From contig NZ_CP150265.1 of assembly GCF_037976325.1 (NCBI RefSeq), positions 2,351,501-2,415,500 of the forward strand: a stretch of DNA of 64,000 nt, written 5' to 3'. This document shows, piece after piece, positions 1 to 64,000 of this stretch (positions within the stretch are counted from its first letter, which is position 1; each line of letters starts with the position of its first letter). The notes beneath the pieces are model-generated. The model ran no database searches. It had not been told where the DNA came from and saw nothing but the letters and a program-made list of their open reading frames with translations. Position numbers and translations under genes: made by a program. The stretch comes from Paenibacillus sp. FSL K6-3182. GTDB lineage: Bacteria; Bacillota; Bacilli; Paenibacillales; Paenibacillaceae.

Positions 1-1499
1 GTCTCGAAGGTTAGACGCAGTGCGCGAGCCATATAGGGCTGCCGGAATTTATCATTTGGCAGTTCATAGCCGAAGCGAACGCCCAAATCATGAGCAGTAA
101 AGTCGATGCGTTCACCGCTGCCGTTCACCAAGTACCCTTCGGCGTGCGTCCGATCTTGAACCTGCTTAGCAATGGCAACAGGATCCTCGCTTTGATCGAA
201 GAAACGGTGCGACCATTCAATCTCGAATTGGTGGACCGATGAGCCTTCATAGCCGCTTGAGTTAAAGACGATAAAGGGAGCAGCTGACTCACTGATATTG
301 GCAAAATGATTTGTATTGACCTTAGTGCTAATAAATTTAACGCTCTCGGTCGTTAATGCTTTGCCAACCTCCATGCTTTTGGCAAAACGAGTTTTCATTT
401 CTTGGTACACTTCGTCGACACTGCATCCGCAAATGCTGTCGTGCGGATGATTTTGCATCAGTGTCTTCCAAGCATATTGGAATAGACCATGCGGATAAGG
501 CTTGCCGAGCTGATGGGCGATGGCAGAGATCGGCTCGGCCACCTTCTCCAGCAGCGTCTGATTTTGTTGATTAAGCTGTTTGATGTAAACACGAGCAGAC
601 GCTGTATTCACTAACGAATACCAGCCATCCGTTTGCTGGCCGCGCAGCTCTCCGCGCGTTAGGCTCAGGTTCGGAGGCTGCTGCGTTTGAACCGCCTTTA
701 CATAATCGTCAAAGCTCGAGTGGATGAACTCGTACGCAGGGAACAGCTCTCTCGCTACGCGGAGCGCTTCGGAGAGATTGGTCTGAATGGGCTGATGATC
801 GCAGCCGTTCATAAGCAGCAGCTGCGAGGTTGAAGCATATTGTTCCACTCGCGCAAGGCGATGCTCCCAGTAAGGCTTTGCTTTGAGAGGATCAACTGGA
901 ATCTCCATACCGTTGTTATACCAATTGGCAAATAGGATGCCTAATACGCTTGAACCGTCGGGTGCCTGCCAGATGAGCTCGGAATAAGGGGACTCAAGGC
1001 CGGAGGAATCTTCCACCCGATTGTTGAAGCCAGTTGCTTTTACACCTCTTCCGAACACGGCGGTATCGATGCCTGCTTGTCTTAATAGCTGAGCAGCCTG
1101 TCCCATATTGCCAAACGAATCTGGGAAATAACCAAGCTTCGAAATCGGTCCATATTTTTTGGCATCCCTATGTCCGATTTGCAAGTTTCTTACGTTTGCT
1201 TCGCTGCTGGTTAGAAACTCATCCTGCAAAATATACCAAGGACCCAAAGAGAGCTTGCCTTCATCACACAGCTTTTGGATTTGGCTCTGCTTCTCTGGGT
1301 ACACCTGCAGATAATCATCTAAAATTATTGTTTGACCATCGAGGTAAAAGCTGCGAAAATCAGGATCGGCCTCGAACGTTTCCAGCAGCGTGTCCATTGT
1401 CTCAATCAGCTTGACATGATGGGCTTCGTAAGGCATATACCATTCTCGATCCCAATGGGTATGCGAAATGACATGTACCACCCTTTTCGATGCAGTCAT
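1..1499 (-). CDS. alpha-mannosidase, GH38 family (3' end beyond the window)
   Basis: Glycoside hydrolase of family 38, expected to release terminal alpha-mannose from oligosaccharides, probably in the cytoplasm since no signal peptide is visible. Reading the minus strand from ATG at 1499-1497, the protein opens with the zinc-binding HTHWDREWY motif near residue 13. The nucleophile-region motif FPDSFGN lies near residue 129, and the HDSICG motif near residue 350. All three are hallmarks of the GH38 mannosidase/MngB group. About 499 codons are visible; the family is usually 800-1000 residues, so roughly the N-terminal half is present and the gene continues past base 1. A GAGGAG ribosome site lies just upstream (1502-1510). 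It is divergent from the kinase gene at 1732. Together with the GH99-like enzyme at 10816 and the mannonate-dehydratase-family protein at 16239 it points to mannose-containing glycans, although the substrate is inferred. Confidence 0.92.
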   Translation of the reverse strand, partial: MTASKRVVHVISHTHWDREWYMPYEAHHVKLIETMDTLLETFEADPDFRSFYLDGQTIILDDYLQVYPEKQSQIQKLCDEGKLSLGPWYILQDEFLTSSEANVRNLQIGHRDAKKYGPISKLGYFPDSFGNMGQAAQLLRQAGIDTAVFGRGVKATGFNNRVEDSSGLESPYSELIWQAPDGSSVLGILFANWYNNGMEIPVDPLKAKPYWEHRLARVEQYASTSQLLLMNGCDHQPIQTNLSEALRVARELFPAYEFIHSSFDDYVKAVQTQQPPNLSLTRGELRGQQTDGWYSLVNTASARVYIKQLNQQNQTLLEKVAEPISAIAHQLGKPYPHGLFQYAWKTLMQNHPHDSICGCSVDEVYQEMKTRFAKSMEVGKALTTESVKFISTKVNTNHFANISESAAPFIVFNSSGYEGSSVHQFEIEWSHRFFDQSEDPVAIAKQVQDRTHAEGYLVNGSGERIDFTAHDLGVRFGYELPNDKFRQPYMARALRLTFE

Positions 1500-1665
1500 C
1501 GTTGCTCCTCTTTTCGTTGAAAGGTTAGGTATTACGCCATTAGTCTAAAGAATATGCAAGCTGCTCACAATGAGGGATATGCAAACTTTAAGGGGAATTA
1601 TTATCGCTTTACCAGGAATGAGGAATTAAGCATAACGAAATGCTGTAACAAGCTTAAATTACTTA

Positions 1666-1693
1666 TTGCAAAAGTAACTCAATGAAGTATATT
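1666..1693 (+). promoter_or_regulatory. putative sigma-A promoter of the kinase gene
   Basis: TTGCAA (1666-1671), a 16-bp spacer and TATATT (1688-1693) lie 38 bp before the GTG start at 1732. The spacing is slightly short and no start site is known, so this is tentative. Confidence 0.35.
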
Positions 1694-1731
1694 ATCGAGG
1701 ACAAGTCTACTCCAGCGATGGAGGCAGCATA

Positions 1732-3558
1732 GTGGAAGGCAGGTGTATACTTGTGAATAAAGTGTCCTTTCGGCTCGCTTCATCCTTTCGCAATCGGATG
1801 ATTCTCATATTTTTTATGATCATTATCGTCCCGTTTCTGCTTTTTGCATATTATGCGCATATTAAATCGATCGAGGGCATCTCCAATACAAATACGAAAA
1901 TGTCCATGAGCTATCTACTTCAAGCAAGAAAAAACTTCGAGATTTATCTGGGCAACTTAAATGATCAAGTTAACGATGTCATTGGAAATAAGGAACTTCA
2001 GGATTTATTGGAAACGGAACCATTAAATCAGGCAGAAGAGGAAGCGTTTACAGTTAATTTATTGACCGTGCTGTATCACGCTACGTCTACGATTGATGCT
2101 TTTAGAGTCAAGGTGTACCCAATTAAGCCAACAGATTATCCATCCTATATGAGAACAATTGATGAATCGGTGCGTATCGGAGACCAGTATTGGTTTCAGC
2201 GCTCGAAAGCGACGGTTAGTCCAACGTGGTATCTGACCATGCCCATGCATGGGAAATACGCAAAACCGCTGCTCTCCTATGTGAAGCGATTCTCGGGCTT
2301 GTACGATCAAAAATTAAGAGGCATTATTGCGACCGACTTATCCGAGGACTATTTAAGAAGATATTTCTCGCCGTCCGATCAGCTAAAGGATCAGAAGCTG
2401 CTGCTCATTAATGAGAAAGGCATCGTGCATTATGATTCTACAGTTAATGAATGGACAGGCAATGAATTTCCGTCAACAGCCTTAATCTCTTATATGAAGT
2501 CGGGTGATGAAGGCTCTACGTCCATTACGATTGAAGGGGAAACCTACCTCGCCACATATTTGAAGATGGCTAACCATCCCTGGACTATCGTCAGCTTGAC
2601 CCCTCTTCATGAGCTGACGGGTACGATTGATGAAATTAACCGCATGCTCGTTATTTTTTTGATCGGTTATCTTATTTGCTGCATTAGTGTCGTCTTTTAT
2701 ATCACAGCTTACTATACACAGCCTATTGCGCATTTGGTTCGTTTAATGAGGAGGCTGGAGGCGGAAAATCTTCATTACTTGCTGCCTTCGTCGTCCCGCA
2801 AGGATGAAGTTGGCTGGCTGTATAGAGGAGTAAGCAATCTTGTTCAGCGCATAGATGGATTGATTAAGGAGGCAGCGCGCTCCGAAAGGAACAAAAAAGC
2901 GCTGGAGTTTCAAGTGCTGAGTCACCAGATTAATCCTCATTTTCTATACAATACCTTGGAATCAATTAGGTGGAAGGCAGAAAATCATGGACGCAGCGAC
3001 ATAAGCGAGATGGTATCGGCACTTGGAAATCTGCTGCGGCTCAGTCTAAACCAAGGGAAAGAGATTACGACGCTGCGCCGCGAGATTGAGCAGGTGAAGG
3101 CTTATGTATCGATTGAACAAGCAAGAATGGGCAAGGTCGTTCGTATTTTGTATTCCTGTGAGACAGAGACGCTGGATATGCCGTTTCTAAGGTTATTGCT
3201 GCAGCCGCTTGTAGAAAATGCGATTCAGCATAGCGTGCGCGACGATTTTGATAAAGGGAAAATTATGATCGCAGCCAGAAAAATCGGAGAGGATATCGTA
3301 ATCGATATCGTGGATAACGGCAAAGGCATTCCAGCGCCCGTGCTGGAACAGCTGGAGAGGGAAGAAGAGCCTAGCGAAAAGTTCTCGCGTACGCGCAGAG
3401 GCGTAGGGCTTCGCAATGTGAATGATCGTTTGAAGCTTTATTTTGGAGATCGTTACAAGCTTGAAATCAAGACGGGGCCCGAAATGGGAACAACGATAAC
3501 GTTAAGGCATCCCATTTTGAAGGAAGACCAGAATATCGATTCGATTGGCAATGAGTGA
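1732..3558 (+). CDS. YesM-type membrane sensor histidine kinase
   Basis: Membrane sensor kinase of the YesM/LytS-like class that normally phosphorylates an AraC-type YesN regulator controlling sugar uptake genes. A first membrane helix is at about residues 20-42. An extracellular sensory region of about 260 residues follows, then a second helix (about 303-325) and a HAMP segment. The His_kinase domain carries NPHFLYNTL with the phosphoacceptor His near 403. The ATPase domain has VENAIQH, DNGKGIP and GVGLRNV. The GTG at 1732 has GGAGG 7 bases upstream; an in-frame GTG at 1753 preceded by GGAAGG is an alternative. No response regulator is adjacent, which is unusual. Instead a solute-binding lipoprotein starts 27 bases downstream, suggesting the binding protein feeds the kinase its signal. 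Confidence 0.93.
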   Translation: MEGRCILVNKVSFRLASSFRNRMILIFFMIIIVPFLLFAYYAHIKSIEGISNTNTKMSMSYLLQARKNFEIYLGNLNDQVNDVIGNKELQDLLETEPLNQAEEEAFTVNLLTVLYHATSTIDAFRVKVYPIKPTDYPSYMRTIDESVRIGDQYWFQRSKATVSPTWYLTMPMHGKYAKPLLSYVKRFSGLYDQKLRGIIATDLSEDYLRRYFSPSDQLKDQKLLLINEKGIVHYDSTVNEWTGNEFPSTALISYMKSGDEGSTSITIEGETYLATYLKMANHPWTIVSLTPLHELTGTIDEINRMLVIFLIGYLICCISVVFYITAYYTQPIAHLVRLMRRLEAENLHYLLPSSSRKDEVGWLYRGVSNLVQRIDGLIKEAARSERNKKALEFQVLSHQINPHFLYNTLESIRWKAENHGRSDISEMVSALGNLLRLSLNQGKEITTLRREIEQVKAYVSIEQARMGKVVRILYSCETETLDMPFLRLLLQPLVENAIQHSVRDDFDKGKIMIAARKIGEDIVIDIVDNGKGIPAPVLEQLEREEEPSEKFSRTRRGVGLRNVNDRLKLYFGDRYKLEIKTGPEMGTTITLRHPILKEDQNIDSIGNE

Positions 3559-3585
3559 AGCGTGAGTATCAAAGGAGGCATAATC

Positions 3586-4950
3586 TTGATAAACAAACGT
3601 AAACAAACATTTGTTATAAGTATACTCCTGATGTTTATGCTAGTTCTAACCTCTTGCACGTTTAAAGGCTGGGATGGCGAGAATGCGGCAGAGGGATCAA
3701 ATAGTGGTCAAGAAGGGCAATATTCAGGCAAAACACCAGTTACGCTTAAGCTTCTGACCTGGGGAGGAGAGACGTATAAGGAGCTGTACGATAAATTCAA
3801 TGCCAAATATCCATGGATTACGATTGAGCCCGTTCAAATCGTGGGCGGCGATGACGAAATCATGAATCAAATTATTGCATTGGAGGCGGCAGGCACACCA
3901 GCTGATCTGACTTGGGTTGTTGGTGATTTGCTTCGTTATGAGCAAAGCGGCCTGCTCGAAAATTTAAAGCCGTACATGGATGAAGATGCTTCCTTTCAAG
4001 GCAAGGTACTGCCCGATGGATACTTTGATACGATGGCCTTTAATGGCCGAAGGCTTGCTGTGCCGTTCGTCGATGTTCCGATGTGGATTATTGTGAATAA
4101 AGATTTATTGGCTAAGCACGGCATAGATATGCCTTCTAATGATTGGAGCTTTGATGATTTGCGTGATATTGCAAAACGTGTCACGGACCCTGCAGCTGGG
4201 GAATATGGCCTCACTACGAACAGTGATTTTGTGATGCGATTGCTGCCGATGAAAGCTGCTGCGGATGGGCATGCGCCTAATTTGGCTTACCTAAATGATC
4301 GATTGACCCAAAGCTTGTTAAGCACGCCGGATGTGATGGCGGATGTGCGCTGGCTGACTGAATTTGTCACCAAGGATGGGTCTATGCTCTCTTGGGCGGA
4401 TTCCAAAGCACAAGGCGATGTGGTTAAGCAATTCATAAATGGAAAAACAGCGTTTGACATTGCCGGGGATTGGCTGCTTCCGACACTGCAAAAGGAGGCT
4501 GATTTTAACTGGGATATTCTTCCCTTTCCTAGAGGGCAGGTCAACCAATACTCCTTCCATATTTATGGTCCGCTTGCGATGTTGAGCGGCTCGAAGCATA
4601 AAGAAGAGGCATATAAATGGATTAGTTTTCAATTCGAGATGGAGGCGCAGAAATGGAAAATCGAGAAGGGAGCGAATGCTTCCGTTATTGATCCAGAGCT
4701 GACAGCCTATATTGATGAGGTTCCCTTATGGCAAGGGAAAAATATCGAAGCCGTGAAGATGACCAAGGATAACAGTCTCGTATTGCCCGGCGCCACGATA
4801 CCCGGTTTTTCGGAGTACAACTGGATTAATGTTATTAATGATATCGTATATCAAGGTGCCGACATTAATCGTATTATTCCTGAGACAGAGGCATGGAACA
4901 AAAAAACGCTGGAGCTGCGGGAGCATTGGAAGCGGAATCGTGATAAATGA
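3586..4950 (+). CDS. sugar ABC transporter solute-binding lipoprotein (family 1)
   Basis: Extracellular carbohydrate-binding lipoprotein of the CUT1 transporters. The TTG at 3586 is chosen because AAAGGAGG (3571-3578) sits 7 bases before it; it gives 454 residues beginning with a basic stretch, a hydrophobic core and the lipobox LTSC. The mature part has the binding-protein fold features PADLTW and VPFVDVPMW. It is a clear paralogue of the lipoprotein at 31159: most blocks, including FINGKTAF, GSKHKEEA and GANASVIDPELTAY, are shared or nearly so. No permease genes accompany it. It is 27 bases downstream of the orphan kinase and 25 bases upstream of a second lipoprotein, so it may be a sensory co-receptor or an alternative receptor for the permeases at 28778-30651. 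Confidence 0.9.
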   Translation: MINKRKQTFVISILLMFMLVLTSCTFKGWDGENAAEGSNSGQEGQYSGKTPVTLKLLTWGGETYKELYDKFNAKYPWITIEPVQIVGGDDEIMNQIIALEAAGTPADLTWVVGDLLRYEQSGLLENLKPYMDEDASFQGKVLPDGYFDTMAFNGRRLAVPFVDVPMWIIVNKDLLAKHGIDMPSNDWSFDDLRDIAKRVTDPAAGEYGLTTNSDFVMRLLPMKAAADGHAPNLAYLNDRLTQSLLSTPDVMADVRWLTEFVTKDGSMLSWADSKAQGDVVKQFINGKTAFDIAGDWLLPTLQKEADFNWDILPFPRGQVNQYSFHIYGPLAMLSGSKHKEEAYKWISFQFEMEAQKWKIEKGANASVIDPELTAYIDEVPLWQGKNIEAVKMTKDNSLVLPGATIPGFSEYNWINVINDIVYQGADINRIIPETEAWNKKTLELREHWKRNRDK

Positions 4951-4975
4951 GAGCTGGCAGCGGAGGGGATGTTTG

Positions 4976-5554
4976 ATGAGGACGAGATGGAAGGCTATTT
5001 TTGTTGTTTTCTCGGTCGTCATAATGATCATGGGTGGCTGTAGTAAATCCATTACGGATACGGCTACAGAGAAGAGAATAGAGTTTATTCAAAACCCGGA
5101 TTCCTCATTGACGAAGGTAAAAGTAGAAACGGATGGCATGCTGTCAGAGCTTGGTTATACGCATCCCCATCCATTTGCTTTAAACAATGAGGTGTTGGTT
5201 GATTTGAATTATTATAAGGAAAATCAAGTATCTCGCGGCGATATTGCCTTATTCCAAGTTGAAAAAGATAAACTAGCGACGGATATAGCAAGAGTTGTTG
5301 GGCTTCCTGGCGAGTCGGTTCAGGTTAAACAAGGGCAGGTTTATATTAATGGGAATAAACTGGATGCCTTTTACGGGAGCGATCCTTCTTCCGATAAAAA
5401 TGATTCTATGAATAAGCCATTGCAGCTAAAGGAGAATGAGTATTTTATATTGGCGGATGTACGTTGGCGAGGAATCCATGACAGCCAATCAGCTGGTGCT
5501 TTTGCCAAAGAGGAAATAGTAGGTAAAGTAGTCGGCTATGAGAACAAACGTTAA
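4976..5554 (+). CDS. signal-peptidase-I-like lipoprotein lacking catalytic residues
   Basis: A 192-residue lipoprotein (hydrophobic segment, then lipobox MGGC near residue 21) whose mature part resembles the S26 signal peptidase fold. The segments RGDIALF, IARVVGLPGESV, GQVYINGNKLD and EYFILADVRWRG align with boxes C-E of bacterial SipS-type enzymes. The catalytic Lys of the family motif YVKRxxGLPG is replaced by Ala (about residue 105), no SMxPT serine motif is seen, and box E GDNR reads ADVR. It is therefore probably a non-peptidase pseudoenzyme attached to the outer membrane face. ATG 4976 has GGAGGGG 7 bases upstream; a longer in-frame reading overlaps the previous gene and is unlikely. 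It is the last gene of the kinase-binding-protein group; a role in folding or sensing is only a guess. Confidence 0.75.
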   Translation: MRTRWKAIFVVFSVVIMIMGGCSKSITDTATEKRIEFIQNPDSSLTKVKVETDGMLSELGYTHPHPFALNNEVLVDLNYYKENQVSRGDIALFQVEKDKLATDIARVVGLPGESVQVKQGQVYINGNKLDAFYGSDPSSDKNDSMNKPLQLKENEYFILADVRWRGIHDSQSAGAFAKEEIVGKVVGYENKR

Positions 5555-5690
5555 GCAGCAAAGGAGGTTAGGAAAGTAACCAAGAGTAATGGGAGCTATG
5601 ACGTTTTTGATGAACAAAGCTACATATGGATACAAAGCTTAATTGGTAACAACGAAGGAGGACGTCTGTTACTTCGTTATGTGCATGTAG

Positions 5691-5721
5691 AGATCACCGG
5701 TTGTTTAGGTGGTCTTTTTTT
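5691..5721 (+). terminator. Rho-independent terminator
   Basis: Stem AGATCACC/GGTGGTCT (one G-U pair) with a 9-base loop followed by seven T. It closes the kinase/lipoprotein group. A second inverted repeat, AACGAAG/CTTCGTT, precedes it at about 5651-5677. Confidence 0.7.
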
Positions 5722-5767
5722 GTTTGAACTCGATAAGCACAAATATATGCTTAAAGAGTAGTTGCGG

Positions 5768-6950
5768 CGTCTGGTTGAGGTGGAAGTGAAGCTGTAAGCA
5801 CGTATGTGTTCTTACAGCGAGAGAATAGCCTTAGTTTGTTGTCTGTAAGCGCATATGTGAGCTTATTGAGTAGAAAAGCCGTTTGGTTGAGGTAGAAATG
5901 GAGCTGTAAGCACGCATGTGTTCTTACAGCTCGAGAAAAGCCTTGGTTTGTTGTCTGTAAGCGCATATGTGCGCTTATTGAGTAGAAAAGCCGTCTGGTT
6001 GAGGTAGAAATGGAGCTGTAAGCACACATGTGTTCTTACAGCGAGAGAATAGCCTTAGTTTGTTGTCAGTAAGCGCATATGTGCGCTTATTGAGTAGAAA
6101 AGCCGTCTGATTGAAGTGGAAATGGAGCAGTAAGCACGTATGTGTTCTTACAGCTCGAGAAAAGCCTTGGTTTGTTGTCGGTAAGCGCAAATATGCGCTT
6201 ATTGATTAAATGAGGCGTCTGATCGAGGTGGAAATGGAGCAGTAAGCACGTATGTGTTCTTACAGCTCGAGAAAAGCCTTGGTTTGTTGTCGGTAAGCGC
6301 AAATATGCGCTTATTGAGTAAATGAGGCGTCTGATCAAGGTTGAAATGAAGCTGTAAAAATATATGGGCTTAAACTGTAGAGAAGCCATCTGGTTGAGGT
6401 GGAAATGGAGTTGTAAGCACGTATGTGTTCTTACAGCGAGAAAATAGCCTTAGTTTGTTGTCTGTAAGCGCATATGTGCGCTTATTGAGTAGAAAAGCCG
6501 TCTGGTTGAGGTGGAAATGGAGCTGTAAGCACATATGTGTTCTTACAGCACGAGAATAGCCTCAGTTTGTTGTCTTTAAGCGCATATATGCGCTTAAAGA
6601 GTAGAGAAGCCATCTGGTTGAGGTTGAAATGAAGCTGTAAGCACGGAAGTGTTCTTACAGCTCGAGAAAAGCCTCAGTTTGTTGTCTGTAAGCGCAAATA
6701 TGCGCTTATTGAGGTAGATGAGGCGTCTGATCGAGGTTGAAATGAAGCTGTAAGCACGTATGTGTTCTTAAAGCTTAAGAAAAGGGTTAGTTTGTTGTCT
6801 GTAAGCGCAAATATGTGCTTATTGATTAGAAATTCCGTGTGCTTGAGGCGGAAGTGAAGTTGTAAGCACGCATGTTTTCTTACAGCGCGATACAAGCCTT
6901 GGTTTTTTGTCTATAAGCACATCTATACGCGAATAAAACAGAGCTGACGT
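5768..6950. repeat. about 11 tandem 112-bp repeats, each with two hairpins
   Basis: A gene-free stretch of 1.5 kb filled by direct repeats starting near 5768, 5880, 5993, 6105, 6218, 6329 (a shortened unit), 6389, 6500, 6612, 6725 and 6836, with the last units degenerate. Each full unit has hairpin 1, GCTGTAAG-(12 bases containing CAC....GTG)-CTTACAGC, and hairpin 2, such as TAAGCGCATATGTGCGCTTA. Base changes between units fall mainly in loops (TATG versus AATA in hairpin 2). In the unit at 6500 hairpin 2 is lengthened on both sides by matching TT/AA changes. Open frames on the minus strand here are by-products of the repeats. The array precedes the permease gene at 7084. Confidence 0.9.
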
Positions 6951-7083
6951 CTGGGAGACGGGGGAAAGGAGCTTTATGCATAGGAGGATAATCTTAAACC
7001 ACAAAGTATAAGATTGGCTCATAGTAAGCCCAGGCGGGCTCCCTTAGAATAAAAGTATCACATCAATGGAAGGGAAATCGATT

Positions 7084-8010
7084 ATGAAATCTAATGGAGT
7101 CATTCGGGAATTACTTAGAAATCGAACGCTGCTGCTCATGTTCCTGCCCGTCGCGACGCTCCTTTTTCTCTTTAACTACTTGCCGCTTGCAGGTCTAGTC
7201 ATCGCCTTCAAAGACTTTGACTTTGCTAAAGGAATTTTCGGAAGCGATTGGATGCACCCGCTGCTGAATAACTTTGATTATTTGTTCTCTTCTCCGACCG
7301 CTTTTCGGGCGATGAGAAACACGATACTGTTAAACGCATTGTTTATTACAGTCGGGCTCATTTTTGAAGTAGGGTTTGCCTTGCTGCTCAATGAGATTAG
7401 AAACAAATATTTTAAAAGAGTTACGCAGTCGCTAACCTTTCTTCCTTTCTTTATTTCGTGGATCGTAGTCGGAGTGTTCGCTTACAACTTAATGAACTTT
7501 GAGAGTGGAGCGATTAATCGTGTGCTGGAGACGATAGGCTTGCAGCCGATTGATTTCTACAGCGAAGCCGGCTTATGGCCGCTCATTCTAACGATAGCGG
7601 TTCGCTGGAAGGTTACCGGATACGGCACAATCATTTATTTGGCGGCATTAACGTCCATCGACAATTCGTATTATGAAGCAGCGTCCATCGACGGTGCGAC
7701 AAGATGGCAGCAAATCCGTTTTATCAGCATTCCGATGCTGCGGCCAACGATCATTATCTTAACCTTGCTGGCTGTTGGCAGAATCATGAACGCCGATTTT
7801 GGAATGTTTTACGCAATGGTCGGCGATGCTTCTCTCTTATTTCCTACAACTGACGTTATTGATACGTTTGTTTATCGCAGCTTGCGCAAATCAGGGGATA
7901 TCGGCATGGCATCTGCGGCGGGCTTCCTCCAGTCGTTCATCGCATTCGTGCTCATCATCGGCAGCAATTACGCGGCACGCAAAATAGACAAAGACTCGGC
8001 TATTTTCTAA
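7084..8010 (+). CDS. sugar ABC transporter permease, LplB/MalF type
   Basis: First membrane subunit of a CUT1 carbohydrate importer. About six membrane helices are visible, and the cytoplasmic EAA loop reads YYEAASIDGAT followed by IPMLRPT (about residues 198-222), the contact site for the ATPase. ATG 7084 is preferred because GGAAGGG precedes it by about 9 bases; ATG 7066 has no such site. Length 308 is normal for LplB/YtcP-type proteins. The next permease starts 34 bases downstream and the binding protein 56 bases after that, so 7084-10542 is one operon. No ATPase is encoded here; the MsmX/UgpC-like ATPase at 18606 could energise it. Confidence 0.93.
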   Translation: MKSNGVIRELLRNRTLLLMFLPVATLLFLFNYLPLAGLVIAFKDFDFAKGIFGSDWMHPLLNNFDYLFSSPTAFRAMRNTILLNALFITVGLIFEVGFALLLNEIRNKYFKRVTQSLTFLPFFISWIVVGVFAYNLMNFESGAINRVLETIGLQPIDFYSEAGLWPLILTIAVRWKVTGYGTIIYLAALTSIDNSYYEAASIDGATRWQQIRFISIPMLRPTIIILTLLAVGRIMNADFGMFYAMVGDASLLFPTTDVIDTFVYRSLRKSGDIGMASAAGFLQSFIAFVLIIGSNYAARKIDKDSAIF

Positions 8011-8044
8011 AAACGTCCATTCACATCAAGGGAGGATCATCTGC

Positions 8045-8929
8045 ATGCATCTGAAGAGATTTTCAATTTCACAATTTATTATCATTATAGCGATCTCCTT
8101 GTTCAGTCTGTCCTGCTTGTTTCCATTCATTATGGTCATTTCAGGTTCATTAAGCACGGAGAAGGACATTATGGATTATGGATACACGCTATGGCCAAAG
8201 AACATTACTTTCGATTCTTATCGCATATTATTTCTAGGCTCTAATCGCATTATTGATGCGTATGGCGTAAGTCTTCTCGTTACGGTGGCAGGAACAATTC
8301 TATCCTTGCTCGTAACGAGCATGGGCGCATACGTAATGGCGAGACGGTCATTCAAGTATAGAAACATTTTGTCTATCTACGTCATTATTACAATGCTGTT
8401 TAATGGCGGATTAGTACCTTGGTACATCATTTGCGTGAGATATTTGGATCTAAAAGATACACTATGGGCGCTTATTTTACCGATGCTCGCTAATGCATTC
8501 AACATGTTCCTCATTCGCAACTTTATGTTATCCATACCCGAGGATATGAATGAATCGGCCAAAATGGACGGTGCGGGCGACTTTAAAATCTTTTATCGCC
8601 TCATTGCACCGCTTTCCTTGCCTGTACTTGCAACCGTCGGTTTATTCGTAGCATTGAGCTACTGGAACGATTGGTTTCTAGGTCTCATGTTTGTCGATAA
8701 GCAAGAGCTCCAACCGCTGCAGCTGCTGCTGCGAACGCTCATCTCCAACGTGGAATTTCTGAAGAGCTCGAGCAATGCATCCGCTATGCAGCGAATATCA
8801 GCGCAAATTCCTTCGGAATCGATCAAGATGGCGCTTACGGTCGTTACCATTGGCCCTATCATTTTCTTGTATCCATTCGTTCAACGTTTTTTTGTCAAAG
8901 GTTTGATGGTGGGCGCAGTAAAAGGATGA
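8045..8929 (+). CDS. sugar ABC transporter permease, LplC/MalG type
   Basis: Second membrane subunit (294 residues) pairing with the product at 7084. Six membrane helices are seen. The EAA-type loop is MNESAKMDGAGDFKIFYRL followed by IAPLSLPVLA (about residues 172-200), and the C-terminus FVKGLMVGAVKG is typical for LplC/YtcP proteins. GGAGG lies 8 bases before ATG 8045. The substrate is probably an oligosaccharide from a plant or microbial polysaccharide, inferred from the neighbouring hydrolases. Confidence 0.93.
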   Translation: MHLKRFSISQFIIIIAISLFSLSCLFPFIMVISGSLSTEKDIMDYGYTLWPKNITFDSYRILFLGSNRIIDAYGVSLLVTVAGTILSLLVTSMGAYVMARRSFKYRNILSIYVIITMLFNGGLVPWYIICVRYLDLKDTLWALILPMLANAFNMFLIRNFMLSIPEDMNESAKMDGAGDFKIFYRLIAPLSLPVLATVGLFVALSYWNDWFLGLMFVDKQELQPLQLLLRTLISNVEFLKSSSNASAMQRISAQIPSESIKMALTVVTIGPIIFLYPFVQRFFVKGLMVGAVKG

Positions 8930-8985
8930 CTATCTCGGCTACAGCCGTGTAGTATATAAAACATAAGCTAAGGGGAGAGGTTCAG

Positions 8986-10542
8986 ATGCAGAAAAGCATA
9001 ACAAAAATGCCGCTATTTATTGCTGTCATTATGCTGCTAAGTGTTATTCTAGCAGCATGCAGCTCAAGCAACAGCAATACGCCAAGCAATAATGGGAAGG
9101 CGACTAATGCGCCAACTGGCGGAACCGAAGAAGTGAAGCAAGAGGATGAAGTTACGTTGAAGTTTTATTTTGGCGGTGATAAAAAAGCGGCTACGGATGA
9201 GGTTTGGTCCAAGGTTAGCGAATATGTGAAAGCGAAAGGTCTTAACGTGAAGTTCGATATTAACTTCATTCCGTTTGGCGACTTCAAAGAAAAGATGCTC
9301 GTTATGGCCGCATCCGGCGACAACTGGGATATGAACTTTGACGGCGACTGGCTTTCGTACAAGCAGATGGCTGCAAAAGGTTCATACATGGCATTAAACG
9401 ATCTGCTGCCGGAATTTGCTCCTAACTTGCATAAGAAATATGAGGAGCAGGGTACACTTGCTGCTGCAACGGTAAACGGCAATATCGTAGGTCTTCCATG
9501 GACGATGAAAATGAATGAGCGTAAATTTACTGGCTGGCGCTCTGATCTTGTCGAGAAAGCGGGACTTGATATTCCAGCAGGCTCAATCAAAACGATTGAG
9601 GATGTCGACAGATTGCTGCGTGAATTGAAAAAAGCGTACCCGAACGAAAGAATTTCCCGGACGCCGCCGGTATCCCTCATTATGATTCGTGATGAGTGGG
9701 TAGATCTTAACTTCCACGGTCTTGGCTTCTATTTAAGCGATGACAAAATTACGATTAAAGCAGTTGAGCAGCAACCATTCTACCTAGAGGCTGCAAAGCT
9801 GGCTAAAGTTTGGTATGACGATAATTTGATTAATCGTGATGCGATGATTGATAAGTCAGACGAAGCAGCAGAGTGGAGAAATGGCAAGAAGCTATTCACT
9901 GTAACATCTCATGAATGGGTAAGTGCTAATCCTGGTTTCTCTGATCCGTCATTCAAGATGGAATCGGCAGAGCTTTATCCTGACAAAAGATTCGTTAACC
10001 GTACGGCTCTTGCCAATGTCGTTGCCATTAACCGCAACTCCAAAAATCCAGAACGAGTGCTTCGTTTCTTGGATATGATGGAAACCGACAAAACGTTGTA
10101 TGACCTTGTGCAATACGGTATTGAAGGCAAAACCTATGTATTGAACGGGGAAACGGCTGAATATCCGGAAGGCATGGAAACAACGACGAGCAACTATATG
10201 GAGTGGGGCGGACAATGGGCATTCTGGAAGCCGCAATTCATGCGTCCGACGATGACATATGGAACGGATTTCTGGCTGAAGGAAGCTGAATTTGCAAGCA
10301 AGCCTAATAACGTCAACTCACCTATCGACGGCCTATTTATCGCTGAAGACAATATGAAAAACGAGATTGCAAAACGTGATACAGCAAACGATGAGCTGAA
10401 CAGACCGATAGAGTTTGGCGTGGTGAAGGATGTCGAGAAAGCGGTTGCTGCTTATATCGAAACGCAAAAGAAAAATGGACTTGATGTCATCATCGCTGAA
10501 ACTCAAAGACAAATTGATGAGTTTCTTGCGAAGAAAAAATAA
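8986..10542 (+). CDS. sugar ABC transporter solute-binding lipoprotein, LplA type
   Basis: A 518-residue binding lipoprotein with signal peptide and lipobox LAAC (Cys near residue 25), then a Ser/Asn/Thr-rich linker typical of Gram-positive lipoproteins. The long, about 490-residue mature form with DINFIPFGDFKEKM and the C-terminal helix QTQRQIDEFLAKKK-like end matches LplA/YtcQ-type receptors (the visible end is ETQRQIDEFLAKKK). A GGGGAGAGG site precedes ATG 8986. It is the third gene of the operon with the permeases at 7084 and 8045 and is followed by a strong terminator at 10693. It is not closely related to the paralogous pair at 3586 and 31159. Confidence 0.92.
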   Translation: MQKSITKMPLFIAVIMLLSVILAACSSSNSNTPSNNGKATNAPTGGTEEVKQEDEVTLKFYFGGDKKAATDEVWSKVSEYVKAKGLNVKFDINFIPFGDFKEKMLVMAASGDNWDMNFDGDWLSYKQMAAKGSYMALNDLLPEFAPNLHKKYEEQGTLAAATVNGNIVGLPWTMKMNERKFTGWRSDLVEKAGLDIPAGSIKTIEDVDRLLRELKKAYPNERISRTPPVSLIMIRDEWVDLNFHGLGFYLSDDKITIKAVEQQPFYLEAAKLAKVWYDDNLINRDAMIDKSDEAAEWRNGKKLFTVTSHEWVSANPGFSDPSFKMESAELYPDKRFVNRTALANVVAINRNSKNPERVLRFLDMMETDKTLYDLVQYGIEGKTYVLNGETAEYPEGMETTTSNYMEWGGQWAFWKPQFMRPTMTYGTDFWLKEAEFASKPNNVNSPIDGLFIAEDNMKNEIAKRDTANDELNRPIEFGVVKDVEKAVAAYIETQKKNGLDVIIAETQRQIDEFLAKKK

Positions 10543-10692
10543 AGTGTGACGAATGAGAAGCCGACCTTATGAAGAGGAAGGCTTCTCCTTTAACAACGAT
10601 TGAAAGCGGATACATTGGATGAGTATAAAAGAAGCCGCTGCGAAACGGCAGTTCTCTTGAATCGCATTTACAACCAGCAGCCTTAAAACGCG

Positions 10693-10724
10693 AGCCTGGT
10701 CCCCCGGGGGACCAGGCTTTTTTT
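10693..10724 (+). terminator. strong Rho-independent terminator
   Basis: Perfect inverted repeat with 13-bp arms (AGCCTGGTCCCCC and its complement) that abut with no spacer, followed by a run of T. It ends the permease/binding-protein operon. Confidence 0.9.
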
Positions 10725-10815
10725 GATACCCCAGAAGCGGTGAAGGAGGTGGTAGGATCGAATAAATAGGGATTGGAGCAGCCGCTGTATCATCCATTTT
10801 TTGAGGAGGGATTTT

Positions 10816-12969
10816 ATGTTGGTTAAAGGAAGAAGACAGGTTTACGTCATCCTATTGCTTGTTCTGGTTCTTATTTCAACGCAGCTCTCGTTTTCACCAT
10901 CCAAGGTATCGGCAGCTGGCAATTTAGCGCTGAACAAAAGTGTAACGGAAAGCAACCATACTCAGAACTATATAGCTTCAAACGCAACGGATGGCAATCA
11001 AGCCAGCTATTGGGAGGGGGCTGCAAGCAGCTATCCGAACTGGATTAGGGTCGATTTGGGCAGCAGCCAAGCCGTCAATCAAGTGGTTCTTAAGCTGCCG
11101 CTTGCTTGGGGTGACCGTACCCAAACCTTATCTGTGCAGACTAGCAGCGATGATATAAACTACAACACCATTGTTGCTTCTGCGGCCTATACTTATCAAT
11201 CCGGTACAAATGCGGTCACCATCAACTTTACAAGCACCAATGCGCGTTATGTCAAAATAAATGTGACGGCTAATACTGGAGCAACTGGCGGACAAATATC
11301 GGAGCTTGAGGTGTATGGACCGACCGTTGTGGCAACGCCAACGCCTTCACCGAGTGCGACGACAGTTCCAACAGCTGCGCCAGGCTCGATATCGGCTTTT
11401 GTTCAAACGGCAGCTTCCGCCTTTAACAGTCAATTTGGCACACAATTGGAAAACTCCAGTGAAGGCGGTCAAAATGTCGCCTATGTGGACAACGGGGATT
11501 ACCTTGTGTTTAACAATGTGAACTTCGGGAGCGGAGCCTCATCGGTTGCGCTGCGGGTGGCAAGCCAAACAAGCGGCGGCAATGTTGAAATTAGACTGGA
11601 CAGCTTGAATGGCACGCTGGCAGGTACCTGCGCGGTAACGACTACGGGCGGCTGGCAGTCATGGACAACCAAAAATTGTTCCATTAACACAATAAGCGGA
11701 GTCCATAATCTATATTTAAAATTTACTGGAGGAGCAGGTAATCTGTTTAATATCAACTGGTTCAAATTTGCTGCTGCCGCAATTGGCGGCGATGTAGTCG
11801 GAAAGGTGTTTGCAGGCTACCAGGGCTGGTTTACCGCTGGGGGTGACGGATCACCTCTAAATAACTGGACACATTGGTCCAAAAACAATAATAATCTGAC
11901 AGCGAACTCCAACGTAAACTTCGAGATGTATCCGGATTTAAGAGAGTATACGAAGCTGTATCAAACGAACTTAGGCAATTTAGGCAACGGTCAGCCAGCC
12001 AAGCTGTTCTCCTCTTATGATCAAGAAACGGTGAACAAGCATTTTGAATGGATGCAGACGTACAACATTAGCGGCGCAGCGCTGCAAAGGTTCGGGGCGG
12101 ATGCAAACTATGCGCCGAATAATTGGAATCAGAACCGCGACAGCGTAGCTGTGAAGGTGAAAAATGCTGCAGAAACCTATAACCGCAAATTTTATGTGAT
12201 GTATGATATTACGGATCTCAATCCAAGCCAGTGGGTCAATGCGGTCAAAAATGATTTTACCAACAATGTTGTTGGCACGATGAATTTAACCTCATCGACT
12301 GCCTATGCTAAGCAGGACGGTAAGCTGGTCATCTGTATTTGGGGGATCGGTTTTACCGATCGGCCAGGAACAGCAGCGGAATCCGCAGACTTAATCGCTT
12401 GGTTCAAAAACCAAGGCTATTATGTGATCGGCGGCGTTCCTACCCATTGGCGCAATGGGGATAACGATTCGAAGCCTGGTTTCCTCGATGTGTACAAATC
12501 GCTTGATATGCTATCGCCTTGGTTTGTCGGTCGGTTCAGCCAGCTAGCGGGCGCTGATCATTACAAGACGAATCAATGGGCGCCGGATTTCGCATTTACT
12601 CAGCAGAATGGCATCGTATATCAGCCCGTGATTTGGCCGGGTTTTGCATGGAAAAACATGAAAAACGGTCCCGTCAACGAAATTCCTCGTCTGCATGGCG
12701 ATTTCATGTGGCGACAGGCTTACAATTTAAAAAGTTTAGGCATCAATACAGGTTATATTGCGATGTTTGATGAATATGACGAGGCGACAGCGATTGCCAA
12801 AGCCGCCGAGAACAGCTCGATGATTCCGAACAATCAATATTTCCTTACGCTCGATGCGGATGGCGTAGCCGTATCCTCTGATTTCTATTTGCGGTTGACT
12901 GGCGATATTGCACGTCTCTTCAATAATGAAATCCCATTAACCGTAAATCATCCGACTAGTCATCAGTAA
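10816..12969 (+). CDS. secreted CBM32-CBM6-GH99/71-like glycoside hydrolase
   Basis: Secreted polysaccharide-degrading enzyme, 717 residues. A signal peptide (to about residue 35, ending SAAG) is followed by an F5/8-type C (CBM32-like) domain (about 36-170), a Pro/Thr linker (about 172-192), a CBM6-like domain (about 193-325, with the family GDYLVF-type strand) and a catalytic region (about 327-690). The latter begins KVFAGYQGWF and ends with MFDEYDEAT near residue 650. The paired acidic residues resemble those of the GH99/GH71-like group, which includes endo-alpha-mannosidases and proteins often labelled xylosidase/arabinosidase. ATG 10816 follows GAGGAGGG by 5 bases. It stands alone between two terminators. 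Specificity for mannan is suggested by the GH38 gene but is not shown. Confidence 0.8.
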   Translation: MLVKGRRQVYVILLLVLVLISTQLSFSPSKVSAAGNLALNKSVTESNHTQNYIASNATDGNQASYWEGAASSYPNWIRVDLGSSQAVNQVVLKLPLAWGDRTQTLSVQTSSDDINYNTIVASAAYTYQSGTNAVTINFTSTNARYVKINVTANTGATGGQISELEVYGPTVVATPTPSPSATTVPTAAPGSISAFVQTAASAFNSQFGTQLENSSEGGQNVAYVDNGDYLVFNNVNFGSGASSVALRVASQTSGGNVEIRLDSLNGTLAGTCAVTTTGGWQSWTTKNCSINTISGVHNLYLKFTGGAGNLFNINWFKFAAAAIGGDVVGKVFAGYQGWFTAGGDGSPLNNWTHWSKNNNNLTANSNVNFEMYPDLREYTKLYQTNLGNLGNGQPAKLFSSYDQETVNKHFEWMQTYNISGAALQRFGADANYAPNNWNQNRDSVAVKVKNAAETYNRKFYVMYDITDLNPSQWVNAVKNDFTNNVVGTMNLTSSTAYAKQDGKLVICIWGIGFTDRPGTAAESADLIAWFKNQGYYVIGGVPTHWRNGDNDSKPGFLDVYKSLDMLSPWFVGRFSQLAGADHYKTNQWAPDFAFTQQNGIVYQPVIWPGFAWKNMKNGPVNEIPRLHGDFMWRQAYNLKSLGINTGYIAMFDEYDEATAIAKAAENSSMIPNNQYFLTLDADGVAVSSDFYLRLTGDIARLFNNEIPLTVNHPTSHQ

Positions 12970-12993
12970 ACAATCACAGCTTTAAATGAAAAG

Positions 12994-13020
12994 GCGCTCC
13001 CCTAGCGGGATCGCTTTTTT
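12994..13020 (+). terminator. Rho-independent terminator
   Basis: Stem GCGCTCCC/GGGATCGC (one mismatch) with a 5-base loop and six T, just after the hydrolase gene. Confidence 0.75.
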
Positions 13021-13063
13021 CATGATTATAATAGAGAGGGATAGTAGGAGAGGAGAGATTGTT

Positions 13064-13726
13064 TTGAACAACATTAAACATATTATTTTTGACTTTGATG
13101 GTACACTTGCTGATACTTGGCCGGTGATGTATCAAGTGATTTCAGGTGTATTCCAGAGATATGATGGCAGGCAAGTGTTGATTGAGGATATGTACGCATT
13201 GGCAGGGCCGACGGAGCTTCAAATTATTGAACAGCATCTAAGCAATCGCGAGCAAGTGGAAGCAGCCATAACCGAATATGTAGCTGAATATGAGCAGCGT
13301 CATGAGGAGCTCGTAGAGCGAAATACGGAAATTGCTGATTTGCTAGTCTCATTGCGGCAATCAGGCATTGGAATTGCCATGTTCACAGGCAAATCGCGGC
13401 GTACGCTCGATATTTCGCTGGACAAGCTGGGCTGGGAGGTTAGCTTCGACAAGATTGTAACGGGCGATGATGTGGAGAAGCGCAAGCCATCAGCGGAAGG
13501 GATCCATCTTATATTGAACGAGCTTGGCTGGGCAAAGGAAGAAACTATTTTTGTCGGCGACAGCAACGATGATATGATGGCAGGTCAAGAAGCTGGAATA
13601 CGTACCTTTGCTGCCCAGTGGATGGCTGTAGTGCAGGATAAAGATTACCGGGTCCTGCCGGAGCGAATTTTTAACGAGGTAGAAGCGTTCAAGCAGTTTG
13701 TACTTGAGCAAGTAGAGAAAGTCTAA
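13064..13726 (+). CDS. HAD-family hydrolase (phosphoglycolate phosphatase-like)
   Basis: Cytoplasmic haloacid-dehalogenase-type phosphatase, about 220 residues. Motif I is DFDGTLADT near the N-terminus, motif II is in AMFTGKSRR, motif III is the Lys in VEKRKPSAEG, and motif IV is FVGDSNDDMMAG. A cap domain lies between motifs I and II as in PGP/beta-PGM-like enzymes. The TTG at 13064 is chosen since GGAGAGGAGAG precedes it; upstream in-frame codons overlap the terminator at 12994. It is a paralogue of the protein at 52449 (shared TLADT, GPTE, FTGKSRR/ITGKSRR and GDSN motifs). The physiological substrate is unknown. Confidence 0.88.
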   Translation: MNNIKHIIFDFDGTLADTWPVMYQVISGVFQRYDGRQVLIEDMYALAGPTELQIIEQHLSNREQVEAAITEYVAEYEQRHEELVERNTEIADLLVSLRQSGIGIAMFTGKSRRTLDISLDKLGWEVSFDKIVTGDDVEKRKPSAEGIHLILNELGWAKEETIFVGDSNDDMMAGQEAGIRTFAAQWMAVVQDKDYRVLPERIFNEVEAFKQFVLEQVEKV

Positions 13727-13757
13727 TTTTAAACAGGTAAAAGAGAGTACCCAATAT

Positions 13758-13880
13758 TGAACTGCAACCCGTCAAGTAGACAGTGGAAATTATATAAATC
13801 AATTAAGCGGCCTTAGTCCTAAATTCCATTGGACTGAGGCCGTTTAATTTTGCTTTAATCTTTAAAATTACCCTAATATT
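13758..13880 (-). mobile_element. 3' remnant of an IS3-family insertion sequence
   Basis: On the minus strand about 25 codons remain, ending IKAKLNGLSPMEFRTKAA and a stop at 13804-13802. This is the classical C-terminus of IS3-group OrfB transposases. About 17 bases further is a terminal inverted repeat, TGAACTGCAACCCGTC plus AAGTAGACAGT (13758-13784 read inward), like IS150/IS3 ends. An in-frame stop at about 13883 marks the break; the rest of the element is gone. A potential hairpin (GGCCTTAGTCC/GGACTGAGGCC) also lies within it. Confidence 0.8.
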
Positions 13881-13904
13881 TTAACAGAAAAATGAAAAAT
13901 CACT

Positions 13905-14096
13905 TTGGATCAATTAGAATTAAACGTTCCGCAAAACCTTTCCTTAACGCCATACTTAATTGATTTTTACCTGACAACTTCCCTTTCTTTATTTCGTCTT
14001 TGGCTCCAGCGTCAAAAGGATTTATCGTCAGAACAATTTTTCAAGTTAGTGGAGAACCTATATTCAAGAGGGATTACGCCCTATTTTAAAGAGTGA
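13905..14096 (+). pseudogene. C-terminal remnant of a TetR-family regulator
   Basis: A 63-codon frame whose sequence resembles the ligand-domain tail of TetR_C-type regulators: hydrophobic FYLTTSLSLFRLWLQ, then SSEQFFKLVENLY and GITPYF, followed by a stop. No DNA-binding domain precedes it. Instead the upstream DNA is the IS3 end at 13758-13880, so the N-terminal two-thirds appear to have been removed with the insertion. It sits directly upstream of a promoter carrying palindromic operators (14224-14266). The family call rests on pattern resemblance only. Confidence 0.5.
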
Positions 14097-14133
14097 GTCT
14101 GTCATTCAACCAAATCCATTTCTACCGTAAGGG

Positions 14134-14164
14134 GAGCATATCATAGGGGATGCTCTCTTTTTTT
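14134..14164 (+). terminator. Rho-independent terminator
   Basis: GAGCAT/ATGCTC stem (10-base loop) followed by a T run; it ends the TetR-remnant region. Confidence 0.7.
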
Positions 14165-14221
14165 ATTGTCAAAAAATAATAAACCATTATATTTATTTCC
14201 TCTATAACGAACGACACTATG

Positions 14222-14266
14222 TTTTACCCGGGTAATATTGACTTTTTATTTTTACACGGGTAAAAT
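14222..14266 (+). promoter_or_regulatory. sigma-A promoter with two palindromic operators
   Basis: TTGACT (14238-14243), a 17-bp spacer and TAAAAT (14261-14266) form a near-consensus promoter for the gene at 14297. The perfect palindrome TTACCCGGGTAA (14224-14235) abuts the -35 box. A second copy, TTTTACACGGGTAAAA (14250-14265, one mismatch), covers the end of the spacer and the -10 box. The placement is typical of repression by a dimeric regulator such as TetR. Confidence 0.75.
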
Positions 14267-14296
14267 TATTTTAACATTCAGAGGAGGAGATACAGT

Positions 14297-14908
14297 ATGC
14301 GAAATGACCTAATGCGCTTTTTCTGCACGGCATTTTTGGGTGTGAGGGTCGTCGCCAGCGGTTCGTTACATCACGTTGCTTCTACAGTGAAGGATGCTCT
14401 TGATGACAAAGACCTCGGACAGCTGCTTATATTTGACGATTCCACGGGGAAGCAAATAGATGTTGATTTTCGTGGGAAGACAGATGACGTGCTTCAACGG
14501 ATAGGTGAACAGTTTGGCGACTTGCCCGGTACGGAAGTGAATGATGAACCTACACGGCGAGTCGGTCGACCGAAGCTGGGTGTTGTATCCGGTGAGGTTA
14601 CGTTATTGCCGCGGCATTGGGAATGGCTCAAGAGTCAACCTGGAGGGGCGTCGGTAACCTTGCGGAAACTCGTTGATGAAGCTCGCCGGGCTGTAGGAGA
14701 ACAGAGCAAGATACGAGAGTCACAAGAAGCAACACATCACTTTATGACAGCTATAGCCGGGAACTTCCATCAATATGAAGAAGCTCTGCGGGAACTGTAT
14801 GCTGGTGATTTGAATCGTTTTTACCACTTCATCGATGACTGGGCACCCGATATCAGAAACTATATCAAAAGTTTGTCCGCTAAAGCATTCACTGAAGGGA
14901 ACTCATGA
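14297..14908 (+). CDS. DUF2239 family protein
   Basis: A 203-residue cytoplasmic protein of the DUF2239 family. Recognisable conserved stretches are FDDSTGKQIDVDFRG (about residues 50-65), VGRPKLGVVSGEVTLLPRHW (about 90-110), the QPGGASVTLRKLVDEARR segment, and an AIAGNFHQYEEALRELYAGD C-terminal block. The biochemical role of the family is not known to me. GAGGAGGAG lies before ATG 14297. It is the first gene of a two-gene operon with the alpha/beta hydrolase, behind a promoter with paired palindromes. The family is more familiar from Gram-negative bacteria, so transfer is possible but unproven. Confidence 0.85.
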   Translation: MRNDLMRFFCTAFLGVRVVASGSLHHVASTVKDALDDKDLGQLLIFDDSTGKQIDVDFRGKTDDVLQRIGEQFGDLPGTEVNDEPTRRVGRPKLGVVSGEVTLLPRHWEWLKSQPGGASVTLRKLVDEARRAVGEQSKIRESQEATHHFMTAIAGNFHQYEEALRELYAGDLNRFYHFIDDWAPDIRNYIKSLSAKAFTEGNS

Positions 14909-14977
14909 ATGAAAGAAAATTCACGATCTCTACCTATGGCAGAACTTTCGATAACGAATGAATTGGAGGGGAACATG

Positions 14978-15871
14978 ATGATGAACATCTTGAAAGTCAA
15001 CGGCATCGAGTTGGCCTATGACAGTTTCGGCAACGAAAATGACGAGGCTATTCTCCTAATCGCCGGACTTGGAACCCAGATGATCCGCTGGACGGATTCG
15101 TTTTGTCGGATATTGGCAGCGCGGGGCTTTCGCGTGATCCGCTTTGACAATCGCGATGTTGGTTGCTCGACGCACTTTAGCCATTATCGGGCGCTGGATT
15201 TTGGCGCACTAGCGACTGCTCTCATGTCGGGGCAGCGGCCGGACATCCCATACACTCTCGATGACATGTCCAACGACGCTATTGGACTGCTCGACGCTCT
15301 TTCGATTGACCGGGCACATTTTGTTGGCAGGTCGATGGGCGGAATGATCGCCCAGATTGCAGCCAGTGAGTACCCTGACCGGGTTTTATCTCTCACCTCC
15401 ATTATGTCCAGTTCCGGTAATCCCGCCCTTCCGCAAGCTTCCTCAGATGTCATGGCGCTGATGACTAAACCGGCGCCGAACCCATTTGAGGATGAAGCAG
15501 GATTTTTGGCGCACAGCCTCTCTTTTGCGAGACGCATCGCCGGTTCCGGCTATCCGTTTGAAGAGGACGCTTATCGGGCGCTCATTCTGGAGGAAGTCCA
15601 GCGAGCCTATGATCCAGGCAGTGTGGGACGACAAATAGCTGCTATTGCTGTCTCTGGTGACCGTCGTCCGCGGCTGGCGACGATAAAAGCACCAGCGCTT
15701 GTCATTCATGGGGTGGATGATCCGCTGTTCGTCCCTGCGTGCGGCGCTGACACGGCTGCTGCCATCCCGGGCGCCGAGCTGATGTTGGTTGACGGCATGG
15801 GACACGACCTGCCGCACCAACTGTACAAAGTAATCGCTGATGGCATAGAGCGAACGGCTCGTCGCAATTGA
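14978..15871 (+). CDS. alpha/beta-fold hydrolase
   Basis: Cytoplasmic alpha/beta hydrolase of about 297 residues. The nucleophile elbow is GRSMGGM (Ser near residue 115), the oxyanion segment GLGTQM is near residue 28, and the probable acid is in HGVDDP. The catalytic His is in GMGHDLP near the C-terminus. ATG 14978 is preferred (GGAGG 8 bases upstream); ATG 14975 and a longer start at 14909, preceded by AAGGGA, are alternatives. It resembles the esterase/haloperoxidase-like group; the substrate cannot be read from sequence. It is transcribed with DUF2239. Base composition is GC-richer than its neighbours, consistent with separate ancestry. Confidence 0.88.
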   Translation: MMNILKVNGIELAYDSFGNENDEAILLIAGLGTQMIRWTDSFCRILAARGFRVIRFDNRDVGCSTHFSHYRALDFGALATALMSGQRPDIPYTLDDMSNDAIGLLDALSIDRAHFVGRSMGGMIAQIAASEYPDRVLSLTSIMSSSGNPALPQASSDVMALMTKPAPNPFEDEAGFLAHSLSFARRIAGSGYPFEEDAYRALILEEVQRAYDPGSVGRQIAAIAVSGDRRPRLATIKAPALVIHGVDDPLFVPACGADTAAAIPGAELMLVDGMGHDLPHQLYKVIADGIERTARRN

Positions 15872-15937
15872 CACACGCATCCAGAATAGCAATCAGCCAA
15901 AGCAGCTCCATTTCAAAGGGCAGGCTAGATCATTAAA

Positions 15938-15984
15938 ACAGCGACAGTCTAGGACTTTTTTTCTTGTTCTATGCTGTCGCTGTT
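15938..15984 (+). terminator. long inverted repeat, probable terminator
   Basis: Perfect 11-bp arms AACAGCGACAG/CTGTCGCTGTT around a 25-base T-rich loop. The T run lies inside the loop, so termination is likely but not textbook. The rest of 15985-16238 holds no gene I can support. Confidence 0.5.
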
Positions 15985-16238
15985 TCCATTTCAAGGCTCA
16001 GCCTATAACTTATTTTATGGAGTCTGACGGTATGACTATGAGAAGATCTGCGTGGAATAAAGCCTTCCTGTCCAATCCTTTATTTACTGCTGATATTTAT
16101 ATTGTAATTGCAAAGGCAATAAGCATCATAGGATTAGGAAAGAGGCTAACAATAGGACAGAAAGTTTAAAAATGCCTCATGTGGAATGCCGTGTGATTGA
16201 CTTAAACTAAACGAGACACGGAAAGGAAAGGTGAGGGC

Positions 16239-17462
16239 ATGGCGAAAATAACGGGAATCAAATGTATTCGAACGCGTAAGAACGGAACTTGGACGATCGT
16301 AAAGGTGATGACCGATCAAGACGGGCTTTATGGACTCGGCTCGGCTTCGGATGTCTACAATCCGGAAGCCGTTGTACAAGTTATTGAGCAGTTGCTGGCG
16401 CCGCTTCTGATCGGCAAAGATGCCGCTAACATAGAAGATTTGTGGCAGACGATGTATATGAGCGGCTATTGGAGAAACGGAGCTATTTTGCATACGGCAA
16501 TCGGCGGTATTGATATGGCATTATGGGATATAAAAGGGAAGGAAGCGGGATTGCCAGTCTATCAATTGCTCGGCGGAGCAAGCCGCGCGGCTGTTCCTTG
16601 TTATGGACATGCAGGGGGATCGGATATTTCCGAGCTCAAAGAGGATGTGCAGCGTTTTATGGAGGAGGGCTATACCGTCATCCGCGTGCAGATGGGCGGG
16701 TATGGGGGAGGCGGCTTCATTAATGCTGACAAAGCGAACCTGCCCGAGCGTGCTTGGACAAAAGGTCCGGTGTTTGACGAGCAGGCTTATTTGAATGCCA
16801 TCCCGAACATGTTCGAGCAATTGCGGTCAGCGTTTGGCATGGGTATCCAGTTTACGCATGATGTACATGAGCATCTGTCGCCTATCAATGCGATTCAGCT
16901 GGCGAAGCGGGTTGAGCCCTATGGTCTGTTCTTTCTTGAAGATGCGCTCGCACCGGAGCAAATTGGCTGGTATCGCCATCTTCGTCAGCAGAGCGCAACG
17001 CCGCAGGCGGTTGGCGAGCTGTTCGTGAATCCGCAGGAGTGGACGGAGCTAGTCAAGGAGAGGCTGATCGATTTCATTCGCGTTCGCGTCTCGAAAGCTG
17101 GGGGCATAACGCCATGCCGCAAAATAGCAGCGCTGTGCGAAGCATTTGGCGTGCGTACCGCGTGGCAGGAAGGCGGAGAGAATGATCCCGTTAACCAAGC
17201 AGCGGCGGTACATCTTGATATGGCGATATGGAATTTCGGCATTCAGGAAGTGAACCATTTTAGAGCGGAAGAGCTTGATGCCTTTGAGGGGCATATCGTT
17301 AGAAAGGGCGGTTATCTTTACCCTTCGAACAAGCCGGGTCTTGGCATTGAGCTGGATGAGCTAAAGGCGCAGCTGCTAGTTGGGGACAACTGGAATCGCT
17401 CCGCATATCACAATCCTTATCATCTGGATCGAAAGGCTGACGGTACGCTTGTACGGCCATAA
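16239..17462 (+). CDS. enolase-superfamily sugar-acid dehydratase (mannonate dehydratase/RspA-like)
   Basis: Mandelate racemase/muconate lactonising enzyme of the ManD/RspA group, expected to dehydrate an aldonate such as D-mannonate to 2-keto-3-deoxygluconate in the cytoplasm. Its 407 residues match the family length. The metal ligands appear as Asp in THDVHEH (about 208), Glu in LEDAL (about 234) and Glu in VGELF (about 259). The N-terminal capping domain and the GYWRNG and WDIKGK segments are typical. A GGAAAGGTGAGG site precedes ATG 16239. It is followed 31 bases later by an SDR, suggesting a joint uronate/aldonate pathway. Many RspA-like proteins have little or no mannonate activity, so the substrate remains open. 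Confidence 0.85.
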   Translation: MAKITGIKCIRTRKNGTWTIVKVMTDQDGLYGLGSASDVYNPEAVVQVIEQLLAPLLIGKDAANIEDLWQTMYMSGYWRNGAILHTAIGGIDMALWDIKGKEAGLPVYQLLGGASRAAVPCYGHAGGSDISELKEDVQRFMEEGYTVIRVQMGGYGGGGFINADKANLPERAWTKGPVFDEQAYLNAIPNMFEQLRSAFGMGIQFTHDVHEHLSPINAIQLAKRVEPYGLFFLEDALAPEQIGWYRHLRQQSATPQAVGELFVNPQEWTELVKERLIDFIRVRVSKAGGITPCRKIAALCEAFGVRTAWQEGGENDPVNQAAAVHLDMAIWNFGIQEVNHFRAEELDAFEGHIVRKGGYLYPSNKPGLGIELDELKAQLLVGDNWNRSAYHNPYHLDRKADGTLVRP

Positions 17463-17493
17463 TATAAAGTTGGAAATTGGAGGTGCTTCTTCT

Positions 17494-18330
17494 ATGAAAA
17501 CAATCGCAGTAACTGGCGGGAGCGGCAAGCTCGGGACACAGCTCATTGGGGCGCTTCAGCAGGATGGCTATCAGGTTGTTTCCTTGGACAACGAGCGGTC
17601 AAATCAGCTGCATTGCAAGCAAATTAAAGTAGATTTAAATGATTTTGGGCAGGTCGTTTCAGCGCTTCACGGTGCGGATGCCATCATACACTTGGCTGCT
17701 ATTCCTGCACCGCTTGGCCACTCGTACCCGTATATTTTCGCGAACAATACGGTTGCAGCTTATCATATTATGGAAGCCGCCTCGATTCTTGGTATTCGGA
17801 AGGTTGTTATGGGCTCAAGCGAGTCCTCTTACGGCTTTGCATGGGCACCGACGCCATTTGCACCGGATTATTTGCCGCTGGACGAGGACCATCCGCAGCA
17901 GCCGCAAGAGTGCTACGGTTTATCGAAGGTAGTGAATGAAGTGACAGCTGCGATGTTCGATCGAAGGAATGGCATGCAGGTCATTTCACTCCGCTTCTCC
18001 ATGATTACCAAACCTGAGGATTACAAGCACCTTGCGGTTGATAAGCCGGAGTCCTTTAAACATATTTTATGGAGCTATATTGATATACGAGATGCTGTCA
18101 GTGCATGTATCGCGTCGCTTCATGTGGAGGACCGCGGAGCGATTTGTCTCAATATTACGAGCAACGACACGCTCAGCGAATGGTCAACCGAGCGTTTGCT
18201 GCAGCAATTTTATCCGGGAGTCATCGATCTGCGCGCGCCTTTAACTGGGCGGACAGCTGTAGTCAGCAATCAAATGGCGAAGGATACGCTGGATTGGAGC
18301 CCTAAGTATTCTTGGGCAGACCATCGGTAA
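17494..18330 (+). CDS. NAD(P)-dependent epimerase/dehydratase (extended SDR)
   Basis: Rossmann-fold oxidoreductase of 278 residues. The nucleotide-binding TGGSGKLG is at residues 6-13, a serine-rich GSSESSYG element is near 110, and the active-site YGLSK is near 141. It resembles UDP-hexose epimerase or uronate dehydrogenase-like SDRs. ATG 17494 has GGAGGTG about 8 bases upstream. It follows the aldonate dehydratase by 31 bases and is closed by the terminator at 18354, forming a two-gene unit. Oxidation or epimerisation of a sugar feeding the dehydratase is plausible. Confidence 0.87.
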   Translation: MKTIAVTGGSGKLGTQLIGALQQDGYQVVSLDNERSNQLHCKQIKVDLNDFGQVVSALHGADAIIHLAAIPAPLGHSYPYIFANNTVAAYHIMEAASILGIRKVVMGSSESSYGFAWAPTPFAPDYLPLDEDHPQQPQECYGLSKVVNEVTAAMFDRRNGMQVISLRFSMITKPEDYKHLAVDKPESFKHILWSYIDIRDAVSACIASLHVEDRGAICLNITSNDTLSEWSTERLLQQFYPGVIDLRAPLTGRTAVVSNQMAKDTLDWSPKYSWADHR

Positions 18331-18353
18331 ACAGCTGAATAAGTACAATTGAA

Positions 18354-18401
18354 AGAGGTCGACTCAATAGGTGCAAACCTAGCGAGGCGGCCTCTTTTTT
18401 T
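18354..18401 (+). terminator. Rho-independent terminator
   Basis: Outer stem AGAGGTCG/CGGCCTCT (G-U pair) plus inner AGGT/ACCT, followed by seven T; it separates the SDR unit from the large transport operon. Confidence 0.85.
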
Positions 18402-18442
18402 ATTGGCAGCAGAAGAGTCTGATTATGGATTTGTTTCCATTA

Positions 18443-18458
18443 TAGAAAGCGCTTTCTA
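18443..18458. promoter_or_regulatory. cre-like palindrome (catabolite or LacI-family operator)
   Basis: TAGAAAGCGCTTTCTA is a perfect 16-bp palindrome with the core of the CcpA catabolite-responsive element (GAAAGCGCTTTC). It lies 148 bp upstream of the transport operon start at 18606. Carbon catabolite repression, or control by a dedicated LacI-type regulator encoded elsewhere, is likely. Confidence 0.65.
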
Positions 18459-18605
18459 AGAATGAAGGGAAAATAGTGATTTTCAGCTGAAAGAGGCTAA
18501 TTTTTGACAACAAAAGAAAATATCATCTCATATTTGCCGGCGAATGTATGCGTTAACATTAAAAGTAGCAAGAGGAAGACAATACGTCATGAGAGGTGAG
18601 CAAGG

Positions 18606-19736
18606 GTGGGAAGCATTACGTTTAGCCATGTATATAAGCACTATAAAGGGGAGTCGCGTCCGGCGGTCAACGATTTCCACCTTTCCATTGAGGAGGGGGA
18701 ATTCCTGGTGCTCGTCGGTCCTTCCGGCTGCGGCAAATCAACAACGCTCCGGATGCTGGCTGGCCTAGAGGAAATCACCGAAGGAGATTTGTACATCGAT
18801 GAGAAGTTCGTAAATTATGTCTCGCCCAAGGACAGAGATATTGCGATGGTATTTCAGAACTACGCCCTATATCCAAATTTAACCGTTTACGAAAATATCG
18901 CGCTAGGACTCAAGCTTCGCAAGACGGCAAAGCACGATATCGAGCTAAGGGTCAACCGTGTGGCGAAAATTTTGGAAATATCGCATCTGCTGGAGCGCAA
19001 GCCAAGCCAGCTGTCAGGCGGTCAGAAGCAGCGTGTCGCACTTGGCCGAGCGATAGCAAGGGAGCCGCAAGTGTTCCTCATGGATGAACCGCTGTCGAAT
19101 CTCGATGCGAAGCTGCGTGCTCAAACAAGGGCGGAGATTATTAAGCTACAGAGCGACCTCAAGCGGACGATGGTCTATGTGACGCATGATCAAGTCGAAG
19201 CGATGACAATGGGAACGCGGATTGTCGTTATGAAGGATGGCGTTATCCAGCAGGTTGCCCCGCCTCGCCAGCTTTATGATGAACCGACGAATTTGTTTGT
19301 CGCCGGATTTATCGGGTCGCCCCAAATGAATTTTATGGAGGGGAGCCTAGTCTTGGAGGATGGTCTTTATTATTTCGTTAATAAGCGAATAAAGCTGCTC
19401 GTTCCAGAACGTCATTATGCGCATTTTGCGGTAAAAAGCGGATCGCTTCGCAACTGTGTGATGGGCATTCGCCCAGAGCATGTATGGCTGAAGCGGGAAG
19501 TAGCAAACGCGGAGGAGGATGATTTCTTTCGATGCGTAGTAGAGATGACGGAAGTAACGGGAGCCGATTCGTACGTGTACGTGAAGGTAGGAGAGAAAAC
19601 GCTCATTGGCAGAACGGAGCCAGAGATCGTTTATCACAAAGAGGAGAAGCTTGTCGCTAATTTCAACATGAGCAAGGTTCATTTCTTTGATGAGGAAACC
19701 GGCGTATCTTTGGCAGCTGGAGGAGAAGACAGATGA
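18606..19736 (+). CDS. carbohydrate ABC transporter ATPase, UgpC/MsmX type
   Basis: Cytoplasmic nucleotide-binding subunit energising CUT1 sugar importers. Walker A is GPSGCGKST (about residue 38), the Q-loop is in VFQNYALYP, the signature is LSGGQKQR, Walker B is VFLMDEPLSNLDAKLR, and the switch His is in VYVTHDQVEA. A C-terminal TOBE/MalK-like regulatory domain (about 235-376, GIRPEHVWL) follows. The GTG at 18606 is preceded by AGAGGTGAG. The stop overlaps the next start (ATGA at 19733). Since the other transporters in the window lack an ATPase, this one may serve all three permease pairs. Confidence 0.95.
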   Translation: MGSITFSHVYKHYKGESRPAVNDFHLSIEEGEFLVLVGPSGCGKSTTLRMLAGLEEITEGDLYIDEKFVNYVSPKDRDIAMVFQNYALYPNLTVYENIALGLKLRKTAKHDIELRVNRVAKILEISHLLERKPSQLSGGQKQRVALGRAIAREPQVFLMDEPLSNLDAKLRAQTRAEIIKLQSDLKRTMVYVTHDQVEAMTMGTRIVVMKDGVIQQVAPPRQLYDEPTNLFVAGFIGSPQMNFMEGSLVLEDGLYYFVNKRIKLLVPERHYAHFAVKSGSLRNCVMGIRPEHVWLKREVANAEEDDFFRCVVEMTEVTGADSYVYVKVGEKTLIGRTEPEIVYHKEEKLVANFNMSKVHFFDEETGVSLAAGGEDR

Positions 19737-22684
19737 GGAGAATGAGGATGCTGGGCATCGCTCTTCGTCTCATTCTGGTTCTGGCGCTGGTGGTCGGAGT
19801 CATCCGCTGGATTACGGCTAGTAGACCCGTTCTTCATGCAACCTCGGTGAGCACGGAGCAGCTGCTGTCCTATAAGAGCAAAACAGAGGAGCTGCCATAC
19901 GCGAAGCTGATGTACCAATATCCGGAGGCGGCCAAAACCGACGAGAGTCTTCCGTCCATTCTGATTTCACCAACCGAATATCAAGCTGCTGCTGAAGAAT
20001 CGGCGGTCAGGATTGATAAGGAGCAAGGTGAAGCTGCACTTTATTGGGAAAACGAAAAGGGCTGGGTGGAATGGACGTTCGACGTGCCGAAGGGCGGCTG
20101 GTATGAGCTTCATTTTGATTACAAGCCTTTAGAAGGCGGCAACGCCTCCGTCGTACGCGGCGTTCAAATTGATGGCCGATATCCGTTTACGGAGTCGGAA
20201 CGCATTGAACTGGAGCGACTTTGGAAGGATTCCAAATTTCCATATGATCACAACGAGATCGGACAGCAAATTCGTCCTCCGCAAACCGAGCTTACCGGTT
20301 GGAGCGCAAAAGCGGCAACGATATTTTCTGCTTCATCCGAGCCAGTACTCTACCAGTTGAAACAAGGCCAGCATAAGCTGCGGTTGGTTGGGGTGAGAGA
20401 GTCCGTCGCGCTCCGAGAAATAGCATTCAAGCCAAAGGAAGAAATTCCAGCTTACGAGTATTACAAAAACTTGCATCCGCCGGAAGAGGAGAAGCAGAGC
20501 TGGTTCAGCATGATCGAAGCGGAGCAGTTTCAGCGAAAATCAAGCCTCGCGATTCAGACCGATTTTTGGTCAGAGCCTTATATTTCACCTGACCCGAAAG
20601 GGAGAATTACTTATAACGTCTTAGGCGGTCAGCGCTGGCGATTGCCGGGCGAGTGGGTGGAATGGGAGCTTTCTGTGCCAGAGTCCGGCTGGTATGAAAT
20701 CGACCTGAAAACATTTCAAAACTATCGAAATGGCTTTGAGGCATATCGCACCATCTCGATTGATGGGAAAACACCGTTTCAGGAGCTGCTTCATTACGGT
20801 ATTCCGACGAAGAAGGAATTCGACATTGGCACGCTTGCTGATGCAGAAGGGAAACCTTTCCTCTTTTATTTAGAGAAGGGCGCACATGTCCTGCGCATGA
20901 CCGCTGATTCCTCACTCGTTCAGCCCGTTTATCTGGCTTTGAAGGAGACGCTGGATCAGCTTGCAATATTTGACCGTCATATACGATTGCTTACAGGTAA
21001 CTATAGCAAATCGGCTTTTGACGCCAACATCGATTCAACGCGAACGTGGAATATGAAGAAGCTTGATCCAGATGTGGAACAGAAGATGACGGAATTTGTC
21101 GCTCAGTTAACGAATATTCGGAATTATATCAATGGTCTCAATAAAAAGGATTCTGACTTATCTGAGGCGATCAAAGGTTCCGTAGCGATACTCGAGAAGA
21201 TGCTGGTGGATGTGAACGAAATACCGAATAAAATCAATGATTTCTCGACGATTCAGAACAATATTGGGACGTGGATGGCAACGCTGACTCAGCAGCCGTT
21301 GCTCATGGATTATATCGTCGTTCGGACGCCAAATACGGTGACGGATCTGAAAGTGCCTACGACGCTTTCAAGAGTGCCTTACTCGATTGCTGATTTTGGC
21401 CGCTCCTTCTATTTGGACTACGACACGCGCAAGCATAACAAGAAGGAAGCACTGACCATTTGGGTACAGCGCGGTCGGGATTACGTCGAGCTGCTGCGTG
21501 AGATGGTTGATAATGATTTCACGCCTCGGACGGGAATTGAAGTCAATATCAATCTGATGACCAACCCGAACATGCTCATACTTGGAAATGCAGCAGGAGA
21601 CGTGCCTGATATTGCGCTTGGCGTTGGGGAGTCTACGCCAGCTGACTTCGCAATGCGGGATGCGGCCGCGGAGCTGTCCGACTTTCCAGGCTTCAAGGAT
21701 GTGCTTGAGCGATTTATTCCCGGAGTCAGCCGTTCGCTTAGCTACGACGGAAAAATTTATGGACTGCCAGAGGTGCAGAACTTCCAGATGATGTTCTACA
21801 GAACCGACATTCTAGAAGGCCTGAACCTGAAGGTTCCGGATACATGGGATGAAGTGTTCGACATTTTACCAACGCTTCAGGAAAACGGAATGACGATGAA
21901 TTATCCGAAAAGCGATTTCACTACACTTTTCTTCCAAAATGGTGCAGAGGTGTATTCGCAAGACGGTTTGAAGGGTGCGCTCTCGAGCGATGCCGGCCAG
22001 CAGGCATTCAAGCGCTGGACAGAGCTCTACAAGAAATACAATCTGCCGATTGACATTCCAGCATTTTTCCAGCATTTCCGCGATGGAGATATTCCTATAG
22101 GTGTGGCCGATTTTAACACTTATGTGCAGCTGCTCGTTGCTGCTCCGGAAATAACCGGACACTGGAAAATCGCACCGCTGCCGGGCATCGAGCAAGAGAA
22201 CGGCGAGGTAGCAAGATGGTCGCCGCAGGCTATATCTGCCGCGATGATCATGAAGAAAAGTGAACGGAAAGACGATGCTTGGAAGTTTCTAGAGTGGTGG
22301 ACCTCGGAGGAGGTGCAATCGCAATACGCCAAAGACGTCGAGTCCTTTTATGGCATTGAGTTCAGATGGAATACGGCGAATGTCAATGCGATGAAGTCGC
22401 TCACTTGGCCGAGCGATGACCTGAAGGCGCTTCAAGAGCAGGCGCGCTGGGCGAAAAACATGCCTTATGTACCGGGTTATTATTTCTTGAACAGAGAGAT
22501 GGAGTTTGCGTGGAATCGGACGGTTCTCGAAGGCATACCAGCGCAGGAATCGCTTGAGGCTGCTCAGCTGTCCTTGCAGCGGGAAATGAATCGCAGACAA
22601 AATGACTTTGGCATATCGGCTAATGAGGATTTGAAAATTCCGCAAATTAAACAACCTTACGAATGGGAGGAACCGCAGAAATGA
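19733..22684 (+). CDS. 983-aa membrane-anchored binding protein with two N-terminal beta-sandwich-like modules
   Basis: Large extracellular solute-binding protein. It has an N-terminal hydrophobic anchor (about residues 8-25) without a lipobox Cys, so it is probably held as a membrane-spanning protein. Two similar regions follow (about 70-230 and 250-420), each containing a WVEW-strand, a GWYE(L/I) turn and an IDG(R/K).PF element, which looks like a duplicated carbohydrate-binding-module-like sandwich. A helical linker leads to a family 1 binding-protein domain (about 560-960, with VPDIALGVG, YGLPEVQNFQMMFYR and WKFLEWWTSEE). It overlaps the ATPase upstream and the permease downstream by four bases each. 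The architecture is about twice the usual receptor size; the added modules may capture polymer before uptake. Confidence 0.85.
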   Translation: MRRMRMLGIALRLILVLALVVGVIRWITASRPVLHATSVSTEQLLSYKSKTEELPYAKLMYQYPEAAKTDESLPSILISPTEYQAAAEESAVRIDKEQGEAALYWENEKGWVEWTFDVPKGGWYELHFDYKPLEGGNASVVRGVQIDGRYPFTESERIELERLWKDSKFPYDHNEIGQQIRPPQTELTGWSAKAATIFSASSEPVLYQLKQGQHKLRLVGVRESVALREIAFKPKEEIPAYEYYKNLHPPEEEKQSWFSMIEAEQFQRKSSLAIQTDFWSEPYISPDPKGRITYNVLGGQRWRLPGEWVEWELSVPESGWYEIDLKTFQNYRNGFEAYRTISIDGKTPFQELLHYGIPTKKEFDIGTLADAEGKPFLFYLEKGAHVLRMTADSSLVQPVYLALKETLDQLAIFDRHIRLLTGNYSKSAFDANIDSTRTWNMKKLDPDVEQKMTEFVAQLTNIRNYINGLNKKDSDLSEAIKGSVAILEKMLVDVNEIPNKINDFSTIQNNIGTWMATLTQQPLLMDYIVVRTPNTVTDLKVPTTLSRVPYSIADFGRSFYLDYDTRKHNKKEALTIWVQRGRDYVELLREMVDNDFTPRTGIEVNINLMTNPNMLILGNAAGDVPDIALGVGESTPADFAMRDAAAELSDFPGFKDVLERFIPGVSRSLSYDGKIYGLPEVQNFQMMFYRTDILEGLNLKVPDTWDEVFDILPTLQENGMTMNYPKSDFTTLFFQNGAEVYSQDGLKGALSSDAGQQAFKRWTELYKKYNLPIDIPAFFQHFRDGDIPIGVADFNTYVQLLVAAPEITGHWKIAPLPGIEQENGEVARWSPQAISAAMIMKKSERKDDAWKFLEWWTSEEVQSQYAKDVESFYGIEFRWNTANVNAMKSLTWPSDDLKALQEQARWAKNMPYVPGYYFLNREMEFAWNRTVLEGIPAQESLEAAQLSLQREMNRRQNDFGISANEDLKIPQIKQPYEWEEPQK

Positions 22685-23652
22685 ATACGCAGCTTTCTCC
22701 CAGCATAGCTAAGCCGAAGCAGAAATCCGCTTTGCGTGTGAAATGGAATCGCTTTTGGCGGGAAATGAGACGTGATGCTTTTTGTTATCTGTTTCTTGCG
22801 CCGTTTCTCATTTGCTTCCTAATGTTTATCGTCATTCCGGTTGTTATGGCAGCGACACTTGGATTTACGTCTTATGACGGCTTTGGTTCGCTTCATTTTA
22901 TCGGAGTACGAAATTACATCAGCTTGTTCACACAGGACATTATTTTTCTAACTAAAGCAATTCCGAATACGTTTTTGTTCGCGTTAATCGTAGGGCCGGG
23001 AGGTTATGTTTTAGCTTTCCTGTTCGCTTGGCTCATTCATCAGCTGCCGATTCGCATTCGTGATTACTACACGCTTGCGTTTTATGCACCGTCTATGGCT
23101 GGCGGCGTCGCGTTATCCGTCGTTTGGATTGCGACGTTCAGCGGTGACCGCGTCGGTTATTTTAACAATTTTTTGCTTAAGATGGGCTGGATCGACAGTC
23201 CGACGATTTGGCTGCAGGACCCTAAATATTTGCTCAATATTATGATCATCGTATCGCTCTGGGTTAGCTTTAGCGTTGGTTTTCTCGCTATGCTGGCTGG
23301 TCTTCAGACGGTAAATCGTGAGCTGTACGAGGCTGGCCGCATAGACGGGATTTCTAGCCGCCTGCAGGAGGTTTTCTACATTACAATTCCGTCGATGAAG
23401 CCGCAAATGCTGTTCAGCGCGGTCATGTCGATCGTAGGAACGCTGAAGGCGGGAGGCATATCCACCCAGTTGACGGGGATGGCAATTACTCCTTCCTATT
23501 CAGGGCATTTGATTATTAATCATATTGACGATTACGCTTTTATCCGTTTCGAGCTCGGTTATGCATCTTCTGTCTCAGTCATGCTGCTGATCATCAGTTA
23601 TTTTGCAATGAGATTTGCTTATCGGCTGTTCGGATCAAAGGAGGAGCTGTAA
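22681..23652 (+). CDS. sugar ABC transporter permease, MalF/UgpA type
   Basis: First permease of the pair belonging to the 983-residue receptor: 323 residues with about six helices and the EAA loop LYEAGRIDGIS plus FYITIPSMKPQ (about residues 218-245). ATG 22681 overlaps the preceding stop (ATGA) and has GGGAGG upstream; the longer reading from 22663 only includes the ribosome site. It belongs to the continuous operon 18606-30651. Confidence 0.93.
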   Translation: MNTQLSPSIAKPKQKSALRVKWNRFWREMRRDAFCYLFLAPFLICFLMFIVIPVVMAATLGFTSYDGFGSLHFIGVRNYISLFTQDIIFLTKAIPNTFLFALIVGPGGYVLAFLFAWLIHQLPIRIRDYYTLAFYAPSMAGGVALSVVWIATFSGDRVGYFNNFLLKMGWIDSPTIWLQDPKYLLNIMIIVSLWVSFSVGFLAMLAGLQTVNRELYEAGRIDGISSRLQEVFYITIPSMKPQMLFSAVMSIVGTLKAGGISTQLTGMAITPSYSGHLIINHIDDYAFIRFELGYASSVSVMLLIISYFAMRFAYRLFGSKEEL

Positions 23653-23656
23653 AACC

Positions 23657-24514
23657 ATGATTCGAAAACTTCGCAGAGTGACGCCGTTTCAGATCATCCT
23701 TGTTACTGTTTTTACCGCACTGGCCGCATTCATGTCGCTGCCGATCGTGTTTATTTTGAACCATGCCTTCAAGCCGCAAAATGAGCTCTTTCTTTTTCCG
23801 CCGCGATTTTTGGTGCAAAACCCAACGCTGCGCAATTTTGAATCGCTTATATTGCATGCATCAAACGCGACGGTTCCGTTTACCCGTTATTTGTTCAACA
23901 GTTTAATTGTAGCGGGACTTACGTTGTTTACGGTCATCATCGTCAGCACTATGGCAGGGTATGTGCTTGCGAAATACCAGTTTCATTTCAAGCAGCTGAT
24001 TTTGTCTCTTATTACTTTATCGTTGATGTTTGCACCCGAGACCGTTGGGATTCCGAGGTACTTGATTATCAGCGGAATCGGCATCAACAATACGTATTTC
24101 GGACATATTCTTCCTGCATTAGCTTCTCCGATCGCCGTATTCATGCTGGTGGGCTTTATTTCGCAAATTCCGGGAGAACTGCTGGAAGCAGCCAAGATCG
24201 ACGGGGCCAGCCACTTCGGTATTTTTACCAAAATGGTGCTTCCGCTCTCCGTTCCCGCCATTGCGACCATATCCATCTTCACATTCCAAGGCGTGTGGGG
24301 CGATGTGGAGACGTCAACATTATTTATGCAAGAGGAAACGATGAGAACGTTAGCCTTCTATGTCAATAGTCTGCTTAGCGGATTGCAAAACAGCGTATCG
24401 GGACAAAACATGGCCGCCGCTGCCGGCTTGCTCATGTTCGTACCGAACCTAATTATCTTCTTGCTCTTCCAGCGAAGAGTGCTTGAGACGATGGTCCATT
24501 CCGGAATTAAGTAA
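23657..24514 (+). CDS. sugar ABC transporter permease, MalG/UgpE type
   Basis: Second permease of the pair, 285 residues, six helices. The EAA loop is LLEAAKIDGASHFGIF with VLPLSVPAIAT (about residues 174-200). AAAGGAGGAG overlapping the upstream stop serves as ribosome site for ATG 23657. It is followed 27 bases later by the NHL-Yip1 gene. Confidence 0.93.
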   Translation: MIRKLRRVTPFQIILVTVFTALAAFMSLPIVFILNHAFKPQNELFLFPPRFLVQNPTLRNFESLILHASNATVPFTRYLFNSLIVAGLTLFTVIIVSTMAGYVLAKYQFHFKQLILSLITLSLMFAPETVGIPRYLIISGIGINNTYFGHILPALASPIAVFMLVGFISQIPGELLEAAKIDGASHFGIFTKMVLPLSVPAIATISIFTFQGVWGDVETSTLFMQEETMRTLAFYVNSLLSGLQNSVSGQNMAAAAGLLMFVPNLIIFLLFQRRVLETMVHSGIK

Positions 24515-24541
24515 TTCAAACCAGCAAAGGAAGTCGTGACG

Positions 24542-26557
24542 ATGAAGAGATTTCTAATATTCCTGCTTCTTGCGGCGACCTCCATGCTTGTCGCACCAGA
24601 AGCGATACACGCGGAGCTTCCCTATCGAACGGCCTACTATGACAGCAATCAATCGACTTGGCTGCGTATACAGCCGGTTTATTCACCAGCTGAAACGAAG
24701 GGAGTTCGCTTTGTAGAGCCGATCGATCTGCAGGTGGGCGCAGACGATAAGGTTTATGTGGCTGACAAAGGAGCAAACCGAGTTATTGTGCTTGATAATG
24801 ACGGAGCGCTGCTGCAGACGATTGGCGAAGAAGAGGGAGCCGGCATGCTCAGTGCGCCGGAAGGCTTATTCGTTACGCCGGAAGGGGTCGTTTATGTAGC
24901 CGATTCGGGCAATCAGCGCATTGCTGTCTTTCGTGCCGACGGTACGTTCGACCGAGAGTACAAGAAGCCCGCATCCACTTTTCTGGAGCAGGAGCATTTT
25001 GTTCCCGTAAAGCTTGTCGTTGATCGGCGTGGCGTCATGTATGTCAGCTTGAACTCCTCTTATCAGGGCTTGCTGCGCATGAATGATAAAGGGGAATTCA
25101 TGGGTTTCTTTGGTGCCAATAAAGCGCAGCAAACGGTACTCAACTGGCTGAAGAAGCTCGTTCTCAACAAGGAGCAGTTGGATAAAGAGACGGCAAGCCT
25201 CCCCCGGCCAATCTCCAATGTTGCCATTGATAAAGATGGATTTATCTTTACAGCAACGGCAGCGGGATTCGGGCAGGGCGCTATTCGCAAGCTAAATGCG
25301 GGCGGTGTCGATGCTTTTAAGAATAAAACGCTTGTTAATGGCCATGGAATCGTTGATGTTGCAAGCGATTCAAAAGGCTTCTTATACAACATTGATATGG
25401 AATCGGCCAACATTAATATTTATGACCAAAATGGCGAAGCATTGTTTGCTTTCGGGTTCATTGATAACGCAACACAGCAATATGGTGTTCTTGGATTTCC
25501 GACGAGCATTGGCGTAGATTCCAAATTCGGTGTCTGGATTTCTGACAGCCGAACAGGTACAATTCACAAATTTGTTCGCACGGAATTCGGAAGCGACGTT
25601 ATGAATGCGTTGGGGCTCTATTTGGAAGGCAAATATGAAGAGAGCAAGCCTTATTGGGATCGCGTTTATGCCCGCAATGATATGTACAACGGTACTTTTC
25701 AAGGACTCGGCAAGGTGTATCTGCATGAGAATAACAATGAGGATGCGTTGACCTTCTTGAAAACAGCCTTTGATACAAAGGGCTACTCTAAAGCGTTCTG
25801 GCAAATCCGACTAGAGTTTTTGCAGCAGCATTTCATATGGATCGTTTTAGGCTTGGCAGCTCTACTTCTCTTGCTTAGGTATAGCCGAATGCTGCTTAAA
25901 AAGCAGCTACAGCGCCGCCCTTTGCCTGAATCATGGCAGCGCCCGCTTGGCGATTTGCGCAACCTTTGGTACGTCATGCTTCATCCTTATCATGGCTTTT
26001 ACAAGCTGAAGGAAGCTAGAGTTGCGCCTTGGATTATTATTTTTATTTTAGTTTCGGTTGTAGCGGTGAAGATCTTAACGATTTATTACACCGGGTTTTT
26101 GTTCCATCCCGTGGAGCTCTCGCAGGTCAATCTATTTGGAAGTCTGGGATTATTCGTAGTTCCTTGGGTAACGTGGATCATCGCGAACTATCTCGTATGC
26201 AGCGTGAAGGACGGGGAAGGGAAATTCAGAGAGGTCATTCAAGGCAGCACCTATGCGCTTGCTCCGTATCTGTTCTTTTCCATTCCAACATTACTGCTGT
26301 CCAATATCGTGACGCTTGATGAGCGAGTGATCGTGGACTCATTAAACACGGTTATGTTCCTATGGATGGGTGTCATGCTGATCGTTATGACGCAGGTCAT
26401 TCACAATTTCGATTTTGTGGAGACGCTCAAAAATATCGCCATCACGATCTTTACCATTGGCACGATTTGGCTGTTTGCTTTTCTCGTCTTCGGATTGTCC
26501 TACAATTTATACGATTTCTTCTATCAGCTTTACAAGGAGGTGACCTTCTATGGTTGA
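24542..26557 (+). CDS. NHL-propeller, TPR and Yip1-domain membrane protein
   Basis: A 671-residue surface protein. A cleavable-looking signal peptide (ends IHAE) precedes a beta-propeller of NHL-type repeats (about 55-350; recurrent YVADKGANRVIVLD, YVADSGNQRIAVF). Two TPR-like helices follow (about 355-420), then one membrane helix (about 430-450) and a Yip1-like cluster of about five helices (about 470-660, starting HPYHGFYKLKE). In Paenibacillus-type genomes such proteins accompany sugar transporters; no function is established to my knowledge. ATG 24542 is preferred over GTG 24536 by spacing from AAAGGAAG. Its end overlaps the DUF5696 start by 8 bases. A possible role is to couple extracellular glycan binding to transporter assembly. 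Confidence 0.85.
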   Translation: MKRFLIFLLLAATSMLVAPEAIHAELPYRTAYYDSNQSTWLRIQPVYSPAETKGVRFVEPIDLQVGADDKVYVADKGANRVIVLDNDGALLQTIGEEEGAGMLSAPEGLFVTPEGVVYVADSGNQRIAVFRADGTFDREYKKPASTFLEQEHFVPVKLVVDRRGVMYVSLNSSYQGLLRMNDKGEFMGFFGANKAQQTVLNWLKKLVLNKEQLDKETASLPRPISNVAIDKDGFIFTATAAGFGQGAIRKLNAGGVDAFKNKTLVNGHGIVDVASDSKGFLYNIDMESANINIYDQNGEALFAFGFIDNATQQYGVLGFPTSIGVDSKFGVWISDSRTGTIHKFVRTEFGSDVMNALGLYLEGKYEESKPYWDRVYARNDMYNGTFQGLGKVYLHENNNEDALTFLKTAFDTKGYSKAFWQIRLEFLQQHFIWIVLGLAALLLLLRYSRMLLKKQLQRRPLPESWQRPLGDLRNLWYVMLHPYHGFYKLKEARVAPWIIIFILVSVVAVKILTIYYTGFLFHPVELSQVNLFGSLGLFVVPWVTWIIANYLVCSVKDGEGKFREVIQGSTYALAPYLFFSIPTLLLSNIVTLDERVIVDSLNTVMFLWMGVMLIVMTQVIHNFDFVETLKNIAITIFTIGTIWLFAFLVFGLSYNLYDFFYQLYKEVTFYG

Positions 26558-28778
26558 GTTCATCAAGCGTACTTCCCTTCGAGTAAAGCTTGCAGCAATC
26601 GCAGTTTGCGCATTACTTATTATCATTTTGGTTGTTATCCTGCAAGGAGATGAGCTCTCGCCGGCACAGGCGCTTGCCTACACTGGGATTAAGGAGAGAG
26701 TAGTGAGCAAGGCTCCTCTCTATGAAGGCGAGGCTTGGAAACCGCAAGCGGGAGCTGATGGTTTCGCAGAAGCACTAGCAAGCGAGAACTTCGCGCTTTA
26801 TATTCAGCCCGCAAGCACACAGATTGCTTTGGTTGATAAACGAACTGGCTACAGGTGGAGCAGCAATCCTTCAGAAGCTCAGCTAAGCAGCGAAACGGTT
26901 AAAGGTGTGCTGCTCGCCAACTTGAAATCGCCTTTTGTTCTCACTTATGTCAGGACACAAGGGAAGGATCAGACGATCAGGGAAGTGCTGAATGCGAATG
27001 ATCCGAAAGTGCAAACAACGCTGATCAAAACGGCAGAGGGACTTCAGGTTTCCTATGTTTTCCCGGAAAAACAGCTGGGCTTTACGATCCAATACGAGCT
27101 TACTGCAAAGGGGCTTAAGGTACGGATTCCAACGGAGGGAATTAAGGAGGACGGAGAATATGCCGTCTTTACGGTAGACTTGCTTCCCTACTTTGGCGCG
27201 GCTTCCTCAGAGGAGGATGGATATATTTTTGTTCCAGATGGACCAGGCGGCTTGATCCGATTTGACAGCGAGCGGGCTGGCGTGTCTAGAGGTTATATCC
27301 ATCAGGTATACGGCCTTGAACTAACCAATACCGGAAATTGGACGCGTTCAGGTGAGAGACGTGAGAATATTGCTTACCCGGTGTTCGGCATGAAACGAGG
27401 CAGCAATGCCTTTATGGCGGTGCTTACGGAGGGCGGTGATTCGGCGAATATTGCTGCGATGCCGCCAGGTCTTAAATCCAATATGTATAACGTATTTTCC
27501 AATCAGATTTACCGCGAGGAATATTTGTACAGAATGAGCCGGCTTGCCGCACCGCTTAAAGCGGTACAGAAACAGCGATTGGATACGGATAGAGAGGTTG
27601 AATATCGCTTTCTTAATGGAGATGACGCTGGTTATGTCGGAATGGCGAAGGCTTATCGAGATTATATGACGGAAACCGGTAAGCTGAACGAGCCGTTAAA
27701 GCCTGTTGAACACACCCCTCTGTATTTGAAAATTATGGGGGGCAACTATACGGAAGCCTTCAGCAAAATCAAATATATTACGGCAACGACCTTTCCGCAG
27801 GCAACGAATATCGTAAATGGGCTGCTGGAGAAGGGTGTCGCTAATCTGAAGGTCATTTATTACGGCTGGCAAAATCAAGGCGATTATGACCTTTATGACC
27901 GGTTTCCAATTGAGGAGTCGCTAGGCGGCGAGACGGCTGCCAAGGCTTTTGTCTCCAATATGACAAAGCATGGCATTGACGTCATGTTCGAGGATGATTT
28001 TGTCTGGATCGATTCGGACAATTCCGATTTATCTGGCAAAACGAACGGTATTCGCGGCATTGATGAAACGGTATTTGTTGATGAGGGATGGTTTATCAGC
28101 AAGCCGTCACGCACCGTTGCCATGGCCTATCAAACGATTGAGAAGCTGAAAGAGATTGGCATATCCGGCATTTTGTACAACTGGATGGGTGAAATGGTGT
28201 TCCATGACTATGATCCGTCAGGCATAGAAACTCGTTCGGACACGATTGCTGTATACGATGGCTTACTCGAATACACGCAGAAGACGCTTGGCACGGCTGG
28301 CGTATATCGCGGGAATGACTACGCAGTTGGTCAAAGCGATTTTATTGCTAATTTGCCGCATGAATCCAGCTATGATTTCATGGTCGACGAGACGGTTCCT
28401 TTTTATCCCATCGTGCTTCATGGTTATGTATCGTATTCGTTGGGAGATGGCAATCTTCGTAATGATGTAGAAACTGAGTTTTTAAAAGCCATTGAATACG
28501 GAGCTGTTCCTTCTTTCTTCCTCACACATGAGGATTCACGGAAGCTCAAGTACACGGCTGCGAGTTTCTTATTCAGCAGTCAATATGAGAAGTGGACAGA
28601 CCGCATTTTAAAGGAATACGAGGCTTTCGATTCCCTAGCAGGTTTGTATTCCCAAACGATTAAAAATCACGAAAAGCTGTCTGAAAATCGGTTTGCTACC
28701 GTTTATGAGGACGGCACACGGGTAATCGTCGATTATAACAGCAAGACGTTCGTCGTAGAGAAGGGAGTGGGCGCCTAA
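26550..28778 (+). CDS. DUF5696 protein, anchored, glycosidase-like
   Basis: A 742-residue protein with one N-terminal membrane anchor (about residues 12-31) and a large extracellular region of the DUF5696 type. The first half is beta-rich (LYIQPASTQIALVDKRTGYRW-like strands of a sandwich; DGPGGLIRF). The second half from about residue 390 has the alternating strand-helix pattern of a TIM barrel, with acidic strand ends in VIYYGWQNQGDYD, MFEDDFVWID, LYNWMGEMVF and SYDFMVDET. This recalls clan-D and GH101-like glycosidases, though I cannot name catalytic residues. GGAGGTG precedes ATG 26550. It lies between two permease pairs with overlaps on both sides (8 and 1 bases), so it must work with the transporters. 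Confidence 0.8.
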   Translation: MVEFIKRTSLRVKLAAIAVCALLIIILVVILQGDELSPAQALAYTGIKERVVSKAPLYEGEAWKPQAGADGFAEALASENFALYIQPASTQIALVDKRTGYRWSSNPSEAQLSSETVKGVLLANLKSPFVLTYVRTQGKDQTIREVLNANDPKVQTTLIKTAEGLQVSYVFPEKQLGFTIQYELTAKGLKVRIPTEGIKEDGEYAVFTVDLLPYFGAASSEEDGYIFVPDGPGGLIRFDSERAGVSRGYIHQVYGLELTNTGNWTRSGERRENIAYPVFGMKRGSNAFMAVLTEGGDSANIAAMPPGLKSNMYNVFSNQIYREEYLYRMSRLAAPLKAVQKQRLDTDREVEYRFLNGDDAGYVGMAKAYRDYMTETGKLNEPLKPVEHTPLYLKIMGGNYTEAFSKIKYITATTFPQATNIVNGLLEKGVANLKVIYYGWQNQGDYDLYDRFPIEESLGGETAAKAFVSNMTKHGIDVMFEDDFVWIDSDNSDLSGKTNGIRGIDETVFVDEGWFISKPSRTVAMAYQTIEKLKEIGISGILYNWMGEMVFHDYDPSGIETRSDTIAVYDGLLEYTQKTLGTAGVYRGNDYAVGQSDFIANLPHESSYDFMVDETVPFYPIVLHGYVSYSLGDGNLRNDVETEFLKAIEYGAVPSFFLTHEDSRKLKYTAASFLFSSQYEKWTDRILKEYEAFDSLAGLYSQTIKNHEKLSENRFATVYEDGTRVIVDYNSKTFVVEKGVGA

Positions 28779-29671
28779 TGCAAGCAAAAGCTAGAGTCCG
28801 TGCAGCGCGCCTTCATCTCTGGAAGCGCTACGGAATGGGACTGCTGTTCATGCTGCCATGGATTATTGGGTTTGCGATGTTCGTCATTATCCCGATTAGC
28901 TGGTCGTTATTTATGTCCTTTAACAAGGTGCAAGTAGCGGTCGGAGGATTTAAATATGAATGGGTCGGATTGCGCAATTTTCGGGATGCTTTTTTGAAGG
29001 ATAACATTTTCCCAATTGAACTTATCACTTATTTCCAAGAAATGCTGCTGATGGTTCCGATCATCGTTATTTTTGCCCTGCTGATCTCATTAATGCTGAA
29101 TCAGAAATTTCCTGGACGATTTATTTTCCGTGCGCTGTTTTTTCTTCCAGTTATTTTTGCAACAGGGCAAGTGCTCTCAGAGCTGTTCTTGCAAGGAGCT
29201 GGAGATATTCCATTCCTGGAGCAATACAATTTGCTTCCGATAGTTGAGGAATATGTTGGCAAGCAATTTGCAGAGACAGTAATGGCTGTTTTGGGCAAAG
29301 CGATTCTAATTTTATGGTATTCCGGTGTACAGATACTTATCTTTATTGCGGGTTTCCAGACGATTTCACCAACGATTTATGAGGCTGTGCGGATCGATGG
29401 CGCCTCCCCTTGGGACAGCTTCTGGAAAATAACGCTGCCAGCCTGTGTGCCATTCATCAGCTTGAATGTGCTCTACACGATTATCGACCTGTTCACATTC
29501 CCGCTTAATCCTGTGCTGAAGCATATCAAAGACAACATGTTTAAGGTCGATACCGGTTACGGCTACGCCAGTGCGCTCGCTTGGATTTATTTTGGACTCA
29601 TCTTCGCGCTGATCGCCCTCGTATTATGGCTGTTTAACCGGAGCCTCAAGACAAGGAGGGTACATTCATGA
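28778..29671 (+). CDS. sugar ABC transporter permease, MalF type
   Basis: First subunit of the second permease pair in the operon: 297 residues, six helices, EAA loop IYEAVRIDGASPWDSFWKI with TLPACVPFIS (about residues 202-226). The start overlaps the previous stop by one base (TAATG) and the stop overlaps the next start (ATGA). It probably pairs with the product at 29668 and with the lipoprotein at 31159. Confidence 0.93.
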   Translation: MQAKARVRAARLHLWKRYGMGLLFMLPWIIGFAMFVIIPISWSLFMSFNKVQVAVGGFKYEWVGLRNFRDAFLKDNIFPIELITYFQEMLLMVPIIVIFALLISLMLNQKFPGRFIFRALFFLPVIFATGQVLSELFLQGAGDIPFLEQYNLLPIVEEYVGKQFAETVMAVLGKAILILWYSGVQILIFIAGFQTISPTIYEAVRIDGASPWDSFWKITLPACVPFISLNVLYTIIDLFTFPLNPVLKHIKDNMFKVDTGYGYASALAWIYFGLIFALIALVLWLFNRSLKTRRVHS

Positions 29672-30651
29672 TTACTGCGATGAAGTCTGAGTTCGAGAAG
29701 GTTAGCCGCAGCGTAAGGGGAGTTCTTTGGGGCCGCAAAGCCCAGAAAACGAAAATGCTGGTGCTCGGACGAAGCTTGTCTGACGGATTGCTGGCGAAGC
29801 TCATCATTTATTTGCTGCTCTCGATTGTCGCTTATCTTTATTTACAGCCGATTCTTTATATGGTCAGCACGATGTTTAAGAACATGAGTGATCTCCTTGA
29901 TCCGACGGTAAAGTGGATTCCGCGTGAGATTACCTGGGAAAATGTGACGAAAGCGCTGAAAGGTCTGCAATACCCAGAAGCGCTCAGAAACACTGCCCTT
30001 ATATCGGTGACATGCTCGCTCGTACAGGTCATTATTTGTGCGATGACCGGCTACGCGCTTGCTAGGCTAGAGCTGCCATTCAAGGGACTTTTTACGGCGC
30101 TAATCATATTGACCTTCTTGATTCCGCCGCAGGTTATCATCATTCCGCTTTACGTTATATTCAGCAAGCTCGGCTTGTTGAATTCGATTTTTGTGTTTCT
30201 CATACCGGCTATATTCGGGCAAGGCCTTAAGGGAGCATTATTTATTCTCATTTTCCGGCAGTTTTTCAAAGCGCAGCCGCCAAGCTTGGAGGAGGCAGCG
30301 AAGCTGGACGGAGCTTCTACAGCGAGGCTGTTTTTCGGAATTATGCTGCCTCTTGCAAGGTCAGCGTGCTTAGTCGTGTTTCTCTTCTCATTTATTTGGT
30401 ACTGGAACATGTATTATGAGCCATCGATGTTTCTTACCAAAGGTTTCACGCCGCTGTCGATTCGCCTAGATATGCTGGAGGATGTGCTGAATCCGTCCTT
30501 ACTCGGTAATACGCGAACCATCGTTAATCCGATTACGGAGAGCACCAAAATGGCCGCAGCCTTCCTTATTATTTTACCGCCGATCATCGTGTTTATGTTC
30601 CTTCAGCGCTGGTTCGTTAGCGGTATTGAAAGAACGGGAATTGTTGAATAG
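29668..30651 (+). CDS. sugar ABC transporter permease, MalG type
   Basis: Second subunit of the second pair: 327 residues with a longer N-terminal cytoplasmic part (about 40 residues, basic). It has six helices and the EAA loop LEEAAKLDGASTARLFFGI with MLPLARSACL (about residues 208-234). It is the last gene of the coupled operon. Downstream come a CAGCAGCT/AGCTGCTG stem (30673-30715, no T run) and the 41-bp repeat array before the next receptor gene. Confidence 0.93.
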   Translation: MITAMKSEFEKVSRSVRGVLWGRKAQKTKMLVLGRSLSDGLLAKLIIYLLLSIVAYLYLQPILYMVSTMFKNMSDLLDPTVKWIPREITWENVTKALKGLQYPEALRNTALISVTCSLVQVIICAMTGYALARLELPFKGLFTALIILTFLIPPQVIIIPLYVIFSKLGLLNSIFVFLIPAIFGQGLKGALFILIFRQFFKAQPPSLEEAAKLDGASTARLFFGIMLPLARSACLVVFLFSFIWYWNMYYEPSMFLTKGFTPLSIRLDMLEDVLNPSLLGNTRTIVNPITESTKMAAAFLIILPPIIVFMFLQRWFVSGIERTGIVE

Positions 30652-30779
30652 TCCGCTGTCTACGCTAAGGTGCAGCAGCTCTTTAGGGGGGTGATGTTTC
30701 GGCAAACAGCTGCTGGAACGGTTTCAACGTTATAAAGAATGCTAAACCGCAAAAAACGAGGGGAAGGCTTACGAAACTA

Positions 30780-31144
30780 AGCTTATGCTTACGAAGCCAG
30801 TTTTGCTTCACAAAACTTAAAGCTTATGCTTACGAAGCTAGTTTTGCTTCACAAAACTTAAAGCTTATGCTTACGAAGCCAGTTTTGCTCTACAAAACTT
30901 AAAGCTTATGCTTACGAAGCCAGTTTTGCTTCACAAAACTTAAAGCTTATGCTTACGAAGCCAGTTTTGCTTCACAAAACTTAAAGCTTATGCTTACGAA
31001 GCTAGTTTTGCTTCACAAAACTTAAAGCTTATGCTTACGAAGCTAGTTTTGCTTCACAAAACTTAAAGCTTATGCTTACGAAGCTAGTTTTGCTTCACAA
31101 AACTAAGCTTATGCTTACGAAGCTAGTTTTGCTTCACAAAACTT
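30780..31144 (+). repeat. nine tandem 41-bp hairpin repeats in the leader of a binding-protein gene
   Basis: Units begin AGCTTATGCTTACGAAG at 30780, 30821, 30862, 30903, 30944, 30985, 31026, 31067 (39 bp) and 31106. Each contains the hairpin AGTTTTG-CTTCA-CAAAACT. The few differences fall in the loop (CTCTA in the third unit) or at one base before the stem (AAGCC versus AAGCT). In AAGCT units the flanks AAGCT/AGCTT can extend the stem. The last unit runs directly into TAGGAGGTC, the ribosome site of the gene at 31159. No spacers are present, so it is not CRISPR. Confidence 0.95.
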
Positions 31145-31158
31145 TAGGAGGTCAAAAA

Positions 31159-32529
31159 ATGAAAAACAAAAGCGCTTTGACATGGATGTTGTGTATGGTC
31201 TTGTTATTTTCAGTCGTTCTCTCGGCTTGCTCCGGCAATGGTGAAAAGAATAAAACGACTAACACTCCTTCTAATAATACAGCGACAGATGCACCTACCG
31301 ATGATGCAGCCAAACCGGCTACAGAAGAGAAGCATGAACCTGTTACGATTAAACTCATTTCATGGTCCGATTCTTACACGGAATTATACAAAATGTTTAA
31401 CGAAAAATATCCATGGATTACAATTGAACAGGTTCCTGTAAACGGCAAACCAATTATGGAGATCATCGCTACTTTGGAAGCGGCAGGAACACCAGCCGAT
31501 TTAACTTGGATCGACAGTGATTTGATCTCGTTTGACCAAGCTGGCTTGGTTGAGGATTTGACTCCTTATATCGAGAAGGATATGACATTCCAAGATGTTC
31601 AGCTGCCTCAAGGATTTTTTGATACGATGACGTATAAAGACAAAAAATTGGCTGTGCCATTCGTTGACGTACCGATGTGGATACTCGTCAATAAAGATTT
31701 GCTTGCTAAGCATGGTGTTGAAATGCCAGCAAATGATTGGACTTACGATGATTTCCGCGATGTAGCCAAAAAAATTACCGATCCAGAAGCAGGGGAATAT
31801 GGCTTAACGACACAGCCAGAATTTCAAATGCGTGTTCTTAGCACAAAAGCAATTGCTGACGGACATGCTGCAAACATTCATTACTTAAATGAAGATTTGA
31901 CACAAAGCTTGCTCAATACGCCAGATGTAATGAACGATGTTAGATGGCTTTCAGATTTTGTGTGGAAAGACGGCTCCATGCAGAGCAATGCAAAGGCAAA
32001 GGAACAAGGCGATGTATCGAGAGAATTTATTAACGGTAAAACGGGCTTTGCGATCGGCGGAGACTGGGTACTTCCAGGCCTCAAAAAAGATGCAAAATTT
32101 GAATGGGATGTTTTGCCTTTCCCAAGAGGAAAAGTAAGCCAACCAGGTTATAGTATTTATGGTCCGCTTTCACTGCTCAGCGGTTCCAAGCATAAAGAAG
32201 AAGCTTTCCTATGGATTAGCTTCCAATTCTCCAAAGTAGCGCAAAAATGGAAGATTGACCAAGGTGCAAATGCTTCGGTTATCGATCCTGAATTGACCGC
32301 TTATTATGATGAAACGCCAATGTGGGAAGGCAAAAACAAGGAAGCTGTAAAAATTGCAAAAGAAAATGCAAAAATTCAGCCAGGTGTAACCGTTCCTGCT
32401 TGGTCTGAATACAACTGGAACAATATTTTGAATGAAATTATTTTTGATGGAGCAGATATTAATAAACTGATTCCAGAAACGGAAAAATGGAATAAACGGA
32501 CACTAGAGGTTCGTGAATCGTTGAAATAA
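31159..32529 (+). CDS. sugar ABC transporter solute-binding lipoprotein (family 1)
   Basis: A 456-residue CUT1 receptor lipoprotein: signal peptide, lipobox LSAC (Cys near residue 23), Asn/Thr-rich linker, then a binding domain with PADLTW, VPFVDVPMWILVNKD, GEYGLTT and GANASVIDPELTAY. It is closely similar along its whole length to the receptor at 3586. ATG 31159 follows TAGGAGGTC; a longer in-frame reading from 31072 runs through the repeat array and is rejected. Its codon use is AT-richer than its paralogue, as expected for a highly expressed gene. It probably delivers sugar to the permeases at 28778/29668. A terminator follows at 32560. Confidence 0.93.
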   Translation: MKNKSALTWMLCMVLLFSVVLSACSGNGEKNKTTNTPSNNTATDAPTDDAAKPATEEKHEPVTIKLISWSDSYTELYKMFNEKYPWITIEQVPVNGKPIMEIIATLEAAGTPADLTWIDSDLISFDQAGLVEDLTPYIEKDMTFQDVQLPQGFFDTMTYKDKKLAVPFVDVPMWILVNKDLLAKHGVEMPANDWTYDDFRDVAKKITDPEAGEYGLTTQPEFQMRVLSTKAIADGHAANIHYLNEDLTQSLLNTPDVMNDVRWLSDFVWKDGSMQSNAKAKEQGDVSREFINGKTGFAIGGDWVLPGLKKDAKFEWDVLPFPRGKVSQPGYSIYGPLSLLSGSKHKEEAFLWISFQFSKVAQKWKIDQGANASVIDPELTAYYDETPMWEGKNKEAVKIAKENAKIQPGVTVPAWSEYNWNNILNEIIFDGADINKLIPETEKWNKRTLEVRESLK

Positions 32530-32559
32530 TCGGAGTCTACCTTTAGTAGGCTAATCTCG

Positions 32560-32606
32560 AAATCACCCTATGTCGCATGGTTTGCGGCAATAGGGTGATT
32601 TTTTTG
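32560..32606 (+). terminator. Rho-independent terminator
   Basis: 12-bp arms AAATCACCCTAT/ATAGGGTGATTT with an 18-base loop and a T run, ending the receptor transcript. Confidence 0.9.
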
Positions 32607-32788
32607 TATTAATAAGGTATGTAGATAGCCTAAGCTTAGTAATTCATATACTTAGTCATATAAAATAATTAATAATTTCAATATAAATATGTATTATTTA
32701 AGAAGTTTCAATCTAATTGGTTTAATTTACATAACATTTTAGTTAAACTGGTTTAATATAGATAAATTAACAGTGGGGGTTATCAAAA

Positions 32789-34774
32789 ATGAAGATGGGA
32801 TTACGCTCGTTGACGAATAAATTTATGCTAGTCATGGCCGTCGCATTAGTCATAATCGTAAGTGTGATTCTCATTTATGAATGGAAATCTACTCGTATAG
32901 CTGTTGAGCAGCAGCTTCTGGACAAGGGTCGCACGATGGTTTTATCGCTAGCTCGCACACTTGAGAATGTTACGGAGCAGGATTTTAAAACAGGTGTTGT
33001 GCTGGAGGATGGAACGAAATGGGATGGAAACAAGCTTAAAGAGGATTTTTTCAACGATACATTGACTGTAAATCCTGAAAGTGAGAAAGTGGCAGAAAAA
33101 AGACTAAAGGACTCATCCTATGCGGGGAAAGAATCGATTTTGTACAATGGAGAGTCCATTCCGCTATCTCAATATGAACTGAAATATGATAGTGCCTATG
33201 ACCGTTATACGGATTACCGCTGGCAAGGCATTATGGATAGTTTTCTGACGGAGGAAAATGTTATTTTTGCTATTGCAGGCGCTTATTCAGAAAATCCGAA
33301 TTTTGCGGGCTATATCCCAACACATAATAGCATTTACAGCCCCATGGGAGAAGAATCAAAAGATGCTTGGGGCGACGAGGGACTTCTTAGTCAAAACTAC
33401 CGGGCTAATCGGATTTTTAACGATAAAACAGGCTACAATGCCGCTACGAATACGAAGACGGATGATGTCCTTCTGCAAAAATATAATAGACTCATAGACG
33501 GGAAAACGGTAGAAACGTGGGATATTTCCTATCCTTTAATTATCGATGGCAAACATTGGGGCGGGGTACGTGTTGCATTGTCAAAAGAAAAGGCCGATGC
33601 GCTCATCGCTTCAGAAAGAACGATGGTTGTCATGCAATTTGGCGGCCTGATGGTTGTTGTATTGGTCGTTTTGTTTCTGCTATCACAATTTATGGTAGGA
33701 CGTAAGCTTCGTAATATTGTTCATGCAGCAATTAATCTTAATTCTAGCGAAGCGGATCTTACCTATCGTATAGAAAATAAAGGAAATGATGAAATTGCTC
33801 GCCTAGGCGAAGAAATCAATCATTTCATTGCCCATATGCAAGGCTTAATGCGGACGATTCGGAACAATGCCGCATCCGTATCGGATTTTGCAGGCCGATT
33901 AGGTGTAGGCTCGCAGCAAAGCCGAGAGCTCTCCTCGCAGCTTGCTTCCTCTGTGAATGAGATGGCAATTGGCGCGGAAAATCAAGCGGACGGAGCAGTT
34001 GAGGCAGCAAGGTCTATGGAGGAAATGGCGACGAGCGTAGGAAGGATTGCTCACTCCTCGAGCCAAATGTCGGAAGCGTCGAACGACATGCTGCAAGCAG
34101 CGGAGCTGGGTCATGAAAAATCGGATCATGCGGTTGGTCAAATGGAACGGCTTGGCGCGGCAACGGCTTCGATATCAAGAGTGATCGGACATCTTAATGA
34201 GCGCTCATCCGAAATCCAAGAGATGGCAGGCACGATTGCTGCTATTGCAAATCAGACGAATTTGCTCGCTCTAAACGCTGCTATAGAAGCGGCACATGCA
34301 GGGGAGTATGGCCGTGGATTTGCAGTAGTATCAAGTGAAGTAAGAAAACTGGCTGAACAGGCTTCGGCTCATGCGGGCCATATCGAAGAAACGATTAATG
34401 AGGTGCTAGCCTTGACTGCCGATGCTGTTGACGCTGTCACTGCAGGAGAGCAAGAAATGGAACAAGGATTACTCATCGTTCAGGAGCTGAAGGTATCTTT
34501 TGACACGATATGGAAGGAATCCCGCCTTGTTGCCTCACAAATTGAAGATGTATCTGCTTCAACGGAGGAGATGGCAGCAGGCAGTGAGGAAGTGAGCGCT
34601 TCCGTTGAATCGATGGCGCAGGTAGCCAAGGATACTTCCACTCATGCTGCGCAATCGGCAGCGGACACTGAGCGGCAAAATCAGCTCGCAGCTGAAACGC
34701 AGCAGCTTGCTTCATCTGTAAATGAGCTTTCGGAGGAGCTTCAGCGCTCGATTAAGAGATTCAAAATTGAGTAA
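32789..34774 (+). CDS. methyl-accepting chemotaxis protein
   Basis: Transmembrane chemoreceptor of 661 residues. Helix 1 is at about 12-30 and an extracellular sensing region spans about 31-275. Helix 2 is at about 280-302, a HAMP domain at about 305-360, and a signalling coiled coil at about 400-640. The highly conserved hairpin tip contains [23 protein letters not shown] 32789 is preceded by GTGGGGGTT. The AT-rich upstream region carries the element GGTTTAAT twice (about 32719 and 32749), possibly a regulatory site; no convincing sigma-D motif was found. The ligand is unknown, but the position next to sugar receptors suggests sugar-related taxis. Confidence 0.95.
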
Positions 34775-34869
34775 TTTGTAGCTGAAGTAGATTTATGATG
34801 AAATACTAGTCATATGCGCATGAAATCGAATAGAGAATTGTACAAGTTGAAAAAAAACGGTCAGAACCT

Positions 34870-34898
34870 TTGTCTAATCCTTTCAAATTTGATACAAT
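34870..34898 (+). promoter_or_regulatory. putative promoter of the cobalamin-controlled transcript
   Basis: TTGTCT (34870-34875), 17-bp spacer and TACAAT (34893-34898), about 40 bases before the riboswitch begins. Confidence 0.5.
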
Positions 34899-34934
34899 TC
34901 ACAAAACAAGCACTTACAATTTCATAGAATAGCT

Positions 34935-35115
34935 AATATGGTGCTGCCGTGAATCTATCATTCACAAGCAGCTTAATAGGGAAGTTCGGTCAAAATCCGA
35001 CGCGGTCCCGCCACTGTATCGCGGAGCAGATGATCATGTTGTCCACTGTCATATCATGACGGGAAGGAGATCGTCTATGCAATGAAGCGAAGCCAGGAGA
35101 CCTGCCATAGGAGCG
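34935..35115 (+). promoter_or_regulatory. cobalamin riboswitch
   Basis: The conserved core is present in order: GGTGCTGCC near 34940, AATAGGGAA (34974-34982), GCGGTCCCGCCACTGT (B12-box region, 35002-35017), GGGAAGG (35061-35067) and GCGAAGCCAGGAGACCTGCC (35088-35107). It binds adenosylcobalamin-type ligands and should switch the downstream surface-protein genes off when B12 is abundant, via the terminator at 35207. Confidence 0.95.
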
Positions 35116-35206
35116 CTCTATATTTCTCACGAGGATGGGAGGGAGATGTTTATTCGTGCTTTTGCAATAGGTGGATTCCTATGCTTCCATGCGCACGTGT
35201 TTATCC

Positions 35207-35240
35207 AAACATCTTTCCACAAACGGAAAGATGTTTTTTT
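35207..35240 (+). terminator. riboswitch expression-platform terminator
   Basis: 12-bp stem AAACATCTTTCC/GGAAAGATGTTT with a 6-base loop and T run. The 5' arm can instead pair with GGGAGATGTTT at 35141-35151 (11 pairs including two G-U), giving a mutually exclusive antiterminator. The gene start is 33 bases downstream. Confidence 0.9.
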
Positions 35241-35272
35241 GTTGCCAAAAATGATTAAAGGGAGAGAAAACA

Positions 35273-38200
35273 TTGCTTAATTTAAAAAGATTTATGAAAA
35301 AGAGTTTGCCTGCTATTTTAAGTTTTGTATTGGTGTTTACTTTATTTGCACCACAAGTAGGTAAAGCGGCAGATCATTCTGCGAATGCTTCATTGAATGA
35401 GATGATTGATAAGACGGTTGAGTATTATAAAAACAAGAAAAAGCCTTTGACATCGTGGGTGGAAATTGTAGCGCTTTGGGGCGCTGGCGTAAATTTGAAC
35501 GACGGCGACTGGCAGCTGCCAAGCTGGGAGACACAGGAGCCTACAAATCCGGTACTAAAACCGGATAATGGAGGAACTGAGCATATCCGTTACATATTCG
35601 GACTGCTTGCTATGGGTGAAGATCCTGCTCATGCGTGGGAAACAGATCGTAATCTGTATGCCGAGCTGGCATCGCAGCAAGATGCAGCCACGGGAGCAAT
35701 TGGTTCAACAAACAAACATATGTGGGCAATGCTTGCCCTTGATACTGGCGAAAAGCTAGGAAGCAACGTTGGAAAATGGGATGCAGCTGCTAAGAAAAAA
35801 GCAGTAGATTTTTTACTAAGCAAGCAACTGGCTGATGGCGGCTTTGCTTACTTCGGAACGAAGTCTGATCCAGATATGTCAGGGATGGGCCTGTTAGCAC
35901 TTGGAAATTATCAGGATGACAGCGCTGTTCAAGCGGCAATTGAAAGAGTGAAAAGTTATTTACAAACGATAAAGCTAAACCAAGAACATATTATGTTTAG
36001 CGACAATAACTCGAATAGTCTATCCACTGTAGTGACCGGAATAACGGCTATTGGCGAGGATATTTTATCTGATGTCTGGACAGCGAACGGTAAAACGGTA
36101 CTTGATTCTTTCTCTTTATTCCAGCTTCAGGATGGATCATTTAAATACCTTCTTAGCGGCGGATCTAATGGAATGGCGACTGAGCAGGCGCTAATTGCCC
36201 TGCTTGATATTAAATATCAGAAAACGGTATGGCATCGTTTAGAGGAAATTAAACAACCTATTTCTGTTAATATGAGTGTTGATGGCGTTACGGGTTCTGT
36301 TTATGGCAAGCAACCGGTAAATTTCACTCAAATTAAAAGGCCAACAGTGTTGGATGCGTTTAAGACTGCTTTGGATAATGCCTCACCAGCAATTTCCTAC
36401 AATATTGTAAACAGCAGTTATGGCCCTTATATTAAAGGGGTTGCAGGACAAAATGCGGGCACCTTTGGCGGCTGGGATGGCTGGGTGTATACAGTCAACG
36501 GCATAGCTCCGAACGTAGGTGCAGGCTCTTACAAGCTTAAAGCTAACGACGAGGTTCGTTTCTTCTATAGCCGTTATGCAGATATTACAACTGGAACAAC
36601 GCTTGTAAATGGTGCAACTAATCCATCAGTTGATGTAAAGCTTGTTGGAGATGAGTTCAACAGCAACGCGCTAGTGAAGAATAATTGGAAAATTAACTCT
36701 GACGTATCGGGACTGACGATTGAGTCGATCGTGAAAGAAAGCGATCAAAAGATCAAACTTAATTTGTCAGGCAAAGCTACAGAAAAAGCAGTGACCATCC
36801 AAGCATTGGGAGCAGCTTTAGTTGGTAAAAAAGACAGCACTACAATTACGCTGCGGGTTCCTGTAACCGCTAAGCTGCAGGTAGATGGCCGTTCCAGTTC
36901 GATTTATAGCAAACAAGCGGTAACGGTGAAAAACACGGTTAAGCCAGTAACTGCATTGGATGTGCTAAAACAAGCACTCAATCAAGCAGATCCTAAAATT
37001 AGCTATAAAATTGAAGATAGCAGCTACGGACAGTATGTTTCTGCCATAAACGGAGAAGCAGCGGGTACATTTGGCGGTTATGATGGCTGGATGTATGAAG
37101 TGAATGGCATTGCTCCAATGGTTGGAGCAGGTGAATACGAGCTTAAAGAAAACGATGAGGTTCGTTTCTATTACAGCAGATGGCCGGCGATTTCTTCGGG
37201 CTCGAAAATTGCAAATGGTGCTGTAGATCCATCGATTGAAGTAAAACTTGTCGGCGATGAGTTCACTAATCAAGCAACGGACATTAAAAACTGGTCAATT
37301 GATCCAGGAAATACAGGCCTTCAAGTTAATACCTTTACGCGAGATGGAAATAAAATAACGATTTCGTTAACTGGAACTGCAACTGGCGGCGCGATTACGA
37401 TTAAAGCGCTTGGGGCTGCTTTTGTTGGCGGACAAGATAGTGAAGATCTAATCTCAATTGCCGTACCACGTGTTGTTGGGGATACAACGGATCAAAGCTT
37501 TGCCATCAACAAGAACGAGAAAGAGGTTGTTGTTGGCGCAGCAAGCGGTGGTCAAGTAACAAACAATGTAACCCTTACATTTGAAACAACAGCATTGCCA
37601 AAAGTAACAGCGACACGCGGTACTACAGTACTTGAAATTCCAGCTGCTACAGTGGTGACAACAACGACATGGGATAAAGCACTAGCACTCCCAAAAAATC
37701 TAAGCATCGATGAAAGTGGTTTGGCTTCCAAGCTGGATGCCGTTTTATCAGCTGACAGCAAGAAAGTGGAATCCATAGCCGTTCGCATTCAAGTTGGCGG
37801 TTCTGCAAAAATTCAATTTAATCAGCATGTATCCATCACGCTGAAGGGTCAAGGCGACAAGGAAGCTGGTTTCATTGATCAAGCAGGTGTATTCACGCCA
37901 ATTAAGAAATATGCAGATTCATCCGTTCGTACGGATGAGGTTTATGCTTACAAAAAAAATAATGACTTAGTTATTCAAACGAAACATTTTACACAATTTC
38001 TTGCTTACAAAACTGCTGCTGTAACCAATCCTGGCGGTGGCGATGGTGGTACTGCTCCAATTGTTCAGAAGGTTACACTGTCCGTTGAGAAACGTTCGAT
38101 AAACGAAGGCGATTTCGTTGCACCAATTACTGTAACTATACAAGATGGCGATACTGCTTTTACAGCACTGAAACGTGCACTTGAAGATAAAAGTATAGCT

Positions 38201-39016
38201 ATTGATTACTCCGGATCAGGCTCAAGCACTTATGTGAAATCGATTGGCGGTCTTGCTGAATTCGATAAAGGCAAGGAAAGCGGCTGGATGTACTCCGTTA
38301 ACGGCGTTTTCCCTAAAATAAGTGCGGGTTCCTATACTTTGAAAAATGGAGACGTGCTGCGCTGGCAGTATACGAAGGATCTAGGTAAAGATCTTGGCGC
38401 TCCAACAGAGCCAGGTGAATCAGGTGGAATAGGCGGAGTAGGCGGTGGCGATAAGCCAGAGCAGCCTAATGCAACAAAATACTCAGATGAATCAAAAATT
38501 GCAAGCTGGGCTTTGGAAGCAGTAAACAAAGCAACGGCACTAGGCTTCATGCAAGGCACAAGCACGAGCAATGCAACATTCGAGCCTAAACGTAATTTGA
38601 CGCGTGCTGAATTTGCAGCGCTAATGGTAAAGTATTCCGGAGCAGACCCTATTATGGAGGATTCCGGCTTTAAGGATGTTAACAGTGGGGCATGGTATTA
38701 TGGTTATGTTAAAGCAGCTAAAGAAAAAGGATTGATGTCAGGTGTAACTGAAACTTCTTTTGCACCGAACCAACCGATTACAAGACAAGAAATGGCTGCC
38801 GTTTTAGTTAGACTTAAAGGTCTAGCTGATGAGAATGCACCACAAGCAGCAATTAAGGATCGTGACGCTGTTGCAGCGTGGGCTGTTCCTTATGTAAATG
38901 TAGCTTACCAAAAAGGTCTTATGACAGGAGATAACGGCAAGTTTAATCCACAAGCTCTTGTTACACGTGAGATGGCAGCTGTTACGATCATCCGACTTCA
39001 TGAATTGAAATCATAA
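35273..39016 (+). CDS. SLH-anchored surface protein with alpha/alpha-barrel and three transcobalamin-like DUF4430 domains
   Basis: Cell-wall protein of 1247 residues, probably capturing cobalamin or a related corrinoid outside the cell. The signal peptide is at 1-33. Residues about 40-320 have repeats of the prenyltransferase/squalene-cyclase kind (DFLLSKQLADGGFAYF, LFQLQDGSFKYL), i.e. an alpha/alpha barrel. Three DUF4430 domains lie at about 326-440, 532-640 and 933-1030, each with the signature GW(V/M)Y.VNG and a final (N/G)D.(V/L)R(F/W).Y. Three SLH domains (about 1072-1247, with ITRQEMAAVLVR) bind secondary cell-wall polymer. Barrel plus DUF4430 is the architecture of animal intrinsic factor/transcobalamin. 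The cobalamin riboswitch directly upstream supports the ligand assignment. TTG 35273 has AAAGGGAGAG 6 bases upstream. Confidence 0.88.
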   Translation: MLNLKRFMKKSLPAILSFVLVFTLFAPQVGKAADHSANASLNEMIDKTVEYYKNKKKPLTSWVEIVALWGAGVNLNDGDWQLPSWETQEPTNPVLKPDNGGTEHIRYIFGLLAMGEDPAHAWETDRNLYAELASQQDAATGAIGSTNKHMWAMLALDTGEKLGSNVGKWDAAAKKKAVDFLLSKQLADGGFAYFGTKSDPDMSGMGLLALGNYQDDSAVQAAIERVKSYLQTIKLNQEHIMFSDNNSNSLSTVVTGITAIGEDILSDVWTANGKTVLDSFSLFQLQDGSFKYLLSGGSNGMATEQALIALLDIKYQKTVWHRLEEIKQPISVNMSVDGVTGSVYGKQPVNFTQIKRPTVLDAFKTALDNASPAISYNIVNSSYGPYIKGVAGQNAGTFGGWDGWVYTVNGIAPNVGAGSYKLKANDEVRFFYSRYADITTGTTLVNGATNPSVDVKLVGDEFNSNALVKNNWKINSDVSGLTIESIVKESDQKIKLNLSGKATEKAVTIQALGAALVGKKDSTTITLRVPVTAKLQVDGRSSSIYSKQAVTVKNTVKPVTALDVLKQALNQADPKISYKIEDSSYGQYVSAINGEAAGTFGGYDGWMYEVNGIAPMVGAGEYELKENDEVRFYYSRWPAISSGSKIANGAVDPSIEVKLVGDEFTNQATDIKNWSIDPGNTGLQVNTFTRDGNKITISLTGTATGGAITIKALGAAFVGGQDSEDLISIAVPRVVGDTTDQSFAINKNEKEVVVGAASGGQVTNNVTLTFETTALPKVTATRGTTVLEIPAATVVTTTTWDKALALPKNLSIDESGLASKLDAVLSADSKKVESIAVRIQVGGSAKIQFNQHVSITLKGQGDKEAGFIDQAGVFTPIKKYADSSVRTDEVYAYKKNNDLVIQTKHFTQFLAYKTAAVTNPGGGDGGTAPIVQKVTLSVEKRSINEGDFVAPITVTIQDGDTAFTALKRALEDKSIAIDYSGSGSSTYVKSIGGLAEFDKGKESGWMYSVNGVFPKISAGSYTLKNGDVLRWQYTKDLGKDLGAPTEPGESGGIGGVGGGDKPEQPNATKYSDESKIASWALEAVNKATALGFMQGTSTSNATFEPKRNLTRAEFAALMVKYSGADPIMEDSGFKDVNSGAWYYGYVKAAKEKGLMSGVTETSFAPNQPITRQEMAAVLVRLKGLADENAPQAAIKDRDAVAAWAVPYVNVAYQKGLMTGDNGKFNPQALVTREMAAVTIIRLHELKS

Positions 39017-39023
39017 TTTACTC

Positions 39024-39070
39024 AGCTGTCTCGTAGGCTATTGCAATAGCTGCGGGACAGCTATTTTCTT
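39024..39070 (+). terminator. intercistronic stem-loop, probable partial terminator
   Basis: Arms AGCTGTCTCG/CGGGACAGCT with an inner palindrome GCTATTGCAATAGC, followed by ATTTTCTT. It may reduce read-through from the 1247-residue gene into the next. Confidence 0.65.
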
Positions 39071-39092
39071 GAAAGGAGAGTGTGGATTCAGG

Positions 39093-40613
39093 ATGAACAA
39101 AAAATCCGTATTGCATAAACCATTATTATTGTTGGTTATATACGCATTAATGCTTTCTTGCGTCAGTACGGCTCTGTTGCCTATGCAGCGCGCGGCAGCA
39201 GCAGAAACGATGGCGGTAGAGAATGAAATGACATCAGCCGCGAAACAAATCTTAAGCAGCGGCACCATTAGCGATTGGGAAGCGATTGCCTTATATCGGT
39301 CTGGCCATGTGGTGCCAGCAAGTTATTTGAACGGGCTGGCTTCTTATTTAAAAGAGAACAAAGGTGAATTCCGCAAAGTAACCGACCTTGAAAGAATGGC
39401 TATTGCGATTAGAGCGGCAGGTGAAGATGCAGCCTCCTTCGCTGGCTACAATCTCATTCAAAGCATCTACAATCATTCGAGAATGACGAATCAAGGCACA
39501 AATGGCGTGATTTTTGCATTGATTGCTTTGGATAGCGGTAATTATGAGGTGCCAGCAAGTGCCTTATGGACACGTACGAAGTTAATAGATTGGCTGCTCA
39601 GCCAGCAAAATACGAGTGGAGCATTCCCGCTATCGGAGAAATCCGAGGATAATTTAGATATAACCGCCATGGCGATTAGCGCACTCGCTCCTTACCAAGA
39701 ACAAGTAAAAGTGAAAAGTGCAATCGATAAAGCTGTAAAATGGCTGTCTTCTGAGCAGCAAGTAAATGGCGGTTTTAACGCGTTTGGAGACGACAACAGT
39801 GAGAGCGTGGCTCAAGCTATTATTGCTCTGTCAGCTGTGGGAGTTAGTCCGATGGAATCCAGCTTTATGAAAAAGAACGGGAATCTCCTAACGAGCTTAT
39901 TGAGATTCCAGCTTGCGGATGGTAGTTTTGCACATGCACTTGGTCAGCCATCAAATGAGATGGCAACGGAGCAAGCGTTGATGGCGTTAGCCGCGTACGA
40001 CCGCTATAGCAAGCAAAAGCCGGCGTTGTTCAACATTTCGGCGGATACAGAGTTGACGGGCAGCAAGCCGCAATTTGTAGACAATAACCTCATTTCCGTA
40101 TGGGCCTATGATGCTGTTTATAGCGTGTTCGAAGCTAAAGTTATGGTAGGAGTAAGCGGTTCGGAGCTTCGCTTTGATCCGAAGAAGCAGATGACAAGAG
40201 CTGAATTTGCAACCTTGCTCATCAATCTATTGGAGGAAGCCCCTGCTAATGAAGCAGCAAAAGTGTTCAAGGATGTTCAGCCTGGCGCATGGTATTACGG
40301 AGCCATTATGCGTGCCAAGGAACTTGGCATCATTCAAGGGATTACAATAGATTCGTTCAAACCGAACCAAGCGGTAACAAGACAAGAAATGGCGATCATG
40401 ATTGCCAAGGCTTTCAAGCTTAAGGGCAGCACAGATACACTTCCTTTTAAAGACGAGAGCAGCATTCATGAAAGTGCAAAAACATACGTCAATGCCGTAT
40501 ATGTAAACGACTTGATGCAGGGCTCGAACGGAAGCTTTAATCCGAAAGCGGTCGTTACGAGAGAAATGGCAGCCCTGGTAGCCCATAAACTGCTGGAATT
40601 GCCGGCAGCCTAA
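39093..40613 (+). CDS. SLH-anchored alpha/alpha-barrel surface protein
   Basis: A 506-residue companion of the preceding protein: signal peptide (to about residue 33, ends RAAAAE), then an alpha/alpha-barrel region (about 40-315, with LIDWLLSQQNTSGAFPL, WLSSEQQVNGGFNAF and LLRFQLADGSFAHAL), then three SLH domains (about 330-506, ending EMAALVAHKLLEL). It lacks DUF4430. ATG 39093 has AAAGGAGAG about 12 bases upstream and CAGG nearer; the TTG at 39069 lies before the ribosome site and is excluded. Only 76 bases separate it from its neighbour, so both are likely under the cobalamin riboswitch. It could be the barrel half of a two-component corrinoid grip. Confidence 0.87.
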   Translation: MNKKSVLHKPLLLLVIYALMLSCVSTALLPMQRAAAAETMAVENEMTSAAKQILSSGTISDWEAIALYRSGHVVPASYLNGLASYLKENKGEFRKVTDLERMAIAIRAAGEDAASFAGYNLIQSIYNHSRMTNQGTNGVIFALIALDSGNYEVPASALWTRTKLIDWLLSQQNTSGAFPLSEKSEDNLDITAMAISALAPYQEQVKVKSAIDKAVKWLSSEQQVNGGFNAFGDDNSESVAQAIIALSAVGVSPMESSFMKKNGNLLTSLLRFQLADGSFAHALGQPSNEMATEQALMALAAYDRYSKQKPALFNISADTELTGSKPQFVDNNLISVWAYDAVYSVFEAKVMVGVSGSELRFDPKKQMTRAEFATLLINLLEEAPANEAAKVFKDVQPGAWYYGAIMRAKELGIIQGITIDSFKPNQAVTRQEMAIMIAKAFKLKGSTDTLPFKDESSIHESAKTYVNAVYVNDLMQGSNGSFNPKAVVTREMAALVAHKLLELPAA

Positions 40614-40620
40614 AATCAGA

Positions 40621-40669
40621 AGAAGCGAAATGAAAGAGCAAGCTGCTCTTTCATTTCGCTTCTTTTTTT
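40621..40669 (+). terminator. very strong Rho-independent terminator
   Basis: Perfect 20-bp stem (40621-40640 with 40644-40663), 3-base loop AGC, then a T run. Confidence 0.97.
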
Positions 40670-40833
40670 GCATCTTAATACATAGGAAGGAAGCCCCTTT
40701 TTTCACTAAACGAACCAAATTCAGGATTTTGTTCTTTATAAAGAATGTTGGTAGTGGTATATTTAAGAGGTTGAAAGGAGGAGCACTTATTTCTTGCAAT
40801 CAGATGATTTGAACCGCAAATAGGAGGCTTAAA

Positions 40834-42963
40834 GTGAATATATTAAAGCTAGTCATGTCACTAATGCTCGGATTACAGCTATTGATAATACCTAATCAGG
40901 CTTCGGCAGAGGCGCCGGATTCCAAAGACTATTATCTAATTGAACTTTCTAAGTTTGGCATTTATAACGATGGTACACATCCTATTGAGACAACAAAGGG
41001 CATAAACAATGCACTGCAATGGGCGGTTAAAAATGGGAAAACGACGACGTCACTGCCGCCGGGTACCTATTTAATCGATAAAGCTAACCGGATTAATATG
41101 GTCAGCAATATGGTGTTTGATCTCCCGATGGATGCGGTGCTCCAGAAGGAAACAAATGATAAAGAGTCGTATCAACTCATGTATTTGGGTTATGGCGTTC
41201 ATAACGTCACGCTGAGAGGCGGGACCTATGCAGGTGACCGGGAAACACATAACTATTCTAAAAAAGACAATAAGCACAGCTCAGGCACACATGAAGCTGG
41301 TTATGGCATTTTTACACAAGGAGCTTATGATATTACCATTGACGGTGTGAAATCGATTAATTTTACAGGCGATGGTCTCATACTGGGCGGTTACGGCACG
41401 ATGGCAAAGGATTTGTATGAAGATCATTTTGTATTAGGCGCATTCGATGATAAAGGAAAAAATGTCGCGAATGCCAAAAAGCTTCGAACGAAGCAGCCGC
41501 TTAATTTTACGAACACGATTTTTAAAACGGAAAAACAATTTGAACTGTCGAATGCGATTAAGCTGCCATATAAATTTGATATCTTCTTCTATAAAGCGAA
41601 CGGAGCTTTTATTAAGAAGCTGGCAAATGTGAAGGTGCGCGAGCTCATCGACATACCGGAAGGAGCGACGCAGTTCCATCTTGTATTCGAGCAAGCGACC
41701 AAAAAAGGCGCCTATGTGGAATTTTGGAACAAAAGTGTAACGAAAAACGTGGTTGTGAAAAATTCTGAATTTGCTTATAACCGTAGGCAAGGGATTACGG
41801 TCGGCGGTGCTGACCAAGTACTTATTCAGAACAACGTTCTTCATCATATCAAAGGGACGATGCCGCAGTCGGGAATAGATGTGGAGGGCGGTTTTGGCGA
41901 GAACGGACACCGCAACAGCAATATTACGATCAAAAGCAATAAATTTCACGATAATGCTTCGTACGATGTCATTCTTTATGATGGAAAAGACGCAATCGTA
42001 GAAGATAATCATTTGGCATCAAAAGGTGCGATTGGGCTAGCCATCTCCGATCCATTTAAAGGGGCCATGATCAAAGGCAATCACTTTGACGGCTCGCGCA
42101 TTGCAGCGGCTCACGATGCTACATTTATCGATAACAAGATGAATGATTCCTATACTTCGTTTACGGGTCCTAATATCAAAATAGATGGAATGACCTTTAC
42201 GGACTCTATGTTTTTAATTAGTGCGAAGGATGCTTTTGGAGTGAGTGCATCGAACATCGTTATGAATAACAACAAAAAGAGTGATTCTGGTCTATCGCTT
42301 TGGGGAAAACCGATTCGATTGAAAAACATAACGATTAACGGCGAGGGTAAGCTTAGGGTCGTAACGGGCGGTATAACCGAGGGCTCGATCATCGATAACT
42401 TAAAGGTAACCGGCTTTAATACCGATTCCGGGTTAACGCTGCCTCCTGCCACATACAACAACTGCGAATTTATCGGAGCCACGGGAACGGGTAAATTTGG
42501 ATCGATTGCGGTTGCACAAGCCGGCAAATATGTGTTCGATGGCTGTACCTTTCAATCACCGCCAGCGCTTAGCACATTAGTGATCGCTGAACATCCGAAG
42601 CTTGATTTGACAATCAAAAATTCGACATTTGAGCTATTAGGCAACTCCCAAGCCATTAGTGTACAATCGGCGAAAAACCTGCTGCTGGAGAATAATACGA
42701 TTACAGCGGAAAAGCTGACCTCCGATAAGACGGAGATTGTGCGTATTAACGATTATTGGAAACGAAATGATCCGCATGATGTTCTTAAAGCAGTGATTAG
42801 AGGAAATACGATTAAAACCAATTTGGCGGCAATCGGCATCACTACTTTGTACGCGGGAACAGGAGCACCAGCCTATCTCATTGAAAACAACACCTTATAC
42901 ACAGCTAAGCTGGTTCAAAAGAAAAACGATATTTTGAAAAATAATTCGATTAAGAAACAATAG
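40834..42963 (+). CDS. secreted right-handed beta-helix protein
   Basis: A 709-residue exported protein: signal peptide (to about residue 25, QASAEA), then parallel beta-helix repeats of the pectate-lyase/GH28-like kind. It starts with the domain opener FGIYNDGTHPIETTKGINNAL followed by LPPGTYLI, and continues as repeated NV.I.NN/ NITIKSNKFHDN coils to the end. An inserted sandwich-like segment lies at about residues 195-300. GTG 40834 follows AGGAGG. It probably binds or cleaves an acidic or neutral polysaccharide; no catalytic set typical of pectin lyases or polygalacturonases could be assigned. It stands alone between terminators. Confidence 0.8.
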   Translation: MNILKLVMSLMLGLQLLIIPNQASAEAPDSKDYYLIELSKFGIYNDGTHPIETTKGINNALQWAVKNGKTTTSLPPGTYLIDKANRINMVSNMVFDLPMDAVLQKETNDKESYQLMYLGYGVHNVTLRGGTYAGDRETHNYSKKDNKHSSGTHEAGYGIFTQGAYDITIDGVKSINFTGDGLILGGYGTMAKDLYEDHFVLGAFDDKGKNVANAKKLRTKQPLNFTNTIFKTEKQFELSNAIKLPYKFDIFFYKANGAFIKKLANVKVRELIDIPEGATQFHLVFEQATKKGAYVEFWNKSVTKNVVVKNSEFAYNRRQGITVGGADQVLIQNNVLHHIKGTMPQSGIDVEGGFGENGHRNSNITIKSNKFHDNASYDVILYDGKDAIVEDNHLASKGAIGLAISDPFKGAMIKGNHFDGSRIAAAHDATFIDNKMNDSYTSFTGPNIKIDGMTFTDSMFLISAKDAFGVSASNIVMNNNKKSDSGLSLWGKPIRLKNITINGEGKLRVVTGGITEGSIIDNLKVTGFNTDSGLTLPPATYNNCEFIGATGTGKFGSIAVAQAGKYVFDGCTFQSPPALSTLVIAEHPKLDLTIKNSTFELLGNSQAISVQSAKNLLLENNTITAEKLTSDKTEIVRINDYWKRNDPHDVLKAVIRGNTIKTNLAAIGITTLYAGTGAPAYLIENNTLYTAKLVQKKNDILKNNSIKKQ

Positions 42964-42995
42964 GCTGGCAGACGTTAGCTTTTATAAAAATGAGC

Positions 42996-43030
42996 ATCCG
43001 TTTTCTTCAATTGAAGAGAACGGATTTTTT
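42996..43030 (+). terminator. Rho-independent terminator
   Basis: Arms beginning ATCCGTT and ending AACGGAT with extra TTCTTC/GAAGAG pairing, then a T run. Confidence 0.85.
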
Positions 43031-43143
43031 ATTGTATTTTTCCGATTCGACGCGGGGGTAGGTAAATAGCTATAATAAGGAAATGAAGTTGCTTAGCAAT
43101 TCCATTTCTTGCTTTATTGATTACCATACAATGAATAGGATGA

Positions 43144-44928
43144 ATGTTCATGCTCAAGCGGCTTGGTAGAAGTATCCGTGACTTTCGTGAAACGTACAAG
43201 CAACATTTGTTGTTTGAATATTTATTTATGCTCCTAACGAGCTTTGTCATTATTCCGATTATTTCCTTTATTTTTAACCGTATGCTTCGTGTACTTGGAT
43301 CGGGCTCTGTATTGAATGGCGATGTTTACAAAATTGGTCTGAGCTACACGGGCGTTGCTGGATTAATCGCGATCTGTTTAGTAGCCGTACTTGTGCTTTT
43401 TATCGAGTTTGGCGTAGTCATTACGATTTCTCAGCAGCATTATTTTGGCAAACAGGTATTGATCTCTGATGCCGTGCTAACGACGCTGAGACAGACGCCT
43501 AAACTATTTGGATTTGGCTTGATTCAGCTGTTGTTTTTCTTATTGTTTCTCGTGCCATTTATTGAATCGCCGCTGTCAACTTCCCTTTTTGCACAATTTA
43601 ACGTCCCGATATTTTTTAACAGCCGCGTCTTGAGCTCGTCTATGATGATGCTTTCTTTATACGGCTTGTTGCTTTTGGCGGGCGTGTACACCATCTTGAG
43701 ATGGATTTTTGTTTTGCATTTCATAATGATCGAAGACAAATCCATTCGAGTAGCAATCAGAAGCAGTCTCTTATTGACGAAGGGAAAGCGGTTAACGATC
43801 TTTGTTAATCTGTTTTTGCTAAATGTGTTCGTTTTCGCGCTTGGTTTTGTCGTCATCTCGTCTGTTGCTTATTTGCCAGCGTGGCTGGATATCAATGTGC
43901 TTAAAGTGGTGTCCAATCATTATTCATTAACGCTAACAACGGTACTAACCTATATGTTCACTTTGCTGCTCGTGCCGATTAATATCATCTTTTTGACAAG
44001 GCTCTTCTATCACTTTAAACGTACACGGGGCGTGATGCCGCGAGATCAGCTCCGTTTATTCAGAAATAGCTGGGTTGGCCCGCTTGAGCAGCGTCTTATG
44101 ACTTTTCTAAAAGGCAGAACGAGGAAACGAGTGCTCTACAGCTCTATATTGGCTGCTTATTTAGCGCTTGCGCTGTTTGTCAGCTATGCTGCTAATGATC
44201 AATTGGTTTATGTAAAATGGAGCGTGCTCTTGTCTGCTCATCGCGGCGATACGCTCGTTGCGCCGGAAAACTCGCTGGAAGCGATTCGCAGCTCAGTGGC
44301 GCAAAGCATTGATGCCGTTGAAATTGATGTACAGATGACAAAGGATGGCGTAGTTGTCCTGAACCATGACTATAATCTACAGCGTATGGCGGGTGTGCCG
44401 AAGCGGGTGAGCGAGCTGGATTATGAGGAAATTGCGAGGCTGAACATTGCCAAAGCTGGCGGTGAACCCGATGAGATTGTGCGAATTCCTATGTTATCCG
44501 AGGTGCTTGGAGAAGTGCTGGGGAAGTCGAAGCTAATCATTGATCTTAAGCCATACGGTTCAGGCGAACAATTGGCTGAGCATGTTGTCGCATTAATTGA
44601 ACAATTCGATATGGTGCAGGACTGTTATATTCAATCATTCGATCGGTCTACGCTTCAGCATATTCGGTCACTGAACCCTGAAATTAATATTGGCCAAATT
44701 TTATATTTTGCACTCGGTGATCTTTCGCTCCTTGATGTTGATTTCTATACCATTGAACAGATTATGCTGACTGAGCAGCTCGTGGAGCGTGCGCATAAAA
44801 AAGGCCGTGAAGTATGGGTGTGGACAGTTAACAGCGAGCGAAATTTAAAAGAGGTGCTTAAATTCGAAATCGACGGCATTATTACCGACTATCCTGCACG
44901 CGCGCATAATATGGTTGAGCTGAAGTAA
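43144..44928 (+). CDS. membrane glycerophosphodiester phosphodiesterase
   Basis: A 594-residue integral membrane enzyme. The N-terminal half (about 1-345) carries about seven to eight membrane helices of the GPDPase_memb type, and the C-terminal GDPD domain (about 355-594) faces outward. The active-site motif SAHRGDTLVAPENSLEA has the catalytic His-Arg pair; metal-ligand residues appear in VEIDVQMTKDGVVVLNHD, and a second acid is in LIIDLKPYG. The enzyme splits glycerophosphodiesters, e.g. from lipid or teichoic-acid turnover, to glycerol-3-phosphate. AGGAT precedes ATG 43144; ATG 43150 is an alternative start. Confidence 0.93.
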   Translation: MFMLKRLGRSIRDFRETYKQHLLFEYLFMLLTSFVIIPIISFIFNRMLRVLGSGSVLNGDVYKIGLSYTGVAGLIAICLVAVLVLFIEFGVVITISQQHYFGKQVLISDAVLTTLRQTPKLFGFGLIQLLFFLLFLVPFIESPLSTSLFAQFNVPIFFNSRVLSSSMMMLSLYGLLLLAGVYTILRWIFVLHFIMIEDKSIRVAIRSSLLLTKGKRLTIFVNLFLLNVFVFALGFVVISSVAYLPAWLDINVLKVVSNHYSLTLTTVLTYMFTLLLVPINIIFLTRLFYHFKRTRGVMPRDQLRLFRNSWVGPLEQRLMTFLKGRTRKRVLYSSILAAYLALALFVSYAANDQLVYVKWSVLLSAHRGDTLVAPENSLEAIRSSVAQSIDAVEIDVQMTKDGVVVLNHDYNLQRMAGVPKRVSELDYEEIARLNIAKAGGEPDEIVRIPMLSEVLGEVLGKSKLIIDLKPYGSGEQLAEHVVALIEQFDMVQDCYIQSFDRSTLQHIRSLNPEINIGQILYFALGDLSLLDVDFYTIEQIMLTEQLVERAHKKGREVWVWTVNSERNLKEVLKFEIDGIITDYPARAHNMVELK

Positions 44929-44961
44929 GAACAAACAAATTGAGCGGAGGGGCGGTTAACG

Positions 44962-45687
44962 GTGAAACAAATTGAAAAATATAAACCTTTTATTGAGTCG
45001 CTCCCGCCCGGCAGCTTGTCCAAGGAGCAGCTGTTCGTGAAACAATTGCTTCTTCACGAAGAGCAGGACATGTCGATTTATTACGTGCCTTACGAATATG
45101 TGAATACCTCTGCTAAAGTGATGATTATCGGCATTACGCCAGGCTTTACCCAAATGGAGGTAGCCATACGCAGCGCGCGGGAGGATCTTGTAAATGGGGT
45201 GTCTTATGACCTCATTGATCAACGCGCGAAGAAGCTTGCCAGCTTTGCAGGCTCTATGAGAAAAAATTTGATCGACATGCTCGATCAAATTGGATTGCCT
45301 GCAGCGCTTGGCATAAAGAGCAGCGAGCTATTATTTTATGAGCTTAGAGATTTACTGCATACAACTTCAGCAATAAGGTATCCCGTGTTCATAAAGGGTA
45401 AAAATTACACCGGGCACAGCCCTGTTATTTTGAAATCAAAGACGCTATATCACTATGCTGAGAGTATCTTTCTTCCAGAATTGCTGGCGGTAAATGATGC
45501 GCTTGTCATCCCGCTTGGCAAGTCGGTATCCGATGTAGTCAAGCATTTTGCTGACAAGGGATGGATAGATAAAGAAAGATGCTTGTTCGAAATGCCGCAT
45601 CCCTCAGGAGCAAATGGTCACAGAAAAAGCCAGTTTGAGCAGAACAAAGCACAGATGCAGCAGCAAGTGATTACATGGTTCAGCTAA
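44962..45687 (+). CDS. uracil-DNA-glycosylase-superfamily-like protein
   Basis: A 241-residue cytoplasmic protein with the two characteristic pieces of the UDG fold: a motif-A-like GITPGF (about residue 56) and a motif-B-like HPSGANGH (about 213). It lacks the fully canonical signatures of families 1 or 4, so the enzymatic activity on DNA is uncertain. GTG 44962 follows GGAGGGG. It lies 33 bases after the GDPD gene and 38 before the GDSL gene, apparently in the same direction but without functional linkage. Confidence 0.65.
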   Translation: MKQIEKYKPFIESLPPGSLSKEQLFVKQLLLHEEQDMSIYYVPYEYVNTSAKVMIIGITPGFTQMEVAIRSAREDLVNGVSYDLIDQRAKKLASFAGSMRKNLIDMLDQIGLPAALGIKSSELLFYELRDLLHTTSAIRYPVFIKGKNYTGHSPVILKSKTLYHYAESIFLPELLAVNDALVIPLGKSVSDVVKHFADKGWIDKERCLFEMPHPSGANGHRKSQFEQNKAQMQQQVITWFS

Positions 45688-45725
45688 TCATATAACAGCT
45701 ACAGAAATAGAAAGGCGTGACGGGG

Positions 45726-46514
45726 ATGCATAGTAAAAAAGTTCGTATGATTACCTCTTTTGCGTTTCTAGCCAGTCTCTTATGGATATTTGCTTTAGGC
45801 TGGTCGATAAAGGATTATTTATTCGGAACAGCGAGCCAATCAGCTGTATCGCAAGATACGGAACAACCAGCAGAATCATCAAGCGGATTAAAGATTATTG
45901 CATTAGGGGATTCGTTAACGAGAGGAACAGGCGATATCGAAGGAAAAGGGTATGTGGGTTATGTCAGCGATCAACTGAAGCAGTCCGGTACAGATGTTTC
46001 CTTAATTAACTTAGGCATAAAGGGACTTACCTCTTCAGAGCTAGTGGAGCAGATGAAACAAAAGGAAATCGAGCGGCAAATTGGACAAGCAGACATTATT
46101 CTGATGACCATTGGCGGCAACGACTTATTTCTCGGTGGTCAATCGCTTACGGATCTGTCTGAGGCAAGCATTTCGGGATTAGAGGAAGCGTACTTGAATC
46201 ATCTAAAAACGATTTTGACGAGCATTCGTGCCGTTAATACAGAAGCGACCGTTTATTTGCTTGGACTGTATAATCCGTTCAGCGAGTTCCAAAATGGTGA
46301 GTTAATGTCGACCGTGGTTAGGAATTGGAATAGTAAAACTGCAGAGACACTGGCGCAGCATTCGAAAGCCGTTCTGGTTCCGACCTATGATTTGTTTCAG
46401 TTGAATGCAGAGAAACTGTTATTTACGGATCATTTCCACCCGAATGAGATAGGGTATCGCTTAATGGCTGAGCGGGTAGCCGTGTTAATTGCTGATGCAG
46501 GAGGACAATCATGA
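45726..46514 (+). CDS. GDSL/SGNH-family hydrolase, membrane-anchored
   Basis: A 262-residue esterase/lipase-type enzyme anchored by an N-terminal helix (about 8-28). Block I is ALGDSLTRG (nucleophile Ser near 65), block III is IGGND (about 137) and block V is DHFHPNEIGY (catalytic Asp and His near 238-241). ATG 45726 is preferred because the GAAAGG site is too close to GTG 45717. Its stop overlaps the ABC ATPase start (ATGA at 46511), so enzyme and exporter are produced together, suggesting deacylation of a lipid or glycopeptide handled by the transporter. Confidence 0.92.
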   Translation: MHSKKVRMITSFAFLASLLWIFALGWSIKDYLFGTASQSAVSQDTEQPAESSSGLKIIALGDSLTRGTGDIEGKGYVGYVSDQLKQSGTDVSLINLGIKGLTSSELVEQMKQKEIERQIGQADIILMTIGGNDLFLGGQSLTDLSEASISGLEEAYLNHLKTILTSIRAVNTEATVYLLGLYNPFSEFQNGELMSTVVRNWNSKTAETLAQHSKAVLVPTYDLFQLNAEKLLFTDHFHPNEIGYRLMAERVAVLIADAGGQS

Positions 46515-47422
46515 GCGACATTACATTAGCGGTTCAGGGTTTACGGAAGGTGATAGGCAAGCGGACGATCATCAAGGACTTAAGCTTTGAGCTGAAGCGC
46601 GGCGAAGTATTTGGTTTTCTAGGCCCTAACGGAGCAGGGAAAACGACGACGATTCGGATGCTGGTCGGTTTAATTAAGCCAACCTCCGGCACCATCCATA
46701 TATGCGGCTTGGATATTGCGAAACATTTTACAAAAGCGATGCGGCATTTAGGATGTATCGTAGAAAACCCAGAGCTGTATCCGTTTCTCAGCGGAATGGA
46801 CAATCTTCGCCACTTTGCCGTTATGATTAATGGAATTACGCAGGAGCGGATCAATGAGGTTGTTGCGCTTGTTGGCATGCAGGATCGAGTGAATGATAAG
46901 GTAAGCACCTATTCACTTGGGATGAGGCAGCGGCTTGGGATCGCTCAAGCACTGCTTGGCAAGCCTGATGTCCTCATATTGGACGAGCCAACGAATGGGC
47001 TTGATCCATCGGGCATTAGAGAAATGCGTGCTTTTATAAGGTTTCTAGCCGAGGAAGAAGGATTGACCGTGCTCGTATCGAGCCATTTGCTGCATGAAAT
47101 TCAATTGATGTGTGACCGGGTTGCGATTATTTCCAAAGGCGAGATCATTCGAGTAGATTCGGTTAAGCAGCTGCTGTCCAGCGAAGAACGTCTAGTATGG
47201 CGGCTGCAGCCGCAAGAACTGGGACGATCGATACTTGGCGATGTTACGGCTGTCCTTGGTGAGACAACGGATACGGTTATGACAGCTTACGTTGAACATG
47301 CAGTTGGAGAGTGGAATCGCAAGCTTGTTGAGGCTGGGGTAAGTGTGCTGGAGATGAATCGGAAGCTTCCCGCGCTTGAAGATCTATTTCTTGAGCTGAC
47401 AGGAGGCGAGTCGATTGATTAA
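46511..47422 (+). CDS. ABC transporter ATPase, BcrA/CcmA-like
   Basis: Cytoplasmic ATPase of an ABC-2-type exporter, 303 residues. Walker A is GPNGAGKTT (about residue 38), the signature YSLGMRQR, Walker B VLILDEPTNGLDPSG, and the switch His VLVSSHLLHEI. A C-terminal extension of about 80 residues is as in bacitracin/lantibiotic-type transporters. It overlaps the GDSL gene upstream by four bases and the permease downstream by eight. Confidence 0.94.
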   Translation: MSDITLAVQGLRKVIGKRTIIKDLSFELKRGEVFGFLGPNGAGKTTTIRMLVGLIKPTSGTIHICGLDIAKHFTKAMRHLGCIVENPELYPFLSGMDNLRHFAVMINGITQERINEVVALVGMQDRVNDKVSTYSLGMRQRLGIAQALLGKPDVLILDEPTNGLDPSGIREMRAFIRFLAEEEGLTVLVSSHLLHEIQLMCDRVAIISKGEIIRVDSVKQLLSSEERLVWRLQPQELGRSILGDVTAVLGETTDTVMTAYVEHAVGEWNRKLVEAGVSVLEMNRKLPALEDLFLELTGGESID

Positions 47423-48386
47423 TCTCGTTCAAAATGAAATGACGAAGCTGGTTGGCAAACGACGTTTTATCGTCATTTCGATCATTATTATCGTTCTTCT
47501 CTCGATGTTTACTTATGCGCAGGCGAAACAGGCGGAATCCATAAAGGAGCGGCTGGGTGACGTGGATTGGCGCACCGAATTGCAGCAGCAAATTGTGGAT
47601 ATGCAAAATCGGTTGAGCAGCGCAGGACAGTGGCGAGAGCAAATTCAAATTCAAATCAAACAATCCGAATATTATTTGAACAATAATGTGAATCCCTCTG
47701 AGCCGGGAGCGCCAACCTTCATTAGAGGTTTTGTTCAAAACTCGGCGGAGCTGTTTCTCCCGTTGCTCATCATGATTATTGCGGTAGATATCGTCTCCTC
47801 AGAACGTAGCATGGGAACGATTAAGCTGCTGCTAACCCGCCCTGTGAGCAGGTTTAAAATATTGCTCAGCAAATATATCGCGCTGATATTGTCCGTTTCC
47901 TTAGTTATTTTCATATTTGGTTTGTTGTCTTACCTCATCTCAGCCGTTATGTTCGGTAATCAAGGGTGGTCGGCTCCCGTATTAACCGGATTCTCCACAC
48001 AAGGCGGCGAGCTCGACATATCAGGTGTCCGCCTGGTGTCACAATGGCAGTTTATTATTCAGCAGTTTGGACTAGCATGGTTTATCTCGCTTGTAGTGGG
48101 AACGTTATCGTTCATGCTGTCCATTCTAATGAGAAGCAGTGCAGCCGGGATGGGAACGATGCTCGCATGCTTGATTGCAGGCGCTATTCTTAGCAACATG
48201 GTATCCTCATGGGATTCGGCCAAATATTTGTTCATGGTCAATCTTGGTTTGATGGACTATGTCAGTGGATCTGCTCCTCCAATCGAGGGCATGACACTTG
48301 GCTTCTCGCTTGCCGTGCTGGCCGCTTGGATGGTCGGTTCGCTGCTCGTTTCATTTACGGTGTTTATGAGAAAAGACATTTATTGA
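47415..48386 (+). CDS. ABC-2 type transporter permease
   Basis: Membrane subunit (323 residues) for the ATPase at 46511. It has one helix at about 17-35, then an extracellular polar segment rich in Gln (about 36-110), then five helices. The cytoplasmic motif SSERSMGTIKLLLTRPVSR (about 133-151) is typical of ABC-2 permeases of the NosY/BcrB kind. The TTG at 47415 has AGGAGGCG upstream and the gene overlaps the ATPase end. Substrate unknown. Confidence 0.9.
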   Translation: MINLVQNEMTKLVGKRRFIVISIIIIVLLSMFTYAQAKQAESIKERLGDVDWRTELQQQIVDMQNRLSSAGQWREQIQIQIKQSEYYLNNNVNPSEPGAPTFIRGFVQNSAELFLPLLIMIIAVDIVSSERSMGTIKLLLTRPVSRFKILLSKYIALILSVSLVIFIFGLLSYLISAVMFGNQGWSAPVLTGFSTQGGELDISGVRLVSQWQFIIQQFGLAWFISLVVGTLSFMLSILMRSSAAGMGTMLACLIAGAILSNMVSSWDSAKYLFMVNLGLMDYVSGSAPPIEGMTLGFSLAVLAAWMVGSLLVSFTVFMRKDIY

Positions 48387-48464
48387 TCGTGCTGCAGGTT
48401 GTCTAACTCATCCTAAAATGCTTCTTCTATGCATAAGCATGTAATAGAGAGGAGCGTGATAAGG

Positions 48465-48812
48465 TTGGACAAAACGGTACGCAGATATTACCAGCAAAAA
48501 CAAAAGCAAAAAGAAATAGAGCAGGAGCTGACAGAACTCAGGCAGACCATTATGAGCTACTTGGCTGAGCAGGAAGCAAGCGAGCTGGAGATTGGGAGCC
48601 ATAAAGTAAAAGTGGTTGTGCAGGAGCGTAAGGAATACGACGACAACAAGCTTTATGAGGCGCTGCCAGATCCGGAGCTATGGCGAATGTTATCGAAGCC
48701 GGATGGCTCAAAAATTGCAAGCCTGGTCAAGCTGAACGTCATTAATGAGGAAAAGCTGAAGGATACTTTTTCTACAAAGACGGTTAAGCTGCTTCAGGTG
48801 GATAAGAAGTAA
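48465..48812 (+). CDS. hypothetical coiled-coil protein
   Basis: A 115-residue basic protein I do not recognise. Its first 40 residues are a charged coiled coil (YYQQKQKQKEIEQELTELRQ). A short beta segment IGSHKVKVVVQER follows, then an alpha-rich tail. The pattern slightly recalls small phage or recombination accessory proteins, but there is no specific match. TTG 48465 is chosen from GGAG at 48451-48454; GTG 48456 is too near that site. It is single and followed by a terminator. Confidence 0.6.
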   Translation: MDKTVRRYYQQKQKQKEIEQELTELRQTIMSYLAEQEASELEIGSHKVKVVVQERKEYDDNKLYEALPDPELWRMLSKPDGSKIASLVKLNVINEEKLKDTFSTKTVKLLQVDKK

Positions 48813-48822
48813 ATTTATGAAA

Positions 48823-48855
48823 GGACGATTCGATCAAACGAATCGTTCTTTTTTT
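48823..48855 (+). terminator. Rho-independent terminator
   Basis: 10-bp arms GGACGATTCG/CGAATCGTTC, 6-base loop, seven T. Confidence 0.92.
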
Positions 48856-48947
48856 GTGCGCGGCATTTGAAGCTCGCTTGGGGAAACAGTTTGTTAGCAT
48901 TGACGAGGGTCATTCCGCCAAAGCAGCTTTGCGGCGCGAGTTATACG

Positions 48948-49655
48948 GAAATAGATCTAGAAATTAACTCTATTTCGCTCAAACTGACCAAAACCGCTCA
49001 AATAGAACTAAAAACTAGACTTATTACTGCGTGCATCCTGCCTAATTGCCTCTAAATGCGCGAACTACACAGAAATAGATCTAGAAATTAGCTCTATTTC
49101 ACTCAAACTGACCAAAAACGCTCAAATAGATCTAGAAACTAGTCTTATTACTGCGTGCATCCCGCCGAATGGCCTCTAAAGCGCGAACTACACCGAAATA
49201 GATCTAGAAACTAGCGCTATTTCGCTCAATTTCACCAATACTGCACAAATAGAACTAAAAACTAGTCTTATTACTGCGTGCATCCTGCCGAATCGCCTAT
49301 AAATCGCGAATTTTGAAGAAATAGAACTAGAAATTAGCTCTATTTCTCACAAACTGACCAAAACTGGACAAATAGGTCTAGAAACTAGTCTTATTACTGC
49401 GCATGCTCAGCCGAAATGCCTCTAAAGCGCAAAACTTACAGAAATAGAACTAGAAATTAGCTCTATTTCTCACAAACTGACCAAAACTGGACAAATAGGT
49501 CTAGAAACTAGTCTTATTACTGCGTACCTCCCGCCGAATGGCCTTTGAAGCGCGAAACTTACAGAAATAGAACTAGAAATTAGCTCTATTTCGCTTAAAC
49601 TGACCAAAATCGGATAAATAGAACTAAAAACTATACTTATTACTGCGTGCATAAG
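48948..49655. repeat. six tandem 123-bp repeats with hairpins
   Basis: Units start with GAAATAGA at 48948, 49072, 49195, 49318, 49441 and 49564. Each has a hairpin GAAATAGA...TCTATTTC (13-base loop containing CTAG...) and a second AAATAG...CTTATTACTGCG block. Differences cluster outside the stem arms; the third unit keeps an inner CTAG/CTAG pair instead. No gene lies within. The following 290 bases up to the gene at 49946 hold no feature I can support. Confidence 0.9.
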
Positions 49656-49945
49656 GTACTTCAATCGCCATCCAGCTAAGTCAAAAAGGAGGTAATGCAA
49701 CAACAGGCTTCTTAGATTGTTACTAAGCGACGTTTCTCAGTGAATCAGAGAGCTGATACTTCAAATAGACTCTCAAAAAAGTCGTACCGATTCTTAAATG
49801 GTCTGAACTCTCTGAATCAACTTATAGACAACATGTAACTGTCCTCCTAAACGCAACTTTTTCATCACTCTAATCGTCATACTTACCAAATAAAGCCAAA
49901 CTACGGGCGCATTAGATTTTAGTGTGCAATGGAGGCCTTGTATTT

Positions 49946-52435
49946 ATGACTATCAAAAAATATCAAACAACAGCAATCGTTGTGCTGCTCGCCTTGCTCG
50001 TTGGATGTGAGGGCAATGCCATTAACGACATGCCATCAAATCAAATATCCGCTAGGGAAACACCCGCGAATACTTTGAAGCTCGTCCAAAAAGAAGAAGC
50101 CGCAACTCCTATACCAATTACGATCGATATGATTAAGAGTGAAATAAAAGATGATTTGACCCAAGATCAGGTTCATACGCTTTTTGGAATACCAGCATCA
50201 TCTGGAGAGAATTACATCATGATGAACGGTAAAATGAGTGTCATTGATCAATACATATATGAAGAGGGCCAATCAAAACTCGTCATTCAATGGTCCAAGG
50301 AAGGGCAGCTGCTATACGCTGTGTTCTACGATACGGATGCTTCAGGGAAACGCAGGAGCTTCCTGCCTGCTATTAAGGGGCTGTCGTCATCCTCATCAGA
50401 AAATAATCTTGTAGCTAGAGAGCATGCGATTGAGCTGGATAAGCCAGTTACATTATATATGAACACGAATGCCTATGAGTGGTGGGGAGGAACACGAGCT
50501 GTTAAGTTCATCTCTGTAGATGCACGGGCAAAATATAAAGTCGTTACATTGTCGGATGATTTTGCCGAAATTCAGGACGAATCGGGATACGGTGGGTTTG
50601 TACCCGTGTGGTATTTAACAAAAGAAGCCGCTCAAGTGAAAGATATAGCACCTCTATCGTTAAAAGCAAAAGAAAGTGCTAAAGCGAAGTGGTATCCGAA
50701 TTCACAAGGTGATGCCACAACTATGAAAGAGGGAGATACCCTTTATGCTTACAAGCAATATGGGGATTGGTATGGAGCTGCCGTACCGGATAGTGCCGAA
50801 GGCGATAAATCCTATGGCCTTCTATGGATTCGTAAGGATCAAGTAACGTCAGCTGGTGCTGCTGCGCCTTTGTTTGAGATTAAAAATAGCAAACAAGCGG
50901 TAGCTGCTGCTGTGCGGAGTATACTTGTGCCTGGTCTAGAGAAAGCTCGCGTGGAGGCGATCTTTGGTGAACCTTCGTTCGAAGAGTCTTCCGAAAATGT
51001 AGCTTCATTAGAAGCAAAAGCTCGCACCCTTCCATTATGGCGTTATGAGGGTGAGCAAAATGAGCTTATCGTTGCTTGGTCAGAAGCGGGGACACTTCGG
51101 TATTCGATATACCGAGACTCCCCCGAACTAATTGCGCCACAATATGGTGTTAGTGCTCAGGGGCCTCTTGCACCTTCGCTGCATATGCAGTGGGATTGGC
51201 GCTTCAAGTCCGATCTCGGATTCAATTTTCTACTTGAGAAGGTTGGTAATGTTCTGCTCATCGCAGGCGAGGATGGCGGTTTCAGCGGTATGCACAATAA
51301 TTCGAATATATATGCACTTGACTCTGCTACGGGTCGTAAGAAATGGCAGTTTGATTTTGGCTTTGGAAGACATGATTACGGTTTATCGCAGGATAAAGAA
51401 CGAATAGCGTTTCTTAAGAGCTCTATGCAAGAAGACCGTCCAGTTCATACGCTTCAGACATTAAAGACAGCTACCGGACAAAAAATGTGGCAAAAGAAGC
51501 TGGACAATGGTAAGGATGTAACCTCATTTGCTGTATCCAAAAACGTGATCTCAGCCGTACAATCAAAGCGAATCAGCACAACGGAAGAAAAGTTTACTTA
51601 TGATCTCATCGGGTTGAGCATGGGAACAGGCAAGCAGCTTTGGAATATTGAGCTAGCTCAAGAATCAGAATTGGTTCGTGATGTCGGCAATCAAGACGTA
51701 TTGCTTATGCAAGCAGGTCCGGACATTAATCCTGTGATATTGAATGAGCTGCAAGCATACGACCCGTTGACTGGAAAGGTGCTCTGGAAGAAGCCGGAGC
51801 GTAAAGCGGCCTCAGATCAAGAAGTGACGGATAGTGTTCGTTATGCGGAGCGTTCGAAAGCTTTTTGGACGAGGACGGTGGATGAATTAGTGTTAGTAGA
51901 TGCTAAGACAGGCAAGGATGGGCTTCGCCTGCCTCTTGTCGGTTATAGCCGTTACGACATTATTGATGAAAATTATGTGTTTCTACAACAGTCATCTGAT
52001 AACAACTTATATAGTGAAAACGTGAAAAGCTCTTTAATCGAAGTTAAGTCAGGCAGGCTGTTATTTACACTAGAAGGAAGAGCTGAATTCGGGAAAGTAG
52101 AAGGAAGCTTGCTATATTATCGCCTGAATGGTAAAGCGATGTCTTTTGATTTGAAAAAGGAAGAGCAGCGCTGGACATCTTCCAGTGTTCCTGGCAAGCA
52201 AACGGATGGCGCTTCAGTTGTACAGTATGGCGGCAAGCTAATTGGCGTTTTTCCGGGTCTCGGTAATATGTATGTGTTAGACGAATCGACTGGAGAAGCA
52301 GTGAATAGACTCTCAGACGTTCGAGTTGGGTATTACGATTTTACGCCAAATCAACTGCTGAGTGGTTATTTATCGGTTAATGATGGGCAGCTTTATGTAG
52401 GCTCCTCGAATGGGTATTTTAGTAAGATAAAATAG
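49946..52435 (+). CDS. lipoprotein with C-terminal PQQ-type beta-propeller
   Basis: An 829-residue lipoprotein: signal peptide with lipobox LVGC (Cys near 20), then a small alpha/beta unit (about 50-130) containing LTQDQVHTLFGIPASSGENY. An SH3-like stretch follows (about 160-290), then a second copy of the first unit (about 305-385: LEKARVEAIFGEPSFEES). The C-terminal half (about 410-829) is a propeller of PQQ-like repeats (IYALDSATGRKKWQFDFG, YDPLTGKVLWKK, MYVLDESTGEAVNRL). It recalls BamB-like assembly factors or outer-face scaffold proteins. The function is unknown. ATG 49946 follows GGAGG by 10 bases; the earlier GTG at 49922 lies before it. Confidence 0.75.
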   Translation: MTIKKYQTTAIVVLLALLVGCEGNAINDMPSNQISARETPANTLKLVQKEEAATPIPITIDMIKSEIKDDLTQDQVHTLFGIPASSGENYIMMNGKMSVIDQYIYEEGQSKLVIQWSKEGQLLYAVFYDTDASGKRRSFLPAIKGLSSSSSENNLVAREHAIELDKPVTLYMNTNAYEWWGGTRAVKFISVDARAKYKVVTLSDDFAEIQDESGYGGFVPVWYLTKEAAQVKDIAPLSLKAKESAKAKWYPNSQGDATTMKEGDTLYAYKQYGDWYGAAVPDSAEGDKSYGLLWIRKDQVTSAGAAAPLFEIKNSKQAVAAAVRSILVPGLEKARVEAIFGEPSFEESSENVASLEAKARTLPLWRYEGEQNELIVAWSEAGTLRYSIYRDSPELIAPQYGVSAQGPLAPSLHMQWDWRFKSDLGFNFLLEKVGNVLLIAGEDGGFSGMHNNSNIYALDSATGRKKWQFDFGFGRHDYGLSQDKERIAFLKSSMQEDRPVHTLQTLKTATGQKMWQKKLDNGKDVTSFAVSKNVISAVQSKRISTTEEKFTYDLIGLSMGTGKQLWNIELAQESELVRDVGNQDVLLMQAGPDINPVILNELQAYDPLTGKVLWKKPERKAASDQEVTDSVRYAERSKAFWTRTVDELVLVDAKTGKDGLRLPLVGYSRYDIIDENYVFLQQSSDNNLYSENVKSSLIEVKSGRLLFTLEGRAEFGKVEGSLLYYRLNGKAMSFDLKKEEQRWTSSSVPGKQTDGASVVQYGGKLIGVFPGLGNMYVLDESTGEAVNRLSDVRVGYYDFTPNQLLSGYLSVNDGQLYVGSSNGYFSKIK

Positions 52436-52448
52436 AAGGAAGTGTGTT

Positions 52449-53099
52449 ATGCCAATTGATGCCGTATTATTTGATTTTGATGGAACTTTAGCAGATACTT
52501 TGCCATTATCGTTTAAAGCTTTTAACACCGTGTTCAAAACATATGACAATCGAGAGGTTACGAATGAAGAGCTCATAGCGATGTTTGGTCCAACAGAAGA
52601 GGAGATCATTGCAAATCATTTCAGGAATGAAGAATTTATTTTACAAGCGATTATGGACTATTATGCGATTTACAAGCAGGGGCATTTTGATACCATCGAA
52701 AAGGATCAGGCTATTATTGATTTGCTAGAACATTTGAAGGGAAAGGGGATCAAAATCGGAGTCATCACAGGAAAAAGCAGGCGAGCGTTCCAGATTTCAT
52801 CTGAAGCGCTGAATTTAATAAGTTACTTTGATGTGGTGATTACTGGTGATGATGTCGTGAAGCCCAAACCTGACCCCGAAGGCATATATAAAGCGTTAGA
52901 AATCCTTGGCGTTAATAAATCCAAAACCGTATTTATTGGCGACAGTAATGCAGATATTGTGGCAGGTAAATCTGCTGGCTTACGGACCTATGGCGTGCAA
53001 TGGCTGTCAACGTTCCAAAGCAGCGTGTTTGATATACCGCCTGATGCTATTTTCAGAAGCGTAGCTGAATTTCTTGACATCATGAAAGAAGAGGGATAA
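52449..53099 (+). CDS. HAD-family hydrolase (phosphoglycolate phosphatase-like)
   Basis: A 216-residue phosphatase with motif I DFDGTLADT (residues about 9-17), GPTEEEI, motif II GVITGKSRR, motif III KPKPDPEG (Lys) and motif IV FIGDSNADIVAG. It is a paralogue of the enzyme at 13064, sharing these motifs and cap-domain layout. It starts 14 bases after the propeller lipoprotein and ends 5 bases before the NUDIX gene, suggesting a small repair or clean-up operon for phosphorylated metabolites. Confidence 0.9.
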   Translation: MPIDAVLFDFDGTLADTLPLSFKAFNTVFKTYDNREVTNEELIAMFGPTEEEIIANHFRNEEFILQAIMDYYAIYKQGHFDTIEKDQAIIDLLEHLKGKGIKIGVITGKSRRAFQISSEALNLISYFDVVITGDDVVKPKPDPEGIYKALEILGVNKSKTVFIGDSNADIVAGKSAGLRTYGVQWLSTFQSSVFDIPPDAIFRSVAEFLDIMKEEG

Positions 53100-53103
53100 A
53101 TCG

Positions 53104-53721
53104 ATGGAATTGAAGTGGTTGGAGTGGGCGAAACAGATGCAGGCGATTGCTCAAACGGGACTTACATACACGAAGGATGTTTATGATATAGAACGTTATG
53201 AACAGCTGCGGCAGATGAGTATAGAAATTATGATGAACTATACTTTGGTTAGTCAGGAGAAAATTGCTCTAACTTTCGCAAGTGATTCTGGTTATGCGAC
53301 GCCAAAGGTCGATATTCGTGGTGTGATTTTTAAGGAGAATAAAATACTGCTTGTTCGCGAGAAGCTGGATGGCGCATGGGCATTGCCGGGAGGCTGGGCG
53401 GATATCGGTTATTCGCCTTCGGAGATTGCAGTGAAAGAGGTCAAAGAAGAATCAGGGTTTGATGTTGTGCCCGTTCGTTTGCTCGCTGTATTGGATAAAA
53501 AATTTCATGATCATCCGCCTGAGCCTTACCATGTATATAAGTTTTTTATACTTTGTAAAATTGTTGGTGGAGAGGCCGCTGTCGGAGTAGAAACAAGCGC
53601 AGTTGATTTTTTTGAGATGAATCAATTGCCAGAGCTGTCTGCGGAGAGAAACACCAAAAAACAGATTCAAACATTGTTTGAGTTTCTTGAAAATCCAAAT
53701 AAAGAGATTATTCTTGATTGA
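53104..53721 (+). CDS. NUDIX hydrolase with N-terminal NUDIX_N-type domain
   Basis: A 205-residue enzyme. It has a helical N-terminal domain (about 1-60, LEWAKQMQAIAQTGLTYT) as in ADP-ribose/nucleoside-diphosphate-sugar hydrolases. A NUDIX domain follows (about 68-195) with the full box GGWADIGYSPSEIAVKEVKE plus ESGF (about 97-120). It hydrolyses nucleoside diphosphates linked to another group. It is adjacent to the HAD phosphatase by 5 bases. Confidence 0.93.
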   Translation: MELKWLEWAKQMQAIAQTGLTYTKDVYDIERYEQLRQMSIEIMMNYTLVSQEKIALTFASDSGYATPKVDIRGVIFKENKILLVREKLDGAWALPGGWADIGYSPSEIAVKEVKEESGFDVVPVRLLAVLDKKFHDHPPEPYHVYKFFILCKIVGGEAAVGVETSAVDFFEMNQLPELSAERNTKKQIQTLFEFLENPNKEIILD

Positions 53722-53884
53722 CCTGTTGCAATAATCGGGATCGTAATATTTTATATACCTTGAGATGAAGCGGGTTTATTTTCAATTGTCGAAATCCCGT
53801 ACATGCACTTCTAGGCGGCTACCCACATATAATGGAGAACAGACTTCAGTGTTCATCTGTAATACATCGTGGGGGTGACTGAGC

Positions 53885-54586
53885 ATGCCAGGATTGTTTT
53901 CGGCAATAGCACTATTTATTAAACAGCTTTCGCTACTTGTCTCTTATGTCAAAAATAATGCTTTTCCCCAGCCTCTTCAAGAGGAGGAGGAAACTAAACA
54001 TCTGCAACTGATGGCGGAAGGTAATCAACGTTCACGAAATCTTTTGATCGAACATAACCTTCGACTTGTCGCTCACATAGTGAAAAAATTCGACAATACT
54101 GGGGAGGATCTCGAGGATTTGATCTCGATCGGGACGATCGGCCTGATTAAAGCGATCGAGAGCTTCCAAACCGGGAAAGGGACGAAGCTCGCTACATTTG
54201 CTGCTCGTTGTATCGAGAATGAAATACTTATGCACCTTCGGTCTTTGAAGAAGACTAGGAAAGACGTATCACTTCATGATCCAATTGGAACGGATAAGGA
54301 AGGCAATGAAATTACGCTGATCGATATCCTCGGAACTGAAGCAGATGATATCGTCGATAAGGTGCAGTTGAAAATTGAAAAGTCGAAGATATATAAGAAT
54401 TTGGATATACTTGATGACCGTGAGAAGGAAGTTGTCATCGGGCGCTTCGGGCTGGAGCATGGCGGGGATGAGCGGACGCAGCGGGAGATCGCGAAGGAGC
54501 TTGGGATTAGTCGGAGTTATGTTTCGCGGATTGAGAAAAGGGCGTTGATGAAGCTTTATCATGAGTTTTATAAGGCGAAGCGGTAA
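53885..54586 (+). CDS. sigK: sporulation sigma factor SigK
   Basis: Late mother-cell sigma factor of 233 residues, matching sigma-K family length. It begins with a hydrophobic pro-sequence (about the first 20 residues). Region 2 contains [45 protein letters not shown] sequence (start at about 56). Region 4 ends [22 protein letters not shown]. The gene is continuous, with no skin-type interruption. CATATAAT upstream (about 53825) might be a -10 element for a sporulation sigma factor, but the -35 is unclear. A diverged copy of its last 13 codons lies at 60858. GGGGGTGAC precedes ATG 53885. Confidence 0.96.
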
Positions 54587-54674
54587 GACTCAAATAAGCT
54601 CATATATAATACCTGATTTATCGTATGCAACGATAAAGTTAGGGTTTGATTGCACGATGTTATATCAATAAATG

Positions 54675-54707
54675 AAACCAAATGGCTGAGATGCCGTTTG
54701 GTTTTTT
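54675..54707 (+). terminator. sigK terminator
   Basis: AACCAAATGGC/GCCGTTTGGTT stem with a 6-base loop and T run. A diverged version is found at 60976. Confidence 0.88.
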
Positions 54708-54784
54708 CTGTCTGTATACACACTCCACACATGTTGAGTGTGTGGCTGTGTTGGTTTGGAACGGAACTGAAGATAAGTAACATT

Positions 54785-54810
54785 AACAGCCCTTCTAGCG
54801 AAGGGCTGTT
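54785..54810 (+). other. perfect stem-loop without T run
   Basis: AACAGCCCTTC-TAGC-GAAGGGCTGTT, 11-bp stem. It lies between the sigK terminator and the DUF4317 gene; it could be a leader hairpin or a bidirectional terminator remnant. Confidence 0.55.
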
Positions 54811-54864
54811 ATATCGTTTATACTGATAAAACCAATTTACTTCTTAGGAGTTGTCTAGCGAATC

Positions 54865-56031
54865 ATGATAAAGAAAGAAGTCGCGCATATACGCAAGCAA
54901 TTTAAGCTGGATCACGATATGATGAATATTAACGACATTCTCAACGTGTATATTATGAAGGATAGCAACGAGGTCTATCATTGGGAGAGCCAGGCGTTTG
55001 CTCTGGTGGATAGAGAGAAGCAGGAGTTGTATATGGGGAATTTCAAAAAACTGCTGACCGGAGAATTGGATCAGAAGTTGTTCGAGTTGAAGTTTCAGGA
55101 GGAAGCAGAGGATCCGACGCGAGTGATACTTCACCAAGGTTTGGCGACAGGCAATCCTGAAGAATGGAAGGACCTGATGCTGCTGTTGGTGGATAAAATG
55201 TTGGTGGATGCCAAGTATGAACAGGATACAGTAGTCACGTTCGTTCGTGGACAGTATTTCCGGCCGACCAAGGGCAGAAATGAAGAAGCCGAAGAGAGCG
55301 GGAAGGACGAACTGTTCGCGCATCCGTTCATTCTATGCAGCGTGAATTCCACGGAGAAGCAAAAGAAGACTCTCTTGTTCGATTATGTGGAGAGGGAATT
55401 TAAGTACAATGTCATTGTAGATCCGATTATCAAGTTAAGTTCGCCGGAGCACGGGTTCTTTTACCCTAGCGTGACGGATAACTATTCCGATGTGAACCGC
55501 ATTCTGTATTGTACGGCAAAATCGAATTATCCAGATCCTCACTTCATCGGACAGGTCTTAAATGCCGAAAGATCCATGACGGCAATGGAAGAGAGGGCTA
55601 TTTTCGAAGACATCGTGAAGGAAGTGGTGGGCGAACAACTCGACGTAGCCACTCTCGCACAGGTGTACGAGGAGATCCACCAGGTAATCGAAACCAACGA
55701 AGATAAGGAAGAACCCCCGAAGTTGGATTATAAAGATGTGGAACGTGTGCTGACAGTAAGTGGCATAGAGAACGTGACGACGGATAAAGTGGAACGCGCG
55801 TTTCAAACGATCGTCGACGATAGGAACTATGAAATGAAGGCAAGCAGCGTTATGCCGAAATTCACTTCAAAATCGATTAAGATCGATACAAAGGTAGCCT
55901 CGATTTCGGTCAGCCCGCAGGATTTAAAGTATGTGAGACAGGTGAATTATCAAGGGAAACGATGCATCCTGATTGAGATCGACGAAGATGCCGTAATCGA
56001 AGGATTTACGCTCAGTACAGAGACGTTATAG
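54865..56031 (+). CDS. DUF4317 family protein
   Basis: A 388-residue soluble protein of the DUF4317 family, found in many Firmicutes; its role is unknown to me. Typical opening residues IKKEVAHIRKQFKLDHDMM, the central FVRGQYFRPTKGRN and the C-terminal repeat-rich beta segment are visible. It has no signal peptide. ATG 54865 is preceded by weak TTAGGAG. It is flanked by two versions of an ACACATGT(T/G)GAGTG element (54724 and 56211). The second sigK-kinase copy lacks this gene, so it was gained or lost in one arrangement. Confidence 0.85.
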   Translation: MIKKEVAHIRKQFKLDHDMMNINDILNVYIMKDSNEVYHWESQAFALVDREKQELYMGNFKKLLTGELDQKLFELKFQEEAEDPTRVILHQGLATGNPEEWKDLMLLLVDKMLVDAKYEQDTVVTFVRGQYFRPTKGRNEEAEESGKDELFAHPFILCSVNSTEKQKKTLLFDYVEREFKYNVIVDPIIKLSSPEHGFFYPSVTDNYSDVNRILYCTAKSNYPDPHFIGQVLNAERSMTAMEERAIFEDIVKEVVGEQLDVATLAQVYEEIHQVIETNEDKEEPPKLDYKDVERVLTVSGIENVTTDKVERAFQTIVDDRNYEMKASSVMPKFTSKSIKIDTKVASISVSPQDLKYVRQVNYQGKRCILIEIDEDAVIEGFTLSTETL

Positions 56032-56215
56032 ACTCAGTTGACAGCGTTGGTTGATGCGGTTGCAGCCTTTGAATAGGTCGGCGCATAATGTGTTCTTGAG
56101 GGAAAGAAAATATTAAAATAAGACAACAGCGAGCAGAGGAGATCGTCTTGCTGGAGGATAAGTCACCGGGATGGTGCTCATCGTATAAAGTTTGTTCACA
56201 CTGTCTACTCGACAC

Positions 56216-57754
56216 ATGTGGAGTGCTGTGTGTTGTTGGTAATAATATAGCAGCTAAGAGCCACATTTTCCTGCAAGTTGAAGCCCGGCAGTATACTGTC
56301 TGGGCTTTGTTTGTATCTATGGATATACATGTACTGTATAAACTATTATTATGTGATTTATTGCTTTAATGGTACCTTCTTGAGACAATAACTAGTGTAA
56401 AAATTTGAATGTTGTCGAAATAGACCGTTATTGAAGGATAGAATTATAAATTATTGAATATAGTCTTCAAGTACAAATTTCCAAGAGTTAGAGAGTGAAT
56501 ACAGGAGAACGAGATGGTTCAAGTGTTAGAAAGGAAGTGATTCTATGTTTTATATTGTTTTAATCGTCATACTGGCTGCTTTAATCATTCAATCCGTTTA
56601 CCTTGTTTATTACAAAAACCAAATTAAGGATATCGGCAACCAATTATCTTTTATATCCGACCATCATTCATTCAAAATGATACAAACACAAATTAAGCCA
56701 AAAGAAATTCATCGGCTAATCGATTTATGTAATGCATTGCTTCATGATCAACGTAAGTTGAAGCAAGATTTTATCGAACAAAAGGAAGAAATCCACGCGA
56801 CTATTATGAGCTTGTCCCACGATATACGAACCCCGCTGACTTCACTTGACGGCTATCTGCAATTGGCGGAACGATCCGAGTATCTTAAAGAAAAAACAGA
56901 GTATGTTAGTCTGGCACAGACTAGAATGAAACAGATTATTACACTTGTTGACGAGCTGTTCCTATATACGAAACTGAAAAACCCAGATTACATCTTGGAG
57001 CTTGAGCCAGTTGATGTGATAAAAGTGTTAAATAAACGTCTGTTTACCTTTATTGACGATTTTTTGCGAAGTGGCTATGATCCAAACATCTGCATGGTGG
57101 AAGCACCGCTATATATAGTGGGAAATGAAAGTGCGTTGGAAAGAGTATTTGAGAATGTGATCAAAAATTACTTTATGCACAGTGAAGGTGCTCTAAGCAT
57201 TCGTTATGAGGAGAAGCAGGACGAGGTTTTGTTTCATTTTTCCAATGTACTGAAGCGAAATCATCTGCTGAGCCTTGACAACATATTTACTCGCTTTTAC
57301 AAAGCAGATCCGTCGCGTACGAACCAATCTTCAGGTCTGGGACTTTTTATCGTGAAATCACTGATGGAGAACATGAATGGTTATGTGCAAGCTGACCTGA
57401 ACGATGACCAGTTTTGCATCAGCTTAGCTTTTAAGAAAATCGTAAAGGAGAGTTGACGTGTACAATGACACGAACCACCCCAAAATTCTAATTGTTGAGG
57501 ACGACGTGCATATCAACAATATCATTTATGATGTGCTTCGAAAAGAGAAGTTTCAATGCACGCAAGCGTATTCTGGCAGTGAGGGAATCATGAACGTCAC
57601 TCATCACGAGTATCAGCTTATTATTTTGGACCTCATGCTGCCTGGCTTCTCGGGGGAAGATTTTATGCATCGGCTAAGAATAGAATTAAGCTCTGACACA
57701 CCAGTTATAGTTCTATCGGCCAAGGACAAATTGGATAATAAATTAAATCTGTTT
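56216..57754 (+). repeat. direct duplication, copy A (kinase plus regulator 5' part)
   Basis: Nearly identical to 61028-62568 (offset 4812-4814 bases). It starts at ATGTGGAGTGCTG and ends at AAATCTGTTT, where copy A breaks into unrelated DNA. It includes 330 bases of untranslated DNA, a full kinase gene and 99 codons of the response regulator. The non-coding part holds no further gene. Confidence 0.95.
56545..57456 (+). CDS. sensor histidine kinase, copy A
   Basis: Kinase of 303 residues with one N-terminal membrane helix (about 2-22), no extracellular domain, a coiled-coil stretch and HisKA SLSHDIRTPLTSL (His near residue 92). The ATPase domain has an N-box VIKNYFMHS and G-box SSGLGLFIVKSL. 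The layout matches intramembrane-type kinases of antimicrobial-peptide resistance modules. It differs from copy B (61359) at eight positions by my count: L/M, H/R, T/K, V/I, D/E, Y/F, N/K and F/Y. GGAAGTGATT precedes ATG 56545. Its partner regulator is truncated, so it may signal through the regulator at 62272. Confidence 0.92.
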   Translation: MFYIVLIVILAALIIQSVYLVYYKNQIKDIGNQLSFISDHHSFKMIQTQIKPKEIHRLIDLCNALLHDQRKLKQDFIEQKEEIHATIMSLSHDIRTPLTSLDGYLQLAERSEYLKEKTEYVSLAQTRMKQIITLVDELFLYTKLKNPDYILELEPVDVIKVLNKRLFTFIDDFLRSGYDPNICMVEAPLYIVGNESALERVFENVIKNYFMHSEGALSIRYEEKQDEVLFHFSNVLKRNHLLSLDNIFTRFYKADPSRTNQSSGLGLFIVKSLMENMNGYVQADLNDDQFCISLAFKKIVKES

Positions 57755-57769
57755 GTAACCCTGCAATAA
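57458..57769 (+). pseudogene. truncated OmpR-family response regulator, copy A
   Basis: The first 99 residues are identical to the regulator at 62272, including DD at the acidic pocket (VEDD), the phosphoacceptor region LDLMLPG and the VLSAKD strand. The frame then departs into VTLQ and a stop. The last receiver helix with the conserved Lys (KPF) and the whole DNA-binding domain are missing. GTG 57458 has AAAGGAGAG upstream. Probably non-functional. Confidence 0.93.
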
Positions 57770-57916
57770 GTTTGCGACCCAATTCACAAAGATTGATATG
57801 AGAAGATCAGTATTTATTGATGTTACAACTCTCATATTCACAAATTATTGAGAATGGTTGTTTTCTTAATTTGGAAAATTTATTTTATAATTTTGATTTG
57901 AATATTTCTTCAAGAA

Positions 57917-58691
57917 TTAGTGAGATAGGAGTGTTGATGTCGTGGATCTTGGGTGTCTATAACTGTTTTTTGCACCTACGCTAATTACGGCGTATTTCGG
58001 AGTGACTGCTGTAAGAAAGGCAAATGATGTTGATGTATTGGAACCATGATGACCCACCTTTAATACATCAGCTTTTAAAGCAGTTTTGGAGGCAATCATA
58101 TCTGACTCTGATTTCACTTGAGCATCACCGGTGAAGAGGGAGGAGTTTTTACCATTCACAACGCGTAGAACAGTGCTCCAGTCGTTTAGATCACTTTTAG
58201 CATACTCTTTTGTAGGAGCGAAAAAGGAGACTGTAATACCCTATAGCGGCAGTTTTATGCCTACTTTTTTCTTCTTTAATTGTTAGTTTTTCACTTTTAA
58301 CGGCAGTAAGAAAATCTTTAAAGGACTGTGATTTATGTCACACTTTCGTTGCATACACAGATTCAACTTTAAATGTTTTAAGAATAGCATCCTATCCACC
58401 GACATTATCCTCATCGGAATGAGTGGAGATTATTTCTTCAATATCATCGACGCCAAGCTTTTTTAGATCATTAAAGATGATCTTACCATATTTGTTATTA
58501 CCGCCGTCAATTAGGATATCATCGCCGTTAGGAGTTTTGAAATAGGTTGCATCGCCTTGACCTACATCTAAAAAATACACAGATAATTTACCTTTCTCCG
58601 GTTCCGCAATCGGATCTGCCGCGTAGATTGATGATGAAAAGTTGGATGTAAATAGAGCAGATGTGAGTATAAGTTTATGTATTCTTTCAAT
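57917..58691 (-). pseudogene. decayed secreted metallo-beta-lactamase-fold (ComEC/Rec2-like) hydrolase
   Basis: On the minus strand a signal-like segment ends SSSIYAADP, followed by FLDVGQGDATYFKTPNG, ILIDGG and STHSDEDNVGG, the metal-site region of ComEC-type MBL proteins (normally HxDxDHxGG). Two in-frame stops then follow (TAG after VGG at about 58394 and TGA about 60 bases on), and a frameshift between about 58270 and 58240. The frame resumes with LFTGDAQ and LKVGHHGSNTST. The family SYGHP motif reads SYRHP and the C-terminus is cut short. The likely start reads ATT at 58691 behind AAGGAG. A clear relic. Confidence 0.9.
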
Positions 58692-58898
58692 GGTCCGGAA
58701 CTCCTTTTTTTTTTCATTATTATACTAATGTGAGCAATAACTAACGGTAGGGGTGTGCAAATGAATTGGAGCTTTGTTGGGTGGAATGATTCGAAGTGGT
58801 AATTATAGATATAACTCTCTTTGGAAAAATAGTTATATGCTACTAGTTTGATTTTATTGTATAATTATCCATTATACAAAGATAAAGAGGTCGATGAA

Positions 58899-59987
58899 AT
58901 GAGTTTTGAGAGTTTAGTTTTTGAAGTTTTTATTGCTTCACCATCAGATGTTGGACAACAAAGGGATGAAATTGAAAATAAAATTAACGAGTGGAACAAA
59001 TTATATGCTGAAGATACAAAAGTTATCCTATTACCTCGGCGGTGGGAAGATTTAGCCCCTTCCTACAATTCCAATGCAGCAGACGCCCAAAAAATAATAA
59101 ATGAAGAGTTAGTTCAAAAATGTGATATTGTGATAGGTGTATTCTGGACAAAATTGGGGAGTGAAACGACAACTCATAATTCAGGTTCAATTGAGGAAAT
59201 TAGTATTTTTATCGAACAAGATAAGGATGTTTTGGTGTATTTTGTTGAAGATAAAGTTCCATTAGATATATTAAGTAAACAGGCAAATAGTCTACAGAAG
59301 CTTGATGCATATAAAGAAGAGTTTAGAAAAAAGGGAATATCCAAAAGATATAATGCTTCAACTCTAAAAGATGACTTGTTTAATACAATAAAAAAGATAT
59401 CAAAGAGAGAGCAAAGCATCATTCCGCAACGTAATGAGACTAAAGAAACTGAAGAAACTTCAGTAATCATCGATAATGTTCAGAAAAAAAGTAATACTGA
59501 CAAGAATCTCACATACATTTTTCACGCAAACTCTGATCATCGAACATTTTCTGAAATATGGCATGTTCTTGATAATGGAAATTATTCTCTTAGATTTATT
59601 GAAAGTGAGCTTAGTAAATCTGCCGTAAGGGGTTTATTCAATGCAAAGAAAAGCGGGAATTTGGACGAGGTAACAGTTTTGGGTATTTATTATAATGATG
59701 AAGATAATCCGAAAAATGGAATTGTTATTAAACTAACTGACATTAGACAAGAAAATGACGTGATTGTTTTTGATTTCGAGTTTGTTAAAGATACTAATTA
59801 CGATAGTGGCTTATTTCATCAAATACTAGGTATGGATTATTCGTATCGAAAACATAATCAGAATCAGTTCATTACCCGTACGAGAAAAACTTTAGATGCA
59901 ATATTGAGTGAGTGTAGATCAAGTCACGCAAATTATTCCGTGAATGTCAAAACAAGAAATTTTTTGAAAGGTATAAATAAATATTAA
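58899..59987 (+). CDS. DUF4062-domain protein with unknown C-terminal domain
   Basis: A 362-residue soluble protein. The N-terminal about 130 residues resemble DUF4062, a TIR/SEFIR-like alpha/beta fold: VFIASPSDVGQQRDEIE, then LPRRWED, then QKCDIVIGVFWTKLGSET. A charged linker (about 165-205) leads to a C-terminal domain (about 205-362) that I do not recognise, beginning LTYIFHANSDHRTFSEIW. ATG 58899 has AAAGAGG 8 bases upstream. The gene is markedly AT-rich and sits between a pseudogene and IS debris, so it was probably acquired. DUF4062 proteins often occur in accessory, sometimes defence-related, loci; function here is inference. Confidence 0.8.
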   Translation: MSFESLVFEVFIASPSDVGQQRDEIENKINEWNKLYAEDTKVILLPRRWEDLAPSYNSNAADAQKIINEELVQKCDIVIGVFWTKLGSETTTHNSGSIEEISIFIEQDKDVLVYFVEDKVPLDILSKQANSLQKLDAYKEEFRKKGISKRYNASTLKDDLFNTIKKISKREQSIIPQRNETKETEETSVIIDNVQKKSNTDKNLTYIFHANSDHRTFSEIWHVLDNGNYSLRFIESELSKSAVRGLFNAKKSGNLDEVTVLGIYYNDEDNPKNGIVIKLTDIRQENDVIVFDFEFVKDTNYDSGLFHQILGMDYSYRKHNQNQFITRTRKTLDAILSECRSSHANYSVNVKTRNFLKGINKY

Positions 59988-60311
59988 AAGTTTTTTTAAA
60001 ATACGATTCCGCCCGCATTTTTTAACCTGTCGTTATTAGCACATGTGGTAAAACAATGATCAGCAGTTAAATAAATTAACTTGTTGCTGTGCTTTATTAA
60101 AGTCAACGAACGATATTTGTAGTAAACATAGCTTGTCTAATCTATATGCAGATTTTTCTGATGATAGCATCGTCATTAATGGTTTTGTGTTTGAAATGCG
60201 AACAAAATAATTTAAAAATACCGTAGATGGTATTATCCCCTTTAAGTAGACACTCAAAAAAACCGTCATGTTATCATGGAGGTTCGAGCGACACTTGGAG
60301 GGGATATTTTT

Positions 60312-60611
60312 ATGGCTAAAAAAGGGCAAATATTTCAAACGTATATAGAAGAATTCAAATTGAAAGCAGTCAGAGCGTATTTAGAGAGCTCTTCAAGATA
60401 TAAGGTGGTAGCTAAACAAGAAGGAATTCGTCATTGTTCACAACTGAAGGAATGTGTGAAAAAGTGGCAAAACGGGGATTCGTTCGATGAGCGTAAAAGT
60501 GAGATGAACCCACTGAAAGGTCGTCCTCGCACGCTCTTTTCAAGCGTCGAGGAAGAAAGAGATTACTTGAAAGCGCAGATGGACTACTTAAAAAAGCGGT
60601 ATCCAATTTAA
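60312..60611 (+). CDS. IS3-family transposase OrfA
   Basis: A 99-residue helix-turn-helix protein of the IS3/IS150 orfA type: YIEEFKLKAVRAYLESS, then the HTH YKVVAKQEGIRHCSQLKECVKKW, then the leucine-zipper-like EEERDYLKAQMDYLKKRYP. ATG 60312 follows GGAGGGG. It normally joins OrfB by frameshifting to form the transposase; OrfB is broken here, so the element cannot move itself. Confidence 0.85.
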   Translation: MAKKGQIFQTYIEEFKLKAVRAYLESSSRYKVVAKQEGIRHCSQLKECVKKWQNGDSFDERKSEMNPLKGRPRTLFSSVEEERDYLKAQMDYLKKRYPI

Positions 60612-60645
60612 CAAAGGAGAAGCCCTCAGTCAGCGGATTAAGTAA

Positions 60646-60853
60646 GAAATAATAGATGAGTTTCGTCATCTGCACCGTATTACCTAACTGTTAAGCATAG
60701 CAGGGATACCACGGTCCAGCTATTACAAATGGCGAGCCACACAGCCTCAACGCAACGCGAGGCAAGAGAGAGATCACGTAATCAAGGAACACATGATGGC
60801 TATCCATTTTTGGGCATCCAGAATTCGGCTACCCTCGTATGATGACCACCTTG
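60646..60853 (+). pseudogene. IS3-family transposase OrfB fragment
   Basis: A frame reading EIIDEFRHLHRIT, a TAA stop at about 60685, then LLSIAGIPRSSYYKWRA and a frameshift before FGYPRMMTTL. This is the start of an IS3 OrfB; the DDE catalytic domain is absent. Confidence 0.85.
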
Positions 60854-60857
60854 TGAT

Positions 60858-60898
60858 TTGATGAAGCTCTATCATGAGTTTTATAAGGCGAAGCGGTG
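60858..60898 (+). repeat. second copy of the sigK 3' end
   Basis: Forty bases match 54545-54584 with one synonymous difference, encoding the last SigK residues [13 protein letters not shown] and a stop (TGA instead of TAA). Downstream DNA including the terminator is related but clearly more diverged than the adjacent kinase duplication. Confidence 0.93.
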
Positions 60899-60975
60899 AT
60901 AATGACCTGAGCTCTTATAGTAAATCTGAACTTATCGTATGTAGTAGTGAGACCAGATGTTATTTCAATAAATGC

Positions 60976-61007
60976 AACCAAATGGAAGAAATGTCGTTTG
61001 GTTTTTT
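60976..61007 (+). terminator. second copy of the sigK terminator
   Basis: AACCAAATGG.../GTCGTTTGGTT stem with T run; a counterpart of the terminator at 54675. Confidence 0.8.
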
Positions 61008-61017
61008 ACTGTTTACG

Positions 61018-61037
61018 CACTCCACATATGTGGAGTG
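61018..61037. repeat. 20-bp perfect palindrome at duplication boundary
   Basis: CACTCCACATATGTGGAGTG. Partial versions flank the DUF4317 gene in the first copy (about 54718-54739 and 56211-56225). It marks the position where the two arrangements differ. Confidence 0.75.
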
Positions 61038-62568
61038 CTGTGTGTTGTTGGTAAGAATTTAGCAGCTAAGAGCCACATTTTCCTGCAAGTTGAAGCCCGG
61101 CAGTATACTGTCTGGGCTTTGTTTGTATCTATGGATATACATGTACTGTATAAACTATTATTATGTGATTTATTGCTTTAATGGTACCTTCTTGAGACAA
61201 TAACTAGTGTAAAAATTTGAATGTTGTCGAAATAGACCGTTATTGAAGGATATAATTATAAATTATTGAATATAGTCTTCAAGTACAAATTTCCAAGAGT
61301 TAGAGAGTTGAAATACAGGAGAACGAGATGGTTCAAGTGTCAGAAAGGAAGTGATTCTATGTTTTATATTGTTTTAATCGTCATACTGGCTGCTTTAATC
61401 ATTCAATCTGTTTACCTTGTTTATTACAAAAACCAAATTAAGGATATCGGCAACCAATTATCTTTTATATCAGACCATCATTCATTCAAAATGATACAAA
61501 CACAAATTAAGCCAAAAGAAATTCATCGGTTAATCGATTTATGCAATGCAATGCTTCGTGATCAACGAAAGTTGAAGCAAGATTTTATCGAACAAAAGGA
61601 AGAAATCCACGCGACTATTATGAGCTTGTCCCACGATATACGAACCCCGCTGACTTCACTTGACGGCTATCTGCAATTGGCGGAACGATCCGAGTATCTT
61701 AAAGAAAAAAAAGAGTATATTAGTCTGGCACAGACTAGAATGAAACAGATTATTACACTTGTTGACGAGCTGTTCCTATATACGAAACTGAAAAACCCAG
61801 ATTACATCTTGGAGCTTGAGCCAGTTGATGTGATAAAAGTGTTAAATAAACGTCTGTTTACCTTTATCGACGATTTTTTGCGAAGTGGCTATGAACCAAA
61901 CATCTGCATGGTGGAAGCACCGCTATTTATAGTGGGAAATGAAAGTGCGTTGGAAAGAGTATTTGAGAATGTGATCAAAAATTACTTTATGCACAGTGAA
62001 GGTGCTCTAAGCATTCGTTATGAGGAGAAGCAGGACGAGGTTTTGTTTCATTTTTCCAATGTACTGAAGCGAAATCATCTGCTGAGCCTTGACAACATAT
62101 TTACTCGCTTTTACAAAGCAGATCCGTCGCGTACAAACCAATCTTCAGGACTGGGACTTTTTATCGTGAAATCACTGATGGAGAAAATGAATGGTTATGT
62201 ACAAGCTGACCTGAACGATGACCAGTATTGCATCAGCTTAGCTTTTAAGAAAATCGTAAAGGAGAGTTGACGTGTACAATGACACGAACCACCCCAAAAT
62301 TCTAATTGTCGAGGATGACGTGCATATCAACAATATCATTTATGATGTGCTTCGAAAAGAGAAGTTTCAATGCACGCAAGCGTATTCTGGCAGTGAGGGA
62401 ATCATGAACGTCACTCATCACGAGTATCAGCTTATTATTTTGGACCTCATGCTTCCTGGCTTCTCGGGGGAAGATTTTATGCATCGGCTAAGAATAGAAT
62501 TAAGCTCTGACACACCAGTTATAGTTCTATCGGCCAAGGACAAATTGGATAATAAATTAAATCTGTTT
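61028..62568 (+). repeat. direct duplication, copy B
   Basis: Counterpart of 56216-57754. Here the regulator continues intact and the ABC transporter follows, so copy B appears to be the complete version. Confidence 0.95.
61359..62270 (+). CDS. sensor histidine kinase, copy B
   Basis: A 303-residue kinase like copy A: one membrane helix (about 2-22), HisKA with SHDIRTPLTSL (His near 92), ATPase domain with SSGLGLFIVKSL. ATG 61359 is chosen as it has GGAAGTGATT upstream and matches copy A; the longer reading from 61266 lies in untranslated DNA. The stop is one base before the regulator GTG. It forms a complete kinase-regulator-ABC module. By analogy with such modules it responds to cell-wall-active peptides or to transporter activity. 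Confidence 0.94.
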   Translation: MFYIVLIVILAALIIQSVYLVYYKNQIKDIGNQLSFISDHHSFKMIQTQIKPKEIHRLIDLCNAMLRDQRKLKQDFIEQKEEIHATIMSLSHDIRTPLTSLDGYLQLAERSEYLKEKKEYISLAQTRMKQIITLVDELFLYTKLKNPDYILELEPVDVIKVLNKRLFTFIDDFLRSGYEPNICMVEAPLFIVGNESALERVFENVIKNYFMHSEGALSIRYEEKQDEVLFHFSNVLKRNHLLSLDNIFTRFYKADPSRTNQSSGLGLFIVKSLMEKMNGYVQADLNDDQYCISLAFKKIVKES

Positions 62569-62967
62569 AAGTTGGGAGCCGCTGATTATGTCACGAAACC
62601 GTTTGAGGTGGAGGAATTGCTTGCCCGAGTCCATGTACATGTCAAACGAACCTCCCGAACGGATTCTGCCACTCGCTATCGTCATAAAAATCTACTTTTA
62701 GATAGCGGAACGATGAACGCTAGCGTCAATCAAGCAGATTTGAAACTTACAAGACAGGAATACAAGATTCTTGAGCTGCTGCTTAAGAATCCTACCCGAG
62801 TGTTTACAAAGCAGGATCTGTATGAGCTTGCATGGGAAGATATATACATAGGTGAGGACAAAACCATTACCGTTCACATTAGCAATATTCGCAATAAAAT
62901 CAAAAGGGTTGACGAGGAGGCTTATATTGACACCATTTGGGGCATTGGTTTCAGGCTGGCACCATAG
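62272..62967 (+). CDS. OmpR-family response regulator
   Basis: A 231-residue DNA-binding regulator. The receiver domain (1-118) has VEDD, LDLMLPG (phosphorylated Asp near 57), VLSAKD and KPF. The winged-helix Trans_reg_C domain (about 135-230) has LTRQEYKILELLLKNP and HISNIRNKI. GTG 62272 follows AAAGGAGAG overlapping the kinase end. The ABC transporter starts 101 bases downstream and is the probable target. Confidence 0.95.
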   Translation: MYNDTNHPKILIVEDDVHINNIIYDVLRKEKFQCTQAYSGSEGIMNVTHHEYQLIILDLMLPGFSGEDFMHRLRIELSSDTPVIVLSAKDKLDNKLNLFKLGAADYVTKPFEVEELLARVHVHVKRTSRTDSATRYRHKNLLLDSGTMNASVNQADLKLTRQEYKILELLLKNPTRVFTKQDLYELAWEDIYIGEDKTITVHISNIRNKIKRVDEEAYIDTIWGIGFRLAP

Positions 62968-63068
62968 GGAGGCCTTAAACCGGCCCTAATCTTCTTTGAA
63001 CTTTCTTAATCATTTATTGACGATATGTTAGCTTCTTTTTGTTATTTTATTGACAAGGAGGTGTGAAT

Positions 63069-63995
63069 ATGGCTGAAGCAATTATTGAAGTAAGTCAATT
63101 AACCAAACAATTTAAAGGGAAAACGGCAGTGCGTAAGGTAGAGTTTAAAATAGGTAAAGGTGAAATCTTCGGTTTGATAGGCCAAAATGGAGCGGGAAAA
63201 TCCACCTTGCTAAAGATGATTGCTGGATTGATATCCCCGACTTCAGGAGAAATTAAATTATTTGATCGTCCAGTGAAGGATAATCACCCTTATTTTGAAC
63301 GAATAGGCGTACTCATTGAAAATCCAGGGTTATATCCCCATCATACTGCCTATGAAAATTTGGAATTAATCGCGATTTCCTATGGATTGACTAATCGGAA
63401 AGAGCATATTAACAAGCTGCTGAAGCTTGTCGGATTGGAAGGTTCGAACAAGACCAAGGTGAAAAATTATTCAATGGGCATGAAGCAAAGGCTTGGAATT
63501 GCAGCTGCATTAATTGGAAGCCCAGATGTCTTGATTTTGGATGAACCGATCAACGGTTTGGACCCGCAAGGAATTTCTGAGATTAGAAACATGATTTTGG
63601 AATTGAATAAAACGGGAATGACCATCATTATTTCAAGTCACATTTTGGAAGAGTTGTCGAAAGTAGCGACGCAATATGCAATCGTACATCAAGGAGAAAT
63701 CATCGAACACCATTCAAGGGAGCAACTGCTGCTTCAATGCGAAGATCGTATTGAAATAGAAGTGGATAAAGCAAGCTCGGCTGTTCCCATCTTAGAACAA
63801 AAATTGCATATTAATCATTACAAAGTCATTAGTGAGCGTATGGTGTATGTATATGATGCTCATCTTGAGAACCAACATATCATCAAGACCTTAGTTGAAA
63901 GCGGCATAACTGTTCATTCGATTATCAAGCATAAACAAAGCCTAGAACAATATTTTTTGGCACGGATAGAAAGTGAGGGTGGGAGCCGTGATTAA
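63069..63995 (+). CDS. ABC transporter ATPase, BcrA/lantibiotic-immunity-like
   Basis: A 308-residue ATPase with Walker A GQNGAGKST (about residue 38), signature YSMGMKQR, Walker B VLILDEPINGLDPQG and switch IIISSHILEEL, plus a C-terminal extension. It groups by eye with BcrA/SpaF-type ATPases that export or expel peptide antibiotics. ATG 63069 is preferred (AGGAGG 7 bases upstream); GTG 63063 overlaps the site. Its stop overlaps the start of the next gene. The Pro/Ile change in DEPIN is tolerated in this family. Confidence 0.93.
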   Translation: MAEAIIEVSQLTKQFKGKTAVRKVEFKIGKGEIFGLIGQNGAGKSTLLKMIAGLISPTSGEIKLFDRPVKDNHPYFERIGVLIENPGLYPHHTAYENLELIAISYGLTNRKEHINKLLKLVGLEGSNKTKVKNYSMGMKQRLGIAAALIGSPDVLILDEPINGLDPQGISEIRNMILELNKTGMTIIISSHILEELSKVATQYAIVHQGEIIEHHSREQLLLQCEDRIEIEVDKASSAVPILEQKLHINHYKVISERMVYVYDAHLENQHIIKTLVESGITVHSIIKHKQSLEQYFLARIESEGGSRD

Positions 63996-64000
63996 TATTC
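63988..64000 (+). CDS. start of the following ABC permease gene (cut by window end)
   Basis: GTG at 63988 preceded by GAGGGTGGGAG and overlapping the ATPase end by 8 bases; only four codons are visible. A membrane subunit is expected from operon logic. Confidence 0.5.

Follow-up and report, generated by a model that had tools for sequence, protein, structure and literature searches.

The window, a stretch of 64,000 nucleotides from Paenibacillus sp. FSL K6-3182, contains two consecutive ORFs, A and B, that are preceded by a cobalamin riboswitch and followed by a strong bidirectional terminator (Table 1). The aptamer lies far above the curated RF00174 cut-off of 31.5 bits, and cmscan returns no other Rfam match above cut-off in the window. 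A cobalamin riboswitch had been named here in the sequence-only reading; the identification stands, whereas the start given then, 34935, is 13 nt late. A promoter-like element is located upstream of the aptamer, in a consensus promoter scan that overall comes out barely above shuffles (20 versus 18.1). Between the aptamer and the start codon of ORF A lies an intrinsic terminator, and a candidate antiterminator arm, AGATGTTT, is perfectly complementary to 35207-35214, where the 5' arm of the terminator begins. Judged from the sequence, this terminator is the expression platform of the riboswitch, and ligand-dependent control, including its direction, is predicted. A comparable hairpin is present in 36 of 44 leaders of named relatives, versus 25 of 220 random stretches.

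Table 1. Features of the A-B locus (positions in the window).
Feature	Position	Strand	Evidence
Promoter-like TTGTCT-17-TACAAT, TG before -10	34870..34898	+	9/12 consensus matches
Cobalamin riboswitch aptamer RF00174	34922..35123	+	cmscan 103 bits, E 1.1e-24, full length 1-189
Candidate antiterminator arm AGATGTTT	35144..35151	+	inverted repeat I4; predicted function
Intrinsic terminator, 12 perfect pairs then T run	35207..35236	+	predicted hairpin
ORF A, 1247 aa, TTG start	35273..39016	+	signal peptide (by eye), toroid, 3 x DUF4430, 3 x SLH
Toroid (alpha/alpha barrel) of A, about aa 35-318	35375..36226	+	AF2 helices, alignment A1
DUF4430 domain 1, directly C-terminal to toroid	36344..36571	+	PF14478 54.3 bits
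DUF4430 domain 2	36950..37177	+	PF14478 66.5 bits
DUF4430 domain 3	38147..38377	+	PF14478 82.9 bits
Three SLH domains of A, wall anchor, about aa 1078-1240	38504..38992	+	PF00395 E 5.8e-38
ORF B, 514 aa as listed	39069..40613	+	signal peptide, toroid (about 39201-40058), 3 x SLH
Strong bidirectional terminator closing the A-B unit	40619..40665	+	20-pair stem, T run

Domain searches and structure models indicate that the product of ORF A is a wall-anchored transcobalamin-like protein. As had been read from the translation, it combines an alpha/alpha barrel with SLH anchors and three DUF4430 domains bearing the signature GWxYxVNG (GWVYTVNG, GWMYEVNG and GWMYSVNG). The whole protein matches DUF4430 with an E-value of 2.3e-53, and all three domains exceed the PF14478 cut-off of 23.8 bits; against Transcobalamin-1 (4kki), domain 2 reaches an E-value of only 0.45 in phmmer. 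In the PDB, the SLH region matches sap, an S-layer protein (E 2.8e-13). The toroid falls under the Pfam Prenyltrans cut-off (E 0.18, 11.7 bits; cut-off 26.5), but it is clear in the AF2 model that covers it (mean pLDDT 87.5, with two 10-residue blocks of 45-50 near the N-terminal third) and is supported by homology to B (BLAST E 7e-20).

ORF B is indeed the second barrel-SLH protein that had been noted behind A, with a Prenyltrans match (E 2.2e-9), three SLH domains in Pfam and a predicted toroid structure of pLDDT 92.7. Its likelier start is the ATG at 39093, 13 nt past AAAGGAGA. No DUF4430 was detected in ORF B at E-values up to 1, so that B is not a second two-domain protein.

The proposed likeness of A to transcobalamin was examined with a model of residues 31-445. 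In a Foldseek search of the PDB, ranks 1-17 are all chains of transcobalamin, haptocorrin or intrinsic factor (E 1.1e-9 to 3e-4), in agreement with that proposal, although TM-scores to these proteins are modest, 0.36-0.44 over the two-domain model with an rmsd of about 22 Å, and some terpene cyclases further down the same list score 0.43-0.45. The domain arrangement either differs from that of the animal carriers or is unsettled in the model. Sequence comparison gives the same family: a profile of toroid-DUF4430 modules (alignment A4, in which the row of L109 was kept as found, its end looking frame-shifted) ranks haptocorrin 4kki first among PDB sequences (E 1.9e-6), and transcobalamin-2 chains follow at 6e-4 to 3e-3. 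Taken by itself, the toroid resembles terpene cyclases and prenyltransferases no less than transcobalamin, or even more; as modelled, it is a generic fold that does not single out transcobalamin. What A shares with transcobalamin, intrinsic factor and haptocorrin is a toroid followed directly by a beta-grasp domain in one chain, with a fold like theirs. Among 26 toroids, D201 and Q305 are invariant (26/26) and N/S246 is found in 25; these are candidate corrinoid-contacting positions, and an alignment of the toroid residues with haptocorrin did not resolve the register.

Three cobalamin riboswitches were found in the genome; they lead metE, the A-B locus and an operon for a lipoprotein and an ECF importer. 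The latter two precede all of the four DUF4430 domains that were found: three are in A, and the fourth is in the lipoprotein that heads the ECF operon, about 2.45 Mb from A-B. The operon further encodes an S component, a CbiQ-family EcfT and two ABC domains. A profile of the S component, built from 12 proteins, matches 6fnp, the ECF-CbrT structure, with an E-value of 1.4e-23 (next PDB match 0.02), which places the S component in the CbrT family on sequence grounds. This CbrT-type ECF importer, with its DUF4430 lipoprotein, supplies a specific partner for the suggestion that the surface proteins act before membrane uptake. In keeping with the earlier remark that no BtuF-type gene is adjacent, PF01497 is absent from the 21 ORFs scanned of the 45 listed in the window (at least 150 aa), and no BtuF-type gene was seen in the stretches read downstream of the other two riboswitches. 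The genome also encodes MetH.

A genome search shows that the riboswitch-DUF4430 arrangement is conserved, as had been anticipated. DUF4430 occurs in 16 of 40 genomes of the order (own included), where every DUF4430 frame is located behind a cobalamin riboswitch (37/37, one sub-cut-off riboswitch of G006 having been excluded before the count). Each of these 16 genomes carries at least one DUF4430 frame of 273-359 aa and at least one longer DUF4430 frame. CbiC is found in none of the 16, versus 6 of the other 24. In the phylum sample, counted as one row per frame (85 domain rows reduced to 74 frames), 61 of 74 frames are riboswitch-linked; three of the 13 unlinked frames lie in genomes in which no riboswitch was found, and the excluded sub-cut-off matches of G106 include one of 23.8 bits, 547 nt upstream of an "unlinked" frame. 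Among 79 named loci, of which that of Paenibacillus sp. FSL A5-0031 is closest to the window, EcfS was detected in 61, and 54 have a strict riboswitch ahead of a toroid gene, with none on the other strand. The string used to search for riboswitches overlooks 2 of 21 known loci.

These data bear on whether A and B might simply be S-layer or adhesion proteins whose toroid is of the terpene-cyclase type and which stand behind a riboswitch by chance. The generic nature of the toroid and the wide occurrence of SLH domains among wall proteins would suit such an origin, yet the riboswitch linkage in both samples, the transcobalamin-family chains at the top of the fold matches of the two-domain piece and the clustering with CbrT-type ECF genes make it highly improbable.

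The relation to the importer is more varied. In 20 operons chosen out of the 26 riboswitch-led DUF4430 loci of relatives, the toroid gene is clustered with CbrT-type ECF genes in 10, and a wall protein without ECF genes occurs in 9; in the present genome, too, the wall locus does not adjoin the ECF operon. This separation, together with the three DUF4430 domains of A, is what one might expect if A and B served storage or sequestration, hoarding B12 at the wall and denying it to competitors while handing little of it directly to the importer. We regard such a role as unlikely, given the 10 shared clusters, the pairing of a longer with a lipoprotein-size DUF4430 frame in all 16 DUF4430 genomes and the existence of an EcfS-toroid fusion in one relative (L051).

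Instead, the A-B locus is very probably a corrinoid-repressed surface capture unit, a wall-to-membrane B12 relay assembled from transcobalamin-type parts. At low intracellular cobalamin, the leader terminator would be read through and A and B would be made, secreted and then held in the wall via their SLH domains. The toroid of A and the DUF4430 domain behind it are predicted to form a clamp around a corrinoid, in the manner of the two transcobalamin domains, and the further DUF4430 domains of A and the toroid of B may offer extra sites or half-sites. The bound corrinoid would be passed from A and B to the DUF4430 lipoprotein and then to the CbrT-type importer, and, once imported, would feed MetH. 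The fold match, the riboswitch linkage and the CbrT-type partner support surface corrinoid scavenging, the overall interpretation first drawn from the sequence. A literature search found no experimental test of corrinoid binding by such proteins.

The ligand could also be mainly a corrinoid precursor or analogue, such as cobinamide or other cobamides, and not cobalamin, with fold and relay unchanged. In the accessible parts of the sources, cobinamide transport is also reported for CbrT (PMC5997447), haptocorrin, the best sequence match, binds non-cobalamin corrinoids too (PMC3105116, PMC3360681), and a reviewer cautioned that members of the transcobalamin clade may bind other ligands (PMC1796856). 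The riboswitch and MetH, on the other hand, indicate that cobamide is sensed and used, and we take a precursor or analogue as the main ligand to be a real but lesser possibility.

In comparison with known systems, the animal carriers, which in humans bind B12 in blood and stomach, are single soluble proteins, whereas A combines three beta domains and an anchor in one multidomain protein of the wall. The Isd/NEAT haem relay of Gram-positives resembles the proposed unit in that wall-anchored binders hand a metallo-tetrapyrrole to a lipoprotein and importer, but it differs in fold, ligand and regulation. BtuG and BtuH have folds different from toroid plus DUF4430. As far as the accessible text of the articles goes, these Bacteroides surface lipoproteins bind B12 ahead of a transporter, as is proposed for A and B, but in a Gram-negative outer-membrane system with BtuB (PMC6143338, PMC8941943). 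ECF-CbrT of Lactobacillus delbrueckii, whose S component is of the same family as that of the partner operon, sits in an nrdJ-cbrS-cbrT-pduO cluster, unlike here; the accessible part of that report mentions no binding protein outside the cell, and its main text does not use the word "lipoprotein" (PMC5997447).

The core idea of B12 scavenging by toroid-plus-SLBB proteins is not new. In the part of their article available, Burroughs et al. (2007; PMC1796856) predicted such scavengers beside CbiO/CbiQ genes in low-GC Gram-positives: secreted or wall-anchored transcobalamin-clade proteins with a toroid and DUF4430/SLBB, CbiO/CbiQ-type operon genes and a paralogous second SLBB protein, in hosts without key B12 synthesis enzymes. 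The words "riboswitch", "SLH" and "S-layer" are absent from its main text. In the present system, by comparison, riboswitches lead the genes, SLH domains provide the anchor, and there is a connection to a CbrT-type S component and to a lipoprotein with DUF4430; the genes occupy two loci, and some of the proteins have only the toroid or only the beta domain. Added to the 2007 account are the control by riboswitch, the anchoring through SLH, the link to CbrT and the splitting of toroid and beta domain.

The last of these features admits a more tentative and somewhat doubtful extension, a "split transcobalamin" relay in Bacillota, in which the halves would reside on separate proteins and corrinoid would move from wall to membrane by half-site exchange. 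The corresponding layout is both halves in A, the toroid only in B, the beta domain only in the lipoprotein, and a toroid-S component fusion in one relative. If such a relay holds true, the animal B12 carriers would be the one-piece version of the same system. The toroids of this putative relay perhaps comprise two kinds of site: one position is histidine in 21 of 26 toroids of alignment A1 and in 13 of 13 of the B-type set A2, and tyrosine or tryptophan replaces this common histidine in A and four other toroids.

The riboswitch of the window belongs to the cobalamin family, and ORF A, the first gene behind it, holds a two-domain transcobalamin-like module consisting of an α/α barrel (toroid) and a DUF4430 beta domain (Table). 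Judged from sequence, the riboswitch, the 8-nt pairing stretch and the terminator that follow have the layout of a transcription-terminating off-switch, and a terminator-like hairpin is present in 36 of 44 leaders of named relatives versus 25 of 220 random stretches. The motif GGGAGAG lies 5' of the ORF A start codon, TTG at 35273. ORF B, the adjacent gene, encodes only a signal peptide, a toroid and SLH domains; among the matches listed, the named locus closest to the window is that of Paenibacillus sp. FSL A5-0031, with 99% identity across the ORF B toroid. The imperfect inverted repeat and short T-rich stretch between the two genes could reduce the level of B relative to A.

Table. Features of the riboswitch-led unit and its downstream neighbour
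Feature	Position	Strand	Remark
Cobalamin riboswitch, full length (RF00174)	34922-35123	+	
8-nt stretch	35144-35151		between riboswitch and terminator; pairs perfectly with start of terminator 5' arm
Intrinsic terminator	35207-35236		3' of riboswitch
ORF A signal peptide			by eye
ORF A toroid	about aa 35-318		
ORF A DUF4430 domains	about aa 332-440, 553-645, 951-1035		
ORF A SLH domains	C-terminal end		
Imperfect inverted repeat, then short T-rich stretch	39024-39062		between A and B; by eye
20-pair terminator	40619-40665		end of A-B unit
Right-handed beta-helix protein, 709 aa	40834-42963		3' of A-B unit

Whole-genome searches (7.56 Mb, single contig) gave three matches to the cobalamin riboswitch and four to DUF4430. 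One riboswitch lies 5' of metE, the second 5' of a DUF4430 lipoprotein-ECF operon and the third in the window; since the latter two lead them, all DUF4430 domains found are behind cobalamin riboswitches. The lipoprotein (lipobox LLAGC) shares its operon with genes for an S component, a double ATPase and an EcfT from the CbiQ family. The profile built from 12 S components of this kind matches PDB entry 6fnp, the ECF-CbrT structure (PMC5997447), with an E-value of 1.4e-23 (next PDB match, 0.02). B12-binding domains occur in MetH as well as in a MerR regulator and a DUF4080 radical-SAM protein. No match was found in this genome to CbiC, which marks de novo B12 synthesis; the predicted gene content is in outline that of a B12 scavenger with MetE fallback. 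On the 3' side of the riboswitch-led metE (L008), three c-di-AMP riboswitches lie within 1.6 kb (5838-7374); by-eye naming places genes for Kdp-like potassium transport close to them.

Across 40 genomes of the order (25 of the genus, the window's own included, and 15 of other families), DUF4430 is present in 16, and all 37 of its frames lie 0.36-9.65 kb downstream of a riboswitch on the same strand, these frames not being independent, as they are led by 28 of the sample's 94 riboswitches. In all 16 genomes a single short frame, at 273-359 aa matching the lipoprotein in size, is accompanied by at least one longer frame; CbiC was found in none of these genomes versus 6 of the other 24. Among the 20 riboswitch-led loci of relatives that were fetched, out of 26, toroid and EcfT-EcfA-EcfS genes stand together in 10, the wall protein stands alone, as in the window, in nine, and one has the lipoprotein-ECF set without a toroid. 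In L051, from a relative in another family of the order, a CbrT-type S component and a toroid form one 596-aa protein (5494-7284, minus strand); because a signal-like hydrophobic stretch separates them, the toroid would be outside, and the predicted fusion is a natural link of the surface module to the importer.

The phylum sample (119 genomes, the window's own included) has RF00174 in 113 genomes and DUF4430 in 37. Within it, 61 of 74 DUF4430 frames lie within 15 kb behind a riboswitch, 10 have no such riboswitch on the same contig (some contigs are short), and for three no riboswitch was found anywhere in their genomes. The last three (G101:C52:5670-5861, G140:C80:11699-11887 and G092:C4:91843-92073; two only 125-131 aa) may have a different regulator or a different ligand. 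One 2.1-Mb genome, G106, has 13 cobalamin riboswitch matches, three below the cut-off, the highest number among 18 genomes searched together.

A further 79 named loci (Paenibacillus, Cohnella, Bacillaceae, Clostridia and others) were taken from the best 80 of at least 561 toroid-profile matches and, being best matches, describe that set rather than all bacteria. A strict riboswitch is upstream of a toroid gene in 54, with no opposite-strand riboswitch in any of the 79; an EcfS match is present in 61, a separate DUF4430 protein in 64 and toroid plus DUF4430 in one protein in 60. SLH is on a toroid protein in 51, and several loci lacking it have LPxTG-like C-terminal signals. L076 (Calidifontibacillus; 5228, plus strand) encodes a 2063-aa surface protein with two toroids and, evenly spaced, a strong match to the DUF4430 model plus eight weak ones of about 18 bits, possibly a beta-domain array.

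The kind of system is itself already known as a prediction. Burroughs et al. 2007 (PMC1796856) describe Gram-positive surface proteins that combine a toroid with SLBB, along with operons holding CbiO/CbiQ genes and a second paralogous SLBB protein, and propose that animal B12 carriers were acquired from such bacteria; the words riboswitch and SLH are absent from the main text of the paper. No experimental test of these proteins was found in the literature searched. The present additions are the riboswitch linkage, the SLH anchoring, the CbrT identity and the split of toroid and beta halves.

The results also establish lasting genetic ties of the module to a CbrT-type importer. In the mechanism we propose, ORF A would bind a corrinoid in a clamp of toroid and beta domain, ORF B and the extra DUF4430 domains would supply further sites, the ligand would pass to the lipoprotein and importer, and B12 would repress the A-B unit. 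Against so simple a reading, however, the toroid is generic in nature, TM-scores are modest and the domain orientation unsettled, the wall locus is distant from the ECF operon in the window's genome, and 13 of the 74 phylum-sample frames are unlinked. As for the beta-helix protein, a homologue (64-76% identity) is also 3' of the wall protein in the compared loci L045, L046 and L049, and was not found in the fetched stretches L038 and L040.
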